64,000 bases of DNA from Acidobacteriota bacterium (GTDB lineage: Bacteria > Acidobacteriota > Terriglobia > Bryobacterales > Bryobacteraceae), in assembly GCA_014584705.1 (NCBI GenBank), contig JACTMJ010000009.1, positions 1-64,000 of the forward strand, written 5' to 3'. This document shows, in pieces, positions 1 to 64,000 of this stretch (the stretch's first letter is position 1; each line of letters opens with the position of its first letter). The translations under genes and the position numbers were made by a program. Under the pieces are notes generated by a model, which was not told the DNA's origin, searched no databases, and saw only the letters and a program-made list of their open reading frames with translations.

Positions 1-501
1 GCCGGTGCAGGTTTCCTGGAACTCCATCAGGCGCTCCCCGCCCAGCCCGTAGAACATGTAGGTGACCGTATTCCCGCTGCGCACGAAGACCCGCTGGTTA
101 GCGTGATTGTAGCCGTAGCTCTGCGCCCCCGCTCCGGAATGACTCGACGTCACCATTCTGTTGGCTACATCGTACCCCATCGTCATCAGCGGCATTTGCG
201 TCAGGTTGCCGTTGGCGTCGTATTGATGGCCAGCCGTTGCGATGCGGTTCGTCGCCGCGTCGATGGCCACGCTGTGCGTGGGGGCGCTGCCCTTGGTGAC
301 GGTTTGGTTGGTGCGGTTGCCGAAGCCGTCGTAGCTCCACGCGAGGCCCCACGCATTGCTCACGGTCTCCGCACTTACCAATCGCTGCAGCGCGTCGTAT
401 TGATAAACCACCGTCTCCGCGCTCACCGCGTCGGTTTGCGAAAGGATCTGGCCGTTGTTCCCGGTGGCGTGAAACGCGTAGGCGGCTGCAAGCAGTGCTG
501 A
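1..501 (-). pseudogene. RHS/YD-repeat protein fragment (orphan core module)
   Basis: Reading the minus strand from 501 gives an open frame that runs off the window edge at position 1. It is full of RHS/YD-repeat signatures: NNGQILSQTD at the start, then VYQYDALQRLV, WSYDGFGNRTNQT, HQYDANGNLTQMP, GYDVANRMV and FYGLGGERLMEF. The frame opens directly after the TAA stop of the DUF4288 gene and is in the same reading frame, with no ATG, GTG or TTG and no ribosome binding site near its beginning. RHS proteins are normally very large secreted or surface toxins carrying a variable C-terminal toxin. This piece starts abruptly inside the conserved core, so it is most likely a displaced rhs core left by recombination. 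The remainder, possibly with a toxin tip, lies outside the window. It could be translated only by readthrough or reinitiation. Confidence 0.75.
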
Positions 502-876
502 TTACTCTGGCTGTTCATCGCTGCCGGTAGGGATCCATTTCAGGCGATCTTTGTTCTTAAAGATCCAAAGTTCCTCTTTGGATTTGATCTCATCGGCTCG
601 CAATCGGCGCGGAAGCTGCTCGCTATAGATCTCGGCTAAATCAGCCAATGGCTCATGAATGACATCAATCTCAACCAAGCCAGCAAACCTCATGGACACA
701 GTCTCACCCGCTGGATTGGTATAGGAGTAATTGTAATCGTCACCTAGCTGAACCGCCTTTCGAAATACCGTTTCCAGGTCAGGCGCTTCTATAAGGTGAA
801 AGTTTATATGGGTCAGATAGGTCAATTGCTTTCCTTCTACGGCCATTTCTATTCCAAGCTGCGCCAAAAACCACAT
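502..876 (-). CDS. DUF4288 family protein, probable immunity protein
   Basis: This 124-residue protein opens with MWFLAQLGIEM and carries the pattern I associate with DUF4288: a WF-A-L beginning, a central helix (DLETVFRKAVQLGDD), then a strand pair ending in MRFAGLVEIDVI. It has no signal peptide or membrane segment, so it should be cytosolic. Small DUF4288 proteins are often found beside RHS or other polymorphic toxin genes and are thought to act as immunity proteins. Here the gene sits immediately upstream of an RHS core fragment, which is the order expected in arrays of displaced toxin-immunity modules. The cognate toxin is not visible. The family call rests on pattern memory and the immunity role is inferred from context. 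Confidence 0.65.
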   Translation of the reverse strand: MWFLAQLGIEMAVEGKQLTYLTHINFHLIEAPDLETVFRKAVQLGDDYNYSYTNPAGETVSMRFAGLVEIDVIHEPLADLAEIYSEQLPRRLRADEIKSKEELWIFKNKDRLKWIPTGSDEQPE

Positions 877-1159
877 GAGTATTCCCTTCGCTTGAGCTAG
901 CTATCCTTGCTCTGCCTACTGGTGCGGCAACCAAGAGCTTTCGACGCCGCTTTGATTGTATCCGTCAGAACAACCGCATTCTTGAAGGGATGGCTGGAAT
1001 CCGGCGGGCATGGGGAATGACGGATTCCTTGTTCTCGTTTGGGTGCGGAGTAGACCTGGTTTCCCGTTGTCGGGCGAGCGGGCTTGGGTGAGGCGAGGTT
1101 TGCCCTCTCTTCGGTGTCGTCGTTGGCCTACGGGCGCGATCCACGGGAGCGTGATGGGC

Positions 1160-2287
1160 CTATTTCGCGGGGGCCGCGCTCGGGCTGAGGGAGGCGGCGA
1201 GTCGGGCGATGGCATCGGCAACCAAGCGGGGTTCGCTGATGGGGATGTAGTGCCCGCTCTCCGTGGCCACGCGATGGGAACTCTCCGCGGCTCCGGCGGT
1301 CATGGCCTGGTGCCGCTCCTCGATGTAGCGGAGTTGGGCACGTTCAAACGCGAGGGTTGCGGGGTCCGCCTGTTGCTCCAGAAGGCTCTGGTCGTTGGCG
1401 AAATTGCCCATGCGCCCCCTGGAGAGCACCACGGACGGCTTGGCCTTGAGGAGCGCCAGCGCCTGGCGGGCTTCCGCCATGCCAACGTAGGCCGTGCGGC
1501 TTTCCGCCAGAACGGCATCCGTCGCTTGCGTTCGGAGCTTGAGGGCGCGGTGCACGGGGAGGAGTTCCGGCATCGGGGAGGTGGCGTCGAAATTGCCGCC
1601 GGCCAGGGCGCGCACCATGCCGATTCTCGCCAGCCAGGAGAGCAACGGCGTGCCACCGTCGCCATCGGGGCAGGGTCCGCGCTCGGCGACGATCTCATCC
1701 ACTTTCTCGCGAATGGCTTGCCGCTCCGCGCCCTCTACCTTGGCGGCGACCCCATCCAGGCGCTGTTTCAGGCAGTCCGGGGGAAGCGGATCGACGAGGA
1801 CGATTCCGGCGATCTCCGCCGGGTGCTCCCGTGCCATCACGAGCAGTTGGAGAGCGCCCAATCCGTGGCCCACGGGCAGGTAGGGCGGGGCTTCTCCGGA
1901 GGCGGCGAGCACGCGGTGCAATTCCCGCGCGGTGGCGGTGATGCTACGGTCTTCCGCGCCGGGGTCGCTCCAACCAAGACCGGCGCGGTCAATGGCGCAA
2001 CTACGCAGACGCCCGCCGAGCGCTTTCTGCACCCCGCGCCAAACGAGGCCGGAATCGGAAATATCGGCGTTGAAGACGACGAGAGGCCCGACACGGCGCT
2101 CCCCCTCGCAATAGATGTGGATGCGACGCCCGCCAAGGTCCACCATGCGGCCGGGAGGCGGGTACGCCCGCATATCGGCCGCCTCTCCCGCCGATTGCAG
2201 GATCCATCCGCCCATCGGGATGGCGAATACAAGCGCAATCTGTACGTAGACGACAAGGCGAAGCCAGCGGGGAATGGACGCGAACAT
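1160..2287 (-). CDS. alpha/beta hydrolase with Gly at the nucleophile elbow
   Basis: This 375-residue protein begins with a hydrophobic helix (about residues 8-30) that may be a membrane anchor or uncleaved signal. An alpha/beta hydrolase fold follows: a DRAGLGWSDPG strand-turn near residue 100, the nucleophile elbow at about 140-144, LVDP near 165, and a C-terminal ESGHYI motif that supplies the catalytic His. The elbow reads GHGLG where active members have GHSxG, so residue 142 is Gly (codon GGA) and not Ser. All other family landmarks are intact, which argues against random decay. The protein may be a non-hydrolytic member or use another nucleophile. It reads away from lexA upstream (54 bp gap) and seems to be transcribed alone. 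The natural substrate cannot be guessed. Confidence 0.8.
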   Translation of the reverse strand: MFASIPRWLRLVVYVQIALVFAIPMGGWILQSAGEAADMRAYPPPGRMVDLGGRRIHIYCEGERRVGPLVVFNADISDSGLVWRGVQKALGGRLRSCAIDRAGLGWSDPGAEDRSITATARELHRVLAASGEAPPYLPVGHGLGALQLLVMAREHPAEIAGIVLVDPLPPDCLKQRLDGVAAKVEGAERQAIREKVDEIVAERGPCPDGDGGTPLLSWLARIGMVRALAGGNFDATSPMPELLPVHRALKLRTQATDAVLAESRTAYVGMAEARQALALLKAKPSVVLSRGRMGNFANDQSLLEQQADPATLAFERAQLRYIEERHQAMTAGAAESSHRVATESGHYIPISEPRLVADAIARLAASLSPSAAPAK

Positions 2288-2340
2288 AGCCGGAGACTTC
2301 TATTGTTGCAGGAGAGGGCGAGGAGCGGCGCGCGCGGCCT

Positions 2341-2958
2341 CTACTGAACCTGGCGGATGACGGTGCGAACAACGCCCTGGATGCGCAGATCCGCGCGGGG
2401 AATCAATTCCGGGAAGTCCGGGTTCTCCGCGCGCAGGAACCAGGAATCCTTCACGCGCACCAGCCGTTTGAGGGTGCTTTCGCCGTCAATGAGGGCAACC
2501 ACGATCTGGTTATTTCGCGGATTCGAAGCCGGTTCCGCCACGACGAGGTCTCCGTCGAGAATACCGGCATCCCGCATCGATTCGCCCCGCACCCGGAGGG
2601 CGAAGCTGCCGGTTCCGGGCTTGAAGCCGAGCGTCTTTTCGTCCACGGACACGCAGGCGTCCGGACGTTGCTGCGCGAGTTCCTGGGGGGACCCGGCGGG
2701 AATGGAACCGAAGAGCGGCAGGTCCGCCACCGGCAAACGCAATTCGTGCATGGGCCCGGCAAGATCGATCTGCCGCGAGCCGCGCTCTCCGCGGCGAATC
2801 ATGCCCTTGGCTTCGAGCGCCTGCAAATGCCCCACGATGCCATTCGGGCTGCGGATCCCGAAGTGCCGCTGCATTTCGGGGATGGAGGGGGAACAGCCAT
2901 TCTCGGCGCGGAATTCCGTGATGTAATTCAGAATGTCTTGCTGGCGTTCGGTGAGCAT
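2341..2958 (-). CDS. lexA: LexA repressor (SOS regulator)
   Basis: This is a 205-residue LexA. The N-terminal winged helix (MLTERQQDILNYI; then SPSIPEMQRHFGIRSPNGIVGHL) binds DNA. The autocleavage bond is Ala88-Gly89 in FGSIPAGS, and the catalytic dyad is Ser127 (RGESM) and Lys164 (STLKRL), 37 residues apart as in E. coli LexA. LexA represses SOS genes and self-cleaves when RecA is activated by DNA damage. An upstream in-frame ATG at 3006 would add 16 residues, but it would lie upstream of a TTGACA -35 element and overlap the divergent DUF72 gene. The start at 2958 is therefore preferred. The gene is divergent from the DUF72 gene and probably autoregulated through the shared intergenic region. 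Confidence 0.96.
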   Translation of the reverse strand: MLTERQQDILNYITEFRAENGCSPSIPEMQRHFGIRSPNGIVGHLQALEAKGMIRRGERGSRQIDLAGPMHELRLPVADLPLFGSIPAGSPQELAQQRPDACVSVDEKTLGFKPGTGSFALRVRGESMRDAGILDGDLVVAEPASNPRNNQIVVALIDGESTLKRLVRVKDSWFLRAENPDFPELIPRADLRIQGVVRTVIRQVQ

Positions 2959-2959
2959 C

Positions 2960-3000
2960 TTTACACTAGAAACTTTTACAGGTAAGGGGAGAGATGTCAA
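2960..3000 (-). promoter_or_regulatory. lexA promoter and candidate LexA operator
   Basis: On the minus strand TTGACA (3000-2995) is followed after 16 bp by TAAAAG (2978-2973), predicting a start of transcription just upstream of the lexA ATG at 2958. TTTACA occurs twice on the plus strand (2960-2965 and 2975-2980), a 15-bp-period direct repeat that overlaps the -10 and start region. A weaker plus-strand promoter for the DUF72 gene (TTGCTG at 2938-2943, TACACT at 2962-2967) would be covered by the same repeat. That the repeat is the LexA box is an inference. Confidence 0.45.
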
Positions 3001-3965
3001 GTCCATTGTTACCGCTGGGGATTCCGGATGACGGTTCCTTCCGCTCCCGGTTGGCGAGCGCGCTGCGCACGCTGGCCGCGCGCGGCATCCTCATGGGCGG
3101 GAGTTCGTGGAAATACCCCGGATGGCTCGGGCAGATCTATACGGAATCGCGCTACCTCACGCGGGGCAAACTCTCCCGCAAGAAGTTTGAAGCGGAATGC
3201 CTGGGCGAGTACGCCGAAGTGTTCCCCGCCGTGGGGGCGGACTTCTCTTTCTACACCTTCCCGCCCCCGGAACAGTGGGCCAAACTCTTCCATGCCGCGC
3301 CGGGCTTGTGTTTCGGCCTGAAGGCCCCGGAGATGGTGACGGTGAAGCGCTGGCCCAGCCACGCGCGCTACGGGAGCCGCGGCGGTACCGACAATGAGCA
3401 GTTTCTCGACGCCGGGCTCATTACGAATGCGTTCCTCGAACCGCTCGCGCCGTATCTTTCGCAGGTGGGCGTGGTGATGCTCGAGTTTGGCACGTTCGCC
3501 AAGAGCGACTTCGCGGAGCCGCGTGCCTTCATCGAGGATCTGGACCACTTCCTGAGCGCCCTGCCCCCGGCATTCCGCTACGCCGTCGAGATTCGCAACC
3601 CGGACTACCTGGTGGACGATTACTTCGCCTGCCTCAAGGCAAACCGCGTGGCGCACGTCTTCAACGCCTGGAGCCGGATGCCCACGCTGCGGGAACAGAT
3701 GGCGCATGAGGCGGCTTATACGACGGACTTCGTCGTCTCACGGGCGCTGCTTCGGAAGGGCCGGCAGTATGAGCAGGCGGTGAAGCGCTTCGAACCTTAT
3801 GAACACGTGCAGGACCCCAACCCCGAAGCGAGGCAGGCGCTGGCCGCCCTCGGCAGGCGGGCCGAACTCGAAAAGCGAATCGCCTATATCTTCGTGAACA
3901 ACCGGCTGGAGGGCAACTCGCCGGAAACCATGATGGCCGTGGCGGACCTGCTGCTCGCGGAGTGA
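2994..3965 (+). CDS. DUF72 family protein
   Basis: This 323-residue cytosolic protein matches DUF72 (YecE-like), a TIM-barrel family of unknown biochemical function. Recognisable segments are the N-terminal GGSSWKYPGWLGQIY, the DFSFYTFPPPEQW strand-loop, FGLKAPEMVTV, and the conserved FAVEIRNPDYL-type strand (here YAVEIRNPDY). The family's usual length is 240-300 residues. This member carries extra N-terminal residues and an acidic C-terminal region ending in the FVNNRLEGNSPETM strand. ATG at 2994 is preceded by a good ribosome binding site (AAGGGGAG). It is divergent from lexA with only 35 bp between the two starts, so it may be under LexA control. The enzyme activity is unknown. Confidence 0.85.
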   Translation: MSSPLLPLGIPDDGSFRSRLASALRTLAARGILMGGSSWKYPGWLGQIYTESRYLTRGKLSRKKFEAECLGEYAEVFPAVGADFSFYTFPPPEQWAKLFHAAPGLCFGLKAPEMVTVKRWPSHARYGSRGGTDNEQFLDAGLITNAFLEPLAPYLSQVGVVMLEFGTFAKSDFAEPRAFIEDLDHFLSALPPAFRYAVEIRNPDYLVDDYFACLKANRVAHVFNAWSRMPTLREQMAHEAAYTTDFVVSRALLRKGRQYEQAVKRFEPYEHVQDPNPEARQALAALGRRAELEKRIAYIFVNNRLEGNSPETMMAVADLLLAE

Positions 3966-4038
3966 AGCGAAGGAATCGCGGATCGTGCCCCGTTTTTCGG
4001 GGAGATTCGCCGCTTCCCGCGCTACAATCGGGAATTCC

Positions 4039-5394
4039 ATGGAAAGCTTTCTCCAATCCCTGAACGATTTGAACAGCACGGTGAACGCCATCGTCTGGGG
4101 TCCGCCGCTGATGATCCTGCTCGTGGGCATGGGCATCGTATTGACGATCGCCACGGGCGGCATCCAGTTCCGGCGTCTGCCGATGACTTTTCGCGAGGTA
4201 CTGGGAAAGCTCTTCGACAAGGACAGCGGAACGGGCTCCGTGACGCCGTTCCAGGCTCTCGCCACGGCGCTCGCCTCCACCGTGGGCGTCGGCAATATCG
4301 CCGGAGTGGCGACGGCCATCTTTCTTGGCGGCCCCGGAGCGCTTTTCTGGCTGATGTTCTCCGGTCTCGTCGGGATGGCGACGAAGTTCTCGGAGATTGT
4401 GATCGCGCTTCACTACCGGGAGCGGGATGCAAGCGGCATCATGCGCGGCGGCGCGATGTACGTGCTCAGCAAGGGCCTGAAGATGCCTTGGCTGGGCAGT
4501 GTTTTCGCCATGCTCACCGCGCTTGCCGCGTTCGGCATCGGCAATATGGTGCAGGCGAACTCCGTGGCGGACGCGGTGTTCGCCTCGTACGAGGTGCCCC
4601 GCCAGGCAACCGCCATCGTCCTCTGTGTGATCACCGCGATGGTGGTTCTCGGGGGCTTGCAGAGGATCGCGCAATTCACCACCGTGCTCGTGCCGTTCAT
4701 GTGCATCTCTTACATCGGTGGAGCCGTGTTCATCGTCCTGCGCTATATTGACCGGGTTCCGGAGATGGTCACGCTCGTCTTCGAGTCCGCGTTTACGGGG
4801 CACGCCGCCGCGGGCGGTTTCGCGGGAGCCACCATCCTGCAGGCCATGCGCATGGGCATCGCGCGCGGGCTGTTCTCGAACGAAGCGGGACTCGGCAGCG
4901 CGCCCATCGTTCACGCCTCGGCGTCGACCGACCATCCGGTGCGCCAGGGGCTTTACGGCATTTTCGAAGTCTTCGTCGATACCATCGTCGTTTGCCTGCT
5001 CACCGGAATGGTGGTGCTCGTCACCGGAGCCTGGACCTCCGGCGCGAACGGCGCGGCTCTCTCCGCGAAGGCGTTCGAGATCGGCCTTCCCGGCACCTGG
5101 GGGCATCTGGTGGTGAGCACCGGGCTGATTACGTTCGCCTTCTCGACTATCGTCGGTTGGGCCTTCTACGGGGAGACGGGCGTCACCTACCTCTTTGGAA
5201 CAAAGGCGCAATTGCCGTACCGGCTGCTTTGGGTGGTGTTCGTCTACCTCGGCGCTACTGGCAGTCTCCAGACGGTATGGGGCATCGCGGATACGCTCAA
5301 CGGGCTGATGGCCGTGCCGAACCTGATCGCGATCGCGCTCTCCATTGGCCTGCTCCGGCGGCTGATCCGGGAGTTTTTTTCCGTACCGCGCTAG
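4039..5394 (+). CDS. AgcS-type alanine/glycine:cation symporter
   Basis: This 451-residue polytopic inner-membrane protein belongs to the sodium:alanine/glycine symporter family (AgcS, DagA type). Family signatures are clear: VGVGNIAGVATAIFLGGPGA near residue 87, GMATKFSEIV just after, and SNEAGLGSAPIVHA around residue 280. About ten to eleven hydrophobic segments are visible and the length is normal. The predicted role is Na+- or H+-coupled uptake of Ala or Gly. An upstream in-frame GTG at 3985 would add 18 hydrophilic residues overlapping a CCCCG-TTTTT-CGGGG hairpin, so the ATG at 4039, directly before the amphipathic N-terminus, is preferred. Substrate specificity is inferred from the family only. 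Confidence 0.93.
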   Translation: MESFLQSLNDLNSTVNAIVWGPPLMILLVGMGIVLTIATGGIQFRRLPMTFREVLGKLFDKDSGTGSVTPFQALATALASTVGVGNIAGVATAIFLGGPGALFWLMFSGLVGMATKFSEIVIALHYRERDASGIMRGGAMYVLSKGLKMPWLGSVFAMLTALAAFGIGNMVQANSVADAVFASYEVPRQATAIVLCVITAMVVLGGLQRIAQFTTVLVPFMCISYIGGAVFIVLRYIDRVPEMVTLVFESAFTGHAAAGGFAGATILQAMRMGIARGLFSNEAGLGSAPIVHASASTDHPVRQGLYGIFEVFVDTIVVCLLTGMVVLVTGAWTSGANGAALSAKAFEIGLPGTWGHLVVSTGLITFAFSTIVGWAFYGETGVTYLFGTKAQLPYRLLWVVFVYLGATGSLQTVWGIADTLNGLMAVPNLIAIALSIGLLRRLIREFFSVPR

Positions 5395-5484
5395 GAGAGC
5401 GTGGTTCCACGGGAGAGGCCCTGTGGCGGCAATTGCGAACTTTCGCTTCGTTTGCAAAGATACGCTAGGAGCACTGAGTCCGCC

Positions 5485-7245
5485 GTGACAGAAACGACGC
5501 TGCCGCCGTCTTCGTCTTCTCCCGAAACGCCTCCCAGGGTCAGCCATCTCCACACGTTCTTTCTTTTTCCTTTCGCGATTGACCGCCAGATCGTCCGCGA
5601 GCAGCAGCCCGAGTTCTGGAGCCAGCAATCGGATTGGATTGATGGGGTGGACAACTGGCTGCAGTGTACCGGGGCGAAATCGCGCAGTCGCTTCGCGAAC
5701 CGGGTCGGCGTCTGGCAGCGCGATTCCTACCGCAGTTTCGATCTCAATTCGCTCGCCTACCAGGACATGGTCTTTTTCCACCCGGTCGTGCGGCGGATCT
5801 TCTTTGACGCCAACCATCCGGTGCCCGATGAGACCGAACCGCGCACGCTGCTGCGGGTCTACACCGCTCCGCTGCCGCCGGGTACGCGGCTCTTCTATGA
5901 CTGCGAGGACGTCCGCGGACGCTCCGCCCGGGTGCAGGTGACCGATCTGCGCCTGTTCATTTTCGCCAACGGCGTCAGCACGCTCTCGATCGGCGTCGAG
6001 GCTTTCGACCTCGATGCGGAGCAGGCGCTCTGGATCAATGAGATGATGCGCAAGGTGTGCCCTTCGAGCGGACGGCAGAAGCGCGAGGGGCGGATTCCGT
6101 CGCGCGCGGCGCTGGTGCTTGAAAAGGACGAGGAAGAGCAGGTCATCGTCGAGGAAACTTTCCCCACGGCGACGATCGTGGGTTACTACCCGCCGGTTTC
6201 CCGCCTGGTGCAGGCGCTGCTCTACTTCGTGAATTACGGCAAGCGCGAGTTTGAGCAACTGCTCGACGAGCGGATGATCGTGAACACGTATGTTTCGCTT
6301 GATCCGGAGTCGCTTCCCGAAGGCTACGCGGAATCGGAAAGCCTGCGCCGCTTGCTGAGCCTCTTCCTGTGGGTGGACCGCTACTCCCCTGGCTACCGGT
6401 ACGACAAGCGATTCGTGGAGCGACGCCTGCGCGCCGCACTCTACACCCGCTGGGCTCACGAAGGCACTTATTACGGCTGCACCGGCTACAGCGACCTCAC
6501 GTTCACGCTGGGCGCGCGGGATTGCGGGGAGCATGCGCTCGAAGAGGGATTCCTGGTCCACCGCATGTTCAACACGCGCTATTACCTGATGGCGATGGTG
6601 GCCCTGTTTTACCGGGCGACGCTGCTCGATTTCGAAGAGAAGGTGGCGCTGGTTTCCAAACGCCTCTATGAGGACCAGGCCGACGGCGCGATCGACGAGG
6701 AGAATCTGGATGTGGCGGGGGCGCTGCGCGGCGAGTTTCTGCACTTCTCCAACTACTGGTTCTATCCGGAACTGGCCAACAAGGAGGAGGAGCACGAGCA
6801 CTTCCAGATGAAATGCCACGCCTATGGCGTCTTCGCGCGCAAGAAGGAAATCGAGGAGGATCTCGACAAGCTGAACTCCTTCCTCCGCGAGATTTATCAG
6901 GCGCGCAACACCCTCGCGATCAACCGCCTCGCCATGCTGAGCATCATCACCGGGCTCAGCGCCGTGCTGACCGGATTCTTCGGCATGAACTTCGGCAGGG
7001 AATTCGCGCGGATGGTCTTCGAGCCGACGGGAAGCTTCCCCGTCGTGCATTGGGGCGCGCTGCTCTTCGTGACCATTTGCTCCGTGGGCGCGCTGGGTTT
7101 TGGAATATTTCTGATCGTCCGCAATTGGGGGGACTACCGCGGCATTTTGCTGCCGCATCTGGCCCGCAAAGACGGCGAATGGCAATGGTACAGCCTCCGC
7201 AAGGCCGATCTCCGCGAGGAAGAACGCGACGAAGAGGAAGAATAG
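5485..7245 (+). CDS. CorA-like divalent cation channel with enlarged N-domain
   Basis: The C-terminus has the CorA signature: a long acidic helix (KKEIEEDLDKLNSFLREIYQ), then TM1 ending in the GMN motif (FFGMNFG), a periplasmic loop and TM2, followed by an acidic tail (EEERDEEEE). CorA proteins are pentameric Mg2+/Co2+ channels whose GMN loop is the selectivity filter. The protein is about 586 residues, nearly twice the usual ~320, because the cytoplasmic domain before the stalk helix is about 480 residues long. The start chosen is GTG at 5485 with an AGGAG 13 bases upstream. A longer reading from 5401 adds an implausible Arg/Cys-rich leader. The ion transported is unknown, and the enlarged N-domain may be regulatory. 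Confidence 0.75.
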   Translation: MTETTLPPSSSSPETPPRVSHLHTFFLFPFAIDRQIVREQQPEFWSQQSDWIDGVDNWLQCTGAKSRSRFANRVGVWQRDSYRSFDLNSLAYQDMVFFHPVVRRIFFDANHPVPDETEPRTLLRVYTAPLPPGTRLFYDCEDVRGRSARVQVTDLRLFIFANGVSTLSIGVEAFDLDAEQALWINEMMRKVCPSSGRQKREGRIPSRAALVLEKDEEEQVIVEETFPTATIVGYYPPVSRLVQALLYFVNYGKREFEQLLDERMIVNTYVSLDPESLPEGYAESESLRRLLSLFLWVDRYSPGYRYDKRFVERRLRAALYTRWAHEGTYYGCTGYSDLTFTLGARDCGEHALEEGFLVHRMFNTRYYLMAMVALFYRATLLDFEEKVALVSKRLYEDQADGAIDEENLDVAGALRGEFLHFSNYWFYPELANKEEEHEHFQMKCHAYGVFARKKEIEEDLDKLNSFLREIYQARNTLAINRLAMLSIITGLSAVLTGFFGMNFGREFARMVFEPTGSFPVVHWGALLFVTICSVGALGFGIFLIVRNWGDYRGILLPHLARKDGEWQWYSLRKADLREEERDEEEE

Positions 7246-7803
7246 CCGCTCCTCGTCCGCCTCCAACCGATCCCCGACGATCCCGCCTGAGTTGGAAGTG
7301 GAGAGAGCGCGCTCCCATGAAGTTCATGGAGAGAGCGTATGCAGCAAGCGCGCAAGCATCACACCGGCGAAGGGGAGGCCGCCATATTGCAGTCGCGATT
7401 CCGGGGTGCCATCCGTGGGAGCACGCCAGAGGGGAGCGAGCGGCGAAGCATGCTCGCGAATAACGGCAATGGGATACCGAATTTGTCCCGCCGGCCGGGT
7501 GCGCGCGTCGCCCGGTGAGCCCGCGGGGCGCCATGATCGGCCCAGGCATGAAGCAACACGCCACGCCCAATGAGTTTACGAACACTCCGGCAGGATCGCA
7601 TGGTTCCGGACCGCCCGTGCGCGAGCGTCTGCTTGACGTCCCGCGCGGCATTGGTTCCAGGCAGGTGTTTGAGCGGCTGATGAGGCGCCGGGAGGCCCGA
7701 AGAAGATCGTCAGATTTGCCGCCTCTTCGCTCGCCCTGCTAAGATTGAAAGGTTGCCCGGTCGCGCAAGCGCGGGCAGATTCTGCGTCATCGTTGAGATT
7801 TCC
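7246..7803. other. Intergenic region before rpmI
   Basis: I see no convincing gene in these 558 bases. They contain an 11-bp direct repeat (TGGAGAGAGCG at 7299-7309 and 7327-7337) and a TAAGAT hexamer at about 7740-7745 that could be the -10 of the rpmI promoter. A short hairpin just before rpmI is listed separately. infC and thrS, the usual upstream partners of rpmI, are absent. Confidence 0.6.
7755..7776 (+). promoter_or_regulatory. Leader hairpin of the rpmI-rplT mRNA
   Basis: GCCCG and CGGGC pair around an inner CGC/GCG helix closed by a GCAA tetraloop, with a two-base GT bulge. It lies 27 bases before the rpmI start. L20 represses its own operon in other bacteria by binding leader structures, so this could be such an element, though nothing else proves it. 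Confidence 0.35.
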
Positions 7804-8001
7804 ATGCCGAAACTAAAAACACACAAAGGCGCTGCCAAGCGCTTCCAGAAGACCGGCACGGGCAAAGTGAAGCGCAACAACTCGATGCACCGTCACATTC
7901 TGACTTCGAAATCCACGAAGCGGAAGCGGCGGCTGCGCAAGGCAGTGATGGCTTCCGACCCCGATACGAAGGTCGTTTCCCGAATGATTCCTTACGCCTA
8001 G
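7804..8001 (+). CDS. rpmI: 50S ribosomal protein L35
   Basis: This is a 65-residue, very basic protein with the L35 landmarks [25 protein letters not shown] and [11 protein letters not shown]. It is part of the large ribosomal subunit near 23S rRNA. ATG at 7804 is the standard start; an upstream in-frame extension from 7753 has no L35 homology. rplT follows after 172 bases, the normal order. Upstream infC is missing. Confidence 0.98.
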
Positions 8002-8173
8002 ACGCCAGGCCTTCCGGGAAGGGAGGCCGGCGCGCGGCGCGCATAGTCCGGTGTGGACAGGGCCAGTGGCACTGCCTGTTTCACCCGCAACCATCCGCAT
8101 ACGCCGGGAGGCCGCGCGGATTCGCCTTGAGGGCAAGATGCCCCGGCGAAATTCACTTCCTTAGGAGGAAAAC

Positions 8174-8533
8174 GTGCCCAGAGTTAGACGAGGACCAAAA
8201 CGCGCAGCCAATCGCAAGCGCGTTCTTAAACAGACAGAAGGCTTCTTTCTCACGAAGAGCAAGCTGCACCGCTCGGCGCAGGAATCGCTCGAAAAGGCCC
8301 TGAAATACGCATACGTCGGGCGCAAGCTGAAGAAACGGGATTTCCGTTCGCTTTGGATCACGCGTATCGGCGCCGCCTGCCGGAACCACGACATTTCCTA
8401 CAGCAAGTTCATGGGCGGATTGAAGGCCGCGGGCGTGGATCTCAACCGCAAAATGCTCTCGGAAATCGCGATTGCCGACGATGCGGCGTTCGCGGATCTG
8501 GTGGCCACGGCGAAAAATGCGGCGTCCGCGTAG
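8174..8533 (+). CDS. rplT: 50S ribosomal protein L20
   Basis: This is a 119-residue L20 (MPRVRRGPKRAANRKRVL; GRKLKKRDFRSLWITRI; YSKFMGGLKAAGVDLNRKMLSE). It binds 23S rRNA early in 50S assembly and in many bacteria represses its own operon. The start is GTG at 8174, chosen because of an excellent AGGAGG seven bases upstream. The 172-base spacer after rpmI includes an imperfect GGCCTTCC/GGGAGGCC hairpin. pheS and pheT, frequent downstream neighbours, are absent and a ZapB-like gene follows instead. Confidence 0.98.
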   Translation: MPRVRRGPKRAANRKRVLKQTEGFFLTKSKLHRSAQESLEKALKYAYVGRKLKKRDFRSLWITRIGAACRNHDISYSKFMGGLKAAGVDLNRKMLSEIAIADDAAFADLVATAKNAASA

Positions 8534-8607
8534 GAAATCGCACATTCGCGCGGAAAACCCGCGAAAGCCATACGGATCACGGCTCCAAACGCAGTAGAAT
8601 AGGACGC

Positions 8608-8907
8608 ATGGACGCCCAGCAAGCTGCCGTCGTGACACCCGATACCGACGCTCTCCTCCATCTTGAAGAACGCATTCTCCGGGCGGTGCAACTGGTCACC
8701 AGTCTCCGCTCGGAGAAGCAATCTCTCCTCAGCGAGAAATCGCAACTCCTCGCCGAAAAGCAGGCCCTTGAAAGCGACCTCTCCGCCGCTCGCCAGCAGG
8801 TGGCGGAAACCAAGCGCGAGCTGGATTCCCTGCGCGGCGACCGCGAAGAGGTGAAGACGCGCATCGAATCTCTGCTCAGCCAGATGGACGCGCTCGGCGA
8901 CGCCTGA
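8608..8907 (+). CDS. zapB: ZapB-like coiled-coil cell division protein
   Basis: This 99-residue protein is almost entirely a coiled coil: from about residue 18 it shows heptads rich in Leu, Glu, Lys and Gln (LEERILRAVQLVTSL, SEKQSLLSEKSQLLAEKQAL) ending in RIESLLSQMDAL. This is the TIGR02449/ZapB-like pattern. ZapB is a cytosolic coiled coil that joins the Z-ring through ZapA. No zapA follows in the window, which is unusual. ATG at 8608 was chosen because the coiled coil begins shortly after it; an upstream in-frame extension overlaps rplT. The ZapB assignment rests on size, composition and context, since coiled coils have low sequence specificity. Confidence 0.65.
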   Translation: MDAQQAAVVTPDTDALLHLEERILRAVQLVTSLRSEKQSLLSEKSQLLAEKQALESDLSAARQQVAETKRELDSLRGDREEVKTRIESLLSQMDALGDA

Positions 8908-8917
8908 TTGGCTGGCT

Positions 8918-9107
8918 GAAGAGCGCGGGGGCACTGCTTCCCAGGCGCTCGCTCTGAACGGCATCCCGGCTTCCCTGCTTTGCATCGTCACCGCTGCTTC
9001 GCGCCGACGCCGCCGCTTCGTGCAATCGCATTGCGGGAAGGAGAGCCGCCCGGCCGTGCCGCCACAGGCTATGCGCAAACAACGGCGGCGAGAGGCGCGA
9101 TCTCTAG
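8918..9107 (+). ncRNA. ssrS: Candidate 6S RNA (ssrS)
   Basis: The ~190-base gap after the ZapB-like gene folds on paper into a long rod. A closing stem AGAGCGCG (8920-8927) pairs with CGCG-AT-CTCT (9096-9105). Large open segments of about 30 bases on each side could form the central bubble. An interrupted apical arm follows: CGGCA/TGCCG, CCGG/CCGG, CTTCCC/GGGAAG, then TTGCA/TGCAA. Size, shape and position after a zap gene match 6S RNA, which binds the RNA polymerase-sigma70 holoenzyme in stationary phase and often lies downstream of zapA. The fold was drawn by eye, and no covariance model was run. Confidence 0.45.
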
Positions 9108-9127
9108 GCGGGCGACATCAGCTAACG

Positions 9128-9133
9128 TATACT
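9128..9133 (+). promoter_or_regulatory. Candidate -10 element for gpmA
   Basis: TATACT lies 95 bases before the gpmA start and inside an ATCAG/CTGAT dyad. No good -35 is visible, so a promoter here is only possible. Confidence 0.25.
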
Positions 9134-9228
9134 GATGCTTTGCCCGGGATTTCATCAGACGGCATTCCGGAATCCGCGCATTGCGTTCGCCGCGCGTCCG
9201 GCTGCCAATTCATTCTCAGGAATCGACT

Positions 9229-9975
9229 ATGTACAAGCTCGTACTCATCCGCCACGGCGAGAGCCAGTGGAACAAAGAGAACCGGTTCACCGGCTGGAAG
9301 GATGTAGACCTCTCCGAGAAGGGCCGCGTGGAAGCCGCCGAAGGGGGACGCCAGTTGAAGGCGGATGGATTCACCTTCGACGTTGCCTATACCTCCGTTC
9401 TGAAGCGCGCTATTCGCACTCTCTGGCTGGTGCTGGACGAGATGGATCTGATGTGGATTCCGGTTCATCGCCGCTGGCGATTGAACGAACGCCACTACGG
9501 GGCATTGCAGGGTTTGAATAAGGCCGAGACCGCCGAGAAGTTTGGCGACGAGCAGGTGAAAGTGTGGCGGCGCAGCTATGACACGCCTCCCCCCGCTCTC
9601 GAACCGACCGATGAGCGATACCCTGGGCTGGACCCCCGGTACGCCAGCCTGAGCAAGGACGAACTCCCGCTTACCGAGTGCCTCAAGGATACGGTTGCCC
9701 GCTTTCTGCCGCTCTGGCACGAAGAGATCGCCCCGATGGTGAAATCGGGGAAGCACGTGCTGATCGCGGCCCACGGCAACAGCCTGCGCGCTTTGGTGAA
9801 GTACCTCGACAACATCTCCGACGAAGCGATTGTTGAGCTGAACATCCCTACCGGTATTCCGCTGGTTTATGAACTCGATGCGGATTTGAAGCCGATCAAG
9901 AGCTACTATCTGGGCGATCCCGAGAAGGTGGCCGCGGCCGCGAACGCCGTGGCGAATCAAGGCAAGAAGAAGTAA
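9229..9975 (+). CDS. gpmA: 2,3-bisphosphoglycerate-dependent phosphoglycerate mutase
   Basis: This 248-residue enzyme interconverts 3- and 2-phosphoglycerate in glycolysis and gluconeogenesis. The phosphohistidine motif [10 protein letters not shown] is at residues 6-15 (His9), followed by [40 protein letters not shown] and the second catalytic His in [11 protein letters not shown]. Length matches the dPGM family. The C-terminus ends in a Lys tail (GKKK). Start ATG 9229 is preceded by CAGGA; an upstream in-frame ATG at 9181 lacks family residues. Confidence 0.97.
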
Positions 9976-10008
9976 GCAGAGCCGCTGGAGCCGCCAGGAC
10001 CAAGGACC

Positions 10009-11007
10009 GTGCCGCACGACCAACAACCCGAATCGGAGCCGGTGGCCCCAGGCGGAGAGCTCGAACGCAAGCCCGCGCGCGATTCCTCCGGCTCGCGCGG
10101 GGAGCGGCCGTTCATCAGCGTGGTTGTTCCGGTGAAGAACGAGCGCGACACGGTGGAGGAACTCACGCAACGGGTGCGCGCGCAGTTGGCCGACTACCCG
10201 CACGAGATCCTGTTTATCGACGATGGCTCCACCGACGACACGTGGGCCGTTCTAGAGCGCATCCATCTGCCGGACGTGGTGCGGATCGTGAAGTTCCGGC
10301 GCAATTTCGGGAAGACGGCGGCGCTCAAGGCGGGCTTCAACCTCGTCCGCGGCGAAATCGTCTTTACGATGGACGGGGATTTGCAGGATGACCCGGCGGA
10401 GATTCCGCGCTTCCTCGCCAAGCTCAACGAAGGCTACGACCTGGTTTCCGGCTGGAAGAAGCGACGGCATGACCCCGCTTCGAAGGTGCTGCCCAGCCGT
10501 ATTTTCAACCGTGTGGTTTCGGCGACCACCGGACTGCGGGTCCACGACGTGAACTGCGGCTTCAAGTGCTATCGACGGGAAGTGACACAGGCGCTGCGCC
10601 TGCACGGCGAGATGCACCGCTTCATGCCCATCCTGGCGCACGCCCACGGCTTCCGTTTCTCCGAGATTGTGGTTACGCATCACAAGCGCCAGTTCGGGAA
10701 ATCGAAGTACGGGGTCCTCCGCCTGTTCAAGGGATTCTACGACCTGTTCACCGTGCTTCTGCTGACGAAGTTTACGGATCGCCCGGCGCATGGGTTTGGC
10801 TTTCCCGCCACGGGTCTGATGGTGCTTTCCATGGCTGCCGGGATTGCGTGCGTGCTCACGGGCGGCAATCTGCTGTGGGCGCTGGCGTGCGCCACGCTGT
10901 TTGTCACCGCGTTCTGCGCGTTCTGCTTCGGGTGGGTGGCGGAGATGATCGTGACGACGGGCGAGTTCAACAACGCCTTTTATTCGATTGAGAAGGTGCG
11001 GGATTAA
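10009..11007 (+). CDS. Family 2 glycosyltransferase, polyprenol-phosphate type
   Basis: This 332-residue protein starts with ~30 disordered residues, then a GT-A domain: ISVVVPVKNERDTVEEL, the nucleotide-binding DDGSTDDT, and the metal-binding DGDLQDDP. The HHKRQFGKSKYG motif is typical of dolichol/undecaprenyl-phosphate glycosyltransferases (DPM1, GtrB, ArnC). Two hydrophobic helices near the C-terminus anchor it in the inner membrane. It probably transfers a sugar from a nucleotide donor to a polyprenyl phosphate for envelope glycans. The start is GTG at 10009. The next gene, a flippase-like membrane protein, begins 45 bases downstream, so the two may act together on lipid-linked sugars. 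The sugar is unknown. Confidence 0.9.
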   Translation: MPHDQQPESEPVAPGGELERKPARDSSGSRGERPFISVVVPVKNERDTVEELTQRVRAQLADYPHEILFIDDGSTDDTWAVLERIHLPDVVRIVKFRRNFGKTAALKAGFNLVRGEIVFTMDGDLQDDPAEIPRFLAKLNEGYDLVSGWKKRRHDPASKVLPSRIFNRVVSATTGLRVHDVNCGFKCYRREVTQALRLHGEMHRFMPILAHAHGFRFSEIVVTHHKRQFGKSKYGVLRLFKGFYDLFTVLLLTKFTDRPAHGFGFPATGLMVLSMAAGIACVLTGGNLLWALACATLFVTAFCAFCFGWVAEMIVTTGEFNNAFYSIEKVRD

Positions 11008-11052
11008 CCCGGTGCCGGGAAGCGGTTTCCGCCCGAGTCGGGGGAGCGTGGG

Positions 11053-12009
11053 GTGCCGCCGATGATCCGTCGCCTCAAGACCGCGCTCAAGTATCTTCTG
11101 CCCGCGCTGATCATCCTCTTCCTGGCGCGCTCGATTCACACGAACTGGCAGCAGATCCGGGAATATCCCTGGCAGTTTGATTTTCCGCTACTCGCACTTG
11201 CCTCTCTTTTCAGCTCCACCTGGTTCTTCGTGCGGACATGGATCTGGTGGCAACTCGTGCGAGAAATGCATGAGCACGTGCCGTACTGGCCGGCATTCCG
11301 GGTCTTCATGATCTCGGAGGTGGCGCGCTATGTGCCGGGCAAGATCTGGCAATACGTCAGCCGCATTTATCTCGCGCAAAAATACAATATCCCGCCGGCG
11401 CTCACGCTCACGAGCGCGCTTGTGGAACTCCTGATGGTGATGATCGCCGCCGGCGTGCTGACACTCGCCAATGCCTCGCTGATTCTTCCCGCGCTTGAAG
11501 AGCAATACCGCCCGCTGTTTCTGGTGGCGCTGCTGGCGGCGCTGGTGCTGGTGCATCCGAAATCGCTCAAGCTGTGGAGCCGCGTGCTGGCGAAGTTCCT
11601 TCGGCAGGAATGGGTGCCGTTCGATGTGCGCTACTCGCATCTGGTGATGATTCTCGCGGCGAGTCTGCTGACGTGGGTGCTCAGCGGCTATGGCTTCGCG
11701 CTATTTGTGCAGGCTCTGACTCACGGGACGGACGGCCATACGGTGCAACTGGCCGTTGTTTACGCCGCTTCCTGGCTGATCGGGCTGCTGGCGATCATCG
11801 TGCCAGCGGGCGTGGGCGTGCGCGAGGGCACGATGACGCTGCTGCTGGCTGTGTTCATGCCGCATCCCACGGCGGCGGTGCTGGCCATCGCATCGCGCCT
11901 GTGGATCACGCTTCTCGAGGTGATACTGCTGGGGGCGGCGCGGCTGTTGATTCCCGGCCCGGAGATGGACGCGAAGCCAACCGCCGGTGGTGTGGATTCC
12001 ACGCTCTGA
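11053..12009 (+). CDS. LPG-synthase-type (UPF0104) membrane protein
   Basis: This 318-residue integral membrane protein has about eight hydrophobic helices and matches the lysylphosphatidylglycerol synthase/AglD-type transmembrane family (UPF0104). Clues are the SEVARYVPGKIWQYVSR segment near residue 95 and the late ASWLIGLLAIIVPAGVGVREG motif, both highly conserved in that family. Members are often next to polyprenol glycosyltransferases and are proposed to be flippases or lipid glycosyl carriers. The upstream neighbour is exactly such a glycosyltransferase. The start could be GTG 11053 or ATG 11062. The transport function is inferred from family and context. Confidence 0.85.
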   Translation: MPPMIRRLKTALKYLLPALIILFLARSIHTNWQQIREYPWQFDFPLLALASLFSSTWFFVRTWIWWQLVREMHEHVPYWPAFRVFMISEVARYVPGKIWQYVSRIYLAQKYNIPPALTLTSALVELLMVMIAAGVLTLANASLILPALEEQYRPLFLVALLAALVLVHPKSLKLWSRVLAKFLRQEWVPFDVRYSHLVMILAASLLTWVLSGYGFALFVQALTHGTDGHTVQLAVVYAASWLIGLLAIIVPAGVGVREGTMTLLLAVFMPHPTAAVLAIASRLWITLLEVILLGAARLLIPGPEMDAKPTAGGVDSTL

Positions 12010-12071
12010 AGGATCTCGCCTTTCGCTCGCAGTTGGAATAGAATCGCTTGCAGCGATCAGGCGCGGAGGTG

Positions 12072-12752
12072 ATGATGGCGCTGCTTCAGGTTCTGTTCAG
12101 CCCTTCGGCGGCGTTCACCGGGTTGCGCGGCAAGAAGTGGGCGTGGATCCTGCCCGTCGTGCTTACTATCGGGGTCTCGCTTCTCTCAGTAACCCTGTTG
12201 TTGCAGCGCTTCACGGCGCTGGCCATCATTGAAGACCAGATCGCTCAGAGCGGCCAGCAGGTGCCCGCGCAGGGCCTCGGCCCGGCCGTTGGAATCGCGA
12301 CCGTGATGATGTATGTCGGCCCCGTCTTCTCGACGGTGCTCTCGGTTCTGATTCTGGCGCTGCTGTTGTTCGGCATCGTCAAGGGATTCTCCGGAGAGAC
12401 GACATTCCCGATGATGATGAATGCCGCCGCTTACGGCCTGTTTGCGTTTGCCGTGGCCAGTGCCGTGCTGTTCCTTATCATGTTCTACACGGCTCCGGAC
12501 CTCAAGAGCTTCCAGCTTCAGAACCCAATTCCGCTCAATGCGGGGTATTTCGTCACGAAGGACGACGTGGGCAAGGCGGGAGTGGCCCTGCTTTCGGGTA
12601 TCAACCTGTTGAACTTTTACCTGATGTACCTGCTCGCGCTGGGCGCGGCGAGACTGTCCGATCGCGTCCCCGTGGCAAAGGTGCTCTGGCCGCTGGCCGG
12701 TCTTTACGGAGTCTACGTCCTCGGCAAGGCCGGTTTGGCGACGCTCTTTTAG
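12072..12752 (+). CDS. Yip1-domain membrane protein
   Basis: This protein of about 226 residues has five hydrophobic helices and opens with LLQVLFSPSAAFTGLRGKKWAWILPVVL. That FSPxxxF...K..W..P arrangement is typical of bacterial Yip1-domain proteins. The helices around AVGIATVMMYVGPVFSTVL and the final VLWPLAGLYGVYVLGKAGL segment fit the same family. Bacterial Yip1 proteins are inner-membrane proteins of unknown function. GGAGG at 12065-12069 supports ATG 12072 or 12075. It stands between the membrane protein above and argF and shows no functional link to either. Confidence 0.7.
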   Translation: MMALLQVLFSPSAAFTGLRGKKWAWILPVVLTIGVSLLSVTLLLQRFTALAIIEDQIAQSGQQVPAQGLGPAVGIATVMMYVGPVFSTVLSVLILALLLFGIVKGFSGETTFPMMMNAAAYGLFAFAVASAVLFLIMFYTAPDLKSFQLQNPIPLNAGYFVTKDDVGKAGVALLSGINLLNFYLMYLLALGAARLSDRVPVAKVLWPLAGLYGVYVLGKAGLATLF

Positions 12753-12799
12753 ACGAAGTGCGCGGCGCGGCACGGGTGGGGACGCTTCCCCGGCTCGCG

Positions 12800-12851
12800 T
12801 TGACTTCACGTCCGCCATATCGAATAATATGCAGTATCATGAATAAACATG
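12800..12851 (+). promoter_or_regulatory. argF promoter with tandem ArgR-box-like sites
   Basis: TTGACT (12800-12805), a 17-bp spacer and AATAAT (12823-12828) form a strong sigma70-type promoter. Two GAATAA...ATGC elements overlap its -10 and start region: GAATAATATGCA from 12822 and GAATAAACATGCC from 12841, 19 bp apart. The second, read as CATGAATAAACATGC, agrees well with the ArgR/AhrC box consensus. Placement over the start point is ideal for arginine repression. ArgR itself is not in the window. Confidence 0.5.
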
Positions 12852-12973
12852 CCTCCGTGGCGAGGCCGTTTATCCCCATTGCCAGCACTCCCGCCATTCA
12901 GCCCGCTTCCGAGCCCCGCGGATCGTCATTGCAAACGGAATCGGCACGCGCCGAGGAACTGCGAGGCCGTGTG

Positions 12974-13888
12974 ATGCAGCAGCGCGACTTTCGCCATGAT
13001 CTGGACCTTGCGGGGGACGAACTCATCGACGTGCTGGCGCTGGCGCGGCACGTGAAGGCGTTCCCGAATCTTTACCGGAAGGCGCTCGAAGGCCGCTACA
13101 TCAGTCTGCTCTTTGAGAAGCCCTCCCTGCGCACGCGGCTTACGTTCGAACTGGCCGCGAAGCAGTTGGGCGGGGACGCGGTGACCGTGGTGGGACCGAT
13201 TGGAGACCGCGAGCCGCTCAAGGACGTGGCGCGGAATCTGGACCGCTGGACGCACGGCATCGTGGCTCGCGTCTTCTGGCAGCAAACCATCGAGGATTTG
13301 GCGTATTGGTCGAAGGTGCCGGTGGTGAACGCGCTGAGCGATATGTATCACCCGTGCCAGGCGCTGGCGGACGCGCAAACGCTGCAGGAGCATTTGGGGG
13401 ACCTCCGGGGCCGCAAGCTCTGTTATCTTGGCGACGGCAACAACGTTTCGCATTCGCTGGCACTCACCGTGACGCGGCTTGGCATGGATTTCTCGATTGC
13501 CGCGCCCGCCGGTTACGAACCGAATGAGGATGTGTGGCAGACGGCGCGCAGCCTGGCGGAGCGCCACGACACGAAGTTGAGTTTCACAACGCGCCCGGAA
13601 GAGGCGCTCGATGGCGCGAGTGCCGTCTATACCGACGTTTGGGCCAGCATGGGCCTCGAACATGAAGCGGTGCAGCGCCGCGAGGATTTCAAGAACTTCA
13701 CGGTCAGCGAGACGCTGATGGCCAAGGCGCTGCCCGGCGCGCTGTTCCTTCACTGCCTGCCCGCGCACCGCAACGAGGAAGTGACGGATGAAGTGATGGA
13801 ATCGCCCGGGTCGGTGGTCTTTGACCAGGCGGAGAACCGGTTGCATGCGCAGAAAGCCATGCTGATGATGCTGCTGGGGGAAGGGTAG
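12974..13888 (+). CDS. argF: Ornithine carbamoyltransferase
   Basis: This enzyme makes citrulline from ornithine and carbamoyl phosphate in arginine biosynthesis. With the start at 12974 it has 304 residues, the family's standard size. The carbamoyl-phosphate loop SLRTR is at 51-55. HPCQALAD, the ornithine-binding DVWASMG loop and the catalytic HCLPAHRNEEV follow in order. SMG and HCLP separate it from aspartate and acetylornithine transcarbamylases. An ATG at 12839 would add 45 low-complexity residues and would leave a leader of only a few bases after the predicted transcription start. ATG 12974 has a GAGG seven bases upstream and is preferred. argG follows 111 bases downstream. Confidence 0.93.
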   Translation: MQQRDFRHDLDLAGDELIDVLALARHVKAFPNLYRKALEGRYISLLFEKPSLRTRLTFELAAKQLGGDAVTVVGPIGDREPLKDVARNLDRWTHGIVARVFWQQTIEDLAYWSKVPVVNALSDMYHPCQALADAQTLQEHLGDLRGRKLCYLGDGNNVSHSLALTVTRLGMDFSIAAPAGYEPNEDVWQTARSLAERHDTKLSFTTRPEEALDGASAVYTDVWASMGLEHEAVQRREDFKNFTVSETLMAKALPGALFLHCLPAHRNEEVTDEVMESPGSVVFDQAENRLHAQKAMLMMLLGEG

Positions 13889-13999
13889 ACCCGCCGGGTG
13901 GCCTCTCTTGTGCAATGCCCCCGATCTGCCGGAAACTGGTAGAGGCGCGCAGTCGCGATTTGTTCCCTCCTCACCTCGAAAGGACTTCGTAATTTCAAC

Positions 14000-15214
14000 A
14001 TGAGCACCCCCAAGAAAGTGGCCCTTGCGTATTCGGGCGGCCTTGATACCTCCGTGATTATTCCGTGGCTGAAAGAGAACTACGGCTGCGATGTTGTGGC
14101 CGTCTGTGGCGACGTTGGCCAGGGCGGAGAAGAGCTTGAAGGTCTGCGTGAGAAAGCGCTGGCAACGGGCGCCGTTGAATGCCACATTGCCGACATGCGC
14201 GAAGAGTTCGTGCAGGATTACATCTGGCCCATGGTGCGTTCCGGCGCGGTTTATGAGCACAAGTACCTGCTGGGGACCTCCATTGCCCGTCCGCTGATTG
14301 CCAAGAAGCAGGTGGAAGTGGCTCTGGCGACCGGCTGCGACGGCCTTGCCCACGGCTGCACGGGTAAGGGTAACGATCAGGTTCGCTTCGAACTCACTTA
14401 CAAGGCGCTTGCTCCGCATCTGCCGGTGATCGCCCCCTGGCGCGAGTGGGATCTCACCTCCCGCGAAGCCGCTATCGCGTACGCGGAGGCGCATAAGGTG
14501 CCGCTGCAGGTTTCCGCCACGAAGATCTACAGCCGGGACCGCAACCTATGGCACATCTCCCACGAGGGCGGCGCGCTCGAAGACCCCGCCAACGCCGCGC
14601 CGGATGAAATCTGGATGCTCACGAAGAGCCCGGCGCAGGCTCCCGATACTCCCGGCCGCGTGACGATCGGCTTCGAGCGGGGGAACGCGGTGTCCGTGGA
14701 TGGCAAGCGGCTGAGCGGCCTTGCGCTGGTGGAGAAGCTTAACGCCATCGGCGGCGAGCACGGCATCGGCCGCATCGACCTGGTGGAGAACCGCTTCGTC
14801 GGGATGAAGAGCCGGGGCTGCTATGAGACGCCGGGCGGGACGCTGATCGTTGCCGCTCTGCGCGAACTCGAAGCGCTCACGCTCGACCGGGCCACGCTGC
14901 ACTACAAGCAGAAGCTCTCCATCGATTACGCCGATCTGGTGTACAACGGACTGTGGTTCACGCCGCTGCGCGAGAGCCTGGACGCCTTCTTCACCAAGAT
15001 GAGCGAACTCACCACCGGCGACGTCACGCTGGAGCTCTACAAGGGCAACGTCAACGTGGTGAGCCGCAAATCCCCGTATTCGCTCTACGACGACGACATC
15101 GCCAGCTTCACCATGGGTGCGAGCTACGACCAGAAGGACGCCTTCGGCTTCATCAACTGCACCGGTCTTCCCATCAAGGTGCGTGCCGGGATGCTGGCCA
15201 GACACGCGAAGTAA
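14000..15214 (+). CDS. argG: Argininosuccinate synthase
   Basis: This 404-residue cytosolic enzyme joins citrulline and aspartate, using ATP, to give argininosuccinate. The ATP-pyrophosphatase P-loop AYSGGLDTSVI is at residues 9-19. The HGCTGKGNDQVRFE motif near 118-131 and YSRDRNLWHISHEGG near 175-190 bind citrulline and aspartate. Length is typical. It follows argF by 111 bp and probably shares its control, while a 28-bp hairpin just downstream of the stop ends the arginine block. Confidence 0.98.
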   Translation: MSTPKKVALAYSGGLDTSVIIPWLKENYGCDVVAVCGDVGQGGEELEGLREKALATGAVECHIADMREEFVQDYIWPMVRSGAVYEHKYLLGTSIARPLIAKKQVEVALATGCDGLAHGCTGKGNDQVRFELTYKALAPHLPVIAPWREWDLTSREAAIAYAEAHKVPLQVSATKIYSRDRNLWHISHEGGALEDPANAAPDEIWMLTKSPAQAPDTPGRVTIGFERGNAVSVDGKRLSGLALVEKLNAIGGEHGIGRIDLVENRFVGMKSRGCYETPGGTLIVAALRELEALTLDRATLHYKQKLSIDYADLVYNGLWFTPLRESLDAFFTKMSELTTGDVTLELYKGNVNVVSRKSPYSLYDDDIASFTMGASYDQKDAFGFINCTGLPIKVRAGMLARHAK

Positions 15215-15222
15215 GCGCAGGC

Positions 15223-15250
15223 GGGCGGCACGGTGAACGCCGTGCCGCCC
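15223..15250 (+). terminator. Strong hairpin after argG
   Basis: GGGCGGCACGG and CCGTGCCGCCC pair perfectly over 11 bp around a TGAACG loop. There is no U-tract, so it may act as a weak terminator or protect the 3' end of the argG mRNA. Confidence 0.55.
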
Positions 15251-15267
15251 GGCGCGCGCGCCGGGAT

Positions 15268-15975
15268 ATGCGAAAATCCACTGTCGATGAGATCCGCGCC
15301 CGCTTCGATGGCGACGTGGAGCGCTTCTCCAACCTGGAAAGCGGACAGACCGCCGCGATTGACGGCGCGCTCTGCCTGGGGCTGATCGCCGAGGCTGCCG
15401 CGCGCACGACCCCCGGTGCGCGCCACGTTCTTGACGTTGGGTGCGGCGCGGGCAACTTTACCATCCGTCTGCACGGGAAGCTGCCTTTCCGCCACGCTAC
15501 CTTGGTGGATCTCAGCCTCCCTATGCTCACGCGTGCGTGTGAACGGGTGGGCGCGGCGGGTGTTGAAACTGAAATTGTGCAGAGCGACCTGCGCGAGGCC
15601 CGCTTTCCCGAGAGTTCCTTCGACATCATTCTGGCTGCCGCCGTGCTGCATCACCTGCGGGAAGAGCAAGAGTGGGAGGACGTGTTCTCGCGTTTCCACC
15701 AATGGTTGCGCCCCGGCGGTTCTCTGTGGATCTTCGATCTGGTGGCGCACGAAATCCCGGCCGTCGAAACGATTCAGAGCGAACGCTATGCGGACTATCT
15801 GCGCGGGGTGGGCGGCGACGACTACGCCAAAGCAATTTTCGAATATGTGGAGCAGGAAGATAGCCCACGCCCGCTGACCTACCAGTTGGATCTGATGCGG
15901 CATTCGGGTTTCGCCGGGATTGACGTGCTTCACAAGAACGCCACGTTCGCCGCATTCGGTGGTGTGCGGAAGTAG
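15268..15975 (+). CDS. Class I SAM-dependent methyltransferase
   Basis: This 235-residue protein has the Rossmann SAM-binding motif I VLDVGCGAGNFT (residues 54-65), motif II around TLVDLSLPML, and the motif III/IV region FDIILAAAVLHHL, then WLRPGGSLWIFDL. The N-terminal helix segment RFDGDVERFSNLESGQ resembles that of methyltransferases acting on small molecules. The substrate is not evident. The start is ATG 15268, right after the argG hairpin. A downstream AGxxG-like strand and the C-terminal FAAFGGVRK end the domain at normal length. Confidence 0.88.
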   Translation: MRKSTVDEIRARFDGDVERFSNLESGQTAAIDGALCLGLIAEAAARTTPGARHVLDVGCGAGNFTIRLHGKLPFRHATLVDLSLPMLTRACERVGAAGVETEIVQSDLREARFPESSFDIILAAAVLHHLREEQEWEDVFSRFHQWLRPGGSLWIFDLVAHEIPAVETIQSERYADYLRGVGGDDYAKAIFEYVEQEDSPRPLTYQLDLMRHSGFAGIDVLHKNATFAAFGGVRK

Positions 15976-16082
15976 CCCCGGTGGCGAAGCGGCAGGGGCG
16001 GGGACGCCCGGATTCCATGCAGCCTCCATTTCGATACAACCCGTTGCGCCCGGCGTGCGTCCGATATCCAGAGGAAGCCATC

Positions 16083-16892
16083 ATGCTCTTTGCCCGTCTC
16101 CTTGCCGCCACTCTGCTTGTCGTATTCGGGCTGTGCGCGGCGGACCATCCCGATACGTCGCTGAGCGATGCCGAGATTCAGAAGATCATTCGCACGTTTG
16201 GCGCGAAGGAGTCGGCCTTTCTGAAGGCGCGCGAGCAGTATACCTACAAGCAGAGCGTGAAGGTGGCGGAAGTGTCTCCGGCGGGAAGGGAAACCGGGAA
16301 GTACGAGTATAAGAGCGACATCATCTTCGGACCCGACAAGGAACGCACGGAGAAGGTCACGTGGGCTCCCGTGAGCACGTTGCAGCGGCTCCAACTCACG
16401 CCCGAAGACGAGAAGGACCTGCGCGACGTGCAGCCGTTCGTGCTCAACTCGGAGAATCTCGACCAATATTACATTCGCTATCTGGGTAAGCAGAATGCGG
16501 ACCAGATCCCCTGCTATCTCTTCGCGGTGAAGCCAAAGACCATGATCAAGGGAGAGCGCTATTTCGCCGGGCTGATCTGGGTGGACGACAAGGACCTGCA
16601 GATCGTCAAGACCTACGGCCGCGGCGTGGGGCTGCTTGCCAAACATTCCGACCAGCAGTTCCCCAAGTTCGAGACTTACCGGGACCAGGTGGATGGCCGC
16701 TTCTGGTTTCCCGTTTTTACGATCGCGGAGACCGTGCTGCCGTTCAGCGGGGGCCCGGTGCCGATCAAGATGGTGGTGAAGTATGAGGACTATAAGCTCT
16801 TCGGCTCCACCTCAAACATCACGTTCGGGGCCGAGGTCGATACGCCGCCTTCGACGACGCCCGAGAATCCACCACCTTCGAATCCGAAATAG
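16083..16892 (+). CDS. Secreted LolA-like protein (outer-membrane lipoprotein-sorting type)
   Basis: This 269-residue protein begins with a clear Sec signal peptide (MLFARLLAATLLVVFGLCAAD, cleavage near residue 20). The mature part is beta-rich (YYIRYLGKQ, GLIWVDDKDLQIVKTYGRG, FPKFETYRDQVDGRFWFPVF) and ends in a Pro/Ser/Thr-rich tail. The pattern of repeated strands with DxxxxxIVKxxG resembles LolA/LolB-like periplasmic proteins and is one I associate with Acidobacteria. A ribosome binding site GAGGAAG precedes ATG 16083. Function beyond an envelope location is unknown. Confidence 0.6.
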   Translation: MLFARLLAATLLVVFGLCAADHPDTSLSDAEIQKIIRTFGAKESAFLKAREQYTYKQSVKVAEVSPAGRETGKYEYKSDIIFGPDKERTEKVTWAPVSTLQRLQLTPEDEKDLRDVQPFVLNSENLDQYYIRYLGKQNADQIPCYLFAVKPKTMIKGERYFAGLIWVDDKDLQIVKTYGRGVGLLAKHSDQQFPKFETYRDQVDGRFWFPVFTIAETVLPFSGGPVPIKMVVKYEDYKLFGSTSNITFGAEVDTPPSTTPENPPPSNPK

Positions 16893-16935
16893 CGGGAATC
16901 GCATCTCAATACGAGTGTTACCATTTTAGATAGGC

Positions 16936-16981
16936 AGTCCGCCGTGAGCGGAGAAGGAAGAACCTTCTCTCGGGGCGGACT
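16936..16981. terminator. Long interrupted hairpin before the radical SAM gene
   Basis: AGTCCGCC (16936-16943) pairs with GGCGGACT (16974-16981), and GAGAAGG (16951-16957) pairs with CCTTCTC (16963-16969) around an AAGAA loop. It lies 48 bases before the radical SAM start and after the preceding gene. It could end that transcript or attenuate the next one. No U-tract follows. Confidence 0.45.
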
Positions 16982-17029
16982 TGGGATTAAACTGGTTCGC
17001 GTTGGGAACGCACTGAGGGAGACAACCGC

Positions 17030-18067
17030 TTGTTTGGAATTCGCCGGACGACACGGGCCATGAGCCGCCGCTTTCGGGAGATCAAGCTGATCCTGGATGG
17101 AATTCGGGACACAGATCATCCGGTGATGGCGCACATGATCCCGATTCGGCGCTGTAACCTCGCTTGCACCTATTGCAACGAGTACGACGACCACTCGCCC
17201 GCCATCCCGATTGAAACGCTGCTGGCGCGGATTGACCATCTGGCGCGGCTGCGCACCTCCATCGTCACCATGAGCGGCGGGGAACCGCTGCTGCACCCGC
17301 ACGTGGACGAAGTCTTCCGCCGCATCCGCCACCATGGCATGATCGCCGGACTCATCACGAACGGCTACCTGCTGACGGCGGACCGCATCAAGCTGCTCAA
17401 CGACGCCGGTCTCGACCACATGCAGATCAGCATCGACAACGTGATGCCGGATGAGGTTTCGAAAAAGAGCCTGAAGGTGCTCGACAAGAAGCTGGAACTG
17501 CTTTGCGAGCACGCTCACTTCCACGTGAATATCAACTCCGTGGTGGGCGGCGGCATCAAGAATCCGCACGATGCGCTGGTGGTGGGACGCCGGGCGGTGG
17601 AGCTGGGCTTCACGAGCACGGTGGGCATCATTCACGATGGCGACGGGCAGCTTCGTCCGCTGAGCGAAGTCGAGAATCGCGTGTACAAGCGCGTGAAGAA
17701 ACTGGGCAAGTCGAGCTATGCGCAGCTGAACTATTTCCAGGACAACATCGCCAACGGCAAGCCAAACGACTGGAAGTGCCGGGCGGGCGCGCGCTACCTC
17801 TACATCTGCGAGGACGGGCTGGTTCACTATTGCAGCCAGCAGCGCGGATACCCCGGCAAGCCGCTCGCGGAATACACGGTGGAAGACATCCGCCGCGAAT
17901 TCATTACTGAAAAAGGCTGCGCGCCGTATTGCACGGTGGCCTGCGTGCATCAGGTATCCTACATGGATTTCTGGCGCTCGCCGCAAACCATCACAGCCCC
18001 GCCACCGGCGACGATCCACACGAGCGAAGGCAAACTGGTACAGATTGCCGGACAATCGGGCGACTAG
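17030..18067 (+). CDS. Radical SAM protein with C-terminal Cys cluster
   Basis: This 345-residue enzyme has the radical SAM cluster motif CNLACTYC (CxxxCxxC) near residue 43 and the [11 protein letters not shown] motif near 82 that positions SAM. ITNGYLL and QISID follow in the barrel. The C-terminal part carries further cysteines ([33 protein letters not shown]), suggesting a SPASM-like or auxiliary Fe-S domain. Such enzymes modify peptides or small molecules, but no precursor peptide is evident nearby. The chosen start is TTG 17030, seven bases after GAGGGAG; ATG 17060 is an alternative. The substrate is unknown. Confidence 0.85.
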
Positions 18068-18086
18068 ATCCCGCCTTGCATCGACA

Positions 18087-20000
18087 TCAGGAAACGTGAA
18101 TCCGGGGCCGTGCCTCGGGGTTCTCTACGTGCCGGCGCAGCACCTCGCGCGTGATGATGGCCACGTCGCCTTCACCCAGGAACAGGTAGCGGAAGAGGTA
18201 CCCGACCGGGTTGCCCTCCGTCCATCCGAAATAAGCGTGGGGCAACCTGCCGGTCATGCGCTGAACCTCCAGCAGAATCGCGGCGATCGTGTTGGGTATC
18301 ACCGGGCTTACCGCGCGCAGGACGCGGTGCTCGCCGACGGTGACGCCACGAACATGAACGGGCGCGCCAAATTCGCTGGCATCCCGCAATTGCACTTCGA
18401 GAAAAAGGATGTGTTCCTTCCTGGGCAGGCTATGTTCATACTTCACCGCCATCTCTTTGCGCGTGTACTCAGCGGGTGTTCCCACGCCGGGGCGATGAGC
18501 TACCACGCGAATCACCTGGTCGTCGTCTTCGGCGATGAAGCGCAGGGCTTCCTCGTCGAAACTGAGTTCATCGACGCGCAATTCGGTGGAGCGAACGGCG
18601 CGCGATAGCAGGGAGGTTGCCGTGATGGTGAGGATGAAGACGCTGGCAATCTTGATGCCGTCCGGCCGCTCGATGATATTCGTGATTGTTGTGTAGGCAA
18701 ACACAAGGCAAATTGCGATCATCGCCAGGCGATAGCGGGATTGCCAGAGGACCACGGTCGCCCCCACCGCCGCCGAACTCATCAGCACAAGAACTCCGGT
18801 AGCGTAAGCACCGCCCTGCGCTTGCACGTCCGCTTCGAAAAGCAGGGTCACCAGGACGGTGACAGCCAGAATCACCATCACCAGGGGACGCCGGCAGACC
18901 GCCCACTCCGGAGCCATCCCAAACCGGGGCAGGTAGCGCGGGATCAGATTCAACAGGCCAGCCATGGCCGACGCGCCGGCGAAGAACAGAATCAGAATCG
19001 TGCTGACATCGTAGACCGAGCCAAAGGTTTCCCCGAAAAGTTCGTGCGCTACATAGGAAATTGCACGTCCGTAGGCCGTGCCATCCGGGTGCAGGGCATG
19101 GGTATCAATGAGGACCGTAGTGACGAAGCTGCTGATGAGCAGATAGCAACTCATCACGATGGCCGAAGCCAGCAGCAGCTTCCTTGTATTTCGGATTCGT
19201 CCCGCGGGATCCTCTTCCGTGTCGTCCGTATCGCCGCTGACGAGCGGCATGACGGCGACGCCGGTTTCAAATCCGGAAAGCCCCAGAGCCAGCTTCGGAA
19301 ACAGGAGCAGAGAGACGCCAATCCATTGCCACCAGTCGGGGAACTTGATGTGGATGTGGGAGAGCCAGAGCTCAATCAGGCTGGGATGTTCCCAAAGGTA
19401 ATAGAGGGCGCCACCCAGAACCGCGAGGGTGAGCACCAGGAAGGTGGCCACAATGATGACGGCGGTGAAGATCGCTTCCGTGAATCCCATCAGGAATACC
19501 ACTGCCAGCAGTGCGAGCAATAGAAGCGTGATGCCCACCTGGGAGTGGATCCAATCCGGAGTGAGCGGGTTCTTGATGAGGTGCTCCGTGGCATCGGCGG
19601 CGGACAGGGTGATTGTGATTACGAAGTCCGTGGCCGCGAAGCCGAGCAGCAGGAGCACGGTCGCCTTACCCTTCCAGCGGGCGAAAAGGCGTTCGAGCAG
19701 GGAGATGCTGCCTTCTCCATGAGGGCTCTCTTTCGCCACGATGGCGTAGGTGGGGTACGCCACGAAGAGCGTCATCAGGACCAGCACCAAAGTTGCAAAG
19801 GGTGAAATTACGCCCGCGGCGAGCAGCGCGATTCCAGGCTGGTAGGCAAGTGTGGAGAAGTAGTCGACACCGGTGAGGCACATCACCTGCCACCAGGGAT
19901 GTTTGCCGTGCGCATGGCCCCGATGACCGGAAGGATGCGCTAACTCTTCAAAGAACCAATCATGAAAGCGCTTGGAAACCCGCGGATGGAACGATATCAC
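18087..20000 (-). CDS. APC superfamily permease with cytoplasmic C-domain
   Basis: This 637-residue protein begins with a His-rich cytosolic segment, followed by about twelve membrane helices. The opening GVDYFSTLAYQPGIALLAAG, the SPHGEGSISLLERL loop and the GLSGFETGVAVMP region match the APC (amino acid/polyamine/K+) transporter superfamily, closest by eye to KimA-like permeases. The last ~170 residues are soluble and include LRVDELSFDEEALRFIAEDD and SPVIPNTIAAILLE; these may be regulatory. Whether it carries amino acids or potassium cannot be told. The start is GTG 20000. It converges on the radical SAM gene with 19 bases between. Confidence 0.8.
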   Translation of the reverse strand: MISFHPRVSKRFHDWFFEELAHPSGHRGHAHGKHPWWQVMCLTGVDYFSTLAYQPGIALLAAGVISPFATLVLVLMTLFVAYPTYAIVAKESPHGEGSISLLERLFARWKGKATVLLLLGFAATDFVITITLSAADATEHLIKNPLTPDWIHSQVGITLLLLALLAVVFLMGFTEAIFTAVIIVATFLVLTLAVLGGALYYLWEHPSLIELWLSHIHIKFPDWWQWIGVSLLLFPKLALGLSGFETGVAVMPLVSGDTDDTEEDPAGRIRNTRKLLLASAIVMSCYLLISSFVTTVLIDTHALHPDGTAYGRAISYVAHELFGETFGSVYDVSTILILFFAGASAMAGLLNLIPRYLPRFGMAPEWAVCRRPLVMVILAVTVLVTLLFEADVQAQGGAYATGVLVLMSSAAVGATVVLWQSRYRLAMIAICLVFAYTTITNIIERPDGIKIASVFILTITATSLLSRAVRSTELRVDELSFDEEALRFIAEDDDQVIRVVAHRPGVGTPAEYTRKEMAVKYEHSLPRKEHILFLEVQLRDASEFGAPVHVRGVTVGEHRVLRAVSPVIPNTIAAILLEVQRMTGRLPHAYFGWTEGNPVGYLFRYLFLGEGDVAIITREVLRRHVENPEARPRIHVS

Positions 20001-20116
20001 GAATTTGCGCTCCCCAGCGCAGGCACGTGCTCTATTATGAGGGATCTCAGCGTGCCCTGTCTACGCGGTTGGGGAGTATTGGGGCGGGGCAGGCGGGCGT
20101 TTCCGGGTACGTATTG

Positions 20117-20154
20117 CGCGCGCCAGCGGGTCACGTGAGCCACGCTGGCGCGCG
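20117..20154 (-). terminator. Hairpin downstream of the Gfo/Idh/MocA gene
   Basis: CGCGCGCCAGCG pairs perfectly over 12 bp with CGCTGGCGCGCG around a loop containing the TCACGTGA palindrome. It sits 17 bases past the stop of the minus-strand Gfo/Idh/MocA gene and is a likely 3'-end structure, though without a U-tract. Confidence 0.55.
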
Positions 20155-20170
20155 GGTTGTCGGATTGCGG

Positions 20171-21769
20171 TTATCCGTTAAGCGTCCAGCCTTTGCGGTA
20201 CTCGCGGGCCAGATACTGGTTGGCCTCCGGGGCGTTGGTGACACGGCCCGAGACGCCGTCGTATTCGAGCTTTTTCCCGGCCCGGTGCGCCACCAGACCC
20301 AGCATCATCTGCTCGATCATCGTGCCGGCATAATCGAAATCACAGTTGGTCTTGGTGCTGGTACCGTGCTTTACACCGTCGCTCTTGCCTTTGCAGGCGT
20401 CGAGCCACTCGGTCTGGAACGGGTCAATACGCGGTGAGTACGGGCGGCCCGCTTTCTTTGCCGCGACGTAGGCGTTCACGTCGTCGTTCTCCATTCCCAG
20501 GCCAGGAGGCAAGCCGCTATCCATCAGCAGGACTTCCGGGAACCCGGAGGGGCCAGGCTGCGCGCTGGGGAACGCTTTCAAGCCCGGAGGGAGCGGACGG
20601 GCGGCGGGAGGGCCGCTGCGTCGCGCCGGACGCGCGCGGTTCGTGTTCTGCGTGGGGGAGCCGACGCCCGCCACGAGAGGCAGCAAGTCCTTCTCCGCTC
20701 GATGACGGTAATACGTGAAATCGCCGTCGTCGTTGTTGGGGAGAATCACGCGGGAGGTGAAATCGCAGAAGATGGAGCCCTTCGTTCCTTCAAAGATCGC
20801 GCCATTCCCGACGCGGGACAGGTCCATGTAGCCGCGCGGAGCATCGGGCTTGAGGCCGCCCTGATACCAAACCAGTTCCACCGGGCCGCGCCAATCGTTG
20901 GCGGGGTGCCCGAAGGTCACCTTCAGTTTCACCGGGCAGATGTCGGGGTTATAGGCGTCGCTCAGTTCCTGATCCACCTCGATTGTCGAAGGCGCGCCGG
21001 CGTCGATCACATTCCAGGCGAGATCCATCGTGTGCGCGCCCATATCGCCCATCTGACCGACGCCGAAATCGCGGTACATATTCCAGAACAGGCAGTTCAG
21101 GCCGCTGGATCCGCCGAAATATTGAGGCGTGTAGGGGTGCGCGGGCGAGGGGCCGATCCATTGCTCAAAATCCAGCCCGGTGGGCACGACGCCTTCCCCT
21201 TTGGGATAACCGGGACGCGGCAACTGGCGCGCATCCCAGCTATGCACGCGAATCAGCTTTCCGATCGCGCCATCGAGCACCAACTCGCGAAGGCGGGTGA
21301 AGTTCGGGTAAGCGTGGCGCTGGGTTCCGTGCTGCGTGGCGATCTTCGCCTTGTTCCTGATGTAGTTGGCGCGGACAGTGCGTGCTTCATGCACGGTCAT
21401 GCCCAGAGGCTTCTCGCAGAAGACATGCAGGCCCCGGTTGATGGCCCAATTGGCGATGAAGGCATGGTGCTGATCCGCCGTGCAGATCACCACCGCTTCG
21501 ACGTCCTTCTGGTCCAGCACGCGACGCCAATCCTGGTAGCACTTCGCTTTCGGGAACATCGCCAGCGCCTGGCGGGTGCGGGGCTCATAGACATCGCAAA
21601 GAGCTACCACATTCTCATTGAGCAGGCTGGGGTAGTGGGCGGTGCCGCGCCCCCAAACGCCCATCAAGGCCACGTTGAGCTTGTTGCTGGGGGCGTTCTG
21701 GCCGCTCAGAAATCCGGAGGGAAGAATCGTGAAGGCGGAGGCCGTCTTGAGCACGGTACGTCGTTGCAT
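20171..21769 (-). CDS. Exported Gfo/Idh/MocA family oxidoreductase
   Basis: This 532-residue NAD(P)-dependent oxidoreductase has an N-terminal RR-containing export signal (MQRRTVLKTASAFTILPSGF), probably Tat type. A Rossmann fold follows (LNVALMGVWGRG; VVALCDV) and the family's EKPLG motif is at 119-123. HGTQRHAYPNF and MGDMGAHTMDLAWNVID are typical of the C-terminal domain. Between about residues 355 and 410 there is a Pro/Arg/Gly-rich stretch (TNRARPARRSGPPAARPLPPG) that the family normally lacks, likely a surface loop. Bryobacterales encode many such exported oxidoreductases, thought to act on sugars. Substrate unknown. Confidence 0.88.
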   Translation of the reverse strand: MQRRTVLKTASAFTILPSGFLSGQNAPSNKLNVALMGVWGRGTAHYPSLLNENVVALCDVYEPRTRQALAMFPKAKCYQDWRRVLDQKDVEAVVICTADQHHAFIANWAINRGLHVFCEKPLGMTVHEARTVRANYIRNKAKIATQHGTQRHAYPNFTRLRELVLDGAIGKLIRVHSWDARQLPRPGYPKGEGVVPTGLDFEQWIGPSPAHPYTPQYFGGSSGLNCLFWNMYRDFGVGQMGDMGAHTMDLAWNVIDAGAPSTIEVDQELSDAYNPDICPVKLKVTFGHPANDWRGPVELVWYQGGLKPDAPRGYMDLSRVGNGAIFEGTKGSIFCDFTSRVILPNNDDGDFTYYRHRAEKDLLPLVAGVGSPTQNTNRARPARRSGPPAARPLPPGLKAFPSAQPGPSGFPEVLLMDSGLPPGLGMENDDVNAYVAAKKAGRPYSPRIDPFQTEWLDACKGKSDGVKHGTSTKTNCDFDYAGTMIEQMMLGLVAHRAGKKLEYDGVSGRVTNAPEANQYLAREYRKGWTLNG

Positions 21770-21872
21770 CGTGATCTCCTTGCCGGAAATCGTATCGCAT
21801 CCGTCCGGAATTCGCTACTTCGTTATCCGAAATCCGCGAGCGCCGGAGGACGGGCGTGCTCGAATAGACAGG

Positions 21873-22388
21873 CTAGCGAGCGTGGCGCGCCGCGTATTCG
21901 CGCTCCGAGGCCAGCAGCGCTGCCTTGCGATACTTGCCCCAGCGGTATCCGGTCAGGTCGCCGGATACGCCGACAACGCGGTGGCACGGGATGAGCACGG
22001 AGACGCGATTGGTGGCGCAGGCGCGCGCCACGGCGCGGGTGGACTTGGGGTTGCCCAGAGCGGCGGCCAAACCCGAATAGGTGCGGGTTTCGCCGGGCGG
22101 AATCGCTTGCAGCGCCGCCCAGACCCGCTTCTGAAATTCCGTGCCCCGTACATCCAGCGGCACGCCCGGCCCCAATTCCGGGTGCGCGAGCGCTTGCAAT
22201 ACGACCGGAAGCCATCGCCCCTTCGCGCCCCGCCATTCTTCCACTGTCGCGCCGGGGTAGTCGTGATTCAATTCGCGAACCATCGACGGCACGTCGCCGC
22301 CCAGCGCGAGAAAACACACTCCCCGCTCCGTTCCCCCCACGAACACCTTGCCCAAATTGTGATCGCCTGTTTCGTACTCGATGTGCAT
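21873..22388 (-). CDS. ogt: Methylated-DNA-protein-cysteine methyltransferase
   Basis: This 171-residue suicide repair protein removes alkyl groups from O6-alkylguanine to its own cysteine. The active site is IPCHRVVG with Cys135. GTEFQKRVWAALQAIPPGETRTYSGLA and ARACATNRV form the DNA-binding helix-turn-helix region. An N-terminal Ada-like regulatory domain is absent, so it is the Ogt type. The start ATG 22388 was chosen because residues upstream of it in the same frame overlap the control region of the divergent gene and show no homology. Confidence 0.95.
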   Translation of the reverse strand: MHIEYETGDHNLGKVFVGGTERGVCFLALGGDVPSMVRELNHDYPGATVEEWRGAKGRWLPVVLQALAHPELGPGVPLDVRGTEFQKRVWAALQAIPPGETRTYSGLAAALGNPKSTRAVARACATNRVSVLIPCHRVVGVSGDLTGYRWGKYRKAALLASEREYAARHAR

Positions 22389-22530
22389 TGCGGCGCGTCC
22401 TCTTCTCCAGCGGCTGGCGCTCCCTACAGAATACGGCAGCCTTGGGGAGGTATCGTTCTCCGAGAGTGCAGGGGGGCGCATGACAATCTGCGAGAATGTG
22501 GGTTGGCCATGCCAAATATGCGGTGAATCC

Positions 22531-25500
22531 ATGCAATTTTGTCGATTTACTTCCCTCATCGCGGCAGCCGTCATGCTTGCCGCGAGCCTTTCCGCCCAGT
22601 TCGCGGCGCGCGTTGCCAAGCCGCTCGATTGCGGCACTTCTCCCGCCACCCAGCGGCAGGAGGAATTTCTCCATCGCAGAGCAAGCGAGCGCCGGGTGGC
22701 GCTGCTGCGGGCGGGGCGCACGTCGGTTGCCAGCCCCTCCGGGACGGTGAATCTGGAACGGGCGGCGACCGCCGTTTCGGGAGATATCCTGCTGATGAGC
22801 ACCGGGGCCGGGGTTTCCCTCGCTCGCAATCCATTCCCCGCCGAGCTTCTGCAGCGCGGAACGCTGTTCCGGCCGGCGAACGCCGCGGCAACCGCCTACC
22901 AGGTGGAGTTTCCGGCCGCCACCGCGTACCGCGACGATGCATTGCTGACGCCCGCCGTGAACCTTATTCAGCAAGGGCAATCCGGCGGCATGGCCGACGA
23001 TGAAGCCCGGGAATTTTCGCTGCCCTTTCCCTTTCCCTTTTACGGAAAGACTTACCAGACGATCTACGTTCATTCGAATGGCTTCCTGAGCTTTGAGGAG
23101 CCGTCTCCGGAGGGCGAGAATCTCAAGTACTCCGATTTTCTCAGCGGCCCCCCAAAGATCATGGGCGCGGGCCTCGACCTCGATCCCTCCTTCAGCCCCG
23201 CCGATGCCGGGCTTTACGTCTTCATCACGAATACCGAAGCCATCTTCAGCTACGTCAGGATTTCCCAGTACATCAGCGAATCGCTGCAAGTGGATTTCCA
23301 GGTGCGCCTGGCAGCCGACGGCAGCATCAGCATTCTGCACCGGCGCGCGCCGCAGGGGCTTTTCGTGATGGGTATCACGCCGGGCCGGAACGCGGGCGAC
23401 GGGGATCTCATTTCCTTCACGCAGCCGCCCGCGCAGACCCAGACTGGCTCGATCGCGGAGATTTTCAGTGACGTCACCAACGGGGAGATCGACATTGCCC
23501 GCGCGGCGCAAGTATTCTTCCAATCCCAGCCGGACGATTATGACTACCTGGTGTTCTACAACAATCTGGGCATTGGCGCGAGCCCCGGCGCGGTGGCGTA
23601 TGAAATCACCGTGCGCAATCAGGTGAGCGGGATTGGAGACGAGGACACGGACCGTTCCGCGCTTTTCGGATCGAAGAACCGCATGCAGGCCGTGATCAAC
23701 ATGGGTCCGCTTTCGCAGTACCCGGACAGCCCCACCGGGCTGGTGGCCGCGCGCGCGACTTCGGAGGATACGCCGCTTACCGTGCTGGCCCATGAGGCGG
23801 GCCATCGCTTTCTGGCGTTTCCGCTGCTCGAAGAGCCTGGGGGGACCACGTACAACCTGTTGGGAACGGGCAATGCCCACTGGTCCTTTAATTTCAATTC
23901 GCACGGATCTTTTCTGGAAGGCAACACCATCAATTCCACAGGGAAACTAGACGAGTTTATTACGGGAGCGCCGAATGCGCGGTATTCGGAACTGGACCGA
24001 TATCTGATGGGGCTAATCGGACTGGAGGCGGTTGGGGTCGAGCAGCAGCTTTATTACGTGGATGCCACGACATCGAAAACGCGCAACCCCCGGCGCGGCC
24101 AGTTTCTTTTCGGACCGTCCCGCAATTTCAGCATCTACAACATCATCGCCGCGAATGGCCCGCGAATTCCGGACCACACCGTCTCGCAGAAGCGCTTTCG
24201 CTTCGCCTTTGTGCTGATTTCGAGCAATGCCACGGCGTCCCAAGCCGACCTCGACAAGCTCAATGGTTTCCGCACCGCGTTCGAGGCATTCTTCCGCGAG
24301 AGAACCGGCAACCTCGCGATTGCCGACACCTCCCTCAAGCCGGGCCTTTCGGCGAACGTCTTTCCCGCGGCGGGGCTCGCTCCCGGTGCGCGGGGCGAGT
24401 TGGAAGTGCGGCGCGCGGTTGCCACTTCTTCCGCATTGCCGCTTCGCATCGAGGTGACGGGCGACGCCGTAATCGCTCCGGCCACCGCCGCCATTCCCGC
24501 GAACGCCACTTCCGAGACGATCGCGGTGGATGCCGTGAACACCGGCGTCAGCCCCGTCACGATCAGCGCCGCCGACGACAGTTATCTGCCGGAGACCGTG
24601 AATGTGGCGGTGCGGGCGGTGAGCGATTTGCAATTGGAACTGCTCTCCGGCTCGCGTTATCAGGCACCGTTACACGGGGAGACGACGACGCCCGTAACCG
24701 TGCGCGTCGTCGACGGGAACCGGTTGCCGTATCAGGGAGTGGAAGTGCGCCTGGAGCCTTCCACCGGCGGTTCGGCGAATCCCCCGGTTGCTTTGACGAA
24801 TGTGGGAGGCGAAGCCACTTTCCGCTGGACGGTCGGCGATGGCGACCCTAACCGGGCCTCCGTGTTCCTGAGCGCGAACCGCGGCCCCTCCGAAAAGAGA
24901 CTGATCGCCGTGGAGACGCTCGTGCCGCACGTGCAGGCCGCCACGAACGGCGCGAGTTTCACCGCCGGCGTCAGCCCCGGAAGCCTCGCCACCCTGTTCG
25001 GCGTATCGCTTGGCGCGGGGCAATCCGCGGAGGCCACCTCGCAGCCGCTTCCCATCGAATTGGCGGGGACGAGCGTGCGGGTGAACGGCGTTCGCGCGGC
25101 GCTGCTCTATGTGAACGATCTCCAGATCAACTTCGTGACGCCGCCGTCGGCGACGGGCGAGACGGCCAGCGTGATGGTGGAAACGCGGGACGGCGTGAGC
25201 CCCGCGTTTGAAACGCCTCTGCTAGCCAGCGACCCGGCAATCTTTTTCGACAACGGTTCCAACCTGGGGGCGGTGCTGCGCTCCGGTTCCGGGGAAAAGA
25301 CAGATCGCGTTCCCGCGCTGCCGGGCACGTTCGTGGAGATTTTTGCAACCGGCCTGGGACCGCTGACGCCGGGCGGCCGGGGCGTTCCGTCGCGGACGGT
25401 GAATCCGGTGAGCGCCACCATCGACGGCCAGCCGATGCAGGTGGATTACGCGGGAATCGCTCCCGGATTCGTGGGGCTCTACCAGGTGAACGCCAAGGTG

Positions 25501-25593
25501 CCGGAGAATCTCCCTCCAGGTGTTTACGCGTTACGCCTGCAGCAGGAAGGGAAGCAGAGCAACGCCGTGAATGTGATTGTGGGGGCGCGATAG
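22531..25593 (+). CDS. Secreted HExxH-containing protein with TIGR03437 C-terminus
   Basis: This 1020-residue protein has a Sec signal peptide (MQFCRFTSLIAAAVMLAASLSAQ). Residues ~155-300 look like a nidogen-type beta domain (FSLPFPFPFYGKTYQTIYVHSNGFLSF; VDFQVRLAADGSISILH). A metallopeptidase HEAGH motif lies at 421-425, followed by YSELDRYLMGLIGLEAVG. Ig-like modules occupy ~700-800 (VRVVDGNRLPYQGVEVRLEP; GEATFRWTVGDGD). The last ~220 residues (NGASFTAGVSPGSLATLFGVSL... NLPPGVYALRLQ) resemble TIGR03437, a domain characteristic of Solibacter-type acidobacteria. It is probably an extracellular or surface zinc protease. The third zinc ligand and the substrate are not identified. Confidence 0.8.
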   Translation: MQFCRFTSLIAAAVMLAASLSAQFAARVAKPLDCGTSPATQRQEEFLHRRASERRVALLRAGRTSVASPSGTVNLERAATAVSGDILLMSTGAGVSLARNPFPAELLQRGTLFRPANAAATAYQVEFPAATAYRDDALLTPAVNLIQQGQSGGMADDEAREFSLPFPFPFYGKTYQTIYVHSNGFLSFEEPSPEGENLKYSDFLSGPPKIMGAGLDLDPSFSPADAGLYVFITNTEAIFSYVRISQYISESLQVDFQVRLAADGSISILHRRAPQGLFVMGITPGRNAGDGDLISFTQPPAQTQTGSIAEIFSDVTNGEIDIARAAQVFFQSQPDDYDYLVFYNNLGIGASPGAVAYEITVRNQVSGIGDEDTDRSALFGSKNRMQAVINMGPLSQYPDSPTGLVAARATSEDTPLTVLAHEAGHRFLAFPLLEEPGGTTYNLLGTGNAHWSFNFNSHGSFLEGNTINSTGKLDEFITGAPNARYSELDRYLMGLIGLEAVGVEQQLYYVDATTSKTRNPRRGQFLFGPSRNFSIYNIIAANGPRIPDHTVSQKRFRFAFVLISSNATASQADLDKLNGFRTAFEAFFRERTGNLAIADTSLKPGLSANVFPAAGLAPGARGELEVRRAVATSSALPLRIEVTGDAVIAPATAAIPANATSETIAVDAVNTGVSPVTISAADDSYLPETVNVAVRAVSDLQLELLSGSRYQAPLHGETTTPVTVRVVDGNRLPYQGVEVRLEPSTGGSANPPVALTNVGGEATFRWTVGDGDPNRASVFLSANRGPSEKRLIAVETLVPHVQAATNGASFTAGVSPGSLATLFGVSLGAGQSAEATSQPLPIELAGTSVRVNGVRAALLYVNDLQINFVTPPSATGETASVMVETRDGVSPAFETPLLASDPAIFFDNGSNLGAVLRSGSGEKTDRVPALPGTFVEIFATGLGPLTPGGRGVPSRTVNPVSATIDGQPMQVDYAGIAPGFVGLYQVNAKVPENLPPGVYALRLQQEGKQSNAVNVIVGAR

Positions 25594-25648
25594 CCGCAGG
25601 CCAAGGCCGTACGCGTGGAACCTCGACAGGAGGCGGGGAGGTGGGATG

Positions 25649-25725
<77 letters not shown>

Positions 25726-25848
25726 TCACCTTTTGTAGTGTACCGTGAAACGCCCCTTAAGCGGGAGCGTGCCCGGGGGAAAAGGTGCGAACGACCCGCG
25801 CGATCGCGCCGCCGGCGCATCGGACGGGGTGCATCCGGCGCGTGCGGG

Positions 25849-26748
25849 CTATTCGCGGCGGCCGGCCAGCTTGTGGGGGTAATGCTGGTCGTCGAAAATG
25901 CGCTCCCGGCTTACTCGCTGGGCGCCCCATTCGAGACGCAGATCGTTGCTGACTTCATCCAGCATTTTGAGCGTCACCTGCTTTTCCGACATCGCGAAGG
26001 CGATGAGCAGGAGGTTATCGGCGACGGAGTTGATGATGCGCGGGATGCCTTGCGTTCTCACATGGACTTCGGCGATGACGTGGTCCGGTATCAGCGCCTC
26101 CGGGTCCGCGCAGCCGGCGGTCGAGAGCCGCGAATAGATGTACTGCCGGGTGTCGCTTTCCCCGAATGGCCGCAGCGTGCAGCGGAGGGCGACCCGCTGC
26201 TTCAACTGGCGATAGGTGGGGTCGTCCAGAATGCGGTCGAATTCCGGCTGGCCCGCCATGATGATCTGCAGCAATTTTCCGGCGCGATTCTCAAGATTTC
26301 CGAGCAGGCGGATTTCCTCCAGCACTTCCCAGCTCAGATTCTGGGATTCGTCCACGATCAGCACGGTCGTGCTTCCGTTACGGGTGTTTTGCAGCAGGGT
26401 GTCGTTCAGCGCGAGCAGAACCTGGGTTTTCGTGGGCGGATTGCAGCCGAGGGCGAGGTCGTAGTTCACCATCTCAAAGAACTCCGCTACCGTGAGGCGC
26501 GAATTAAAGATGGTGGCGAAATCGATTCTCTGCTGAGTTAGGGCGTCCCGCAAGCACTCCAGAAGAGTCGTTTTTCCGGTCCCCACTTCCCCGGTGAGCG
26601 CGATGAAGCCCTTGCGGCTCTGCACGCCGTAAATCAGGCTGGAGAGTGCCTCTTCGTGCTGGTGGCTACGGTACAAAAAGACGGGGTCGGGCGTCAGATT
26701 GAACGGGTTTTCTCTAAAGCCGAAAAATGCGTTATATAAGCTGCTCAT
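25849..26748 (-). CDS. ExeA-like AAA ATPase
   Basis: This 299-residue ATPase begins MSSLYNAFFGFRENPFNLTPDPVFLY, the standard opening of ExeA/GspA-like ATPases. Walker A is GEVGTGKTT near residue 53 and Walker B is VLIVDESQNL near residue 129. QGIPRIINSVADNLL forms the sensor region. Such proteins assist type II secretion, the XrtA/EpsH exopolysaccharide system, or Mu-type transposition. None of these partners is adjacent here and there is no peptidoglycan-binding domain, so its task is uncertain. A good promoter with a 75-base leader lies upstream. Confidence 0.85.
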   Translation of the reverse strand: MSSLYNAFFGFRENPFNLTPDPVFLYRSHQHEEALSSLIYGVQSRKGFIALTGEVGTGKTTLLECLRDALTQQRIDFATIFNSRLTVAEFFEMVNYDLALGCNPPTKTQVLLALNDTLLQNTRNGSTTVLIVDESQNLSWEVLEEIRLLGNLENRAGKLLQIIMAGQPEFDRILDDPTYRQLKQRVALRCTLRPFGESDTRQYIYSRLSTAGCADPEALIPDHVIAEVHVRTQGIPRIINSVADNLLLIAFAMSEKQVTLKMLDEVSNDLRLEWGAQRVSRERIFDDQHYPHKLAGRRE

Positions 26749-26822
26749 ATTGAACTTGGCATCGATCCCGGCGCGGATTCACCAACCCTCTCTGATCGAA
26801 AAGCGCGTGCCCCAACCATCCC

Positions 26823-26850
26823 AGTATAGCGCTATCTATATGTTATCCAA
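26823..26850 (-). promoter_or_regulatory. Candidate promoter of the ExeA-like ATPase gene
   Basis: On the minus strand TTGGAT (26850-26845), 16 bp and TATACT (26828-26823) form a sigma70-like promoter. The ATAGCGCTAT palindrome overlaps the spacer and -10 and may bind a regulator. Confidence 0.4.
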
Positions 26851-26977
26851 AGGCTTCCAGATAGGAATGGCGAATTTGCCGGTGGACTTGGATCACGGTA
26901 CCAGACGAAAGGGTACTGTAGTACTCGCCGCGCATGCGCCGCTCCAGGCATGCATTCGCACTGGGCAACGGCGGTGT

Positions 26978-27712
26978 TCAGACCTCTTTCGATGCCGCGG
27001 CACGGTCCAGGAACCAGCGTACTTCGAGGTTGTGCCGGACGAGTTGGGCGGGAAAGCGGCGGGGGTTGTAGGGCTCGCTGAGTACCTGGCGGAGAGGTTC
27101 GGCCTTGTCGGCGCCGCCGGCCAGAAACACCGTGCATCGCGCGGCCTGCAACACGGCGGGCAGCAGCGTAACGCGCCAGGCGTCGAGTTTCCCGACATAG
27201 ACGGCGGCGCACAGGTCGTCCAGATTGTCGATGGCGCTTTCGCCGGGGAAGAGGCTGGCCGTGTGGGCGTCGGGACCCATGCCCAGGTGAAGCACGTCGA
27301 ACGCGGGGATTTCGTCCTCTTCCGCGTCCAACCCCAGGGTGGCGGCGATCTCCGCCTCGTAGGCGTCGGCGGCCTCCTCCGGATCGTTTTCCCCGTGAAT
27401 CCGGTGAATGTTGGTGGCGGGCACACCGGCCGGTTCAAGAAGAAGCCTGCGCGCGAGGCGGTAGTTGCTGGCGTCGTTGTCCGGCGGCACCATGCGTTCA
27501 TCGGCGAAAAACACGTGAATCCGGTTCCAGGGGAGGGGAGAGGCGGCGAGAACGGGGAACAGCTTCGCCGGAGTGCTTCCGCCGGAGAGTGCAAGCGTGG
27601 CCAGCGGGCGCTCCTCAAGGGCCTGGCGCAACCGCTGCGCCATCAGCGCCGCGCAGGCAATCGCGGCTTCGCCGACTGTTTCCGAAATTTCAATGTGGTT
27701 GTTCGTCAGCAA
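26978..27712 (-). CDS. pgl: 6-phosphogluconolactonase
   Basis: This protein of about 244 residues hydrolyses 6-phosphogluconolactone in the oxidative pentose phosphate pathway. It shows the SugI/Pgl landmarks LALSGGSTPAKLFPVL, IHVFFADERMVPPDNDASNY, FDVLHLGMGPDAHTASLFPG and the final FLAGGADKAEPL. The start is TTG 27712, ten bases after AGGAG and overlapping the end of opcA by 23 bases; an ATG at 27763 would overlap by 74. It is the last gene of zwf-opcA-pgl. Confidence 0.92.
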   Translation of the reverse strand: MLTNNHIEISETVGEAAIACAALMAQRLRQALEERPLATLALSGGSTPAKLFPVLAASPLPWNRIHVFFADERMVPPDNDASNYRLARRLLLEPAGVPATNIHRIHGENDPEEAADAYEAEIAATLGLDAEEDEIPAFDVLHLGMGPDAHTASLFPGESAIDNLDDLCAAVYVGKLDAWRVTLLPAVLQAARCTVFLAGGADKAEPLRQVLSEPYNPRRFPAQLVRHNLEVRWFLDRAAASKEV

Positions 27713-28772
27713 AATAAACAGGCTCCTCGAATAAGCGGATGGTTGCACCGAGATGCTGCTCAAACGTCCGGCGGCGGCGCTCCACCATCATTTCATCAGA
27801 AAGCAACGCCGTGTCCGGCTCAAATGCGGGCACCGGGACGACAATCTCGGATGCATCCTCCGTCTCCGCAATGCTCAATTCACGGGCGGCCACGGTGAAG
27901 CGCAGGGTTTCGCGCGCGCCGATGAAATCAACCAGATGGATGCGCGAATCCGCCGGATTCGGCTCGTCTCCCCGCATTGCGCGAAAGCCCGCCCGCACGG
28001 TGGCGTCGGCTTTGCGCCATTCGAATCCGTTAGCCCGTTGATAGCCGAGGGAGCCAAGGATCCAGGCGAGCAGGTAGGCGGCTTCCGGCGCGGGTCGTTC
28101 GGGGCGGGTCGCCACCCGCACCGCGCGGAGATCTTTCAGCAACTCCCGGTTGGCGGGCGTATCGAAATACTGGGCCATGGCGCCCCGGTATCCGCGAATG
28201 CGGTCCCAGGCCAGGTCGGAAACCAGGCTGCCGAACTCCGGCATCCGGGGCCAGACGTCGCGGCACTCCGCACCGTGCCACGCCATATCCACCACCACGC
28301 GATCCGCCAGACCCGAGGCTTCCTTTACGCCGGGAACCGTCAGCAGATGGGCGTTCCGGCAAAACATCACGGTAGGAAGGTCGGCCACAATCAGCGCCCG
28401 GATTACGGCGGGGAGATCGCACGCGCCGGCGCGGGTTGTGTCCAGAAGCACACGCTCGATGCACACCTGCTGCTTGCTCCCGAAAGGCCGCCAGCATTGC
28501 GCGGAAACGGAACCCTTCAGGCCGCGCTCGTCGCCCTGGCGAAGAAGCACGACGATGGCCCTGGCGGGATTCATCCGCATCACGTCCGCGAGCATGGCAT
28601 CCACTTCCGTGACGGAGGCGTCGTCCCCCTCCACCACGGTAATCCAGGTGAGGGAACAGGCGCGGAGCAAACCGTTCTCCGCGGAGTCCCCGCTCTTGCC
28701 AAACTCCGTCCAGAGCGATTCGAGTTGCGTGAGCAACTTCTCCGGCTGCACCACTTCGCGGGTGGCGTTCAT
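27690..28772 (-). CDS. opcA: Glucose-6-phosphate dehydrogenase assembly protein OpcA
   Basis: This 360-residue protein matches OpcA, a factor that assembles and activates glucose-6-phosphate dehydrogenase in cyanobacteria and actinobacteria. Typical segments are RACSLTWITVVE near the start, ARAIVVLLRQGDERGL, the CDLPAVIRALIVADLPTVMF segment in the middle, and YLLAWILGSLGYQ later. The ATG at 28772 overlaps the zwf stop as ATGA, with a GGAGG inside the end of zwf, indicating translational coupling. The gene lies between zwf and pgl, which supports the function strongly. Confidence 0.9.
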   Translation of the reverse strand: MNATREVVQPEKLLTQLESLWTEFGKSGDSAENGLLRACSLTWITVVEGDDASVTEVDAMLADVMRMNPARAIVVLLRQGDERGLKGSVSAQCWRPFGSKQQVCIERVLLDTTRAGACDLPAVIRALIVADLPTVMFCRNAHLLTVPGVKEASGLADRVVVDMAWHGAECRDVWPRMPEFGSLVSDLAWDRIRGYRGAMAQYFDTPANRELLKDLRAVRVATRPERPAPEAAYLLAWILGSLGYQRANGFEWRKADATVRAGFRAMRGDEPNPADSRIHLVDFIGARETLRFTVAARELSIAETEDASEIVVPVPAFEPDTALLSDEMMVERRRRTFEQHLGATIRLFEEPVYFADEQPH

Positions 28773-30289
28773 GGCCGCCTCCATTGGTGACCGTGGCGCG
28801 CGAGCATGGCGTCGCTCTCCTTCGGGCCCCAGGTGCCGGCATCGTAGTTGGGGAAATCGAACCTGGTCTCCCGCCAGCTATCGAGGATGGGCATGATCAC
28901 CTGCCAACTGGCTTCCACCATGTCTTTGCGGATGAAGAGTGTGGGATCTCCCCCCAGGGCGTCCAGCAGCAGTGTCTCATAGGCTTCGGGAGTGCGGGTG
29001 CCGAAGCTGGTGCCGTAATTAAAATCCATGCCCACCGGGCGCAATTGCATGCCGCTGCCGGGCCGCTTCGACTGGAATCGCAGGGAGATGCCCTCATCCG
29101 GCTGGATGCGCAAGATCATCAGGTTCGGCGCCACGTCGTGGTCGCCGGGAATGGCGGCGAACATGTTTTTGGGGGCGGCGCGAAACTGGATGGCCACGTC
29201 CGTCACGCGCTTGGGCAGGCGTTTTCCGGTACGGATGTAAACCGGTACACCGCTCCACCGCCAATTATCCACAAAGAGATTCACAGCGGCGTAGGTTCGG
29301 GTTTGGGAATCCGGACTTACACCCGGTTCCTGGCGGAAGCCCGGCAAGTCTTCCCCTCCCACGCGGGCGGGACCATATTGCCCGCAAACGGAGTGCTCCG
29401 CGACTTCCTCCGGCTGGAAGATCCGAATGGAGCGTAGCAACTTCGCACGCTCGTCGCGAACCGGGCCGGCGCCGAAGCGGGTGTATGGTTCCATCATCAC
29501 GGTGGCCATCACCTGCAGCATGTGGTTCTGCACCATGTCGCGCAGCGCCCCGGTCTCCTGATAGTAGGCTCCGCGGCCTTCCACGCCGATCGATTCGGCG
29601 GCCGTAATCTGGATGTGATCCACGTAGCGCCGATTCCAGAGGGGCTCGAAAATGCCGTTCGCGAAACGGAAGGCCAGAATGTTCTGGACGGTTTCCTTGC
29701 CGAGATAGTGGTCAATCCGGTAAATATCCGATTCGTCGAAGGCGGCTTCCAGGTGTTGTTCGAGTTCCCTTGCGGAGTCAAGGTCGTGCCCGATGGGTTT
29801 TTCCACCACCACCCGGCGCTGCGCGTTTCCCTTGTTGAGCCCGGTTTCGCGCAGCATATCCACGGCCACGGGATAAAAGCTGGGCTGCGTGGAAAGGTAG
29901 AAACACACTTCGTGCGGGACGTCGCCGGTGAGCGCTTCGATCCGCGCTTCGATCGCCTTGTACAGCGCCGGATCCTTCATGTTCCCGGGAATGTAATGGA
30001 GCCGCTTGGCGAAACGCCCCCACTCTTCCTCGTCGATCTCCAAATCCTTGAGGAATTCCCCTAACTCTTCGCGCTGCTTCTCGCGGAATGTGTCGTCGGT
30101 AAACTCCGTGCGGGAGTTGCCGATCACGAAGAAGGAATTGGGAAGACGACCGTCGTGAAACAAGCGGTACAGGGCCGGGATCAGCTTGCGTTTTGTCAGG
30201 TCTCCGCTTGCGCCGAAGATCACCAGAACGCTGGGCGGGATCTTCCTGGACCCTTGCAGGGCATCTCCGAACGGGTTTACATCCACCAT
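28769..30289 (-). CDS. zwf: Glucose-6-phosphate 1-dehydrogenase
   Basis: This 506-residue enzyme oxidises glucose 6-phosphate with NADP+ and starts the oxidative pentose phosphate pathway. The dinucleotide motif FGASGDLTKRKLIPALY lies near residue 25. The catalytic motif RIDHYLGKE is near residue 190, and VEKPIGHDL near residue 160. Length is normal. ATG 30289 fits the family N-terminus; a longer frame from 30361 adds a non-conserved leader overlapping the divergent promoter region. It heads the zwf-opcA-pgl operon and is divergent from the TPR protein gene. Confidence 0.97.
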   Translation of the reverse strand: MVDVNPFGDALQGSRKIPPSVLVIFGASGDLTKRKLIPALYRLFHDGRLPNSFFVIGNSRTEFTDDTFREKQREELGEFLKDLEIDEEEWGRFAKRLHYIPGNMKDPALYKAIEARIEALTGDVPHEVCFYLSTQPSFYPVAVDMLRETGLNKGNAQRRVVVEKPIGHDLDSARELEQHLEAAFDESDIYRIDHYLGKETVQNILAFRFANGIFEPLWNRRYVDHIQITAAESIGVEGRGAYYQETGALRDMVQNHMLQVMATVMMEPYTRFGAGPVRDERAKLLRSIRIFQPEEVAEHSVCGQYGPARVGGEDLPGFRQEPGVSPDSQTRTYAAVNLFVDNWRWSGVPVYIRTGKRLPKRVTDVAIQFRAAPKNMFAAIPGDHDVAPNLMILRIQPDEGISLRFQSKRPGSGMQLRPVGMDFNYGTSFGTRTPEAYETLLLDALGGDPTLFIRKDMVEASWQVIMPILDSWRETRFDFPNYDAGTWGPKESDAMLARHGHQWRRP

Positions 30290-30365
30290 AACCAAACGGT
30301 ACCACGCGGGTTTAATGGAAGGCCCCTCGGACGAGCACTCTGCTATGGTGAGAGGAATCAACTCA

Positions 30366-31133
30366 ATGGACGAGACGCCAATTCCCGTGGAGCGCCAAAG
30401 CTCCGCCCGCGCGGGCGGCGAGGAGATTCCTCGGCCGTCTTCGCGGCCGGCTCAACGCCGCCGTGTGCTCTGGCGGCGAATGGGCACCCTGGCCCTGGCG
30501 GTGGCGACCCTCGCCATTGCCGCACTTTTCGCGGTCTGGTTCTTTGAGATTGATTTTGGGGACCAATCGCATCGAATCATCCGGGCGTACGCCACCGAAC
30601 ACCGGCAGGTGGATCTGCGCTTCCCCGGCGCCGGATATCGCCCTTACCGCACAACCCGGCCGATGGATGAGGGCTACGACTTCACCGCGGCCGACCTGGC
30701 GACCTACGAAGAGGAGCTGAAGGGAGAGCTTCAGCGGCGGCCGGGCGATTCGGACGCCCTTTTCGCCATGGCGGAAGTCTGCCTGCTTCGCCTGCAACCG
30801 CTACAGGCCATTGATATCCTGGAGCGCCTTCGGCTCTTCGCGCCCAAAGATGCGAAAATCCTTGGTGCTCTGGCCTACGGAAATTATCTGGTCTACCGAA
30901 GCTCCAAGGAGACGCGGGATTTGCTGAGAAGCGTTGACCTGTTTGAGGCGGCGCTCGCCGAGAGCCCGGAGGATCCCGTCCTTCTGTTCAATGCGGGTAC
31001 CGTGGCGCAGAGGGCCAAACTCAGAGATCAGGCGAAGGCGCGCTACACACGGTTTCTGGCCGTGGAATCCGACACGGGCTGGGCGGCCGAAGTGAAACTG
31101 AGGCTGCGGGAATTGGACGAGGAAGCGCCTTAA
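30366..31133 (+). CDS. Membrane-anchored TPR protein
   Basis: This 255-residue protein has ~38 charged cytoplasmic residues, one membrane helix (about 40-60, GTLALAVATLAIAALFAVWFF), and an external domain. From about residue 118 the domain contains three tetratricopeptide-like repeats (ALFAMAEVCLLRLQPLQAID; ILGALAYGNYLVYRSSKET; PVLLFNAGTVAQRAKLRDQAKARY). TPR proteins are scaffolds. The start ATG 30366 is preceded by AGAGGA. It is divergent from zwf and upstream of the lipase and CHAT genes on the same strand, but separated from them by 377 bases. Its partner is unknown. Confidence 0.75.
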   Translation: MDETPIPVERQSSARAGGEEIPRPSSRPAQRRRVLWRRMGTLALAVATLAIAALFAVWFFEIDFGDQSHRIIRAYATEHRQVDLRFPGAGYRPYRTTRPMDEGYDFTAADLATYEEELKGELQRRPGDSDALFAMAEVCLLRLQPLQAIDILERLRLFAPKDAKILGALAYGNYLVYRSSKETRDLLRSVDLFEAALAESPEDPVLLFNAGTVAQRAKLRDQAKARYTRFLAVESDTGWAAEVKLRLRELDEEAP

Positions 31134-31510
31134 CCCGGCTGCCGGGAACTGCCCGCGGGTTTCCCGGAATGCCGTTTGCACGGTGTTTCCGGCTCCTATG
31201 ATCTTTCCCCGACGAAGAGCGAGAGAAGATACAGGCAGAGCGGGGTACTCTGTCGCCGGTTTCTATGCTTGTGGCGAAACCGCCGCTGCTGATATCGTGA
31301 GTTTATCGCAAGGAATAGAAAGCTTTAAGCGCGGCGGGCGGCCCGCTGCGTGGCAAGCGCGACGTGTGTCTGGGCTGGGTTCCCGAGGGGACGGGAAGCG
31401 CCGGATTGTGGCTCTTGTCCTCCAATGCGCGCTGGAAAACCGCCAACGATTCCACCCGACATTCCCGCTATTGCGCGCGGTACAACGATCCACGCGAGGA
31501 GGAATTCAGG
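31134..31510. other. Intergenic region before the GWSRG hydrolase
   Basis: I find no supported gene. The frame of the downstream hydrolase stays open back to a TAG at 31316-31318, but that part has no start with a ribosome binding site and no family resemblance. It may be a long leader. Confidence 0.5.
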
Positions 31511-32602
31511 ATGGCACAGGTGTTCACGGTCTACAACTGCGGGACAGGCTTTAACCGGGACCGAACGGACGAGTTGATCGGTTATCTGGGAACGATTACG
31601 GCCGGCATGCAGGCGAAGCCGAATAGCGTGACGCCACAGGATGCGTGGATGATCTGCGACGGGCCCGGTAGCGCGCCCAAAGGGAACAATCCGGATACGC
31701 GAACGCCCGGTTCCGGACTCTTTCGCCAACTGCGCGGCAACATCAGCGGCCACGGATGGGAACACAATGTGCGGGATGCGATGGCAATCATCAAGTTCAT
31801 CCACGCCGGAAGCCCCATCTCCGTGATCAACATGGCGGGGTGGAGCCGCGGCGCGGTGACCTGCCACATGCTCTCGAACGCGATCGCCTCGGACCCGGAT
31901 ACGCGCGGGATTCGCATCAATATCTTCGCGGCGGATCCTGTGGCGGGGCCGGGGAATCGGGCGGACCCTTCCAAGAACACGATTCCTCCGAACGTGCAGA
32001 ATTACTTCGCGGTGGTGGCGGAGGACGAGAACCGGAAGATCATGAAGCCGGTGAACGTGGGCTCCATTCAGTCGCACTCCGAGGATATCCCGAACCAGCG
32101 CGTGAAGGTGATCTCCGTGCCGGGCGAGCACAACTCCGGCGTGATGCGGGGCACGCCGCTGGGCAAGCTGGTCTGGTATCTCGCGCACAAATTTCTAAGC
32201 AAGCACGGCACAAGGCTGAACGGCGGCATCCAGCTTTCGCACATCGAAGTGTGTGAATGCTATGCGGGCATCCGGATGTATATGGCCGACTTCCGCAACA
32301 TGCACGGCAGCACCATGGGCGCGCTGGGACGGGACGGCCGGACCGTAAACAACAGTCTCTCCGCGCATCACTTCTGGGTGAACGATCATCATCGCAGCCA
32401 GTTCGCGAAGGCTTTCCCCGTCATGGGCGCCGCGATCACGAACCCCAGCCTGCTGGCGAACGGGGGGTTCCGTCTGCAGCAGGAATTGACGACGATGAAG
32501 AACCACGCGCCGTGGACTTACACCGTGCTGGTGAAACTTGGGCTGGTGACCCCGCCGCAGAACACCCGCCAGGGCTTCTTGCAACAGCAATACCGCGGGT
32601 GA
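31511..32602 (+). CDS. Alpha/beta hydrolase with GWSRG elbow, Tle/DUF2235-like
   Basis: This 363-residue protein has the nucleophile elbow GWSRGA at 110-115 (Ser112), preceded by VINMA and followed by FAADPVAGPGN, which could carry the Asp. The VPGEHNSGVMRGTPLG segment around residues 205-220 resembles the histidine-containing region of DUF2235 and Tle-type phospholipases. There is no signal peptide. In those families GFSRGA is the usual form. Tle proteins are type VI secretion phospholipase effectors, but no T6SS gene is here. A strong GAGGAGG precedes ATG 31511 and a stem-loop follows the stop. The substrate is unknown. Confidence 0.65.
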   Translation: MAQVFTVYNCGTGFNRDRTDELIGYLGTITAGMQAKPNSVTPQDAWMICDGPGSAPKGNNPDTRTPGSGLFRQLRGNISGHGWEHNVRDAMAIIKFIHAGSPISVINMAGWSRGAVTCHMLSNAIASDPDTRGIRINIFAADPVAGPGNRADPSKNTIPPNVQNYFAVVAEDENRKIMKPVNVGSIQSHSEDIPNQRVKVISVPGEHNSGVMRGTPLGKLVWYLAHKFLSKHGTRLNGGIQLSHIEVCECYAGIRMYMADFRNMHGSTMGALGRDGRTVNNSLSAHHFWVNDHHRSQFAKAFPVMGAAITNPSLLANGGFRLQQELTTMKNHAPWTYTVLVKLGLVTPPQNTRQGFLQQQYRG

Positions 32603-32624
32603 ATCGCCCGCGCTCGTAAGAATG

Positions 32625-32656
32625 GCCGCGGAACGATCCCCGGAATCGTCCGCGGC
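32625..32656 (+). terminator. Stem-loop after the GWSRG hydrolase gene
   Basis: GCCGCGGA-(a)-CGAT pairs with ATCG-TCCGCGGC, a 12-bp stem with one bulge and a CCCCGGA loop. It begins 22 bases after the stop codon. It lacks a U-tract. Confidence 0.55.
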
Positions 32657-32891
32657 GTTCGCATCGCATCCCGAGAATCGGAAACGGTGGCTCGCGGCAT
32701 AAGCGGCGACGCACGCCTTCCGGTTGCTTCCGGGAGGAATTTTGCCGCTTCTTGTCGTGAAATTCGACTAAACGACGCCATCTCTAATAGAGGAATTCGC
32801 TCGTCAAGGACCCGCGGGCGTTTTCCCGTCCGCTCTATTCCCGACGCAGCACGGCGAAGCCGAATGCATTTTTCGCAGCGAAAGTGAATGT

Positions 32892-34034
32892 ATGCCCGTC
32901 ACCGCTCCCGGTCGCGTTCCCTTTACCCCCCTTTCCTCGCTGGAAAGGCTGCCGCGAAGCCTTGCGCGGTCCGGCGAAGGGGCCGTCTCTCCGCTTGGAC
33001 TTGACCGTTCCGTTCGCAGGCATTTGAAGAGCCTCACGGGGGAAACTTTTGTTTCTTTCACCAGCGTGCGGGATGCGGTCTCGATCTGGGCGGCGGATGA
33101 CCGGGGTATGCACTTTTTCCAGGCGGAATTGCCTCTCACCGAGATTCAAGCGTTGTCGGGGGAGTTCCTGGCCTTGATCGAGAAGCCGGGCGCCAATCCG
33201 AAGCGCATCCAGTGGTTAAGCCGCTGTCTCTACCACGTTCTGCTCGGGCCGATTGCGCCGCTTCTGGAACCTTCCCGAAGCCTTGCCGTTCATTTTTCGG
33301 AAGAGCTTCAGTGCATTCCCGTGGGAGCGCTGGAATCCGAGGATGGTGCGCCGCTGCTGGAGCGTTTCCCCGTCTGGAATGCCGCGGATTTCCCGTGGCG
33401 GGCAACGGTGCCGGCCGCGGAAGCCATCTCCGGCGAAGCCCGGTTGCTGGTCGTCGATACCCTTTCCTCCCAGCCCGGCGCGGCGGCAAACGCGCCCTTA
33501 CCCAGGGAGGGACGCCCGAGCCTCGCCAGTGCCGTGTTTCCAAATCACGATCTGGTTTGCGGAGCGTCGGTAACGCGTGAACAGTTCAGCCAACTGGCTC
33601 TCCAGGCCGAGGTGCTTCACTGCCGGACCGAACTGACGGACGCGGTGCGCTGCCCGTGCCTGCACTTTGCGATCAACGAGGCGGAGCCGGTCACGCTTCC
33701 GCTGCCCGGCTACAATCCCCACCCCTTCCCGCGCTGCGCGCTTGGCGTGCTCGATGTGGAATACCACGGGGGAGCGGCGGGGGGGACGCAGGAGATCTGG
33801 CGGCGCGCGACGAATCTGCTCCATTACTGCGGAGTCACGAATGTGGTGATTCCCCGCTGGAATGTGCCGGCGGAAACGAGGCGCGCCTTCCACGAGGCAT
33901 TCTACGAAGAACTGAAGAACGGAGTTTCGCTTCGCGAGGCGATGCGGACCGCTCCTTTGAAGCTGCGAAGCGATCCCCAATGGCGGCATCCGCATCATTG
34001 GGCGGGCTTCACCCTCTCCGTGAGCCACCTGTAA
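32892..34034 (+). CDS. CHAT-fold protein lacking the catalytic dyad
   Basis: This 380-residue protein matches the CHAT (caspase HetF associated with TPRs) fold. Landmarks are the SLAVHFSEELQCIPVGAL strand-helix near 130-147, the LHYCGVTNVVIPRWNVPAE segment near 310-328, the FYEELKNGVSLREAMRTA helix, and the closing HPHHWAGFTLSV. Active CHAT proteases have a His in an HxxxHG-type motif and a Cys in LSACETG. Here these sites read HCRTEL (Glu247 in the His position) and LDVEYHG (Glu290 in the Cys position). The protein is therefore probably not a protease and may be a sensor or scaffold. No signal peptide is seen. It is 290 bases after the hydrolase gene. Confidence 0.65.
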   Translation: MPVTAPGRVPFTPLSSLERLPRSLARSGEGAVSPLGLDRSVRRHLKSLTGETFVSFTSVRDAVSIWAADDRGMHFFQAELPLTEIQALSGEFLALIEKPGANPKRIQWLSRCLYHVLLGPIAPLLEPSRSLAVHFSEELQCIPVGALESEDGAPLLERFPVWNAADFPWRATVPAAEAISGEARLLVVDTLSSQPGAAANAPLPREGRPSLASAVFPNHDLVCGASVTREQFSQLALQAEVLHCRTELTDAVRCPCLHFAINEAEPVTLPLPGYNPHPFPRCALGVLDVEYHGGAAGGTQEIWRRATNLLHYCGVTNVVIPRWNVPAETRRAFHEAFYEELKNGVSLREAMRTAPLKLRSDPQWRHPHHWAGFTLSVSHL

Positions 34035-34061
34035 ATACGGGAAGCACGGCTGATTGCCGGG

Positions 34062-35018
34062 TTAGAGCGCCCCGGCGGGGAGGCTTTCCGCGAACTTCGT
34101 CACCTCCGCCTGAGGAATGCGGATGCTCGCATCCACGTTGGGGCCGGCGGCCTTTGTCTCCAGACTGTCGTAAACCTTCAGCAGTCCGAGATTCTCGTTC
34201 GATGTCGTGAGCCTCGCCAATCCCGCCAGGCCTTTGAGCGCGGAAGCCAGTTGCTCCGCGGCTTCCGGCGTGCCCATGGTGGCGTGTGCCCGGACGACGA
34301 TATCCCCGCGCAAGTCTACGGCCACCCTGGAACCCTGCATTCCATCGAGCAGGCGAGCAAAGTTGGCGGCATTGCCCTGCGTTGGCAGGTAGGCGCGCAT
34401 TTCCGGCGTGAGCCCGCGCGTCATCATCCAGATATAATTTGCCCGCGTGATCAAGGGATGCTGCTGTTTGAAATACTCGGGCATTCCCAGCGTCCCCGCG
34501 TTCAGCCGGTCAACGGTTTTCCGCAGGTAGGCGGTGGAACCGAGCATTCCCGTGGAGGAATTGACGAAGGCAATCGCGAACTGTTCGTTGCCGATAAACA
34601 TGCGCCCGCCATATTCGAAGCGCGTCATTCCGGGGCCTTTGATTTCCGGTTCGAGCGCCGCTTCCTCATTGAACTTCGCGCGCGCCAGCACCAGGCTCTC
34701 CTCCCCGTCGAAGGTGACGAGCATTTCATAGAGCTGCTTCTCCGGGTTAATGCCCGTGCGGGCGACGAATTCTTCGAGAGGCTCGAGGATTTTCTTCTGG
34801 CGAAGGAGCGTATAGACGGGCGTCTTTGTGATCTCTTTTACCCGGATGCCCAGCAGGAGTTGGGTCTCCGGCGGCACCAGCACCATCAATGCGGGATCGA
34901 TGACCACGGGGTCATTGTCCGAAGGCTTCATCAGTACTTTCACGGCGATGAAGGCCACCAGAACCAGCGCCAGAAACGGGAATACGCCCTTGAGAAAAAT
35001 ACTCCGTCCGGAAACCAT
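34062..35018 (-). CDS. Uncharacterised membrane-anchored protein
   Basis: This protein of about 318 residues has one N-terminal membrane helix (SIFLKGVFPFLALVLVAFIAVKVLM, ~5-29) and a long external domain. Segments such as VPPETQLLLGIRVKEI, FVARTGINPEKQLYEMLVTFDGEESLVLARAKF, and VRAHATMGTPEAAEQLASAL suggest a repeated alpha/beta fold of the DUF3352 kind, though this is uncertain. ATG 35018 was chosen because a GGGGAGGG lies just upstream; in-frame ATGs upstream add an unlikely Cys/Pro/Arg leader. It converges on the CHAT gene. The function is unknown. Confidence 0.55.
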   Translation of the reverse strand: MVSGRSIFLKGVFPFLALVLVAFIAVKVLMKPSDNDPVVIDPALMVLVPPETQLLLGIRVKEITKTPVYTLLRQKKILEPLEEFVARTGINPEKQLYEMLVTFDGEESLVLARAKFNEEAALEPEIKGPGMTRFEYGGRMFIGNEQFAIAFVNSSTGMLGSTAYLRKTVDRLNAGTLGMPEYFKQQHPLITRANYIWMMTRGLTPEMRAYLPTQGNAANFARLLDGMQGSRVAVDLRGDIVVRAHATMGTPEAAEQLASALKGLAGLARLTTSNENLGLLKVYDSLETKAAGPNVDASIRIPQAEVTKFAESLPAGAL

Positions 35019-35115
35019 CGTCCCTCCCCGTTCCATTCTCACCCGTGCGCAAAGCGGGGCGCAAAACGGACGGGGCGACACGGACGAACAGGCCGCCGGA
35101 CGGAGCAATCTCCGG

Positions 35116-36399
35116 TTAACGAGGCCAAGTCTCAAACGGGGCCTTGGGAAGCTTGTGCCCCCAGGCTTCCGGTCCCCAGCAGCGCGTGCCCACGAGAGGC
35201 TCGGTCTTGCTGGTATTCACCAGCTTCACGCCCCCTCCCGTCCGGGCGGGATCATAGGGGATGACGAACTCGTCATCCAGCGGCTCGCCGAGGCGAATGC
35301 CGGATTTCACTTCCACCTTGTGCTTGCCGAGCGTGCCGCTGCCGTGGCTGAAGTGCAGAATGCAGAGCGCGGCCGGCCCGGTTAGCACGGTCTCCGCGCC
35401 GGGGGGGAGTTCGAACTGCCGCAGGCTAAACAGTTCATCACCGTTCGGCTTGCCGTAAACGCGCCACTCGTCGCGGAAGCCGCCCTGGCTGGCCGCTTCG
35501 TCCACGATGGGGAGCAGTAGATGCTTCTCAATCACGAAGGGGTCTTTGTTGGCGCGCAAGTCGATGTCGGAGACTAGCCGCTGCACGCGATCCTCCCCGG
35601 TGAGTGATTCGTCGAGGTGCCGGTAGAGCAGTTCCTGGCCCAGGAAGACCTCGCCCTCTGGAGCCAGAACGTGGCTCTGGTAGAAGCGGAAATCGTCCCG
35701 GTCGCGCTGGGGCTCTTCCGTGTTGACGGCGGCGGGGCCGTGCAGCAGGCGGGTGGGCGTGAGGAAGCCCGTGCCCATGCGGATGAGCAGATTGCGGGCA
35801 TGGCTGCGAATGTAATTATTCTTCCCCGCGATAAAATCGCGCACGCAATCGGCCAGCATTTCCTCCGTGAAGTATTCCATCAGGCCCACGGAGGTGTGGC
35901 AATCGTTCCGATAGCGCTTGTTGCGCCATGCGTTGAAGTTGTATGCCTCCGGCTTGAACGGGTGCATGTGGTGGCCGAGGGGGTAGAGATTGTCAAATTC
36001 CTTGTTATAGAAGCCCGTGCCGCCCAGGGTGCGGTAGAGCGGCCCCACCATGAAATCCGGGGCCGTGTGTACGGCGGCGTTCATGGGAATCAAATAGCCG
36101 TCCGGATGATGGAAATGGCACAACCCTTCGCCGTGAATGCCATTGCCGGTGTCGGCGAGAATGGCGCTGCCGTTCCAGCGTTCGTCGATGGCCCAACCAT
36201 GCGGACCCTCCGGGAAGTAGTCCTCATCGGCGAGTTCCAGATTCTTGCCGGGCAGGCAAAATTTGCGCCCGACAAAGCTGGGGAAGCAGCGCAGTACACC
36301 CCCTCCGGCCTCGGCGGCCTCCTGGACGCTGGAGCCGGCGCCGTCTTCCACGATCGGCAGATTTGACCGGTACAGTTTGACGTTGAGCGGTGACCTCAT
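35116..36399 (-). CDS. Uncharacterised conserved protein, possibly cupin-like
   Basis: I do not recognise this 427-residue protein. It is soluble and rich in His and aromatic residues: GEGLCHFHHPDGYLIP near 90, YPLGHHMHPFKPEAYNFN near 135, RLLHGPAAVNTEEPQRDRDDF near 220 and VLTGPAALCILHFSHGSG near 345. The last two resemble cupin strand motifs (HGPA...E and CILHF), so it may be a metal-binding beta-barrel, perhaps isomerase- or dioxygenase-like. Base composition and codon use look native. It is divergent from the patatin gene with a 293-base gap. There is no signal peptide. Confidence 0.5.
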   Translation of the reverse strand: MRSPLNVKLYRSNLPIVEDGAGSSVQEAAEAGGGVLRCFPSFVGRKFCLPGKNLELADEDYFPEGPHGWAIDERWNGSAILADTGNGIHGEGLCHFHHPDGYLIPMNAAVHTAPDFMVGPLYRTLGGTGFYNKEFDNLYPLGHHMHPFKPEAYNFNAWRNKRYRNDCHTSVGLMEYFTEEMLADCVRDFIAGKNNYIRSHARNLLIRMGTGFLTPTRLLHGPAAVNTEEPQRDRDDFRFYQSHVLAPEGEVFLGQELLYRHLDESLTGEDRVQRLVSDIDLRANKDPFVIEKHLLLPIVDEAASQGGFRDEWRVYGKPNGDELFSLRQFELPPGAETVLTGPAALCILHFSHGSGTLGKHKVEVKSGIRLGEPLDDEFVIPYDPARTGGGVKLVNTSKTEPLVGTRCWGPEAWGHKLPKAPFETWPR

Positions 36400-36692
36400 C
36401 TTGTATCCCTTTTCATCCTCGTTCGATGGCGCTTGACGCGGAAAAGCCGGGCCTGCCGCGCTCCGTCGCGGGCGCGATCCCGAGCTGAAAGAGCCTACTC
36501 TAACGAACTACGCGCGCGGCGTCCACTCGGCGATTCCGGCAGGGCGATTTGGCCCATTCCGCGCGGGGCGGCGCGGAGCCCGCGGGGCGAGCGGAGAATC
36601 GAAGGTTTCTCGCGAAAACTGAGCCCCGCCGGGGTTGGATGCCGCTTCTTTGGAATGTATCGGCTGGATTTCGGACTCCAAGGGGGACGGAA

Positions 36693-38555
36693 ATGAGCGA
36701 TCAACCGGAGCGCTTCTGTGATCTGGTGATGAAGGGCGGCATCACCAGCGGGATTGTCTATCCCAAGGCGGTGTGCGAACTGGCGAAACAGTTCTCGTTT
36801 CGCAGTATCGGCGGCACCTCGGCGGGGGCAATCGCCGCGGCGGTCTCGGCGGCCGCGGAACATGGCCGCCGGAAGGGGCTCGACAGCTTTCGGAAGCTGG
36901 AGGGCCTGCCGGAGATTCTGGGCGGCACCGGTGCGGGCGGGAAGGGATCGTTTCTGTTCACGCTCTTCCAGCCGCAGCCGCGGTTCGCGCGACTCTTTCG
37001 GGTGCTCACCGGAATGCTTGGCGCGAAGCGGCCCGCCTGGGCGCTTGTATCCGGCCTGGCCCGGAATTACTGGCTGGCTACGGGCCTGAGCCTGTTGACG
37101 GGCGCGCTGTTCTTTCGTGCCCTGGTACCAAATGCGCAGGGATGGCAACTGGCGGCCGCCGCGCTGGCCGTGATCGTCGTGTTCGCCGCTACCTTCATTC
37201 ATGCCATCGCGCTTCTGGTTCGGGGCGATTGCAAGAAGCTGCGCGGCAACCTGTTCGGTTTCTGCACCGGGATGCCGAACCCCAAGATCGGCGGGGACTC
37301 TCTGACGCCCTGGCTGGATGCGCTGATTAACGACTATGCCGGCAAGCCTGGCACGGCGCCGCTCACCTTCGGAGATCTCTGGGAGAACACGGAGGCGGTC
37401 GGCGAGAAGCGGGTTTGCCTGGAGATGATGACCACCTGCCTGACGCACGGAAGGCCATATCGCCTGCCCTTTGACCAGCACATCTTCTACTTCCGCGAAG
37501 AGGAGTTCCGCCAACTCTTTCCGGCCGGTGTCGTCGATTGGATGGTGGCCCATCCCGGCGCCGTATCCGACCGGTACGAGGGCTTTATTGCCATGCCCGA
37601 TGCCGCGAATCTGCCGGTGATCGTAGCCACGCGGATGAGCCTGAGTTTCCCGATTCTGTTCAGTGCGATCCCGCTCTACGCCGTGGACTTCAGCCGCGCG
37701 GACTTGCCACGCAAACCGGAAGTCTGCTGGTTCTCCGACGGCGGCATTTGCAACAACTTCCCGGTGCAGCTTTTCGATTCCCCGCTGCCCCGCTGGCCCA
37801 CGTTCGCCATCAACCTGCTTCCTTGGGATCCGCTTCGAAACGAAGAGCAGAGCCGGGTGGTGGCCAAGGGAGGCACTCCGCCGGAACCGGAGATGGTCTA
37901 CCTGCCGGGCAGAAATCAGGGCGGCATTCTGGAGGCCTGGAACCGCTTTGATCTGAGTGCGGACGGCCATCCGAAGGGCGGATTGGGCGCGGTTACGGGT
38001 TTCGCGGGATCGATCCTCAATGCCATGCAAAATTGGGTGGACAACCGGCAGATCCGCATTCCCGGCTATCGGGACCGGGTGGCGCATGTCTACCTGAAAC
38101 CCGAAGAAGGCGGCCTAAACCTGAACATGCCCGCGAGCGTAATTGAAGCCGTGAGCGCGCGCGGCGGAGAAGCGGGCCGGCAGTTGTCGGATCGCTTCCG
38201 TGTGGGAAGCACGCACCCCATGAACTGGGATAACCATCGCTGGGTGCGATTCCGTTCCACTATGGCGGGGCTCGAAGAGTTTCTCACAAAGATTCTGCGC
38301 GGTTACACAGACACGGTTTCCGCCCGGCCCTTCCGCTCTTACGAGCAACTGATCGACCGCACCCCGAAGGAGGATCCGGCCAGCTACCGTTTTGACGACG
38401 ACCAGAGAGCGTTCGCCAAGGTCGCGATAGCGGAATTGCTCAAGGTGGGCGCGGATTGGACGCGGGAAAGCCGCCTGGGTGAGGGCGCGCCAAGGCCACA
38501 GCCGGAACTGCGGATGATGCCGAGACTCGGGACGAAAGGGGATGAGGGCGAGTGA
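36693..38555 (+). CDS. Patatin-like phospholipase with internal membrane hairpin
   Basis: This 620-residue protein has the patatin oxyanion motif KGGITSG at 14-20, the nucleophile elbow GTSAGA at 41-46 (Ser43), and the catalytic Asp in SDGGICNNFP near 349. Between these elements two membrane helices occur (about 125-180, WLATGLSLLTGALFF and VIVVFAATFIHAIALLV). It is therefore likely an integral inner-membrane lipase with a cytosolic catalytic site. ATG 36693 follows AAGGGGG. Standard patatins have about 300 residues; the extra length is the hairpin and a C-terminal region after residue 400. Phospholipase activity is predicted from the motifs. Confidence 0.88.
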   Translation: MSDQPERFCDLVMKGGITSGIVYPKAVCELAKQFSFRSIGGTSAGAIAAAVSAAAEHGRRKGLDSFRKLEGLPEILGGTGAGGKGSFLFTLFQPQPRFARLFRVLTGMLGAKRPAWALVSGLARNYWLATGLSLLTGALFFRALVPNAQGWQLAAAALAVIVVFAATFIHAIALLVRGDCKKLRGNLFGFCTGMPNPKIGGDSLTPWLDALINDYAGKPGTAPLTFGDLWENTEAVGEKRVCLEMMTTCLTHGRPYRLPFDQHIFYFREEEFRQLFPAGVVDWMVAHPGAVSDRYEGFIAMPDAANLPVIVATRMSLSFPILFSAIPLYAVDFSRADLPRKPEVCWFSDGGICNNFPVQLFDSPLPRWPTFAINLLPWDPLRNEEQSRVVAKGGTPPEPEMVYLPGRNQGGILEAWNRFDLSADGHPKGGLGAVTGFAGSILNAMQNWVDNRQIRIPGYRDRVAHVYLKPEEGGLNLNMPASVIEAVSARGGEAGRQLSDRFRVGSTHPMNWDNHRWVRFRSTMAGLEEFLTKILRGYTDTVSARPFRSYEQLIDRTPKEDPASYRFDDDQRAFAKVAIAELLKVGADWTRESRLGEGAPRPQPELRMMPRLGTKGDEGE

Positions 38556-38796
38556 CGGATTATCGAGATGTCCCCCTCACGTAGCGGCTTGATCGCCGAA
38601 AGCGCTTCACGAATCCGGCCGTCACGCTTGCACTTATATCAACGGATAAAAATGGAAGACCTTGGTCAGCCGCCCAAAGGAAGATATAGCGCGGAAATCG
38701 ACGATATCGGCTCAATGGTTACAAATAGGTGTTGTTATCGAAGAAAGTCACGGATTTCGTCGTAATTCTCACTCATTTGCTTTATAGTTCTCATCC

Positions 38797-40722
38797 ATGA
38801 GGGCTATGTGTGCGAAATGGGTGAAGTCCGGGGCGTTTCTTGCGTTTACGGTCTATCTCTTAGGTCAGCAATACACCCCTGTTAACAATAGTTACCAATA
38901 TGGCGGAGAACATCTGACTCCGGAGCAGCGGGAAGGGCGAAACACCTGGTACTTCTGGACCGGTGGGGGAGAGAAGTTCTGGCGTTACACCGCGAAGATC
39001 ACGCACGGGGTGACGGACCTGCTGCAATATGTCGATTCCCGCCGCCATGCCACGCGTTTCCGCACGATGGGGGTCATCAACGATCCGGATTGCGTGGCGG
39101 CCACGGCTCCCGACGAGTACGGGCTTTGGATGGATGTTTGCAAAGACGTACAAATTGACGGGATCCCGAGCAAGTCCTCCGGCATTATCGGATTGCGGAA
39201 GTTTCCCAACCCGCACTTCGATAAAGTCACGTGGGATGTGGAGAAATATCGCAAAGATCCGGCCTCCGTGGAGCCGCCGTATCTGATCGGGATGAGTTGC
39301 GGTTTCTGCCATATCGGCTTCAACCCCACAAAGCCGCCGGCGGACCCGGAGAAGGCGGAATGGACCAATCTCTCCCCGGCTATCGGGAACCAATACTTCA
39401 AGGAAGGAACTCTGTTCTCGCTCACACTGGATAACAAGGACTTCCGCTGGCATGTCGCCACGAAGCAGCCGGCCGGCACGTCCGATACGTCGCGCTTCGC
39501 GACGGACCATATCTTCAACCCGAACGCCATCAACTCCATCGTCTATCTGGCAAACCGTCCGTTCGCGGAAGAAACGATGGCCGACGGAAGCGTGCGCCAG
39601 GTCCACCACATCCTCAAGGATGGCGCGGATTCCATCGGCACCGCCGGAGCGTCGCTGCGCGTCTACGTGAACATCGGAATGTGTTCAGACTATTGGACGA
39701 CGCTCCATGACCCGATCTACGGAGTCGCCCGCAAGCAGCAACCGTTCCGCATCGCCCTTGCCCGCAAGGATTGCGCGGACTGGCGCGCCACGGAAGCGCG
39801 CATGGCAAACGCCGAAGCCTTCCTGAAGACAGTGAAGCCCGCGCTCCTCAAGGATGCCCCGGGCGGCGCGGCTTACCTTGGCGCCAGCGCGGAGGTGCTT
39901 CGGCAGGGCGCCCGGGTGTTTGCGGAAGCCTGCGCGACCTGCCACTCCAGCAAGCAGCCCCCCTCCAACCTCACGGGCGAGCCCGAACGGATTGCCTGGT
40001 TCCGTGAAGCCGTGGCAAAGCCGGATTTCCTCGATGACAACTTCCTCTCAAATGACCGCCGCTATTCGGTGGCGGAGATTGGAACGAACATGTCGAGGGC
40101 GCTGGCGACCAACGCCACCGAGGGCCACGTCTGGGAAGAGTTCTCCTCGAAGACCTACAAACTGCAACCGCCCGTGGGCACACTGACCGGGTTGTACAAC
40201 CCTGTGAAGCCATCAAAGCCGATTTCGTTCACTCCGCCCGGCGGGGGGCTGGGGTATTACCGGGTCCCAACTCTGGCGGGCGTCTGGGCCACCGCGCCGT
40301 ACTTCCACAACAACGGGCTAGGCCTGTTCAATGCGGACCCTTCCGTCGCCGGACGGATGGCGGCGTTCCAGGATGCGATGGAGAAACTGCTGTGGCCCGA
40401 GAAGCGCGCCGGAGCGGCTTCCGTGTGGACGACCGACGTGCCGAGTGAACTCACGCTCAGCGGCGGATACCGGCTGAAGGTGGTGCAAGGTACGCCAATC
40501 AAGCTGCTGGCCAGCATCAACGCGCCGGAACTGAACACTATGCGCAATGACACCTTCTTCACGCGAATCTTCGGATGGCTGATCGGCCGCGGCCTGTTGC
40601 GCAACACGCTGCTGCGCCGCAATCTCGCACCGGACTTTGTGGAAGATCGCGGGCATCTCTTTGGGAAGGAACTGAGCGATGCCGACAAGCGGGCGCTGAT
40701 CGAATACATCAAGACGTTCTGA
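38797..40722 (+). CDS. Dihaem c-type cytochrome, RoxA-like
   Basis: This 641-residue protein has a Sec-type signal (KSGAFLAFTVYLLGQQ) and two haem c motifs, CGFCH at 168-172 and CATCH at 379-383. The size, the ~210-residue spacing of the two motifs and the conserved FNPNAINSIVYLANRPF segment resemble RoxA-type rubber oxygenases and MauG/cytochrome c peroxidase relatives. RoxA cleaves poly(cis-1,4-isoprene) with O2 in the periplasm or outside the cell. This protein could oxidise a similar hydrophobic polymer or act as a peroxidase. It is followed after 14 bases by a flavin reductase-like gene. The start ATG 38797 lacks a clear ribosome binding site; ATG 38806 is an alternative. Confidence 0.75.
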   Translation: MRAMCAKWVKSGAFLAFTVYLLGQQYTPVNNSYQYGGEHLTPEQREGRNTWYFWTGGGEKFWRYTAKITHGVTDLLQYVDSRRHATRFRTMGVINDPDCVAATAPDEYGLWMDVCKDVQIDGIPSKSSGIIGLRKFPNPHFDKVTWDVEKYRKDPASVEPPYLIGMSCGFCHIGFNPTKPPADPEKAEWTNLSPAIGNQYFKEGTLFSLTLDNKDFRWHVATKQPAGTSDTSRFATDHIFNPNAINSIVYLANRPFAEETMADGSVRQVHHILKDGADSIGTAGASLRVYVNIGMCSDYWTTLHDPIYGVARKQQPFRIALARKDCADWRATEARMANAEAFLKTVKPALLKDAPGGAAYLGASAEVLRQGARVFAEACATCHSSKQPPSNLTGEPERIAWFREAVAKPDFLDDNFLSNDRRYSVAEIGTNMSRALATNATEGHVWEEFSSKTYKLQPPVGTLTGLYNPVKPSKPISFTPPGGGLGYYRVPTLAGVWATAPYFHNNGLGLFNADPSVAGRMAAFQDAMEKLLWPEKRAGAASVWTTDVPSELTLSGGYRLKVVQGTPIKLLASINAPELNTMRNDTFFTRIFGWLIGRGLLRNTLLRRNLAPDFVEDRGHLFGKELSDADKRALIEYIKTF

Positions 40723-40736
40723 CGGGGAGCGAGCCG

Positions 40737-42047
40737 ATGGCCGATGTTCTGTTTGAGCCGCTAAAATTCCGAAATCTGGAGATCCGAAACCGGCTGATCC
40801 GTTCGAATATGTCGGGCCGTTTCGACAACTATGACGGCTCTGGCACACAGGCTCGGATCAATTGGGAGACACGGTTTGCACGCGGCGGCGTGGGCGCGAT
40901 CATTTCTTCTTTTGTGCCCGTACACGTCCGGGGAAGAATTCTTCCGAACTACGCGATGATCGATAGCGACGACAAGATCCCCTTCTGGCGGGAGGTGGGC
41001 GAGCGCGTGCGCGAGCACGGCTGCAAGTTCATCCTGCAACTGAGCCACGGCGGCCGCCAGCGGGACATTGCCGGAATTGAAGTGCCCGAAGGTTGGAGTT
41101 CCACTGCCAAGCCGGATCCCTTGCATGGCTTTCGCGCGAAGGCGATGTCCAAGATCGAGATTGAAGAGGTCGTGCGGCAGTTTGGCCAGGCCGCCGTGCG
41201 CGCCCGCGAAGCCGGCGTTGATGGCGTGGAATTGCACGGCGCGAACGGGTATCTTATCACGCAATTTCTCAGCTCCGGTATCAACGACCGGAGCGACGAG
41301 TATGGCGGCTCGCTGGAGAACCGCGCCCGCTTCGTGATTGAGATTGTCCGGAGCATCCGTGCGCGATGCGGCGTGGACTTCCATCTCCAGATGAAAATCA
41401 GCGCCACGGAAAACAACAACGCGATGTCCATCGGGGAACCGCGCGGGAATACGATCCAGGATTCGGTGAGGGTTTGCCAGTGGCTGGAGGCCGAAGGCGT
41501 GGATGCGATCCACGTATCGGGCGGCAGCAGTTTCCCGCACCCGCGCAATCCGGCGGGAGACCTGCCCATCGACGATTTCATTCGCGTCTACGATTCCATG
41601 ATTTCGAGCGGAGACCATACCTTCCGGAATTTTCTCCTGCTGCGCAACGACATCACCGGCACGCTCTTCCGGGAGCGCTGGCTGAAGGAGCGCGGCGACG
41701 TGATTGAGGGGCTGAATCTGGCCGATTCCGAGGCGATTCGGAAAGCCGTGAGCATCCCGGTGATCTGCACGGGAGGCTTCCAGACCGCCTCCGTCATTCG
41801 CGAAGCGATCCGGCAGGGCCGCTGCCACGCGGTGAGCATGGCGCGTCCGCTGATCGCCAATCCGGACATGCCGAAGATGTTCGAACAGGGGATGGATCGC
41901 CCGCCCGTGCCCTGCACCTATTGCAACAAGTGCCTGGTGAACGTGGTGGAGAATCCGCTGGGCTGTTATGACGAAACGCGCTTCACCACTCGCGAGGCGA
42001 TGATCGCGGATATTCTTTCCGTTTTCCATCCGCCCGCTTTCCCGTAG
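40737..42047 (+). CDS. NADH:flavin oxidoreductase (Old Yellow Enzyme family)
   Basis: This 436-residue protein is an FMN-binding (beta/alpha)8 barrel of the Old Yellow Enzyme family. Landmarks are LKFRNLEIRNRLIRSNMS at the start, QLSHGGRQ near 102, GVDGVELHGANGYLITQFLS near 160, NDRSDEYGGSLENRARF, then VICTGGFQT near 340. A C-terminal cluster CTYCNKC resembles the partial Fe-S site of 2,4-dienoyl-CoA reductase relatives. It reduces activated C=C bonds with NAD(P)H. It begins 14 bases after the cytochrome gene with GGGAGCGAG upstream, so the two probably form an operon. The substrate is unknown. Confidence 0.9.
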   Translation: MADVLFEPLKFRNLEIRNRLIRSNMSGRFDNYDGSGTQARINWETRFARGGVGAIISSFVPVHVRGRILPNYAMIDSDDKIPFWREVGERVREHGCKFILQLSHGGRQRDIAGIEVPEGWSSTAKPDPLHGFRAKAMSKIEIEEVVRQFGQAAVRAREAGVDGVELHGANGYLITQFLSSGINDRSDEYGGSLENRARFVIEIVRSIRARCGVDFHLQMKISATENNNAMSIGEPRGNTIQDSVRVCQWLEAEGVDAIHVSGGSSFPHPRNPAGDLPIDDFIRVYDSMISSGDHTFRNFLLLRNDITGTLFRERWLKERGDVIEGLNLADSEAIRKAVSIPVICTGGFQTASVIREAIRQGRCHAVSMARPLIANPDMPKMFEQGMDRPPVPCTYCNKCLVNVVENPLGCYDETRFTTREAMIADILSVFHPPAFP

Positions 42048-42122
42048 CCCCGCGGGCGGGCGTCCCGCGTTCGCTTGCGGGGTGGGGAAGTGTGAAACTC
42101 CGGTGTGGCATGATGAATTGTC

Positions 42123-42755
42123 ATGCGGGTGCTTGGAAGCATGGGTCGTCGCGGATGCCTGTATTTTGCCGCTCTGCTGCTGTCGGCGTGCGGGCCGGGC
42201 GCGCCCGAGGATCTCATCGATGTGCGCGACGTGATTCCCGATGTCCGTCTGGAGATCCGCTACGCCACGCCGAATAACTTCACCAAGAGCGTGCTGTATC
42301 CGGAGGCGCGGTGCGTGCTGCGCCGGGAAGTTGCCGAGGAACTCGCCAAGGTGCAGCGCGATTTGAAGGCGGGCGGCCTCGAACTGGTGATCTACGATTG
42401 CTATCGCCCCCTTTCCGTGCAGAAGAAAATGTGGGAGATCGTTCCGAACGAAGCGTATGTGGCGAATCCGGCCAAGGGCTCGCGGCATAACCGGGGTGCG
42501 GCCGTCGACGTGGGACTCTTCGATAGCTACGGAAAACGCGTTGAAATGCCCACGGATTTCGACGATTTCAGCGAGAAGGCCCACTACAGCAATATTGACC
42601 TTCCGGCGGGCATCCTGATTAACAGGCAAAAGCTGCGCACGATGATGGAACGCTACAATTTCGCCGCGCTGCCCACGGAATGGTGGCACTTCGATTTCCT
42701 CGGGTGGCAGCGCTTCCCGGTGATGGACGTGCCGTTCCAGGATGTGCCCGAGTAA
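42123..42755 (+). CDS. D-alanyl-D-alanine dipeptidase, VanX-type lipoprotein
   Basis: This 210-residue protein has a lipobox LSAC (Cys23) after a short signal peptide, so it should be an envelope lipoprotein. The zinc peptidase motif SRHNRGAAVD gives His122 and Asp129, and EWWHFD gives Glu186 and His189; the spacing matches VanX/DdpX. It hydrolyses D-Ala-D-Ala dipeptides. The vancomycin-resistance partners VanH and VanA are not next to it, so it is more likely a peptidoglycan recycling enzyme. It is 21 bases upstream of a parvulin gene. Confidence 0.92.
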   Translation: MRVLGSMGRRGCLYFAALLLSACGPGAPEDLIDVRDVIPDVRLEIRYATPNNFTKSVLYPEARCVLRREVAEELAKVQRDLKAGGLELVIYDCYRPLSVQKKMWEIVPNEAYVANPAKGSRHNRGAAVDVGLFDSYGKRVEMPTDFDDFSEKAHYSNIDLPAGILINRQKLRTMMERYNFAALPTEWWHFDFLGWQRFPVMDVPFQDVPE

Positions 42756-42776
42756 GAGATCCAATTTGGGGAAACC

Positions 42777-43637
42777 ATGCCATTTGTAGTCAATGGAGAG
42801 TTGATTGAAGAGAGCGAGATCCGCAAGGAAGCCAGCCTGCTGCGCCCGCAGTTCGAGCAGGTGATGACGGATCTGGACCCGGTGGAAGCCGAGCGCCAGC
42901 TATGGGAATGGTCGCGGGAAAACGTGATCGAGAAGGCGCTGCTGCGGCAGGAGGCGCTGCGAAGCGGGGTGGCGGTGACGGAAGAAGAGATCCTTCACGC
43001 AATCCAGGCGATGAGGCCTTACGAGACCGCGGAAGCGGGCGAGGATACCGAGGCCGGATCGGACTCCTTCAAGCGCGACGTCGAAACGCAGATTCGCGTG
43101 GAGCGCTTGCTGGCCAAGGTCGCGGAGAACGCGAAGAAGCCGGATAAGAAAGCGGTAACGGACTTTTACCGGAAGCACCGGGAGGAGTTTCTGACGCCGG
43201 AGACCATTCAGGCCGCGCATATCGTGAAGCACGTGAACGAGGACGCAAGCGAGGAAGCGGCGCGGGAAGGAATCGAGGAAGCCGAGCGCCGTCTTTCCGC
43301 CGGGGAAGATTTCGCGGCGGTGGCCGATTCCATTTCCGATTGCCCGGGCCTGGGCGGGGATCTAGGCGTGTTCGCGCGGGGATCGATGGTGGAAGAGTTT
43401 GACGATGCCGTCTTCGCACTCCAACCTGGGCAGAATTCCCCCATCTTCCGCACGGTTTTCGGTTTCCACATTGCCCGCCTGATCGCGCGGCATCCGGAAG
43501 GGATTCGGCCGCTGAGCGAAGTGCGCGAACAGATTGAGCAGCATCTCTATGAGGAGGCTCGCCGCGAAGAGATGGAGCGCTATGTGGATGCACTGAAGGA
43601 AAAAGCGGACATTCGCAAAGCCGCCGCGGCGGGATAA
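42777..43637 (+). CDS. Parvulin-type peptidyl-prolyl isomerase without signal peptide
   Basis: This 286-residue protein has an N-terminal chaperone-like helical part (EASLLRPQFEQVMTDL; EKALLRQEALRSGVAVTEEEIL) and a parvulin domain from about 145. The domain shows AAHIVKHV, DFAAVADSISDCPGLGGDLGVFARGSMVEEFDDAVFAL and GFHIARL. Relatives such as PpiD, PrsA and SurA are exported or anchored, but this protein starts MPFVVNGELIEES with no signal peptide or membrane helix. It may act in the cytosol. It is 21 bases after vanX and 9 bases before the FGE gene, so it is in the middle of an operon. Confidence 0.85.
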   Translation: MPFVVNGELIEESEIRKEASLLRPQFEQVMTDLDPVEAERQLWEWSRENVIEKALLRQEALRSGVAVTEEEILHAIQAMRPYETAEAGEDTEAGSDSFKRDVETQIRVERLLAKVAENAKKPDKKAVTDFYRKHREEFLTPETIQAAHIVKHVNEDASEEAAREGIEEAERRLSAGEDFAAVADSISDCPGLGGDLGVFARGSMVEEFDDAVFALQPGQNSPIFRTVFGFHIARLIARHPEGIRPLSEVREQIEQHLYEEARREEMERYVDALKEKADIRKAAAAG

Positions 43638-43646
43638 TCGGAGCGT

Positions 43647-44636
43647 ATGGCGGAGTTTCCCAGAATCCTTTCCGTGGACCGTCCTCATCCTTGCTGCGTG
43701 CCGAGCAAGGATCGCGCCGAACGGCTGGTTTCCTCCATTCAGGCGTCAGAAGAACGGCGGAGAGTGAATACCGGCTCTCTCGAAGACATGGTGAAACTCG
43801 ACGGCGGCCGCTTTCTGATGGGAACGGAATCCGACGAGGGCTTCCCGCAGGACGGCGAGGGGCCCGTGCGGGAAGTGACGCTGGACCGGTTCTATATCGA
43901 CCGCTGTCCCGTGACGAACGCCCAATTCGCGGAGTTTGTCTCCGCCACCGGATATGTGACGGAATCGGAGCGTTTCGGATGGTCCTTCGTCTTCCAACTC
44001 CATATTCCCAAGGAGCGATACGCCACCCTGGTGGACGCCACGGCTCCCAGTGTGGAGTGGTGGTGCAAGGTGAATGGCGCACATTGGCGGACGCCGGAGG
44101 GGCCGGATACTTCGCTGGCGGGGCGAGAAAACTATCCGGTGGTTCACGTTAGCTGGAACGACGCGGCCGCCTATGCCGAATGGAGCGGCAAGCGTCTGCC
44201 CACGGAAGCGGAGTGGGAGTATGCCAGCCGGGGCGGGCTCGAGCAAAAAACGTATCCGTGGGGCGATGAACTGACGCCTGGCGGCCAACACCTTTGCAAC
44301 ATCTGGCAGGGCGAATTTCCGCACATCAATACCGCGGAGGACGGCTACGTGGGTACGGCCCCCGTGGATGCTTACCCGGCCAACGGCTATGGGCTCTCCA
44401 CGATCACCGGGAACGCCTGGGAGTGGTGCGCGGATTGGTTCCACCCCACCCACCACATCACCGCCACCCGCGTGAATCCGCAGGGGCCCGCTTCCGGCGT
44501 CAACCGGGTCATGAAGGGCGGCAGTTATCTTTGCCACAAGAGCTACTGCAACCGCTACCGGGTGGCGGCCCGGACCTCCAATACGCCGGATAGCGCTACC
44601 ACGAACATCAGTTTTCGCTGCGTGCGCGACGTTTAG
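43647..44636 (+). CDS. Formylglycine-generating enzyme
   Basis: This 329-residue protein belongs to the SUMF1/FGE family and keeps the catalytic cysteine pair: Cys296 and Cys301 in GGSYLCHKSYCNRYR, five residues apart as in human FGE (Cys336/Cys341). GGRFLMGT, WGDE, and CVRDV also match. These cysteines bind copper and convert a sulfatase active-site Cys to formylglycine. Many SUMF1-like proteins lack the pair, so a true FGE is meaningful: Cys-type sulfatases should exist elsewhere in the genome. An N-terminal HPCC motif is frequent in bacterial FGEs. It follows the parvulin gene by 9 bases. Confidence 0.92.
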   Translation: MAEFPRILSVDRPHPCCVPSKDRAERLVSSIQASEERRRVNTGSLEDMVKLDGGRFLMGTESDEGFPQDGEGPVREVTLDRFYIDRCPVTNAQFAEFVSATGYVTESERFGWSFVFQLHIPKERYATLVDATAPSVEWWCKVNGAHWRTPEGPDTSLAGRENYPVVHVSWNDAAAYAEWSGKRLPTEAEWEYASRGGLEQKTYPWGDELTPGGQHLCNIWQGEFPHINTAEDGYVGTAPVDAYPANGYGLSTITGNAWEWCADWFHPTHHITATRVNPQGPASGVNRVMKGGSYLCHKSYCNRYRVAARTSNTPDSATTNISFRCVRDV

Positions 44637-44645
44637 GCTGCGCGT

Positions 44646-44666
44646 TTCCCCTCATTCGCGGGGGAA
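44646..44666 (+). terminator. Short hairpin after the FGE gene
   Basis: TTCCCC pairs with GGGGAA around a nine-base loop, ten bases past the stop codon. The stem is only six pairs, so terminator activity is doubtful. Confidence 0.35.
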
Positions 44667-44680
44667 GATACGGAGAAACC

Positions 44681-44703
44681 GTCCTATTTCCTGAAAACAG
44701 GAC
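44681..44703. promoter_or_regulatory. Imperfect dyad, possible operator
   Basis: GTCCT-A-TTTC-CT-GAAA-AC-AGGAC is a 23-bp dyad with outer arms GTCCT/AGGAC and inner arms TTTC/GAAA. It lies 328 bases before the HD-GYP start. The dyad size suits a dimeric repressor, but no regulator is known. Confidence 0.3.
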
Positions 44704-45030
44704 TATGCCAATCTGCTTGCGTACGGTATGTTAACTTTGCTGGCGAAGTCTTTGGGTTTGCGGAATCTAGGATTCGCTCGCGCCGGAGCGGCATTGTGGA
44801 TATCGTTTTCGCATGGATCACTCCGGGAGCGGCGTCGACGACCGTAGCAGTCATCCGCCGTGGAATTACGAACCACTTCCAGGAGTTAGACCGGCTGCAT
44901 CAGGTTGAGGCCCACAAGGCCCGGCATTGGGCGGCCGGAAACGTAATTTCGATTCCACAGGAGAATGTGGGGCTCGTCCCGGGCAAGTTGTTTTTCGCGC
45001 GGCGGGCTGCCCATGGATGGGGCAGGTAGA

Positions 45031-46206
45031 ATGGCTCTGGCAAGACAGGCACGTGTTTTGATCGTGGACGACCACGATACCAATCGGTTGCTGCTTCGGG
45101 AGCACGTGGCCATGAACGGATGCACTCCCGTTCTCGCCGCGGACGGCCTCGAAGCGCTTCATGAGATCCACGCGTCGCCGCCGGACATGGTGATCCTCGA
45201 TCTGATGCTGCCTCGCGTAGACGGCGAGGCGGTATTGCGGAAGGTGCGCTCGAACCCGGTGTTTGATCGCATGCCGATCGTCGTGATCTCCGCGCTCGCG
45301 GAACGCGCGAGAGTGGAACGATGTATTGATCTGGGCGCGGCCGATTTCATTCCCAAACCGTTTCCGCCGAGCGCTCTTGGCGACCGCCTTCACCACTGCC
45401 TGAGGAGCCGCACAAGCGCGGATCAGGGTGCGGATCCCTTCCGGGCGCGTGAATTCGCCAGGGAGATGGTTTCGTCGCTCGGTCTGCTGCATCTGGCCAC
45501 CAAGGGCTCCGCTGGCGGATCTTCCGCGGCGGTGCTGGAGCTGCTCGAGCGGTTCGCGCTGGAAACGCGCTGCCACCTGGAGCGGACATCGGCGTTTTGC
45601 CGCGTGCTCACCGCGCAGTTGTCGCGCGAGCCGGGCTTCACCGCCGTAATCGACGAAGAATTCATTGAGAATTTTTCCCGGAGCGCGCCTTTGCACGACA
45701 TTGGAAAGCTAGCGGTGCCGGATTCCATTCTGTCGAAGCCCGGCGCGCTCGACCCGGAAGAACATCGCATCATGCGGCGGCATGTCACCGTGGGCGCGGA
45801 AATCCTGCGGGAGATTTACCGGCATTTTCCAAACGAACGGCTCTTGGAGATGGCGATCGATCTGGCCTTGTACCATCATGAGCGCTGGGATGGGCTGGGC
45901 TACCCGTATGGGCTTTCGGGCCACGCCATTCCCCTGGTCGGCCGTCTGATGGCCATCGCGGACGTCTACGACGCTCTCCGCTCCGCGCGCTCCTATAAGC
46001 CGGCGTTCAGCCACGAGAAGAGCCGGGGCATCATTCTGGAAGGTTCCGGGACGCAGTTTGACCCCGCGATTGTGGCCGGTTTTCTGGCGTGCGAACACGA
46101 GTTTGAAAGCCTGTTCGAGAGCGATGCTTCGGGGGCGGAAGCGGAACGCCCGCACGTGCGCCGGGAGTATTCCATCCCAAGCGGGGTTCGCATGTCCGCA
46201 TCCTGA
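45031..46206 (+). CDS. Response regulator with HD-GYP phosphodiesterase domain
   Basis: This 391-residue protein has an N-terminal receiver domain (VLIVDDHD; phospho-acceptor Asp57 in ILDLMLPR; Lys109 in PKPF) and a C-terminal HD-GYP domain. HDIGKLAVPDSIL (His222, Asp223) and HHERWDGLGYPYGLSG (from 282) are complete, so it should hydrolyse cyclic di-GMP. It resembles RpfG. The cognate kinase is not adjacent. The start ATG 45031 was chosen for its position just before the receiver strand; ATG 45013 is an alternative. A strong terminator lies after the stop. Confidence 0.92.
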   Translation: MALARQARVLIVDDHDTNRLLLREHVAMNGCTPVLAADGLEALHEIHASPPDMVILDLMLPRVDGEAVLRKVRSNPVFDRMPIVVISALAERARVERCIDLGAADFIPKPFPPSALGDRLHHCLRSRTSADQGADPFRAREFAREMVSSLGLLHLATKGSAGGSSAAVLELLERFALETRCHLERTSAFCRVLTAQLSREPGFTAVIDEEFIENFSRSAPLHDIGKLAVPDSILSKPGALDPEEHRIMRRHVTVGAEILREIYRHFPNERLLEMAIDLALYHHERWDGLGYPYGLSGHAIPLVGRLMAIADVYDALRSARSYKPAFSHEKSRGIILEGSGTQFDPAIVAGFLACEHEFESLFESDASGAEAERPHVRREYSIPSGVRMSAS

Positions 46207-46246
46207 GGGCAGAACCTCGGAGGGCAACGGCAGGCCTGAAACGGCA

Positions 46247-46282
46247 CTCCCCCGCGGACGCCGCGAAGGCGTCACGGGGGAG
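46247..46282. terminator. Bidirectional terminator between HD-GYP gene and ilvE
   Basis: CTCCCCCG/CGGGGGAG and GACGCC/GGCGTC form a 14-bp two-part stem with a GCGAA loop. It lies between convergent genes and can fold in both transcripts. Confidence 0.7.
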
Positions 46283-46345
46283 CGAGTCAAAGTTCCGCGC
46301 GTGCACGGTTCCCGCCGAAATCGCGGGCGCTCCCGCCGCGATTCG

Positions 46346-47278
46346 CTAGGCGTTCACCGCGACGTTTACGGGGGAGAGCCAGCCGTAGCGGTCCGGCACT
46401 TTGCCGTTCACCAGATCGAAGAACTCCTTCTGAATTCGCGCCGTCACGGGTCCGCGGTCGCCGTGGCCCACCGGAATGCGGTCCACGCTCCGGATGGGCG
46501 TCACTTCGGCGGCGGTGCCGGTGAAGAAGAGCTCGTCAGCCACATAGAGGAACTCGCGCGGGATGGCCGCTTCCACCACTTCATACCCGAAATCCCGGGC
46601 GATGCGGATCACCGAATCGCGCGTAATTCCGTGCAGGATCGACGCTGTGAGCGGCGTCGTGTAGAGCTTGCCGTCGCGCACCGCGAAGAGATTCTCGCCG
46701 GAACCCTCGCTGATTGCGCCCGTATGGTCAAGCACGATGCCTTCCGCGTATCCGTCGGCGATGGCTTCCATCTTCACGAGCTGGCTGTTCAGATAGTTGC
46801 CGCCCGCCTTGGCGAGGCTGGGGTGCGTGTTCGGCGCGGGCCGCGTCCAGGAGGAGACGCAGACGTCCACCCCGTGGTTAATGGCCTCGTCCCCGAGGTA
46901 CTGGCCCCACTCCCAGCAGGCGATGTAGACGTCCACCGGATTCTTCAGGGGGTTCACGCCAATTTCGCCGTAGCCGCGAAAGGCGATCGGGCGGATGTAG
47001 CAGGAATTCAGTCCGTTGACGCGGACAAGTTCAAGAGAAGCCGCATTCAACTCCTCGGCGGAGAAGGGTAGGGGCATGCGGTAGATCTTGGCGCTCTCCA
47101 CCATTCTCCGGGAATGCTCGGCAAGCCGGAAGATGGCGGGGCCGCTCGGCGTCTCATAACAGCGCACCCCTTCGAACACGGCGGAACCATAGTGGACCAC
47201 ATGGGAGAGCACATGAATTCGCGCATCGTCCCAGGCGATAAAACTTCCGTTAAACCAGATTTTTTCTGTGGGTTTCAT
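46346..47278 (-). CDS. ilvE: Branched-chain amino acid aminotransferase
   Basis: This 310-residue PLP enzyme catalyses the last step of valine, leucine and isoleucine synthesis. The N-terminal [20 protein letters not shown], the [13 protein letters not shown] segment, the PLP-lysine motif SLAKAGGNY near 157 and SEGSGENLF with [10 protein letters not shown] are diagnostic of class IV aminotransferases of the IlvE type. The [10 protein letters not shown] and [10 protein letters not shown] motifs exclude D-amino acid aminotransferase. ATG 47278 is the standard start. The gene converges on the HD-GYP gene. Confidence 0.96.
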
Positions 47279-47438
47279 GGCTGATAGGTTTGATTATAGC
47301 GGAATTAGCCTTGCAAATAGGGAGCGGATTCGTCCTGATTGCGAGCTTGCCGCGGCAGGCGGGGCAAGCCGAATCCGGGCGGGCGCTACAATAGGGTATC
47401 GGGCGTCGAACCGCCATCCCTTGCACACCGGAGATCGA

Positions 47439-48920
47439 TTGGCCACGCAACCCACCCTTTCCGATGCTCTGCGTCGCGCCGCCAGACAGCGGTTTGCGGC
47501 GCTTCTGATTCGCGAAGCGGGCTCGGCGCTCGCTCTCGTAGCGGCTCTTTTCAGCGTGCTTCTGCTTCTCGGCGTGCAGGTGTTGAGCGCCGTTCCGCTG
47601 CTTGCGCTCGGTTTAGGCGGCGCGAGCTGGGTGGCGTGGCGGATCCGGCGTCAATGGTTGGATGCGTACGGAACCGCCCAGGCGCTTGACCGGCACTTCG
47701 CGCTTCCGGATACCATCTCCACCGCGTGGCATTTCGCTCATCCCGGGGAGGAAGCAATTCCTCGCCTCGAGCGCATTCAGCCGCTCATCGAACGGCAGCG
47801 CGGGGAGGCGGCCGAAGCGCTCCGGCGGATTTCCCCCGCGGAAGCCTTTCCCATTGAACTCGGCCGCGTCCACCTTGCGGCGCTGCTGCTTTGCGCCATT
47901 GCCGTGGGGCTTTTCGGCTACCGCTATTTCTCCTCCGGCGATCTCAGTTTTGAGGAGCAGCTTTCCTCGCTCCATATTCCGTTCATTGATGGAGAGGGAG
48001 AGGTTCCGCCCATGACGGGCGACGAATTGTTCAAGCCGCAAGCCAACCCGGAGCGCTCGCCGCTGGCCGATTATCAGCCGCCCTACGACCCTTCGAGAGA
48101 GCGCCTGGACGGCACCTATAACGATATGCCTCCGGTAAGCGGCGTGAGTATCGGCGACGAGGGGGCCGGCCAGGAGGGCGATTCCGAATCGGCCGATTCC
48201 GAAGCGGCCTCCCGCCTTCGGGAGCAGCTTTCAAAAGACCCCCGGCGTCAGGCGGGAAGCCAGGGCAAGAACGGGCAGAAGCGCGATGGCGACCAGCGGA
48301 AGGGAGAGGGGAAGAACGATAGCCTCTTCGACAAGTTCCAGCAGGCCATGAACAACATGATCGACAAACTCGCGAACCGCGACAACCAGACCATGGAGCA
48401 GCGCGGGGAACAGGGCAAGAAGGAAGACGCCAGAAAGAACAGCGATCAGGCCGGCGACGGCTCCGACGATTCGAGCGACCGCGAAGGCGGGCAGCGAAGC
48501 GAGAACGCGGAGGCGAACGAGAATTCCCAGCAGGGCCAGGGCGGCGAGAATGCGCGGGAAGTGAACCAGCAGACCAACGCCAGCGCCACCGAGAGAGCCT
48601 CCGATGCCCCGGCCAGCGCGGGCGCGGAGGATGGCAACAAAGACCTTGCCGCCGCCAGGCAAATTGACGCTATGGGCAAGATTGCGGAGATCCTGGGCCG
48701 GCGCGCGGAGCAGGTGAAGGGCGAGATGAAGATGGAAGTGCAGGCGCAGAAGGAACAGACGCTCAGCACCGATCTCCGGGACGTCCGCGCCACGCACCGC
48801 GATACGGGGGGCGATCTCAGCCGCGACGAAGTGCCGCTCCGCCTGCAGAATTACGTCAAGGAGTATCTCAAGAACGCCCACGCGGCCGAGGCGACGCCGC
48901 ACGGGGAATCGCGAAAATAG
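47439..48920 (+). CDS. Membrane protein with long low-complexity acidic tail
   Basis: I do not recognise this protein of about 493 residues. It has two or three N-terminal membrane helices (LALVAALFSVLLLLGVQV near 28; VHLAALLLCAIAVGLFGY near 150). From about residue 180 a 300-residue tail is rich in Gly, Asp, Glu, Asn, Gln and Ser (for example KKEDARKNSDQAGDGSDDSS), predicted to be disordered. It ends with a helix (GRRAEQVKGEMKMEVQAQKE). It resembles DUF4175-like Bacteroidota/Acidobacteriota membrane proteins only in architecture. The start is TTG 47439 with GGAGA upstream. Role unknown. Confidence 0.6.
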   Translation: MATQPTLSDALRRAARQRFAALLIREAGSALALVAALFSVLLLLGVQVLSAVPLLALGLGGASWVAWRIRRQWLDAYGTAQALDRHFALPDTISTAWHFAHPGEEAIPRLERIQPLIERQRGEAAEALRRISPAEAFPIELGRVHLAALLLCAIAVGLFGYRYFSSGDLSFEEQLSSLHIPFIDGEGEVPPMTGDELFKPQANPERSPLADYQPPYDPSRERLDGTYNDMPPVSGVSIGDEGAGQEGDSESADSEAASRLREQLSKDPRRQAGSQGKNGQKRDGDQRKGEGKNDSLFDKFQQAMNNMIDKLANRDNQTMEQRGEQGKKEDARKNSDQAGDGSDDSSDREGGQRSENAEANENSQQGQGGENAREVNQQTNASATERASDAPASAGAEDGNKDLAAARQIDAMGKIAEILGRRAEQVKGEMKMEVQAQKEQTLSTDLRDVRATHRDTGGDLSRDEVPLRLQNYVKEYLKNAHAAEATPHGESRK

Positions 48921-49311
48921 GCGATCTTCCGCGGCCTCGGTGCGTTTCGCCAGGATCTCCGAACCCTTTGCGAAATAACGGCTTCAATTTGCGGAATCGG
49001 AGTTAGACTGAAGGCGGAGATGATTCCGGTTTGCCGTGCGGAACCGGGCCGAAACGGGGCGTGATCACAGGCGAAGGTTGCCGCCGAGTCCTCAGGCGGC
49101 GGACCCGCACAGCGTCTGCTGATCCGCAAGGCAGTCACTCCCCCGAGCCCCTCGGCCCCCGCACGGCAACTCTTTGTTCGCGCGGGCCGCGAGGCGCCCT
49201 TTCCCGCGAACTCCTCCTCCCCTCGTCCGGATGATCCGCCAAAGCGCTCAGTAAGCGACGCCCCGGCCCCAATCTCGCGTTACTCTGGTTAGAGTCCGAT
49301 ATTCACCCGAT
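48921..49311. other. Intergenic region before ctaA
   Basis: I find no supported gene in these 391 bases. A GCCGCC/GGCGGC hairpin (49080-49100) is the only clear structure. The short frame at 49031-49234 lacks a ribosome binding site and family features. Confidence 0.5.
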
Positions 49312-50298
49312 ATGCCGTCTTCCGCTGACCGTTTCTCCCGTTTTGCCTGGTTCTTTGTCGCCTACCTGGTTGTCGTGATTCTGTTCGGCGCCTGGGTACG
49401 CATTGCGGGGGCGGGCGCCGGATGCGGCAACCATTGGCCTACCTGCAACGGGGACATCATTCCGCAAGCACCGGAAACCAAGACCATCATCGAGTTCACG
49501 CACCGCATCACCAGCGGCCTCTGTGGTTTGCTGGTGCTGATCCTGGCGGTGTGGGCGCGACGGGTGAGCCGCCCGGTCTTTTACGCCGCCCTGGCGACGC
49601 TCTTTTTCATCCTCGTGGAGAGCTTTATCGGAGCCGTCCTGGTGAAGAAAGAACTGGTGGCGGGGGATACCTCGGTTTCGCGGGCCATCGTCATCAGTCT
49701 GCATCTCGTGAATACGATGCTGCTGCTCGCGGCCGCGTCCACGGTGGCCTGGTGGTCCGGCGGTGGCCCCAGGGCGATTCCCCGGCTGCGCGTTTCCCGC
49801 GGCCTTCTCGCCGGCGTGGTTGTGGTACTCATGCTTACGAGCGTAACGGGCGCGGTTACCGCGCTGGGCGACACGCTCTTCCCGAAGCAACCCGCCCTGG
49901 ACGGAAGCCTGATCGCCGGGTTGCGCGGCGACCTCTCGATGGGCCAGCATTTCCTGGTGCGGCTGCGCATTCTGCACCCGCTGGTGGCTGTCTTCGCCGC
50001 GATGATCGTCATGGCGGTCGCTCTCGGGCTGCGGCGGCAATTGAAGCGGGATGCACCCGAAAACAGGCGTCTGGAGATCCTGCTCAAATCCTGGCAGCAC
50101 ACCGTCCTGTTTCAACTGGTGCTGGGCGTGATCAACATCATGCTCGCCGCGCCGGGCTGGATGCAGATTCTGCATCTCTTCACCGCCCAGGTGTTATGGC
50201 TGCTCGTTTGGGTGACGCTTCTTGACCTCTGGCCCATCGCGTCCGCTCCCGCCGCGGACCGCGCCGCGATCCCGCTGCGCTCCACGCGCGCGGGATAA
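49312..50298 (+). CDS. ctaA: Heme A synthase (COX15/CtaA)
   Basis: This 328-residue membrane protein has eight hydrophobic helices and four conserved His motifs: EFTHRITSG, SLHLVNT, RILHPLV and QILHLFTAQ. The first loop contains the Cys pair GCGNHWPTCNG typical of the CtaA family. It converts heme O to heme A for cytochrome c oxidase. The Cys pair suggests a redox-active or class-C type. No other cytochrome oxidase gene is in the window. ATG 49312 directly precedes the first helix region. It converges on the next gene. Confidence 0.94.
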   Translation: MPSSADRFSRFAWFFVAYLVVVILFGAWVRIAGAGAGCGNHWPTCNGDIIPQAPETKTIIEFTHRITSGLCGLLVLILAVWARRVSRPVFYAALATLFFILVESFIGAVLVKKELVAGDTSVSRAIVISLHLVNTMLLLAAASTVAWWSGGGPRAIPRLRVSRGLLAGVVVVLMLTSVTGAVTALGDTLFPKQPALDGSLIAGLRGDLSMGQHFLVRLRILHPLVAVFAAMIVMAVALGLRRQLKRDAPENRRLEILLKSWQHTVLFQLVLGVINIMLAAPGWMQILHLFTAQVLWLLVWVTLLDLWPIASAPAADRAAIPLRSTRAG

Positions 50299-50325
50299 CA
50301 GCGTACGCCAATCCGCTCCCGCCGT

Positions 50326-52068
50326 TTATGGTTTCCCGGTGGCCGTAAGGGTGAACCGGATCTCCTGCTCATTGGGCCGGATGCCGGATTTGCCTTTGAA
50401 CTTCAAGGGAACGGTGATCGTGGCCACGGCGTGGTCGAGCGTCGTCTCCCTGGCGTTCTGGTACGGGTTGTAGGGATATACCGGCCAGGTGAGGCGCGTA
50501 CCCGGATCAAGCTGCAATTTCCAGCCGTGATGCCGGATCTCTCCGCCCAAGGCCGCTGCGTCCAGATCCAGAGGCTCTTTGCCGAGCACATAGCGCTTCC
50601 CCGCGCCGGTGACGAGTTCCTCGCCGGGATGCAGGCAGAGTTGCAGCGTGAGCCGCGCCTCCGGCGGTTCGTACTTGCCGGTGATCCGGAAGTTCAATTT
50701 CACCTCATTGGCCGAAGGCTCCGGGATTTCGAGGTCGCTGAAGAATCGCAGATAGGCCAGCGAGAGCCGGTCGCCTTGCGGGTTCATCTGCAAGCGGCTG
50801 CTCATCGGCGTGTGCAGCGTCACGCCGGATGTCGTTTCGACGAAGGTGGCCAGTTCCGGCTGATTCTTGGAATTCGCCCCGCTGATGATCTGGCCCAGTT
50901 CCTTGTGAAACACGCTGACGTTTCCCTGCCGGTCCAGATAGAAGCGGTTGAGCGGAGCGGGAGTGTCGATGATGCCGGAGAGCGCGATCATCCAGGGGCC
51001 GGCCTTGCGCATGCCCGCCGTGATGTGGAGTTGCCGGTAAGCACGGTCCTCATCCTGCGGAATCGGCGCGAGCGGCCCCTCGTGGTAATAGAGTGCGTTC
51101 TGCGCGACCCATCCCCAATTGCCGGGGCGGGGATTCGTCGTAAGCGTGTCGGCCTGCATTTCCGCAAGGCGGCGTCCGTCGGGGAAGCGGGAGAAGCCGA
51201 AGGTGCCGTTCGATCCGGTATGTCCGTAACGGTTGCGGTCGTCCATCACGTCGGCGTTGGTCCCATCAAAAAACGTGAACCACTTGTGCAGATCCGTGGC
51301 TTTGCGCAGCGCGCGGATCGCGTCCGGGTCGTCGCTGTGCTCGCTATAGAGAGCCACCGCCGCCGTCGTGAGGTGGTTGTAGCCAATCGTCGGGCCGTTG
51401 CGGCTGTGCTCCCCCCAGTAGCCGTCTTCCGCCTGTTCCGTGGTGACGAATCGCCGGTAGATGTGTTTTCCGAGCGCTTCCATTTCCGGTTCTTTGAAAA
51501 CTTTGCCGGCCAGGAAGAGGTTCATGGCGTAAAGCGCATAGTGGTTGGAAGAGGTGCCGATGTACGGCGTGGCATACCAGGGGAAATCCTTCCGCGGGCG
51601 AGCCCATTCCTCCACGATCCCCACGTTGTGCAGGATCTCCTTGCGCCAGCGGGCCTTGCGTTCCGTGCCCAGCTCGCCTTCGAGCAGGCGGTAGGCCTCC
51701 ATCCACATATAGGTATCCCAGTCGCTGTCCAGGCGGGTTTCGAAATAGCGCTCTTCGCTGGCGGCGGCGAGCAGATCTCCGATAACGATCGCCTGTTGGA
51801 GCATCTTCGGGTTGCGATAGTTCGGGTTGGCCGGGTGTTGCTTGGTATAAAGAACAGCCGGGGATAGGATCGCGTAGGGGAAGTGGAGCCCGCCGCCGCC
51901 CTCTTCAAGCGCGCGCAGATTGGGGCCGCTCGCATCCAGCCTTTCCTGCACAAACGCCACGCTCTTTGCCATCCGCTCAAAATAAGCGCCGGGCAGCGAT
52001 GCGCCGCTCGCCCGGGGAGCCCACGCCAGGCACAGCATCGCCGCCGCGCACAGCATCGCCGTTTTCAT
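50326..52068 (-). CDS. Secreted protein with alpha/alpha-toroid, lyase-like
   Basis: This 580-residue protein has a Sec signal peptide (MKTAMLCAAAMLCLAWAPRASG). The first ~370 residues are helical with motifs such as DWDTYMWMEAYRLLEGELG, SNHYALYAMNLFLAGKVF and DGYWGEHSRNGPTIGYNHLTTAAVALYSEH, like the alpha/alpha toroid of polysaccharide lyases or heparinase-type enzymes. The rest is beta-rich. I cannot assign a lyase family. ATG 52068 was chosen for its signal peptide; the upstream frame is Arg/Ala-rich and overlaps the divergent promoter region. It is divergent from the fucose-isomerase-like gene. Confidence 0.55.
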   Translation of the reverse strand: MKTAMLCAAAMLCLAWAPRASGASLPGAYFERMAKSVAFVQERLDASGPNLRALEEGGGGLHFPYAILSPAVLYTKQHPANPNYRNPKMLQQAIVIGDLLAAASEERYFETRLDSDWDTYMWMEAYRLLEGELGTERKARWRKEILHNVGIVEEWARPRKDFPWYATPYIGTSSNHYALYAMNLFLAGKVFKEPEMEALGKHIYRRFVTTEQAEDGYWGEHSRNGPTIGYNHLTTAAVALYSEHSDDPDAIRALRKATDLHKWFTFFDGTNADVMDDRNRYGHTGSNGTFGFSRFPDGRRLAEMQADTLTTNPRPGNWGWVAQNALYYHEGPLAPIPQDEDRAYRQLHITAGMRKAGPWMIALSGIIDTPAPLNRFYLDRQGNVSVFHKELGQIISGANSKNQPELATFVETTSGVTLHTPMSSRLQMNPQGDRLSLAYLRFFSDLEIPEPSANEVKLNFRITGKYEPPEARLTLQLCLHPGEELVTGAGKRYVLGKEPLDLDAAALGGEIRHHGWKLQLDPGTRLTWPVYPYNPYQNARETTLDHAVATITVPLKFKGKSGIRPNEQEIRFTLTATGKP

Positions 52069-52315
52069 CGAATTCCCGCGAATCATTGTTGCCCTTCCCA
52101 CCCGGCGCGCTGGCGACGCCGGAGAAACTGTAGCGTCAATTCTCTCATACCGTCCGGCAGCCTTGACTCTCGCCCTCGCGGCGCGGAATGCATCCGCGCC
52201 GGCGGCGGCGATGCGCCTGTCGCACGGGCCGTCTCCGGCGCGAACAGAAAAGAGCCGCGCTGGCTGGCAGGCGGGCGGCAAAGGATGACAGAATAAGCCC
52301 TTGGAGGTTGATTCC

Positions 52316-53941
52316 GTGCCGAGTTCGACATCGTCTCAGACTGTGATTTTGATTGCGAGCGGCGATTTGCGCCTGAGTGCCAACCGGGTCTGCTGGCCCG
52401 CGCAGCAGGAAGCGGAGGCGGCGGTGATGGCCGCGATTCGCGGCTTGGGACGGGAGGTGAAGCGCGGCCACGCAGAAGATCCGGTCAAGGGGCATGGCTT
52501 TATCGACAGCCAGAGCGCCGGAATGGAGATTTTCCGGAACATCCCGAACGATGCGCCGCTCGTGGTCTGCGAAGCCGTATGGCAGTATAGCCATCACGTG
52601 CTGGCCGGGCTCTATTCCCATCGCGGCCCGATCCTGACGGTGGCGAATTGGAGCGGGCAGTGGCCGGGCCTGGTGGGGATGCTGAATCTCAATGGCAGCC
52701 TCACCAAGGCGGGCGTGAAGTATTCGACGCTCTGGAGCAACGATTTTACCGACGAAGTCTTCCTGAATGGGCTGCGCGCATGGCTTGACGGCAAGCCGGT
52801 TCAGCAGGATCTCTCCCATGTCCGCGCGCTCAAGGATTTGCGCCTGCCGGAAGAACATGCCGCGGTTGGACGGAACGTTGCGTCAACCCTGCGCAAGGAT
52901 AAGGCCATCCTGGGCGTGTTCGACGAGGGATGCATGGGCATGTACAACGCCATCATCCCCGATGAGCTGCTGCATCCGACGGGCGTGTTCAAAGAGCGGC
53001 TCAGCCAGAGCGCGCTCTACGCCGCGATGCGCCGTGTGAGCGATGCGGAAGCGCAAGAGGTGCGGAACTGGTTTGACCGAAAGGGCGTCACGTTCCGTAC
53101 TGGTTCGAACGAAGAGACGGAACTCACGGACGCGCAGATCCTGTCGCAGTGCAAGATGTACGTTGCGGCCGTTCGCATCGCGGCGGAGTTTGGATGCGCC
53201 GCGATCGGCATTCAGTATCAGCAGGGGTTGAAAGATATCTGCCCGGCCTCAGACCTGGTGGAAGGCACGCTGAACAACGTGGACCGGCCCCCGGTGAAGG
53301 ATGCCGTAAGCGGCGCGGTGCTCTACGAGGGCGAAGCGCTGCCCCACTTTAACGAAGTGGACGAATGCGCCGGGCTCGACGGCCTGCTCACCTACCGAAT
53401 TTGGCGCGCTTTGGGCTACTCGCCGGAGAATACGCTGCATGATCTCCGCTATGGCGAAGATTACGCGCTCAACGGAAAGACCGAGTTCGTCTGGGTCTTT
53501 GAGATTTCGGGCGCGGTTCCGCCGGCCCACCTGACGGGCGGATGGGCCGGGGTGACGAGCGAACGGCAGCCGCCCATGTTCTTCCCGCTGGGCGGGGGCA
53601 CCATTAAGGGTGTTTCGAAGCCGGGCGAAGTCGTCTGGAGCCGCGTTTATGTGGAAGATGGCGTGCTGAACGCCGATCTCGGGCTGGCCAAAGCCGTGGA
53701 ACTGCCCGCCGAGGAGACGGAGCGCCGCTGGCAGGCGACCACGCCGCAGTGGCCCATCATGCACGCGGTCACCTATGGCGTTTCGAGAGACCAGATGATG
53801 GCCAAGCACAAGAGCAACCACATCCAGGTGGCGTACGCGCCGGATCTCGCCGGGGCGCGGCGCGCGCTCGCGGCCAAGGCGGCAGCTTTCGCCGAACTGG
53901 GCATCCGCGTGTTTGTGTGCGGGGACGAGACCGGGCTTTAG
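52316..53941 (+). CDS. L-fucose/L-arabinose isomerase family protein
   Basis: This 541-residue protein resembles the FucI/AraA isomerase family. It shows [19 protein letters not shown] near residue 205 (metal-binding Glu), [14 protein letters not shown] near 308 (Asp), and [12 protein letters not shown] near 500 (His), in the order expected for the Mn2+ site. The N-terminal domain ([15 protein letters not shown]) is a Rossmann-like substrate domain. It may interconvert a deoxy sugar or pentose. The start is GTG 52316, eight bases after GGAGG. Its divergent neighbour looks like a polysaccharide lyase, so the pair may serve polysaccharide use. Confidence 0.75.
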
Positions 53942-54101
53942 ACGGCAGTGGGAAACGGAGCGGGCGGGGAACGCCGCATTTCCGGGAATCCTCGCTCCGC
54001 TCGCGGTACAATCGAAACGTTGGCCGGGATACGGCGCTGCCGTTTCCGCCATTGTTGGAATGCCGTTTTTGCGGCATCCGGGCGAGGGAACCTGACTCCG
54101 C

Positions 54102-54566
54102 ATGGAAGAAATCAAGAAGAAACTGCAAGCCGAGATCGCCGCTCTTGACCATGAATTGCGGAGCGAACTCCCCAAGGAGATCGCCAAGGCGAGGGCGCAC
54201 GGCGATTTGAGCGAGAATGCGGAATATCATGCGGCGAAGGAACGGCAGTCGTTCGTCGACGCCCGCCTCTCCCAATTGAAGAAGCGGCTGGGCGAGTTGT
54301 CGATGATCGACATGACGAAGATTCCCAGGGACCGGGTGGGTCTCGGTTCCACGGTGGTGGTGCTCGACCTCGACAAGAATGAGGAAGTGCGTTACCGCTT
54401 AACCACGTCGGAGGAAACCGACGTAAGTGCGGGGTTGATTTCCACGAGTTCGCCGATCGGCAAGAGCCTGCTGAACAAGGAAGTCGGCGACATCGTGCGC
54501 ATTCAGATTCCGGGCGGAGTGAAAGAAGTGGAAATTCTCTCGCTCAAGACCGTCCACGACAGCTAG
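54102..54566 (+). CDS. greA: Transcription elongation factor GreA
   Basis: This 154-residue protein has the GreA N-terminal coiled coil (EEIKKKLQAEIAALDHELRSELP) with its acidic tip DLSENAEY at residues 35-42, and the C-terminal RNA-polymerase-binding domain (VGLGSTVVVLDLDKNEEVRYRL; SSPIGKSLLNKEVGD). GreA inserts into the RNA polymerase channel and stimulates cleavage of backtracked transcripts. It is 19 bases before the phosphatidyltransferase gene. Confidence 0.97.
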   Translation: MEEIKKKLQAEIAALDHELRSELPKEIAKARAHGDLSENAEYHAAKERQSFVDARLSQLKKRLGELSMIDMTKIPRDRVGLGSTVVVLDLDKNEEVRYRLTTSEETDVSAGLISTSSPIGKSLLNKEVGDIVRIQIPGGVKEVEILSLKTVHDS

Positions 54567-54585
54567 GCGCGAAGGCGAAGTTCTC

Positions 54586-55254
54586 ATGACCTATACAAGC
54601 GCAATCGGGCGGACCTGCAACTGGCTGCTGGTCAGGATTGTCGGCGCGCTCGCGCTTTCAAAAGTTCACCCGAACGTCCTCACTTTTATCGGGCTGATTA
54701 TCAACGGCGTGGGCGCATGGCTGCTCGCTACCGGGCGATTCTGGCAGGCGGGGCTGGTGATCATCGGCGCGGGGATCTTCGATATGGTGGACGGGCGCGT
54801 GGCCCGGCAGACCAACCAGGTGACCAAATTCGGCGGCTTCTTTGACTCCGTGATTGACCGCTACAGCGATCTCGTCCTGCTGATCGGCCTCCTGATCTAC
54901 TACGGAAACGCCAACCGCAACGTCTACGTGGTGCTGACGGCGATCGTCATGATGTCGAGCATCATGATCAGCTATACCCGCGCCCGCAGCGAAAACTTCC
55001 TTCCGCAGTGCAAGGTGGGATTTTTGGAGCGGCCGGAGCGGATTGTGCTGCTTATCATCGGCTCTCTGTTCAACAAGATGGCCCCCGTGCTTTGGGTGAT
55101 CGCCGTTCTGGGAACGTTCACCGTCGTGGGCCGGATCATGTATACGTGGCGGGAACTCAAGCCGGCCGACGAAGAAGCGATGGCGGAGCAGGCGGCGCGC
55201 GCGCAAGTCAAGAACGCGGATCTCGCCCGCGGAGTGGTGGCGCACTCGAAGTGA
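54586..55254 (+). CDS. CDP-alcohol phosphatidyltransferase
   Basis: This 222-residue integral membrane enzyme has the full CDP-alcohol motif DMVDGRVAR...GGFFDSVIDRYSD (D-x2-D-G-x2-A-R-x8-G-x3-D-x3-D, from about residue 66) and about six helices. It transfers a phosphatidyl group from CDP-diacylglycerol to an alcohol. The motif cannot separate PgsA from inositol-phosphate or related synthases. The C-terminal soluble tail (PADEEAMAEQAARAQ) is longer than usual. It lies 19 bases after greA. Confidence 0.9.
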   Translation: MTYTSAIGRTCNWLLVRIVGALALSKVHPNVLTFIGLIINGVGAWLLATGRFWQAGLVIIGAGIFDMVDGRVARQTNQVTKFGGFFDSVIDRYSDLVLLIGLLIYYGNANRNVYVVLTAIVMMSSIMISYTRARSENFLPQCKVGFLERPERIVLLIIGSLFNKMAPVLWVIAVLGTFTVVGRIMYTWRELKPADEEAMAEQAARAQVKNADLARGVVAHSK

Positions 55255-55271
55255 CCCGCGCGGGAATCGCG

Positions 55272-56579
55272 CTATTTTCCGATTAGCCTGGCGAGCTTGG
55301 AGCCCGGGCGAACGATGGTTTCTTCCCGCTCCGGCCCCGTGGCCACACATCCCACTTCCACTCCGGTGGCCGCTTCCAGAAATTCCACGTAGGCGCGGGC
55401 GCCGGCGGGCAGGTCCTCATAGCGGGTGACCCCGGCCGTGGTTCCTTCCCAACCGGGGACGACCTCGTAGACCGGCTCCAGCGATTGGACATCCCGGATG
55501 TTCGCGGGCAGCCATTCGATCTCCTCGCCGCGCAGCTTGTACTTCATGCAAACGGGAATCTCCTTCATCCCGTCGAGCACGTCGAGCTTGGTGAGCACCA
55601 GGGAGTCAAAGCCGTTGATGGCGGCGGTGTACTTGAGTAGGGGCACGTCGAACCAGCCGCAGCGGCGGGGGCGTCCCGTGACGGCACCGAATTCGTTACC
55701 GGCCACCCGGATGGCTTCACCCTGATCGCCGTGAATCTCCGTGGGGAAGGGGCCGCCGCCCACGCGGGTGATGTAAGCCTTCGATACGCCGAGAATGCCG
55801 TCGATGCGCGTCGGGGGCACTCCCGTTCCCGTACACGCGCCGCCCGCCGAGGCGTTCGAACTGGTGACGAAGGGGTAAGTTCCGTGATCCACGTCGAGCA
55901 TCGTTCCCTGCGCGCCCTCGAACATCACCGTCTTGCCCTCGCTCAGATACCGGTTCAACAGGAGCGCGGTGTCGGTCACCATCGGCCGGATCATTTCGGC
56001 CAGTTCCTCGTACTGGGAGCAGATAGCCCCGGCGTCGATCCGGTCGCCCAGCTTGAATGCTTCGAGCACGGTCTGTTTATCGTCCGCGATCACCTTGAAC
56101 GCCTCGCGGAAGAATTTGCGGTCCAGCAAATCCGCGACGCGCAGGCCCCGGCGCGCGACTTTGTCTTCGTAGGCCGGCCCGATGCCTCGAGAGGTGGTGC
56201 CGATGGCGATGCGGCCCTCCCGCGCTTCGCTGAGCTTTTCCACCAGCGGATGGTAGGGGAAAATCACGTGGGCGCGGTCGCTGATCGCGAGTTGCTTTTC
56301 CACTTCGACGCCGCTCGAGCGCAGGCTGGCGATTTCCGTCATCAGAGCGCCGGGGTCCACCACAAGTCCGTTCCCGATCACGGCGATTTTCCCGGGCCGC
56401 AACACTCCCGCCGGGATCAGTTTAAGCACGAATTTTCGCGGGCCGACGTAGACGGTATGGCCCGCATTGTGGCCGCCCTGGTAGCGAACGATGACGTCGA
56501 AGCGCTCGGAAAAGAGATCGACAATTTTGCCTTTGCCTTCATCGCCCCACTGGGCGCCCAGCACGATAATGTTACTCAT
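55272..56579 (-). CDS. purA: Adenylosuccinate synthetase
   Basis: This 435-residue enzyme joins IMP and aspartate with GTP to give adenylosuccinate. The GTP-binding QWGDEGKGKIVDLF motif is at 9-22 and GHNAGHTVYVG follows near 38. GTTSRGIGPAYEDK and the FEGAQGTMLDVDHGTYPFVTSSN segment contain IMP-binding and catalytic residues. Length is normal. ATG 56579 starts the family sequence directly. Divergent from the 159-residue hypothetical gene by 57 bases. Confidence 0.98.
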   Translation of the reverse strand: MSNIIVLGAQWGDEGKGKIVDLFSERFDVIVRYQGGHNAGHTVYVGPRKFVLKLIPAGVLRPGKIAVIGNGLVVDPGALMTEIASLRSSGVEVEKQLAISDRAHVIFPYHPLVEKLSEAREGRIAIGTTSRGIGPAYEDKVARRGLRVADLLDRKFFREAFKVIADDKQTVLEAFKLGDRIDAGAICSQYEELAEMIRPMVTDTALLLNRYLSEGKTVMFEGAQGTMLDVDHGTYPFVTSSNASAGGACTGTGVPPTRIDGILGVSKAYITRVGGGPFPTEIHGDQGEAIRVAGNEFGAVTGRPRRCGWFDVPLLKYTAAINGFDSLVLTKLDVLDGMKEIPVCMKYKLRGEEIEWLPANIRDVQSLEPVYEVVPGWEGTTAGVTRYEDLPAGARAYVEFLEAATGVEVGCVATGPEREETIVRPGSKLARLIGK

Positions 56580-56636
56580 TTGCTAAAGCCCAAAACTCCT
56601 TATTGTAACTCGAACCGTATGGTACGCTGACGGTTT

Positions 56637-57116
56637 ATGCAGTTGGCCGACATTTTTCAGGGTTTGGGAGAGGACGCTTTTCGCGAGCTTCTGGGGCAGA
56701 TCTCTTTCGGGAAGCTGAAAACCTACCGAATCTATGAAGCCGTCAAGGTGAGGATGCACCTTGCCAAGCTCAATTCGGAGACCTTGCGCAAGGCGGCCCC
56801 GCGCTTGTGGGAACGCATCTCGCAGGGGGAGGAAGTCCTCGCGGCGGAGCTTTCGCAAGCGATCCTGGTTTCCAAGCTGGACATGGTGATCGAAGTGCTG
56901 AACTTCCTCGGCATCCCGCACAACGACGGCTTTTTTGAGAAGGATACCGACCTTGCCGCCCACCTTCCCGAGGGCTGGCGCGAGAAGGCTTACGAAGAGT
57001 TCAAGGGGAAGCACTCCGCGGCTCTGCTGGCGTTCTATCTGAATCACCTGGCGAAGGAAGCGACGGAGGGGACGTCCACCCTCTTTCTGCCCGAGGAATC
57101 CACGCCGGCGTCCTGA
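56637..57116 (+). CDS. Conserved hypothetical protein
   Basis: I do not recognise this 159-residue protein. It is soluble and mainly helical (DAFRELLGQISFGKLKTY; IYEAVKVRMHLAKLNSETLR; LVSKLDMVIEVLNFL; ALLAFYLNHLAKEATE). No catalytic motif, signal peptide or Cys cluster is visible. It is divergent from purA with a 57-base gap and converges on the metallophosphoesterase gene with 5 bases between. The pattern suggests a small scaffold or regulator. Confidence 0.6.
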   Translation: MQLADIFQGLGEDAFRELLGQISFGKLKTYRIYEAVKVRMHLAKLNSETLRKAAPRLWERISQGEEVLAAELSQAILVSKLDMVIEVLNFLGIPHNDGFFEKDTDLAAHLPEGWREKAYEEFKGKHSAALLAFYLNHLAKEATEGTSTLFLPEESTPAS

Positions 57117-57121
57117 CGGCG

Positions 57122-58030
57122 TTAGGTGTGGATTCGCGGCTGTGATTCCGTGAGTTCCGCCGGCGAATCTCCCGGCACCAGATCGAGAATCGTCACTTCC
57201 GGCCGGCAATTGAACCGGATCCCGCCATAGACCCCGCCCACTCCGCGCGTGATGTAGACGCGGCGTCCTTGCCATTCGTGCAGCCCCTCGTAATAGGCGC
57301 GATCGAGAATCGGCAGAATCGGCGGACCCACAAACGGAATCTGCACCTGACCGCCGTGCGTGTGCCCGCAAAGCAGCAGTTCCCAGGAGTAGTATTGCAG
57401 CACCGCTTTGGTATCCGGGTTGTGCGAGAGCACCACGCGCAACTGCTCGGATTGTTTGGGGAGGCCGTCGAAAGCCTTGTGGGAGTCAAACTCGCGCGTC
57501 CAGAAATCGGCAAGCCCGATCACGTGCAGGCGCTGGCCCTTGATTTCCCGTTCCGTGGCGGCGTTCTGCAGCACGTGAATTCCGGCGTCCGAGAGCAGTT
57601 CCCGGATGCGGGCGGAGGTTTTGAATCCGTACCGCAGATCGGACCATCGCCCGCCGTCGTGATTGCCCACCGAAGCAAACGTGGGTGCAGCGGTGGGGAA
57701 CGCCGCCAGAACGTCCCTGTAGCGATAGAGATCGCAGCTTGTATTTGTGGTCACATAGTCGCCGGTGAGGCAAATAAGGTCCGGCTTTTGCGCGAGGCCG
57801 AGTGCAATTGCGTGCTCGATCCGGCTGAAGGGGATCGCGGGCGAGGCGTGAAAATCCGAGAGATGAAGCACACGGAGGCTCGTGCCGCGCGGAAGCCAGC
57901 GGGTGGGAATGGTGGTTACCGTCAGGTCGAACCAGTTGGGCTCCGCGCCAAACACGTAAGAACCCGATGCCAGACTCCCAGCCGCAACGGCCCCTCCGGC
58001 GCGCAGCAGTGTTCGGCGGGCAATTTGCAT
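57122..58030 (-). CDS. Metallophosphoesterase with Tat signal
   Basis: This 302-residue enzyme starts with a Tat-type signal (ARRTLLRAGGAVAAGSLASG). The calcineurin-like metal-binding motifs follow in order: LHLSDFHAS near 56, LTGDYV near 88, GNHDGG near 122, VLSHNPD near 200, and GHTHGGQ near 221. It is of the YkuE/LpxG type. LpxG-like enzymes cleave UDP-diacylglucosamine in lipid A synthesis, but export to the periplasm makes that unlikely. It is probably a periplasmic phosphodiesterase of unknown substrate. Confidence 0.88.
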   Translation of the reverse strand: MQIARRTLLRAGGAVAAGSLASGSYVFGAEPNWFDLTVTTIPTRWLPRGTSLRVLHLSDFHASPAIPFSRIEHAIALGLAQKPDLICLTGDYVTTNTSCDLYRYRDVLAAFPTAAPTFASVGNHDGGRWSDLRYGFKTSARIRELLSDAGIHVLQNAATEREIKGQRLHVIGLADFWTREFDSHKAFDGLPKQSEQLRVVLSHNPDTKAVLQYYSWELLLCGHTHGGQVQIPFVGPPILPILDRAYYEGLHEWQGRRVYITRGVGGVYGGIRFNCRPEVTILDLVPGDSPAELTESQPRIHT

Positions 58031-58161
58031 TCTCCTTTCAGGATATCGAAGCGGCTGCCTCCCACGCCGTGCGCACCCTCAATCGCCGGAAATACTCGTT
58101 TCAATTTGGAAATTTGTTGAGAATTTTTCGCCGCATTTCCCACTTCTCTTAGCAGATAGCC

Positions 58162-60309
58162 ATGCGCATGGGACGGTGCCGGATCTTGTTGCTCGCGGTG
58201 GGCCTCGCCCTGGGTCCCAGCCACCCTCTGTTCAGCCATCCGCAAAGCGCGCCGGATCCCGGCCTGTCCCGCGCAGCCCTTGCCTATCAGGCGAAGCAGG
58301 CGCGCGAGTTCGACCGGGCCGTGGCCCTCTTCGAGGAGGCGCTGGCGGCGGATCCGGAGAATCTCCACCTGCGAAAAGACCTCGCCTATACGTTGCTCGC
58401 GGTGGGCAAAAGCGAACGCGCCCGCGACGAATTCGGCGAGGTGCTCCGGCGCGATCCGAACGACAGCTACATCGCGCTGGAATACGCCTTCCTCTGCCAC
58501 GAGACGAATCGCCCCGAGATCGCGTGGAAGATCTTCCGCGGTTTGCAGGGAGCCGCCAACCCGGAACATCGCGCCACGGCAACGCGGACCTTCAAGAGCA
58601 TGGATGCCGAACTCCTCGGCCGCATCGCGCGCCTGGAAGAAGCGCTCCGGCGTGACCCGGGCAACTATGGCAGCCATCTCGAACTCGCGCGAGCGCGGCG
58701 AATCCGCAATGACTACGCCGTGGCCGCCGCTGAGTTCGATGCCGCGTATCGTCTGAAGCCGCAATATGCCGAGGTCCTCCTGGAGTTGGCGGACGTTCTT
58801 CGCAAAGCCGGCGAGCGGGAACGGGCCGAGGCGGTAACGCTCACGGCTTCCCGCTGCGCATCGGCCTATGTCGCGGAGCAGGCGAAGCAGTTTCTGCCCC
58901 CACGCTATCCCTATCTTTCGGAGTTCGAGAATGCGCTGCGTTTCGAGCCCCGGCAGCCGGAACTACGCCGGGAAATGGGCTTCTTCCTGCTTTCCCTGGG
59001 CCGTAAGCCGGAGGCGCAGGCGGCGCTTGAGCGGGTGTTGACGGAAGATCCGGACGACCTGCTGGCCGCCGCGCAGTTGGGGTTCCTCGAACTGGAACAG
59101 GGGCGGCGCGACACCGCCATCCCGCGTCTGAGAGCCGCGCTTCGCACCACGGACAACGCTTTGCGGCAACGCATTTCAGACTTGCTCTCAAAGGAAGGTG
59201 CGCTTGAAGCGCAGCCGGGGGCGGCAACCATTTCCCCGGAAACCGCTACGGAGATACCGGCGGCCACGCTCTCAAAGAGCTTCGCGGATGCGGAGTCCGC
59301 ACGAGAAATGGGCCGCAAGAGTTACGATGCCGGCTTCATTCCGGACGCCATTCGCTTCTACCAGGAGGCGCAGCGGCTGGACTCCGCAAATTTCGACACC
59401 ATGCTGCGCCTGGCCTGGAGCTTGAATATGGGCAAGCGGGACGACGAAGCGTTGCGCTGGTTCTCCCTGGCCGCGCGCAGCCCGGATACGGCCGTCGCGG
59501 AAGAAGCAAAAGCCGCCATTCGCAATCTCACCACGCCCGCCGCTTCCTCTTCCGCGATGGTCGCCGCAGCTCCTCGCGAGGGCCTGGTGGCCAGCCTCTG
59601 GGCAATGCCGCTCCATTCCACGCGCTGGGGCAGCACGTTCAGCTATGCCCAGGCGAAACTCGAATGGGAACAGCCCCGCCTGCCCGTGGTGCCATACCTC
59701 TCCGTGCGCTTCGTGGGTGATACCACGGGCGCAATCGGCGCGGCCAATCCGCAGTTCCTCTCGGAGAATTCATTCATCCTTGGGCTGGGGGCGCGCACCC
59801 GACCGTGGAAGGGCATCCTGGCCTGGGGCGAAGCCGGTTCCACCATGGCGTATCTCTCCTCCCGCCGCCAGGAGACGGGCCGGTTTCTTCCTGATTATCG
59901 CGGCGGGCTGTCGCAATTCCGCCTCTTCGGCCCTTCCTTGCTGAATGCCAAGTCAGGCGCGTTCGCGGAAACGATGAACGACCTCGTCTACATCCATCGC
60001 TTTGACCGCGATACCCTGGCCATTTCGCGCAACCGGCTGGGGAGGCATCTCGGCCGGATCGATTCGCTGGGAGGCTTACAGTTACAGGCCTTCCTGAGCC
60101 TGAACCTGAATACCGACTTCAAGCGGCAGGCATGGGCGAATTTCGTGGAAGCCGGGCCGGGCCTGCGGCTTCGCTGGGCCTGGATGCCTCCCTCGGTATC
60201 GTTCACGTTCCACTATCTGCGCGGCCATCACACCATCCGCCGGATCGACGAGCGCCCGAACACCTACAACGACTTCCAGGCGGGTTTCTGGTATGCCGTC
60301 ACCCGCTAG
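58162..60309 (+). CDS. TPR outer-membrane protein with C-terminal beta-barrel
   Basis: This 715-residue protein has a signal peptide (RILLLAVGLALGPSHPLFS). Residues ~30-450 are TPR-like helices (EFDRAVALFEEALAADPENLHLRKDLAY; GYLE-type repeats). Residues ~490-715 look like amphipathic beta strands ending in an aromatic C-terminus (FHYLRGHHTIRRIDE... FQAGFWYAVTR). This two-part architecture matches PgaA, PelB and BcsC exopolysaccharide porins and NfrA-like proteins. The stop overlaps the start of the next gene by 17 bases, so the two are translationally coupled. Export of a polysaccharide is inferred. Confidence 0.75.
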   Translation: MRMGRCRILLLAVGLALGPSHPLFSHPQSAPDPGLSRAALAYQAKQAREFDRAVALFEEALAADPENLHLRKDLAYTLLAVGKSERARDEFGEVLRRDPNDSYIALEYAFLCHETNRPEIAWKIFRGLQGAANPEHRATATRTFKSMDAELLGRIARLEEALRRDPGNYGSHLELARARRIRNDYAVAAAEFDAAYRLKPQYAEVLLELADVLRKAGERERAEAVTLTASRCASAYVAEQAKQFLPPRYPYLSEFENALRFEPRQPELRREMGFFLLSLGRKPEAQAALERVLTEDPDDLLAAAQLGFLELEQGRRDTAIPRLRAALRTTDNALRQRISDLLSKEGALEAQPGAATISPETATEIPAATLSKSFADAESAREMGRKSYDAGFIPDAIRFYQEAQRLDSANFDTMLRLAWSLNMGKRDDEALRWFSLAARSPDTAVAEEAKAAIRNLTTPAASSSAMVAAAPREGLVASLWAMPLHSTRWGSTFSYAQAKLEWEQPRLPVVPYLSVRFVGDTTGAIGAANPQFLSENSFILGLGARTRPWKGILAWGEAGSTMAYLSSRRQETGRFLPDYRGGLSQFRLFGPSLLNAKSGAFAETMNDLVYIHRFDRDTLAISRNRLGRHLGRIDSLGGLQLQAFLSLNLNTDFKRQAWANFVEAGPGLRLRWAWMPPSVSFTFHYLRGHHTIRRIDERPNTYNDFQAGFWYAVTR

Positions 60310-62350
60310 CCTCCGGGCTCTCCGGTTAGCGGGAATTCTGCTGCTTTGCGCTAGCCTTTCGCGAGCGGCCGGTGCGCAGTTCAGCTACGCCGCGAGTTGT
60401 GACGCCCCCGGCTGGGAAGCCGTATTCGATACCTTTTCGCTTTCACGCGCTGCCGAACCTACCAGAGCGGACATCCGCGTGCTCTGCGGCCCCGCTCAGG
60501 GCAGCCGCGCGGAGATCGATGCCTGGCTCGCGCCGGGGCGCATTCTCGTCGTGGAGGGCGGGAATCCCCTCGCCGCTTCATTCGGCTTCGTACCCTCCGG
60601 CGCGACGCCGGTCCGCGTGCGCAATGGGAAGGATCATCTCGCGGAGGAACTCCTCATCGTGTGGGAGAAACCCGTCGAGATCGTCCCCACACGGATGCCT
60701 CCTGGCGCACGCGTCCTGATGGAGGAGCGCTGGAGCGGCGCGCCCCTGCTGGCCGTGCTGCCGCTCGCGCGCGGCAACCTGCTCTGGGTGGCGACCGAAC
60801 CCGGAGAGCGCGGGTTCGACCGCTTTCCCCTGCTCGCCAATGCCCTGGCGGAGGCGGGCTTCCATGCGCCCTTCCGTTCACGAACGCTGTGGGCCTTCTT
60901 CGATTCGGCCTATCGCCAGCGCGTGGATCTCGACTATCTGGCTGCCCGCTGGGAGCGCTTTGGCGTTGCCGGTCTGCACGTCTCCGCCTGGCAGCATTGG
61001 GAGCCGGATCGCGACAAGGATGCGTGGTTGCGCAGGTTGATCGAGGCCTGCCATCGCCGCGGCATCCTGGTCTATGCATGGTTCGAGTTCCCTCACGTCA
61101 GCGAAAAATTCTGGGCGGATCACCCGGAGTGTCGGGAGCAGACGGCGCTCCTGCAGGATGCGCATCTCGATTGGCGCAAGCTGATCGATCTCAGCAATGC
61201 CGAGTGCGGCGCCAAGGTGAAGCAAGGGGCGGCTTCGCTGCTGCGGCGCTTCTCCTGGGACGGTGTGAACCTGGCGGAGATCTACTACGAATCGCTTGAA
61301 GGGACGCAGAATCCCGCGCGGTTTACTCCCATGAGCGCCAGCATCCGCAAGCAGTTCGCTGAAGATGCGGGCTTTGACCCCGCCGAGCTCTTCAGCCCGG
61401 CATCGCCCCGGCACCTGGCCCGCAACCCGGCCGGCCTGGAGCGCTTCCTCGCCTTTCGGCGCAAACGTATCGGCCAACTTCACGAAGAGTGGCTCGCCTT
61501 CGTGGAAAGTCTCCAATCCACGGTGCGGGACCGGCGCCTGGTGATTACCCAGATCGACGATCAGTTCGACCCATCCGTGCGTGCGAATCTGGCGGCCGAT
61601 TCCGGTGCGATCCTCGCCCTGATGTACCAGCATTCCTTCACCTTTCTGGTGGAAGATCCCGCCACCATCTGGCACCTCGGCCCCGCCCGCTACACGGAGA
61701 TTGCCCGCGCGTACGCGAAGGTGACGCCCTATCCGGAACGCCTGGCCGTGGATATCAACATCTTTCCGCGCTATCAGGACGTCTACCCCACGAAGCGCCA
61801 GACCGGCATCGAACTCTACCGTCTGGTGCACGCCGCCGCCCGCGCCTTCCCGAGGGTTGCCTTGTACTTTGAGCACGTGCTGGCCACCGAGGATCTGCCG
61901 TTTCTGGCCGCGGCCGCGCTGCCGGAGGTGAAGGCGTATCGGGAGGGGGAGCGCGTGACCGTCGAGAGTGCGCGGCCCGTTGGCATTGCCTGGAATGGCC
62001 CCGCCCAAGTGAACGGGAGCGCCTGGGCCGCACGCGACGACGAAACCGTGTGGCTGCCCGCGGGCAAGCACCTTCTTGAACCGGGAAGGGAAGACCCATT
62101 GTTGCGACTGCGCTACTTCAGCGGGGAGTTGCGCCGCGTGCATAGCGCCGCTGGCCGGCTCACCTTTCACTACCACGCGGAAGCGCGGGCCATCGCCATC
62201 TTCAACGAGGCGCCCGGCAAGCTCTGGATTGACGACCTTCAGATCGCCGCACCCGTCTATCAGGCAGCAAGCGGCTATTACCTGTTTCTGCCCGCCGGAG
62301 AGCATCTCGTGACCGTGGAAGCAGGAGCCAGTGTGCATCCTGGTTCCTGA
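60293..62350 (+). CDS. Secreted glycoside-hydrolase-like protein
   Basis: This 685-residue protein has a signal peptide (LAGILLLCASLSRAAGA). From about residue 200 it resembles a GHL10-type TIM barrel: WAFFDSAYRQRVDLDYLAARW, GVAGLHVSAWQHWEPD, IEACHRRGILVYAWFEFPHV, then FSWDGVNLAEIYYESLEG and LVITQIDDQFDP. Acidic residues in these strands could be catalytic. The first 180 and last ~120 residues are beta-rich. It follows the TPR-barrel protein gene with a 17-base overlap. This gene order recalls PgaA-PgaB and PelB-PelA, in which a periplasmic hydrolase trims the exported polysaccharide. It might cleave or modify a polysaccharide passing through that porin. No exact family can be assigned. Confidence 0.7.
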   Translation: MPSPASLRALRLAGILLLCASLSRAAGAQFSYAASCDAPGWEAVFDTFSLSRAAEPTRADIRVLCGPAQGSRAEIDAWLAPGRILVVEGGNPLAASFGFVPSGATPVRVRNGKDHLAEELLIVWEKPVEIVPTRMPPGARVLMEERWSGAPLLAVLPLARGNLLWVATEPGERGFDRFPLLANALAEAGFHAPFRSRTLWAFFDSAYRQRVDLDYLAARWERFGVAGLHVSAWQHWEPDRDKDAWLRRLIEACHRRGILVYAWFEFPHVSEKFWADHPECREQTALLQDAHLDWRKLIDLSNAECGAKVKQGAASLLRRFSWDGVNLAEIYYESLEGTQNPARFTPMSASIRKQFAEDAGFDPAELFSPASPRHLARNPAGLERFLAFRRKRIGQLHEEWLAFVESLQSTVRDRRLVITQIDDQFDPSVRANLAADSGAILALMYQHSFTFLVEDPATIWHLGPARYTEIARAYAKVTPYPERLAVDINIFPRYQDVYPTKRQTGIELYRLVHAAARAFPRVALYFEHVLATEDLPFLAAAALPEVKAYREGERVTVESARPVGIAWNGPAQVNGSAWAARDDETVWLPAGKHLLEPGREDPLLRLRYFSGELRRVHSAAGRLTFHYHAEARAIAIFNEAPGKLWIDDLQIAAPVYQAASGYYLFLPAGEHLVTVEAGASVHPGS

Positions 62351-62368
62351 CGGCCGGGAAGCGTCGAC

Positions 62369-63478
62369 TTACTTGGCGGCGGGCTGGATGGCTTCGGCTA
62401 TCGGCTTGCCTGTCTTCGGGAACGCGGCGTGATAGTCTTCTCCGAGCAATGCCGCCAGCGTGGCCGCAACCTGGCTCTGCGTCACCGGTTCCGCGTTCGC
62501 GCGCTCCCCGAGCGCCGGAGTATCCGGACCCATGATTCCCATCCAGACATACTTCGATTCCGGGACCTTCTGGCCATGGCTGCGCCAACTGGCGCCCTCG
62601 GCGCCCCGACCGTGGTCGACCGCCAGAATGAGCGTGGTCCTGCCCCGGTACTGGTCCATGGACTGGGCCAGATTCCAGAGTTCTTCCACGTAGCGATCCA
62701 CGCGGTGGGCGGCGTTCAGATACAGGTCGTACCGCCCGCCGTGCGCCCATTCGTCCGTTTCGCCCAAGGCCAGATAGAACACGCGCGGCCGGGCCGTGCG
62801 GAAGTATTCTTTGGCCAGCAAAAACACCGGCGCGTCCTGCGCTTCCGACCCCCAGATATCCGTTTCCGCTTTCACCCGGTTCAGCAGATCAATGCGGTCG
62901 TTGGGCGTGTTAGTATGCAGGGGCGTATAACCGTCGTTCACCAGCAGCCCGGAGCGCCTGGAGTTCAGAATGTAATAGAAGCGATCCCAGGCGCCGAATG
63001 CGGCGATGCGATTTCGGAAGGATTCCCGCGTGTTCAGCCATTCGAGCACGTTCACGTTCGGATTGTCGATCTGGTCATTGCTGTTGATCCGGTCGTCGGG
63101 CGCACCCGTCAGCAACTCGCTATAGCCGGGATACGAAAAGTTCATGCCGTTGGTCACGTAGGCATCGGAGCCACGGTCTCGGTTGCCGTAGAGCACCCCG
63201 TGTTTGGCCACCGTCTTCCAGACGAAGGGCATCAAGAGTTCCCGGCGCTCTTCCGGCGAATCTCTCCAGAAGCGTGCCTTCAGCGCGTCCGGGTTGGAGA
63301 CACCGCCTGTCGTCTTGTTGATCTGGGCTGGATCCGCACCGCGAAAGAGGTCTTCCCAGCGCAATCCGTCGGTGGTCACCAAGATGACATTTTGGGTCTG
63401 TTTACCCGAATTCTGTGCCAGTCCGGGATATGCGCTCAATGCGGCGCCCGCTGCTGCAAGAAAGCTTCGCCGATCCAT
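62369..63478 (-). CDS. Alkaline phosphatase superfamily protein, Tat exported
   Basis: This 369-residue enzyme begins with a Tat-like signal (MDRRSFLAAAGAALSAYPG). It has the alkaline phosphatase superfamily metal-binding pattern: LVTTDGLRWEDLF near 34, NFSYPGYSELLTG near 115, GETDEWAHGG near 240 and AVDHGRG near 288. The segment SYPGY, where sulfatases have C/SxPxR, lacks the Arg, so it is not a formylglycine sulfatase. It is probably a periplasmic phosphatase or phosphodiesterase. It converges on the glycoside-hydrolase-like gene with 18 bases between. Confidence 0.85.
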   Translation of the reverse strand: MDRRSFLAAAGAALSAYPGLAQNSGKQTQNVILVTTDGLRWEDLFRGADPAQINKTTGGVSNPDALKARFWRDSPEERRELLMPFVWKTVAKHGVLYGNRDRGSDAYVTNGMNFSYPGYSELLTGAPDDRINSNDQIDNPNVNVLEWLNTRESFRNRIAAFGAWDRFYYILNSRRSGLLVNDGYTPLHTNTPNDRIDLLNRVKAETDIWGSEAQDAPVFLLAKEYFRTARPRVFYLALGETDEWAHGGRYDLYLNAAHRVDRYVEELWNLAQSMDQYRGRTTLILAVDHGRGAEGASWRSHGQKVPESKYVWMGIMGPDTPALGERANAEPVTQSQVAATLAALLGEDYHAAFPKTGKPIAEAIQPAAK

Positions 63479-63608
63479 AGGTCAGTTCCTCGATATGGGG
63501 TTCGGTTCCGTTCCGGGGGAACGGCCCGGCGGCTGCCACCGCCTCCCGATGAGCATATCACGCGATTAGGGGGGCGTCTTCGAACCGGCGCGGTCACGCT
63601 TCGGCCCG

Positions 63609-63980
63609 CTAATGAAGCCGCCGGTTCTCCGGGCGAAGCAGGTAAGAAGCGACGGCCAAGGCTAGCAGCGCCAGCGGCCCGGCAAGGGCGATCCAGGGGT
63701 CGCCCTTCGCGACGTGGGAATAGGCGACGCTCGACAATTCAAAGACGTACCCGGCGTAGGTCCACTCTTTCAGCCGGGGGAATCCAACCAGGAAGATCGC
63801 CCCCGCGCCCAGCAGATTCCACACCCCGAGAAGAGGCAACAGAAAATCCGGGTAGCCCAGATGCCGAATCACCCGTAGCGCCATCTCCGCCGGCGCCACG
63901 CTCAAGATGCCGATGGCGATCATCAACAAGCAAAACGGAATAGTCACCACCCAATATGCAGTGGAACGGTTTCGTCGCAT
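63609..63980 (-). CDS. DoxX-like membrane protein
   Basis: This protein of 123 residues has four hydrophobic helices (VVTIPFCLLMIAIGILSV; FLLPLLGVWNLLGAGAIFLV; YVFELSSVAYSHVA; LALLALAVASYLL). The HLGYPDFLLPLLGVWNLLG segment is typical of the DoxX-like family. Such proteins are small quinone-linked or accessory membrane proteins with little functional detail. The start is ATG 63980 or GTG 63983, so the gene is complete and its upstream region is only 20 bases inside the window. Confidence 0.8.
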   Translation of the reverse strand: MRRNRSTAYWVVTIPFCLLMIAIGILSVAPAEMALRVIRHLGYPDFLLPLLGVWNLLGAGAIFLVGFPRLKEWTYAGYVFELSSVAYSHVAKGDPWIALAGPLALLALAVASYLLRPENRRLH

Positions 63981-64000
63981 CACCTTCCATCCTAGCGGGT

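Follow-up and report, generated by a model that had tools for sequence, protein, structure and literature searches.

A conserved, overlapping gene pair for a TPR/beta-barrel protein and a TIM-barrel hydrolase in Bryobacteraceae: candidate components of a polysaccharide pathway

We found that an acidobacterial locus encodes two obligately linked, overlapping proteins of secreted type. By sequence and structure prediction, one consists of tetratricopeptide (TPR) repeats followed by a 12-stranded beta-barrel, and the other is a TIM-barrel hydrolase whose acidic pocket is fully conserved. We propose that the pair forms the part of a polysaccharide pathway of the synthase-dependent type that lies in the periplasm and outer membrane, like PgaA-PgaB or PelB-PelA, and we give this reading a probability of about 0.5.

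The window analyzed here is a 64,000-nucleotide stretch of Bryobacteraceae DNA, the start of a contig (C6) in a 4.88-Mb genome. The two open reading frames were confirmed on the plus strand, together with the 17-base overlap with the hydrolase start that an earlier note on this DNA had described (Table 1). The hydrolase has one copy in the genome, based on a genome search. Both flanking genes lie on the minus strand and are unrelated to the pair. They encode a phosphodiesterase and a sulfatase/phosphodiesterase-like protein, and thus no synthase, deacetylase, or PilZ gene adjoins the pair in the window, in agreement with the earlier note, which had reported no synthase, deacetylase, or c-di-GMP receptor next to it. 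The signal peptides of both proteins were called by eye from hydrophobic N termini, and no lipobox was seen by eye in the hydrolase.

Table 1. Positions in the window of the gene pair, its predicted domains, and the flanking genes
Feature	Position	Strand	Basis
Protein of 715 aa with TPR repeats and outer-membrane beta-barrel; residues 1-29 putative signal peptide	58162..60309	+	ORF, Pfam, AF2
Superhelix of TPR repeats (residues 33-457), which may serve as periplasmic scaffold	58258..59532	+	AF2 helices, Pfam TPR families
Predicted beta-barrel of 12 strands (residues 474-714), an orphan family with the C-terminal sequence WYA(F/V)TR	59581..60303	+	AF2 strands, alignment
17-bp gene overlap; hydrolase ATG within conserved Trp-Tyr-Ala codons (TGG TAT GCC)	60293..60309	+	
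Putatively secreted glycoside-hydrolase-like (GHL10/GHL6-like) protein, 685 aa	60293..62350	+	ORF, Pfam, AF2
Hydrolase N-terminal alpha/beta domain, residues 31-190	60383..60862	+	AF2
Hydrolase TIM-barrel domain, residues 199-541	60887..61915	+	AF2, Foldseek
Codon of Glu329 (in DGVNLAE, end of strand beta-4), possible catalytic acid	61277..61279	+	conservation, PgaB alignment
Hydrolase C-terminal beta-rich domains, residues 546-677	61928..62323	+	AF2
YaeI-like phosphodiesterase, flanking gene	57122-58030	-	
Sulfatase/phosphodiesterase-like protein, flanking gene	62369-63478	-	

The upstream protein has strong TPR repeats (Pfam TPR_19, E 2e-29), and AlphaFold2 predicted a helical region followed by 12 strands (pLDDT 86 for the whole model, pTM 0.48). 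The barrel family had no meaningful match in Pfam or the PDB, and it did not match the barrels of E. coli PgaA, NfrA, and BcsC, to which profile comparison of the protein showed no significant similarity beyond TPR repeats. A Foldseek search with the model of the whole protein returned only TPR proteins. For neither protein of the pair was a solved relative found by sequence beyond the TPR repeats.

The AlphaFold2 model of the downstream protein contains a confident TIM barrel (pLDDT 91, pTM 0.90), placed between an N-terminal alpha/beta domain, for which relatives give weak DUF4350 and GH42-trimerisation matches, and C-terminal beta domains. Both proteins thus fit the description in the earlier note, a signal-bearing TPR protein with a beta-barrel end and a secreted TIM-barrel hydrolase-like protein, with the signals read by eye. 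In Foldseek, the C-terminal domain of PgaB had the top target-normalised TM score among the matches listed (0.64-0.68), Cwp19 was second (about 0.6 of target), and TIM-barrel glycosidases, including GH42 and GH35, and many other TIM-barrel enzymes matched as well. By sequence, Pfam matches of the window hydrolase to GHL10 and GHL6 were sub-threshold (13 bits for GHL10, PF02638, versus a cut-off of 27.9). Among the family members GHL10 was the most frequent Pfam family (37 of 49, with E values up to 0.1 and a best of 3e-7). PDB and NCBIfam gave no meaningful match to the hydrolase, and its profile showed no significant similarity when compared directly to that of E. coli PgaB. The comparison with known glycoside hydrolase families proposed in the earlier note therefore yielded a weak GHL10 resemblance, below the cut-off in the window, and no GHL13/GH153 in the genome.

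All 49 relatives share residues D204, W233, E265, E329, D422, E454, D487, N489, and E527, and the DUF2334-fused relatives described below keep most of them. The candidate acids of the hydrolase are D204, E329, D422, E454, D487, and E527. E329, kept in 49/49 relatives and in 9/10 fused relatives, pairs in a collinear alignment with the D of PgaB 'DGILFHD', at an hhalign probability of only 7%. In Bordetella bronchiseptica PgaB, Asp474 is the proposed catalytic residue (PMC5933820). Because the profile alignment is statistically weak, we treat E329 as the possible counterpart of Asp474 as a lead and not as proof.

The pairing is conserved across the order. The hydrolase was found in 132 of 150 genomes, comprising nearly all of the window's family and 3 of 17 in a second family (f2). 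A profile of the barrel alone matched 128 of the 150, and the hydrolase was present in every one of these; in the four genomes with a hydrolase and no barrel (G089, G107, G130, and G135), the hydrolase match lay on short or broken-up contigs or was a degraded fragment, and both genes were absent together from the remaining 18. At the level of loci, some of which are the same genomes taken from two collections, the barrel gene lay immediately upstream of the hydrolase on the same strand in 104 of 111, and the seven without adjacency were mostly at contig ends. One intact case (L075, genome G148) has the pair split by rearrangement onto different contigs in intact contexts, with both genes kept. 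No third conserved gene was found in the 8-kb flanks of the pair loci. The pair is near-universal and single-copy in the family, with a chromosomally scattered, housekeeping-like distribution. Genus g19 carries a second hydrolase copy, preceded with a 4-bp overlap by a TPR-only protein that lacks the barrel and resembles the initial TPR part of the upstream protein of the window. Because this TPR-only copy still overlaps a hydrolase, the TPR domain appears to be the constant partner of the hydrolase, as in PgaA/PgaB.

The overlap itself carries a codon signature, as TAT-GC read across the terminal Tyr-Ala of the barrel supplies the hydrolase ATG. Of 82 distinct homologues carrying the Trp-Tyr-Ala motif, 81 use TAT for this Tyr (101 of 102 before deduplication), compared with 39% of the remaining barrel tyrosines (369/952) and 26% of Tyr-Ala elsewhere (53/202); these homologues are kin, not independent draws, with protein identities of 40-50%, and the contrast is large. 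Because of this excess over the rest of the barrel, the codon pattern indicates that selection maintains the overlap with its embedded hydrolase start, which is consistent with translational coupling. The adjacency, the strict co-occurrence in the order, and the selected overlap codon place the two-gene arrangement far beyond chance. Thus, the features on which the earlier note had staked its proposal, a barrel in the first protein, TIM-barrel acids in the second, and a conserved pairing, are all present.

We then compared the pair with known systems. Like PgaA-PgaB, it has a gene for TPR repeats and an outer-membrane barrel directly upstream of a gene for a TIM-barrel hydrolase (periplasmic in PgaB), a hydrolase fold that matches the PgaB C-terminal domain, and a 'DG..L..D/E' motif at beta-4. 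However, the hydrolase has no NodB deacetylase domain, and neither DUF2334 nor GHL13/PgaB was found in the window's genome. There is no PgaC-type synthase in the pair's operon and no linked PgaC/PgaD, and the barrel has 12 predicted strands versus 16 and is not related in sequence to that of PgaA. PelB-PelA, likened here by layout, shows the same split of labor between a TPR-barrel exporter and a hydrolase/deacetylase partner; PelA, however, combines hydrolase and deacetylase, and no pelCDEFG neighbors were found at the locus, in the window or in the conserved flanks. What the pair shares with both systems is an obligate combination of a TPR-barrel protein with a putatively periplasmic TIM-barrel hydrolase. 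Because the defining pga and pel features are absent, we consider it a variant that may work like these systems and not a member of either. The earlier note was right that the sequences differ, as neither protein has significant similarity to PgaA or PgaB beyond TPR repeats. Its analogy to PgaA-PgaB stood as to the PgaB fold and the clusters of related hydrolases with PgaC-like synthases, but not as to the defining pga features.

These clusters show the hydrolase in another context. Few genomes outside the order have the hydrolase, and the clear matches were all parts of proteins of about 1290-1660 aa, homologous over the full length of the window-type hydrolase (hhalign E about 1e-78, 30% identity) and with most of the candidate catalytic acids kept. 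All six fused relatives scanned have an N-terminal DUF2334, which we take to be among the polysaccharide-deacetylase-like folds. A related GT2 lies downstream of the fused hydrolase in 10/10 loci (L124-L133), with beta-propeller genes in between in L131 and L132. The best NCBIfam match of this GT2 was PgaC_IcaA in 4/4 scanned, below the curated cut-off, and in L127, L129, and L130 wecB is adjacent to the cluster or close by. Because the fused relatives carry DUF2334 and a downstream PgaC-like GT2, the hydrolase, where it occurs beyond the window's family, usually belongs, as judged from sequence, to a predicted cluster of deacetylase-like domain, hydrolase, and synthase. The fused proteins differ from the window's hydrolase in the DUF2334 fusion and in a hydrophobic C-terminal segment, which by eye would tether the hydrolase domain to the membrane, and the window's TPR-barrel was absent from the eight non-order genomes searched. 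Three Bryobacterales genomes have a DUF2334-fused copy besides the pair. FastTree separated the 49 paired hydrolases from the ten fused ones, in a tree whose branch support was not usable. The literature searched held no description of DUF2334 as a polysaccharide enzyme.

The earlier note had also suggested looking for a membrane glycosyltransferase that co-occurs with the pair, and this search did not reveal one. The nearest GT2s of the window's genome have 31-33% identity to the PgaC-like enzyme. No strong PgaC-like GT2 was found in about 80 pair flanks, where the best score was 49 bits versus 579-755 bits for the eight true partners that were complete or almost so. About 80 loci showed no conserved gene for a synthase, deacetylase, or c-di-GMP receptor next to the pair, and DUF2334 scored above its cut-off in only 16 of the 150 genomes. 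A CelA/PgaC-like GT2 of the window's genome (C25, L141) is present in 145/150 genomes regardless of the pair. We rejected it as the partner, and it is not diagnostic because it also occurs in each of the 14 f2 genomes without the pair. The proposal of an undescribed export or secretion system is partly supported, in that the pairing is conserved and absent from the literature searched, but export is a role that we infer, because no membrane glycosyltransferase was seen to track specifically with the two genes.

In PgaA, the TPR domain binds the PgaB enzyme and the polymer and raises enzyme activity (PMC9384988). By analogy, a TPR scaffold with a polymer-trimming hydrolase and an outer-membrane barrel would be the most economical reading of the pair. 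The polymer would be made by a glycosyltransferase encoded elsewhere and unlinked. The hydrolase would be placed in the periplasm on the TPR superhelix, where it would bind and endo-cleave the polymer, probably in the Glu329 region; cleavage may set chain length or clear a stalled chain. The TPR groove would guide the chain to the barrel, through which it would leave the cell. The deacetylation step, which would be provided in cis in the relatives by DUF2334, appears to be missing from the window's genome.

Support for the polysaccharide reading comes from co-occurrence and co-absence, the split pair kept in G148, the TPR-only copy in g19, the selected start codon, the fused DUF2334/PgaC-like relatives, the PgaB fold match, and the invariant acids. 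Against it stand the lack of a conserved linked synthase, deacetylase, or c-di-GMP receptor, a tested GT2 that does not co-vary, a genome without DUF2334 or GHL13/PgaB, the 12 strands, the weak profile similarity to PgaB, the Foldseek matches of many other TIM-barrel enzymes, and relatives outside the order that have a PgaC-like synthase and no TPR-barrel. Some of these points would fit glycan uptake or scavenging, with the TPR-barrel as a 12-stranded oligosaccharide channel and the hydrolase trimming incoming or recycled oligosaccharides in the periplasm: known polymer exporters have more strands than the model, the pair has no linked synthase, and KdgM and NanC are oligosaccharide channels of 12-stranded size. 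We consider uptake unlikely, as genes for transport or catabolism are not conserved next to the pair, its single-copy, near-universal presence in the family is unlike that of accessory catabolic loci, and relatives of the hydrolase accompany a synthase.

A Cwp19/GHL10-type hydrolase acting on cell-wall glycan, with the TPR-barrel as its outer-membrane anchor, would instead serve envelope remodeling (peptidoglycan or LPS-like). The closeness of Cwp19 to PgaB in Foldseek, the predominance of GHL10 among the Pfam matches, and the near-universal, scattered distribution would suit this role, and Cwp19 and GHL10 share the TIM-barrel fold and a weak Pfam match with the window hydrolase. However, the latter falls below the GHL10 cut-off and has another domain context and partner, anchoring needs no integral barrel, and an exported polymer is suggested by the homologues that are fused to a deacetylase-like domain and lie next to a PgaC-like synthase, so that we think this role improbable too. 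Protein secretion, in which the TPR-barrel would be a Slam/type XI-like translocon and the hydrolase its protein cargo, seems somewhat less likely still. A gene for TPR repeats and a C-terminal barrel does adjoin one for a secreted protein, and the TPR protein has weak TPR_Slam matches in Pfam, but its barrel matches no Pfam family, the hydrolase shows no lipobox by eye, the hydrolase copy in g19 is coupled to a partner without a barrel, and the hydrophobic end of the fused relatives would hold the hydrolase domain at the membrane. A search of the window's genome with PF04575 (SlipAM, DUF560) was also empty, though its controls were likewise empty.

Building on the polysaccharide reading, we tentatively suggest, at clearly less than even odds, an undescribed surface-polysaccharide system across the Bryobacteraceae. 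It would comprise a new family of 12-stranded TPR-barrel exporters and a new glycoside hydrolase family, and would have arisen from a deacetylase-hydrolase-synthase ancestor in which the synthase was separated from the rest and the deacetylase was lost. Among soil bacteria the Acidobacteriota are dominant, and almost nothing is known of their surface polymers. Here, a near-universal, single-copy module of a large family combines an orphan barrel of the outer membrane with an uncharacterised family of hydrolases, and the analysis exposes a second undescribed cluster in the same phylum, the DUF2334-hydrolase with its PgaC-like synthase. This suggests that the principle of a TPR scaffold joined to a hydrolase, as in PNAG and Pel export, reaches beyond the known systems.

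Ten loci of Acidobacteriota relatives (L124-L133) carry a gene for a DUF2334-hydrolase fusion protein with a hydrophobic C terminus, followed downstream by a PgaC-like GT2 gene and, in some loci, joined by wecB. The small secreted protein at one of these, L129, resembles a small beta-barrel; it had no Pfam match and was not matched by the profile of the window's TPR-protein barrel.

The TPR-only partners coupled to the second hydrolase copy of genus g19 lack the barrel at all three loci. In the window's own genome, the ORF opening contig C25 looks like a CRISPR array read as protein.

Coordinates of the features
Feature	Location	Strand	Remarks
DUF2334-hydrolase + PgaC-like GT2 cluster	L124-L133, e.g. 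L130:4985-12490, L128:6598-11738		Acidobacteriota
Secreted 241-aa protein	L129:6540-7265	-	Gene overlaps PgaC-like GT2 gene
Beta-propeller protein	L131:11777-13851		Between DUF2334-hydrolase and GT2, Bryobacterales copy
Beta-propeller protein with Solibacter C-terminal domain	L132:12746-14914		Between DUF2334-hydrolase and GT2, Bryobacterales copy
Second hydrolase copy + TPR-only partner	L160:7132-10037; also L161, L162		Genus g19
ORF with regularly spaced repeats of VYQGQGFRPSKA	L141:2-673		Start of contig C25, own genome
RHS-repeat-like protein fragment	Window 1-426	-	By eye; contig end

The acidobacterial DUF2334-hydrolase/GT2 cluster is undescribed and is possibly a separate synthase-dependent exopolysaccharide system in its own right.
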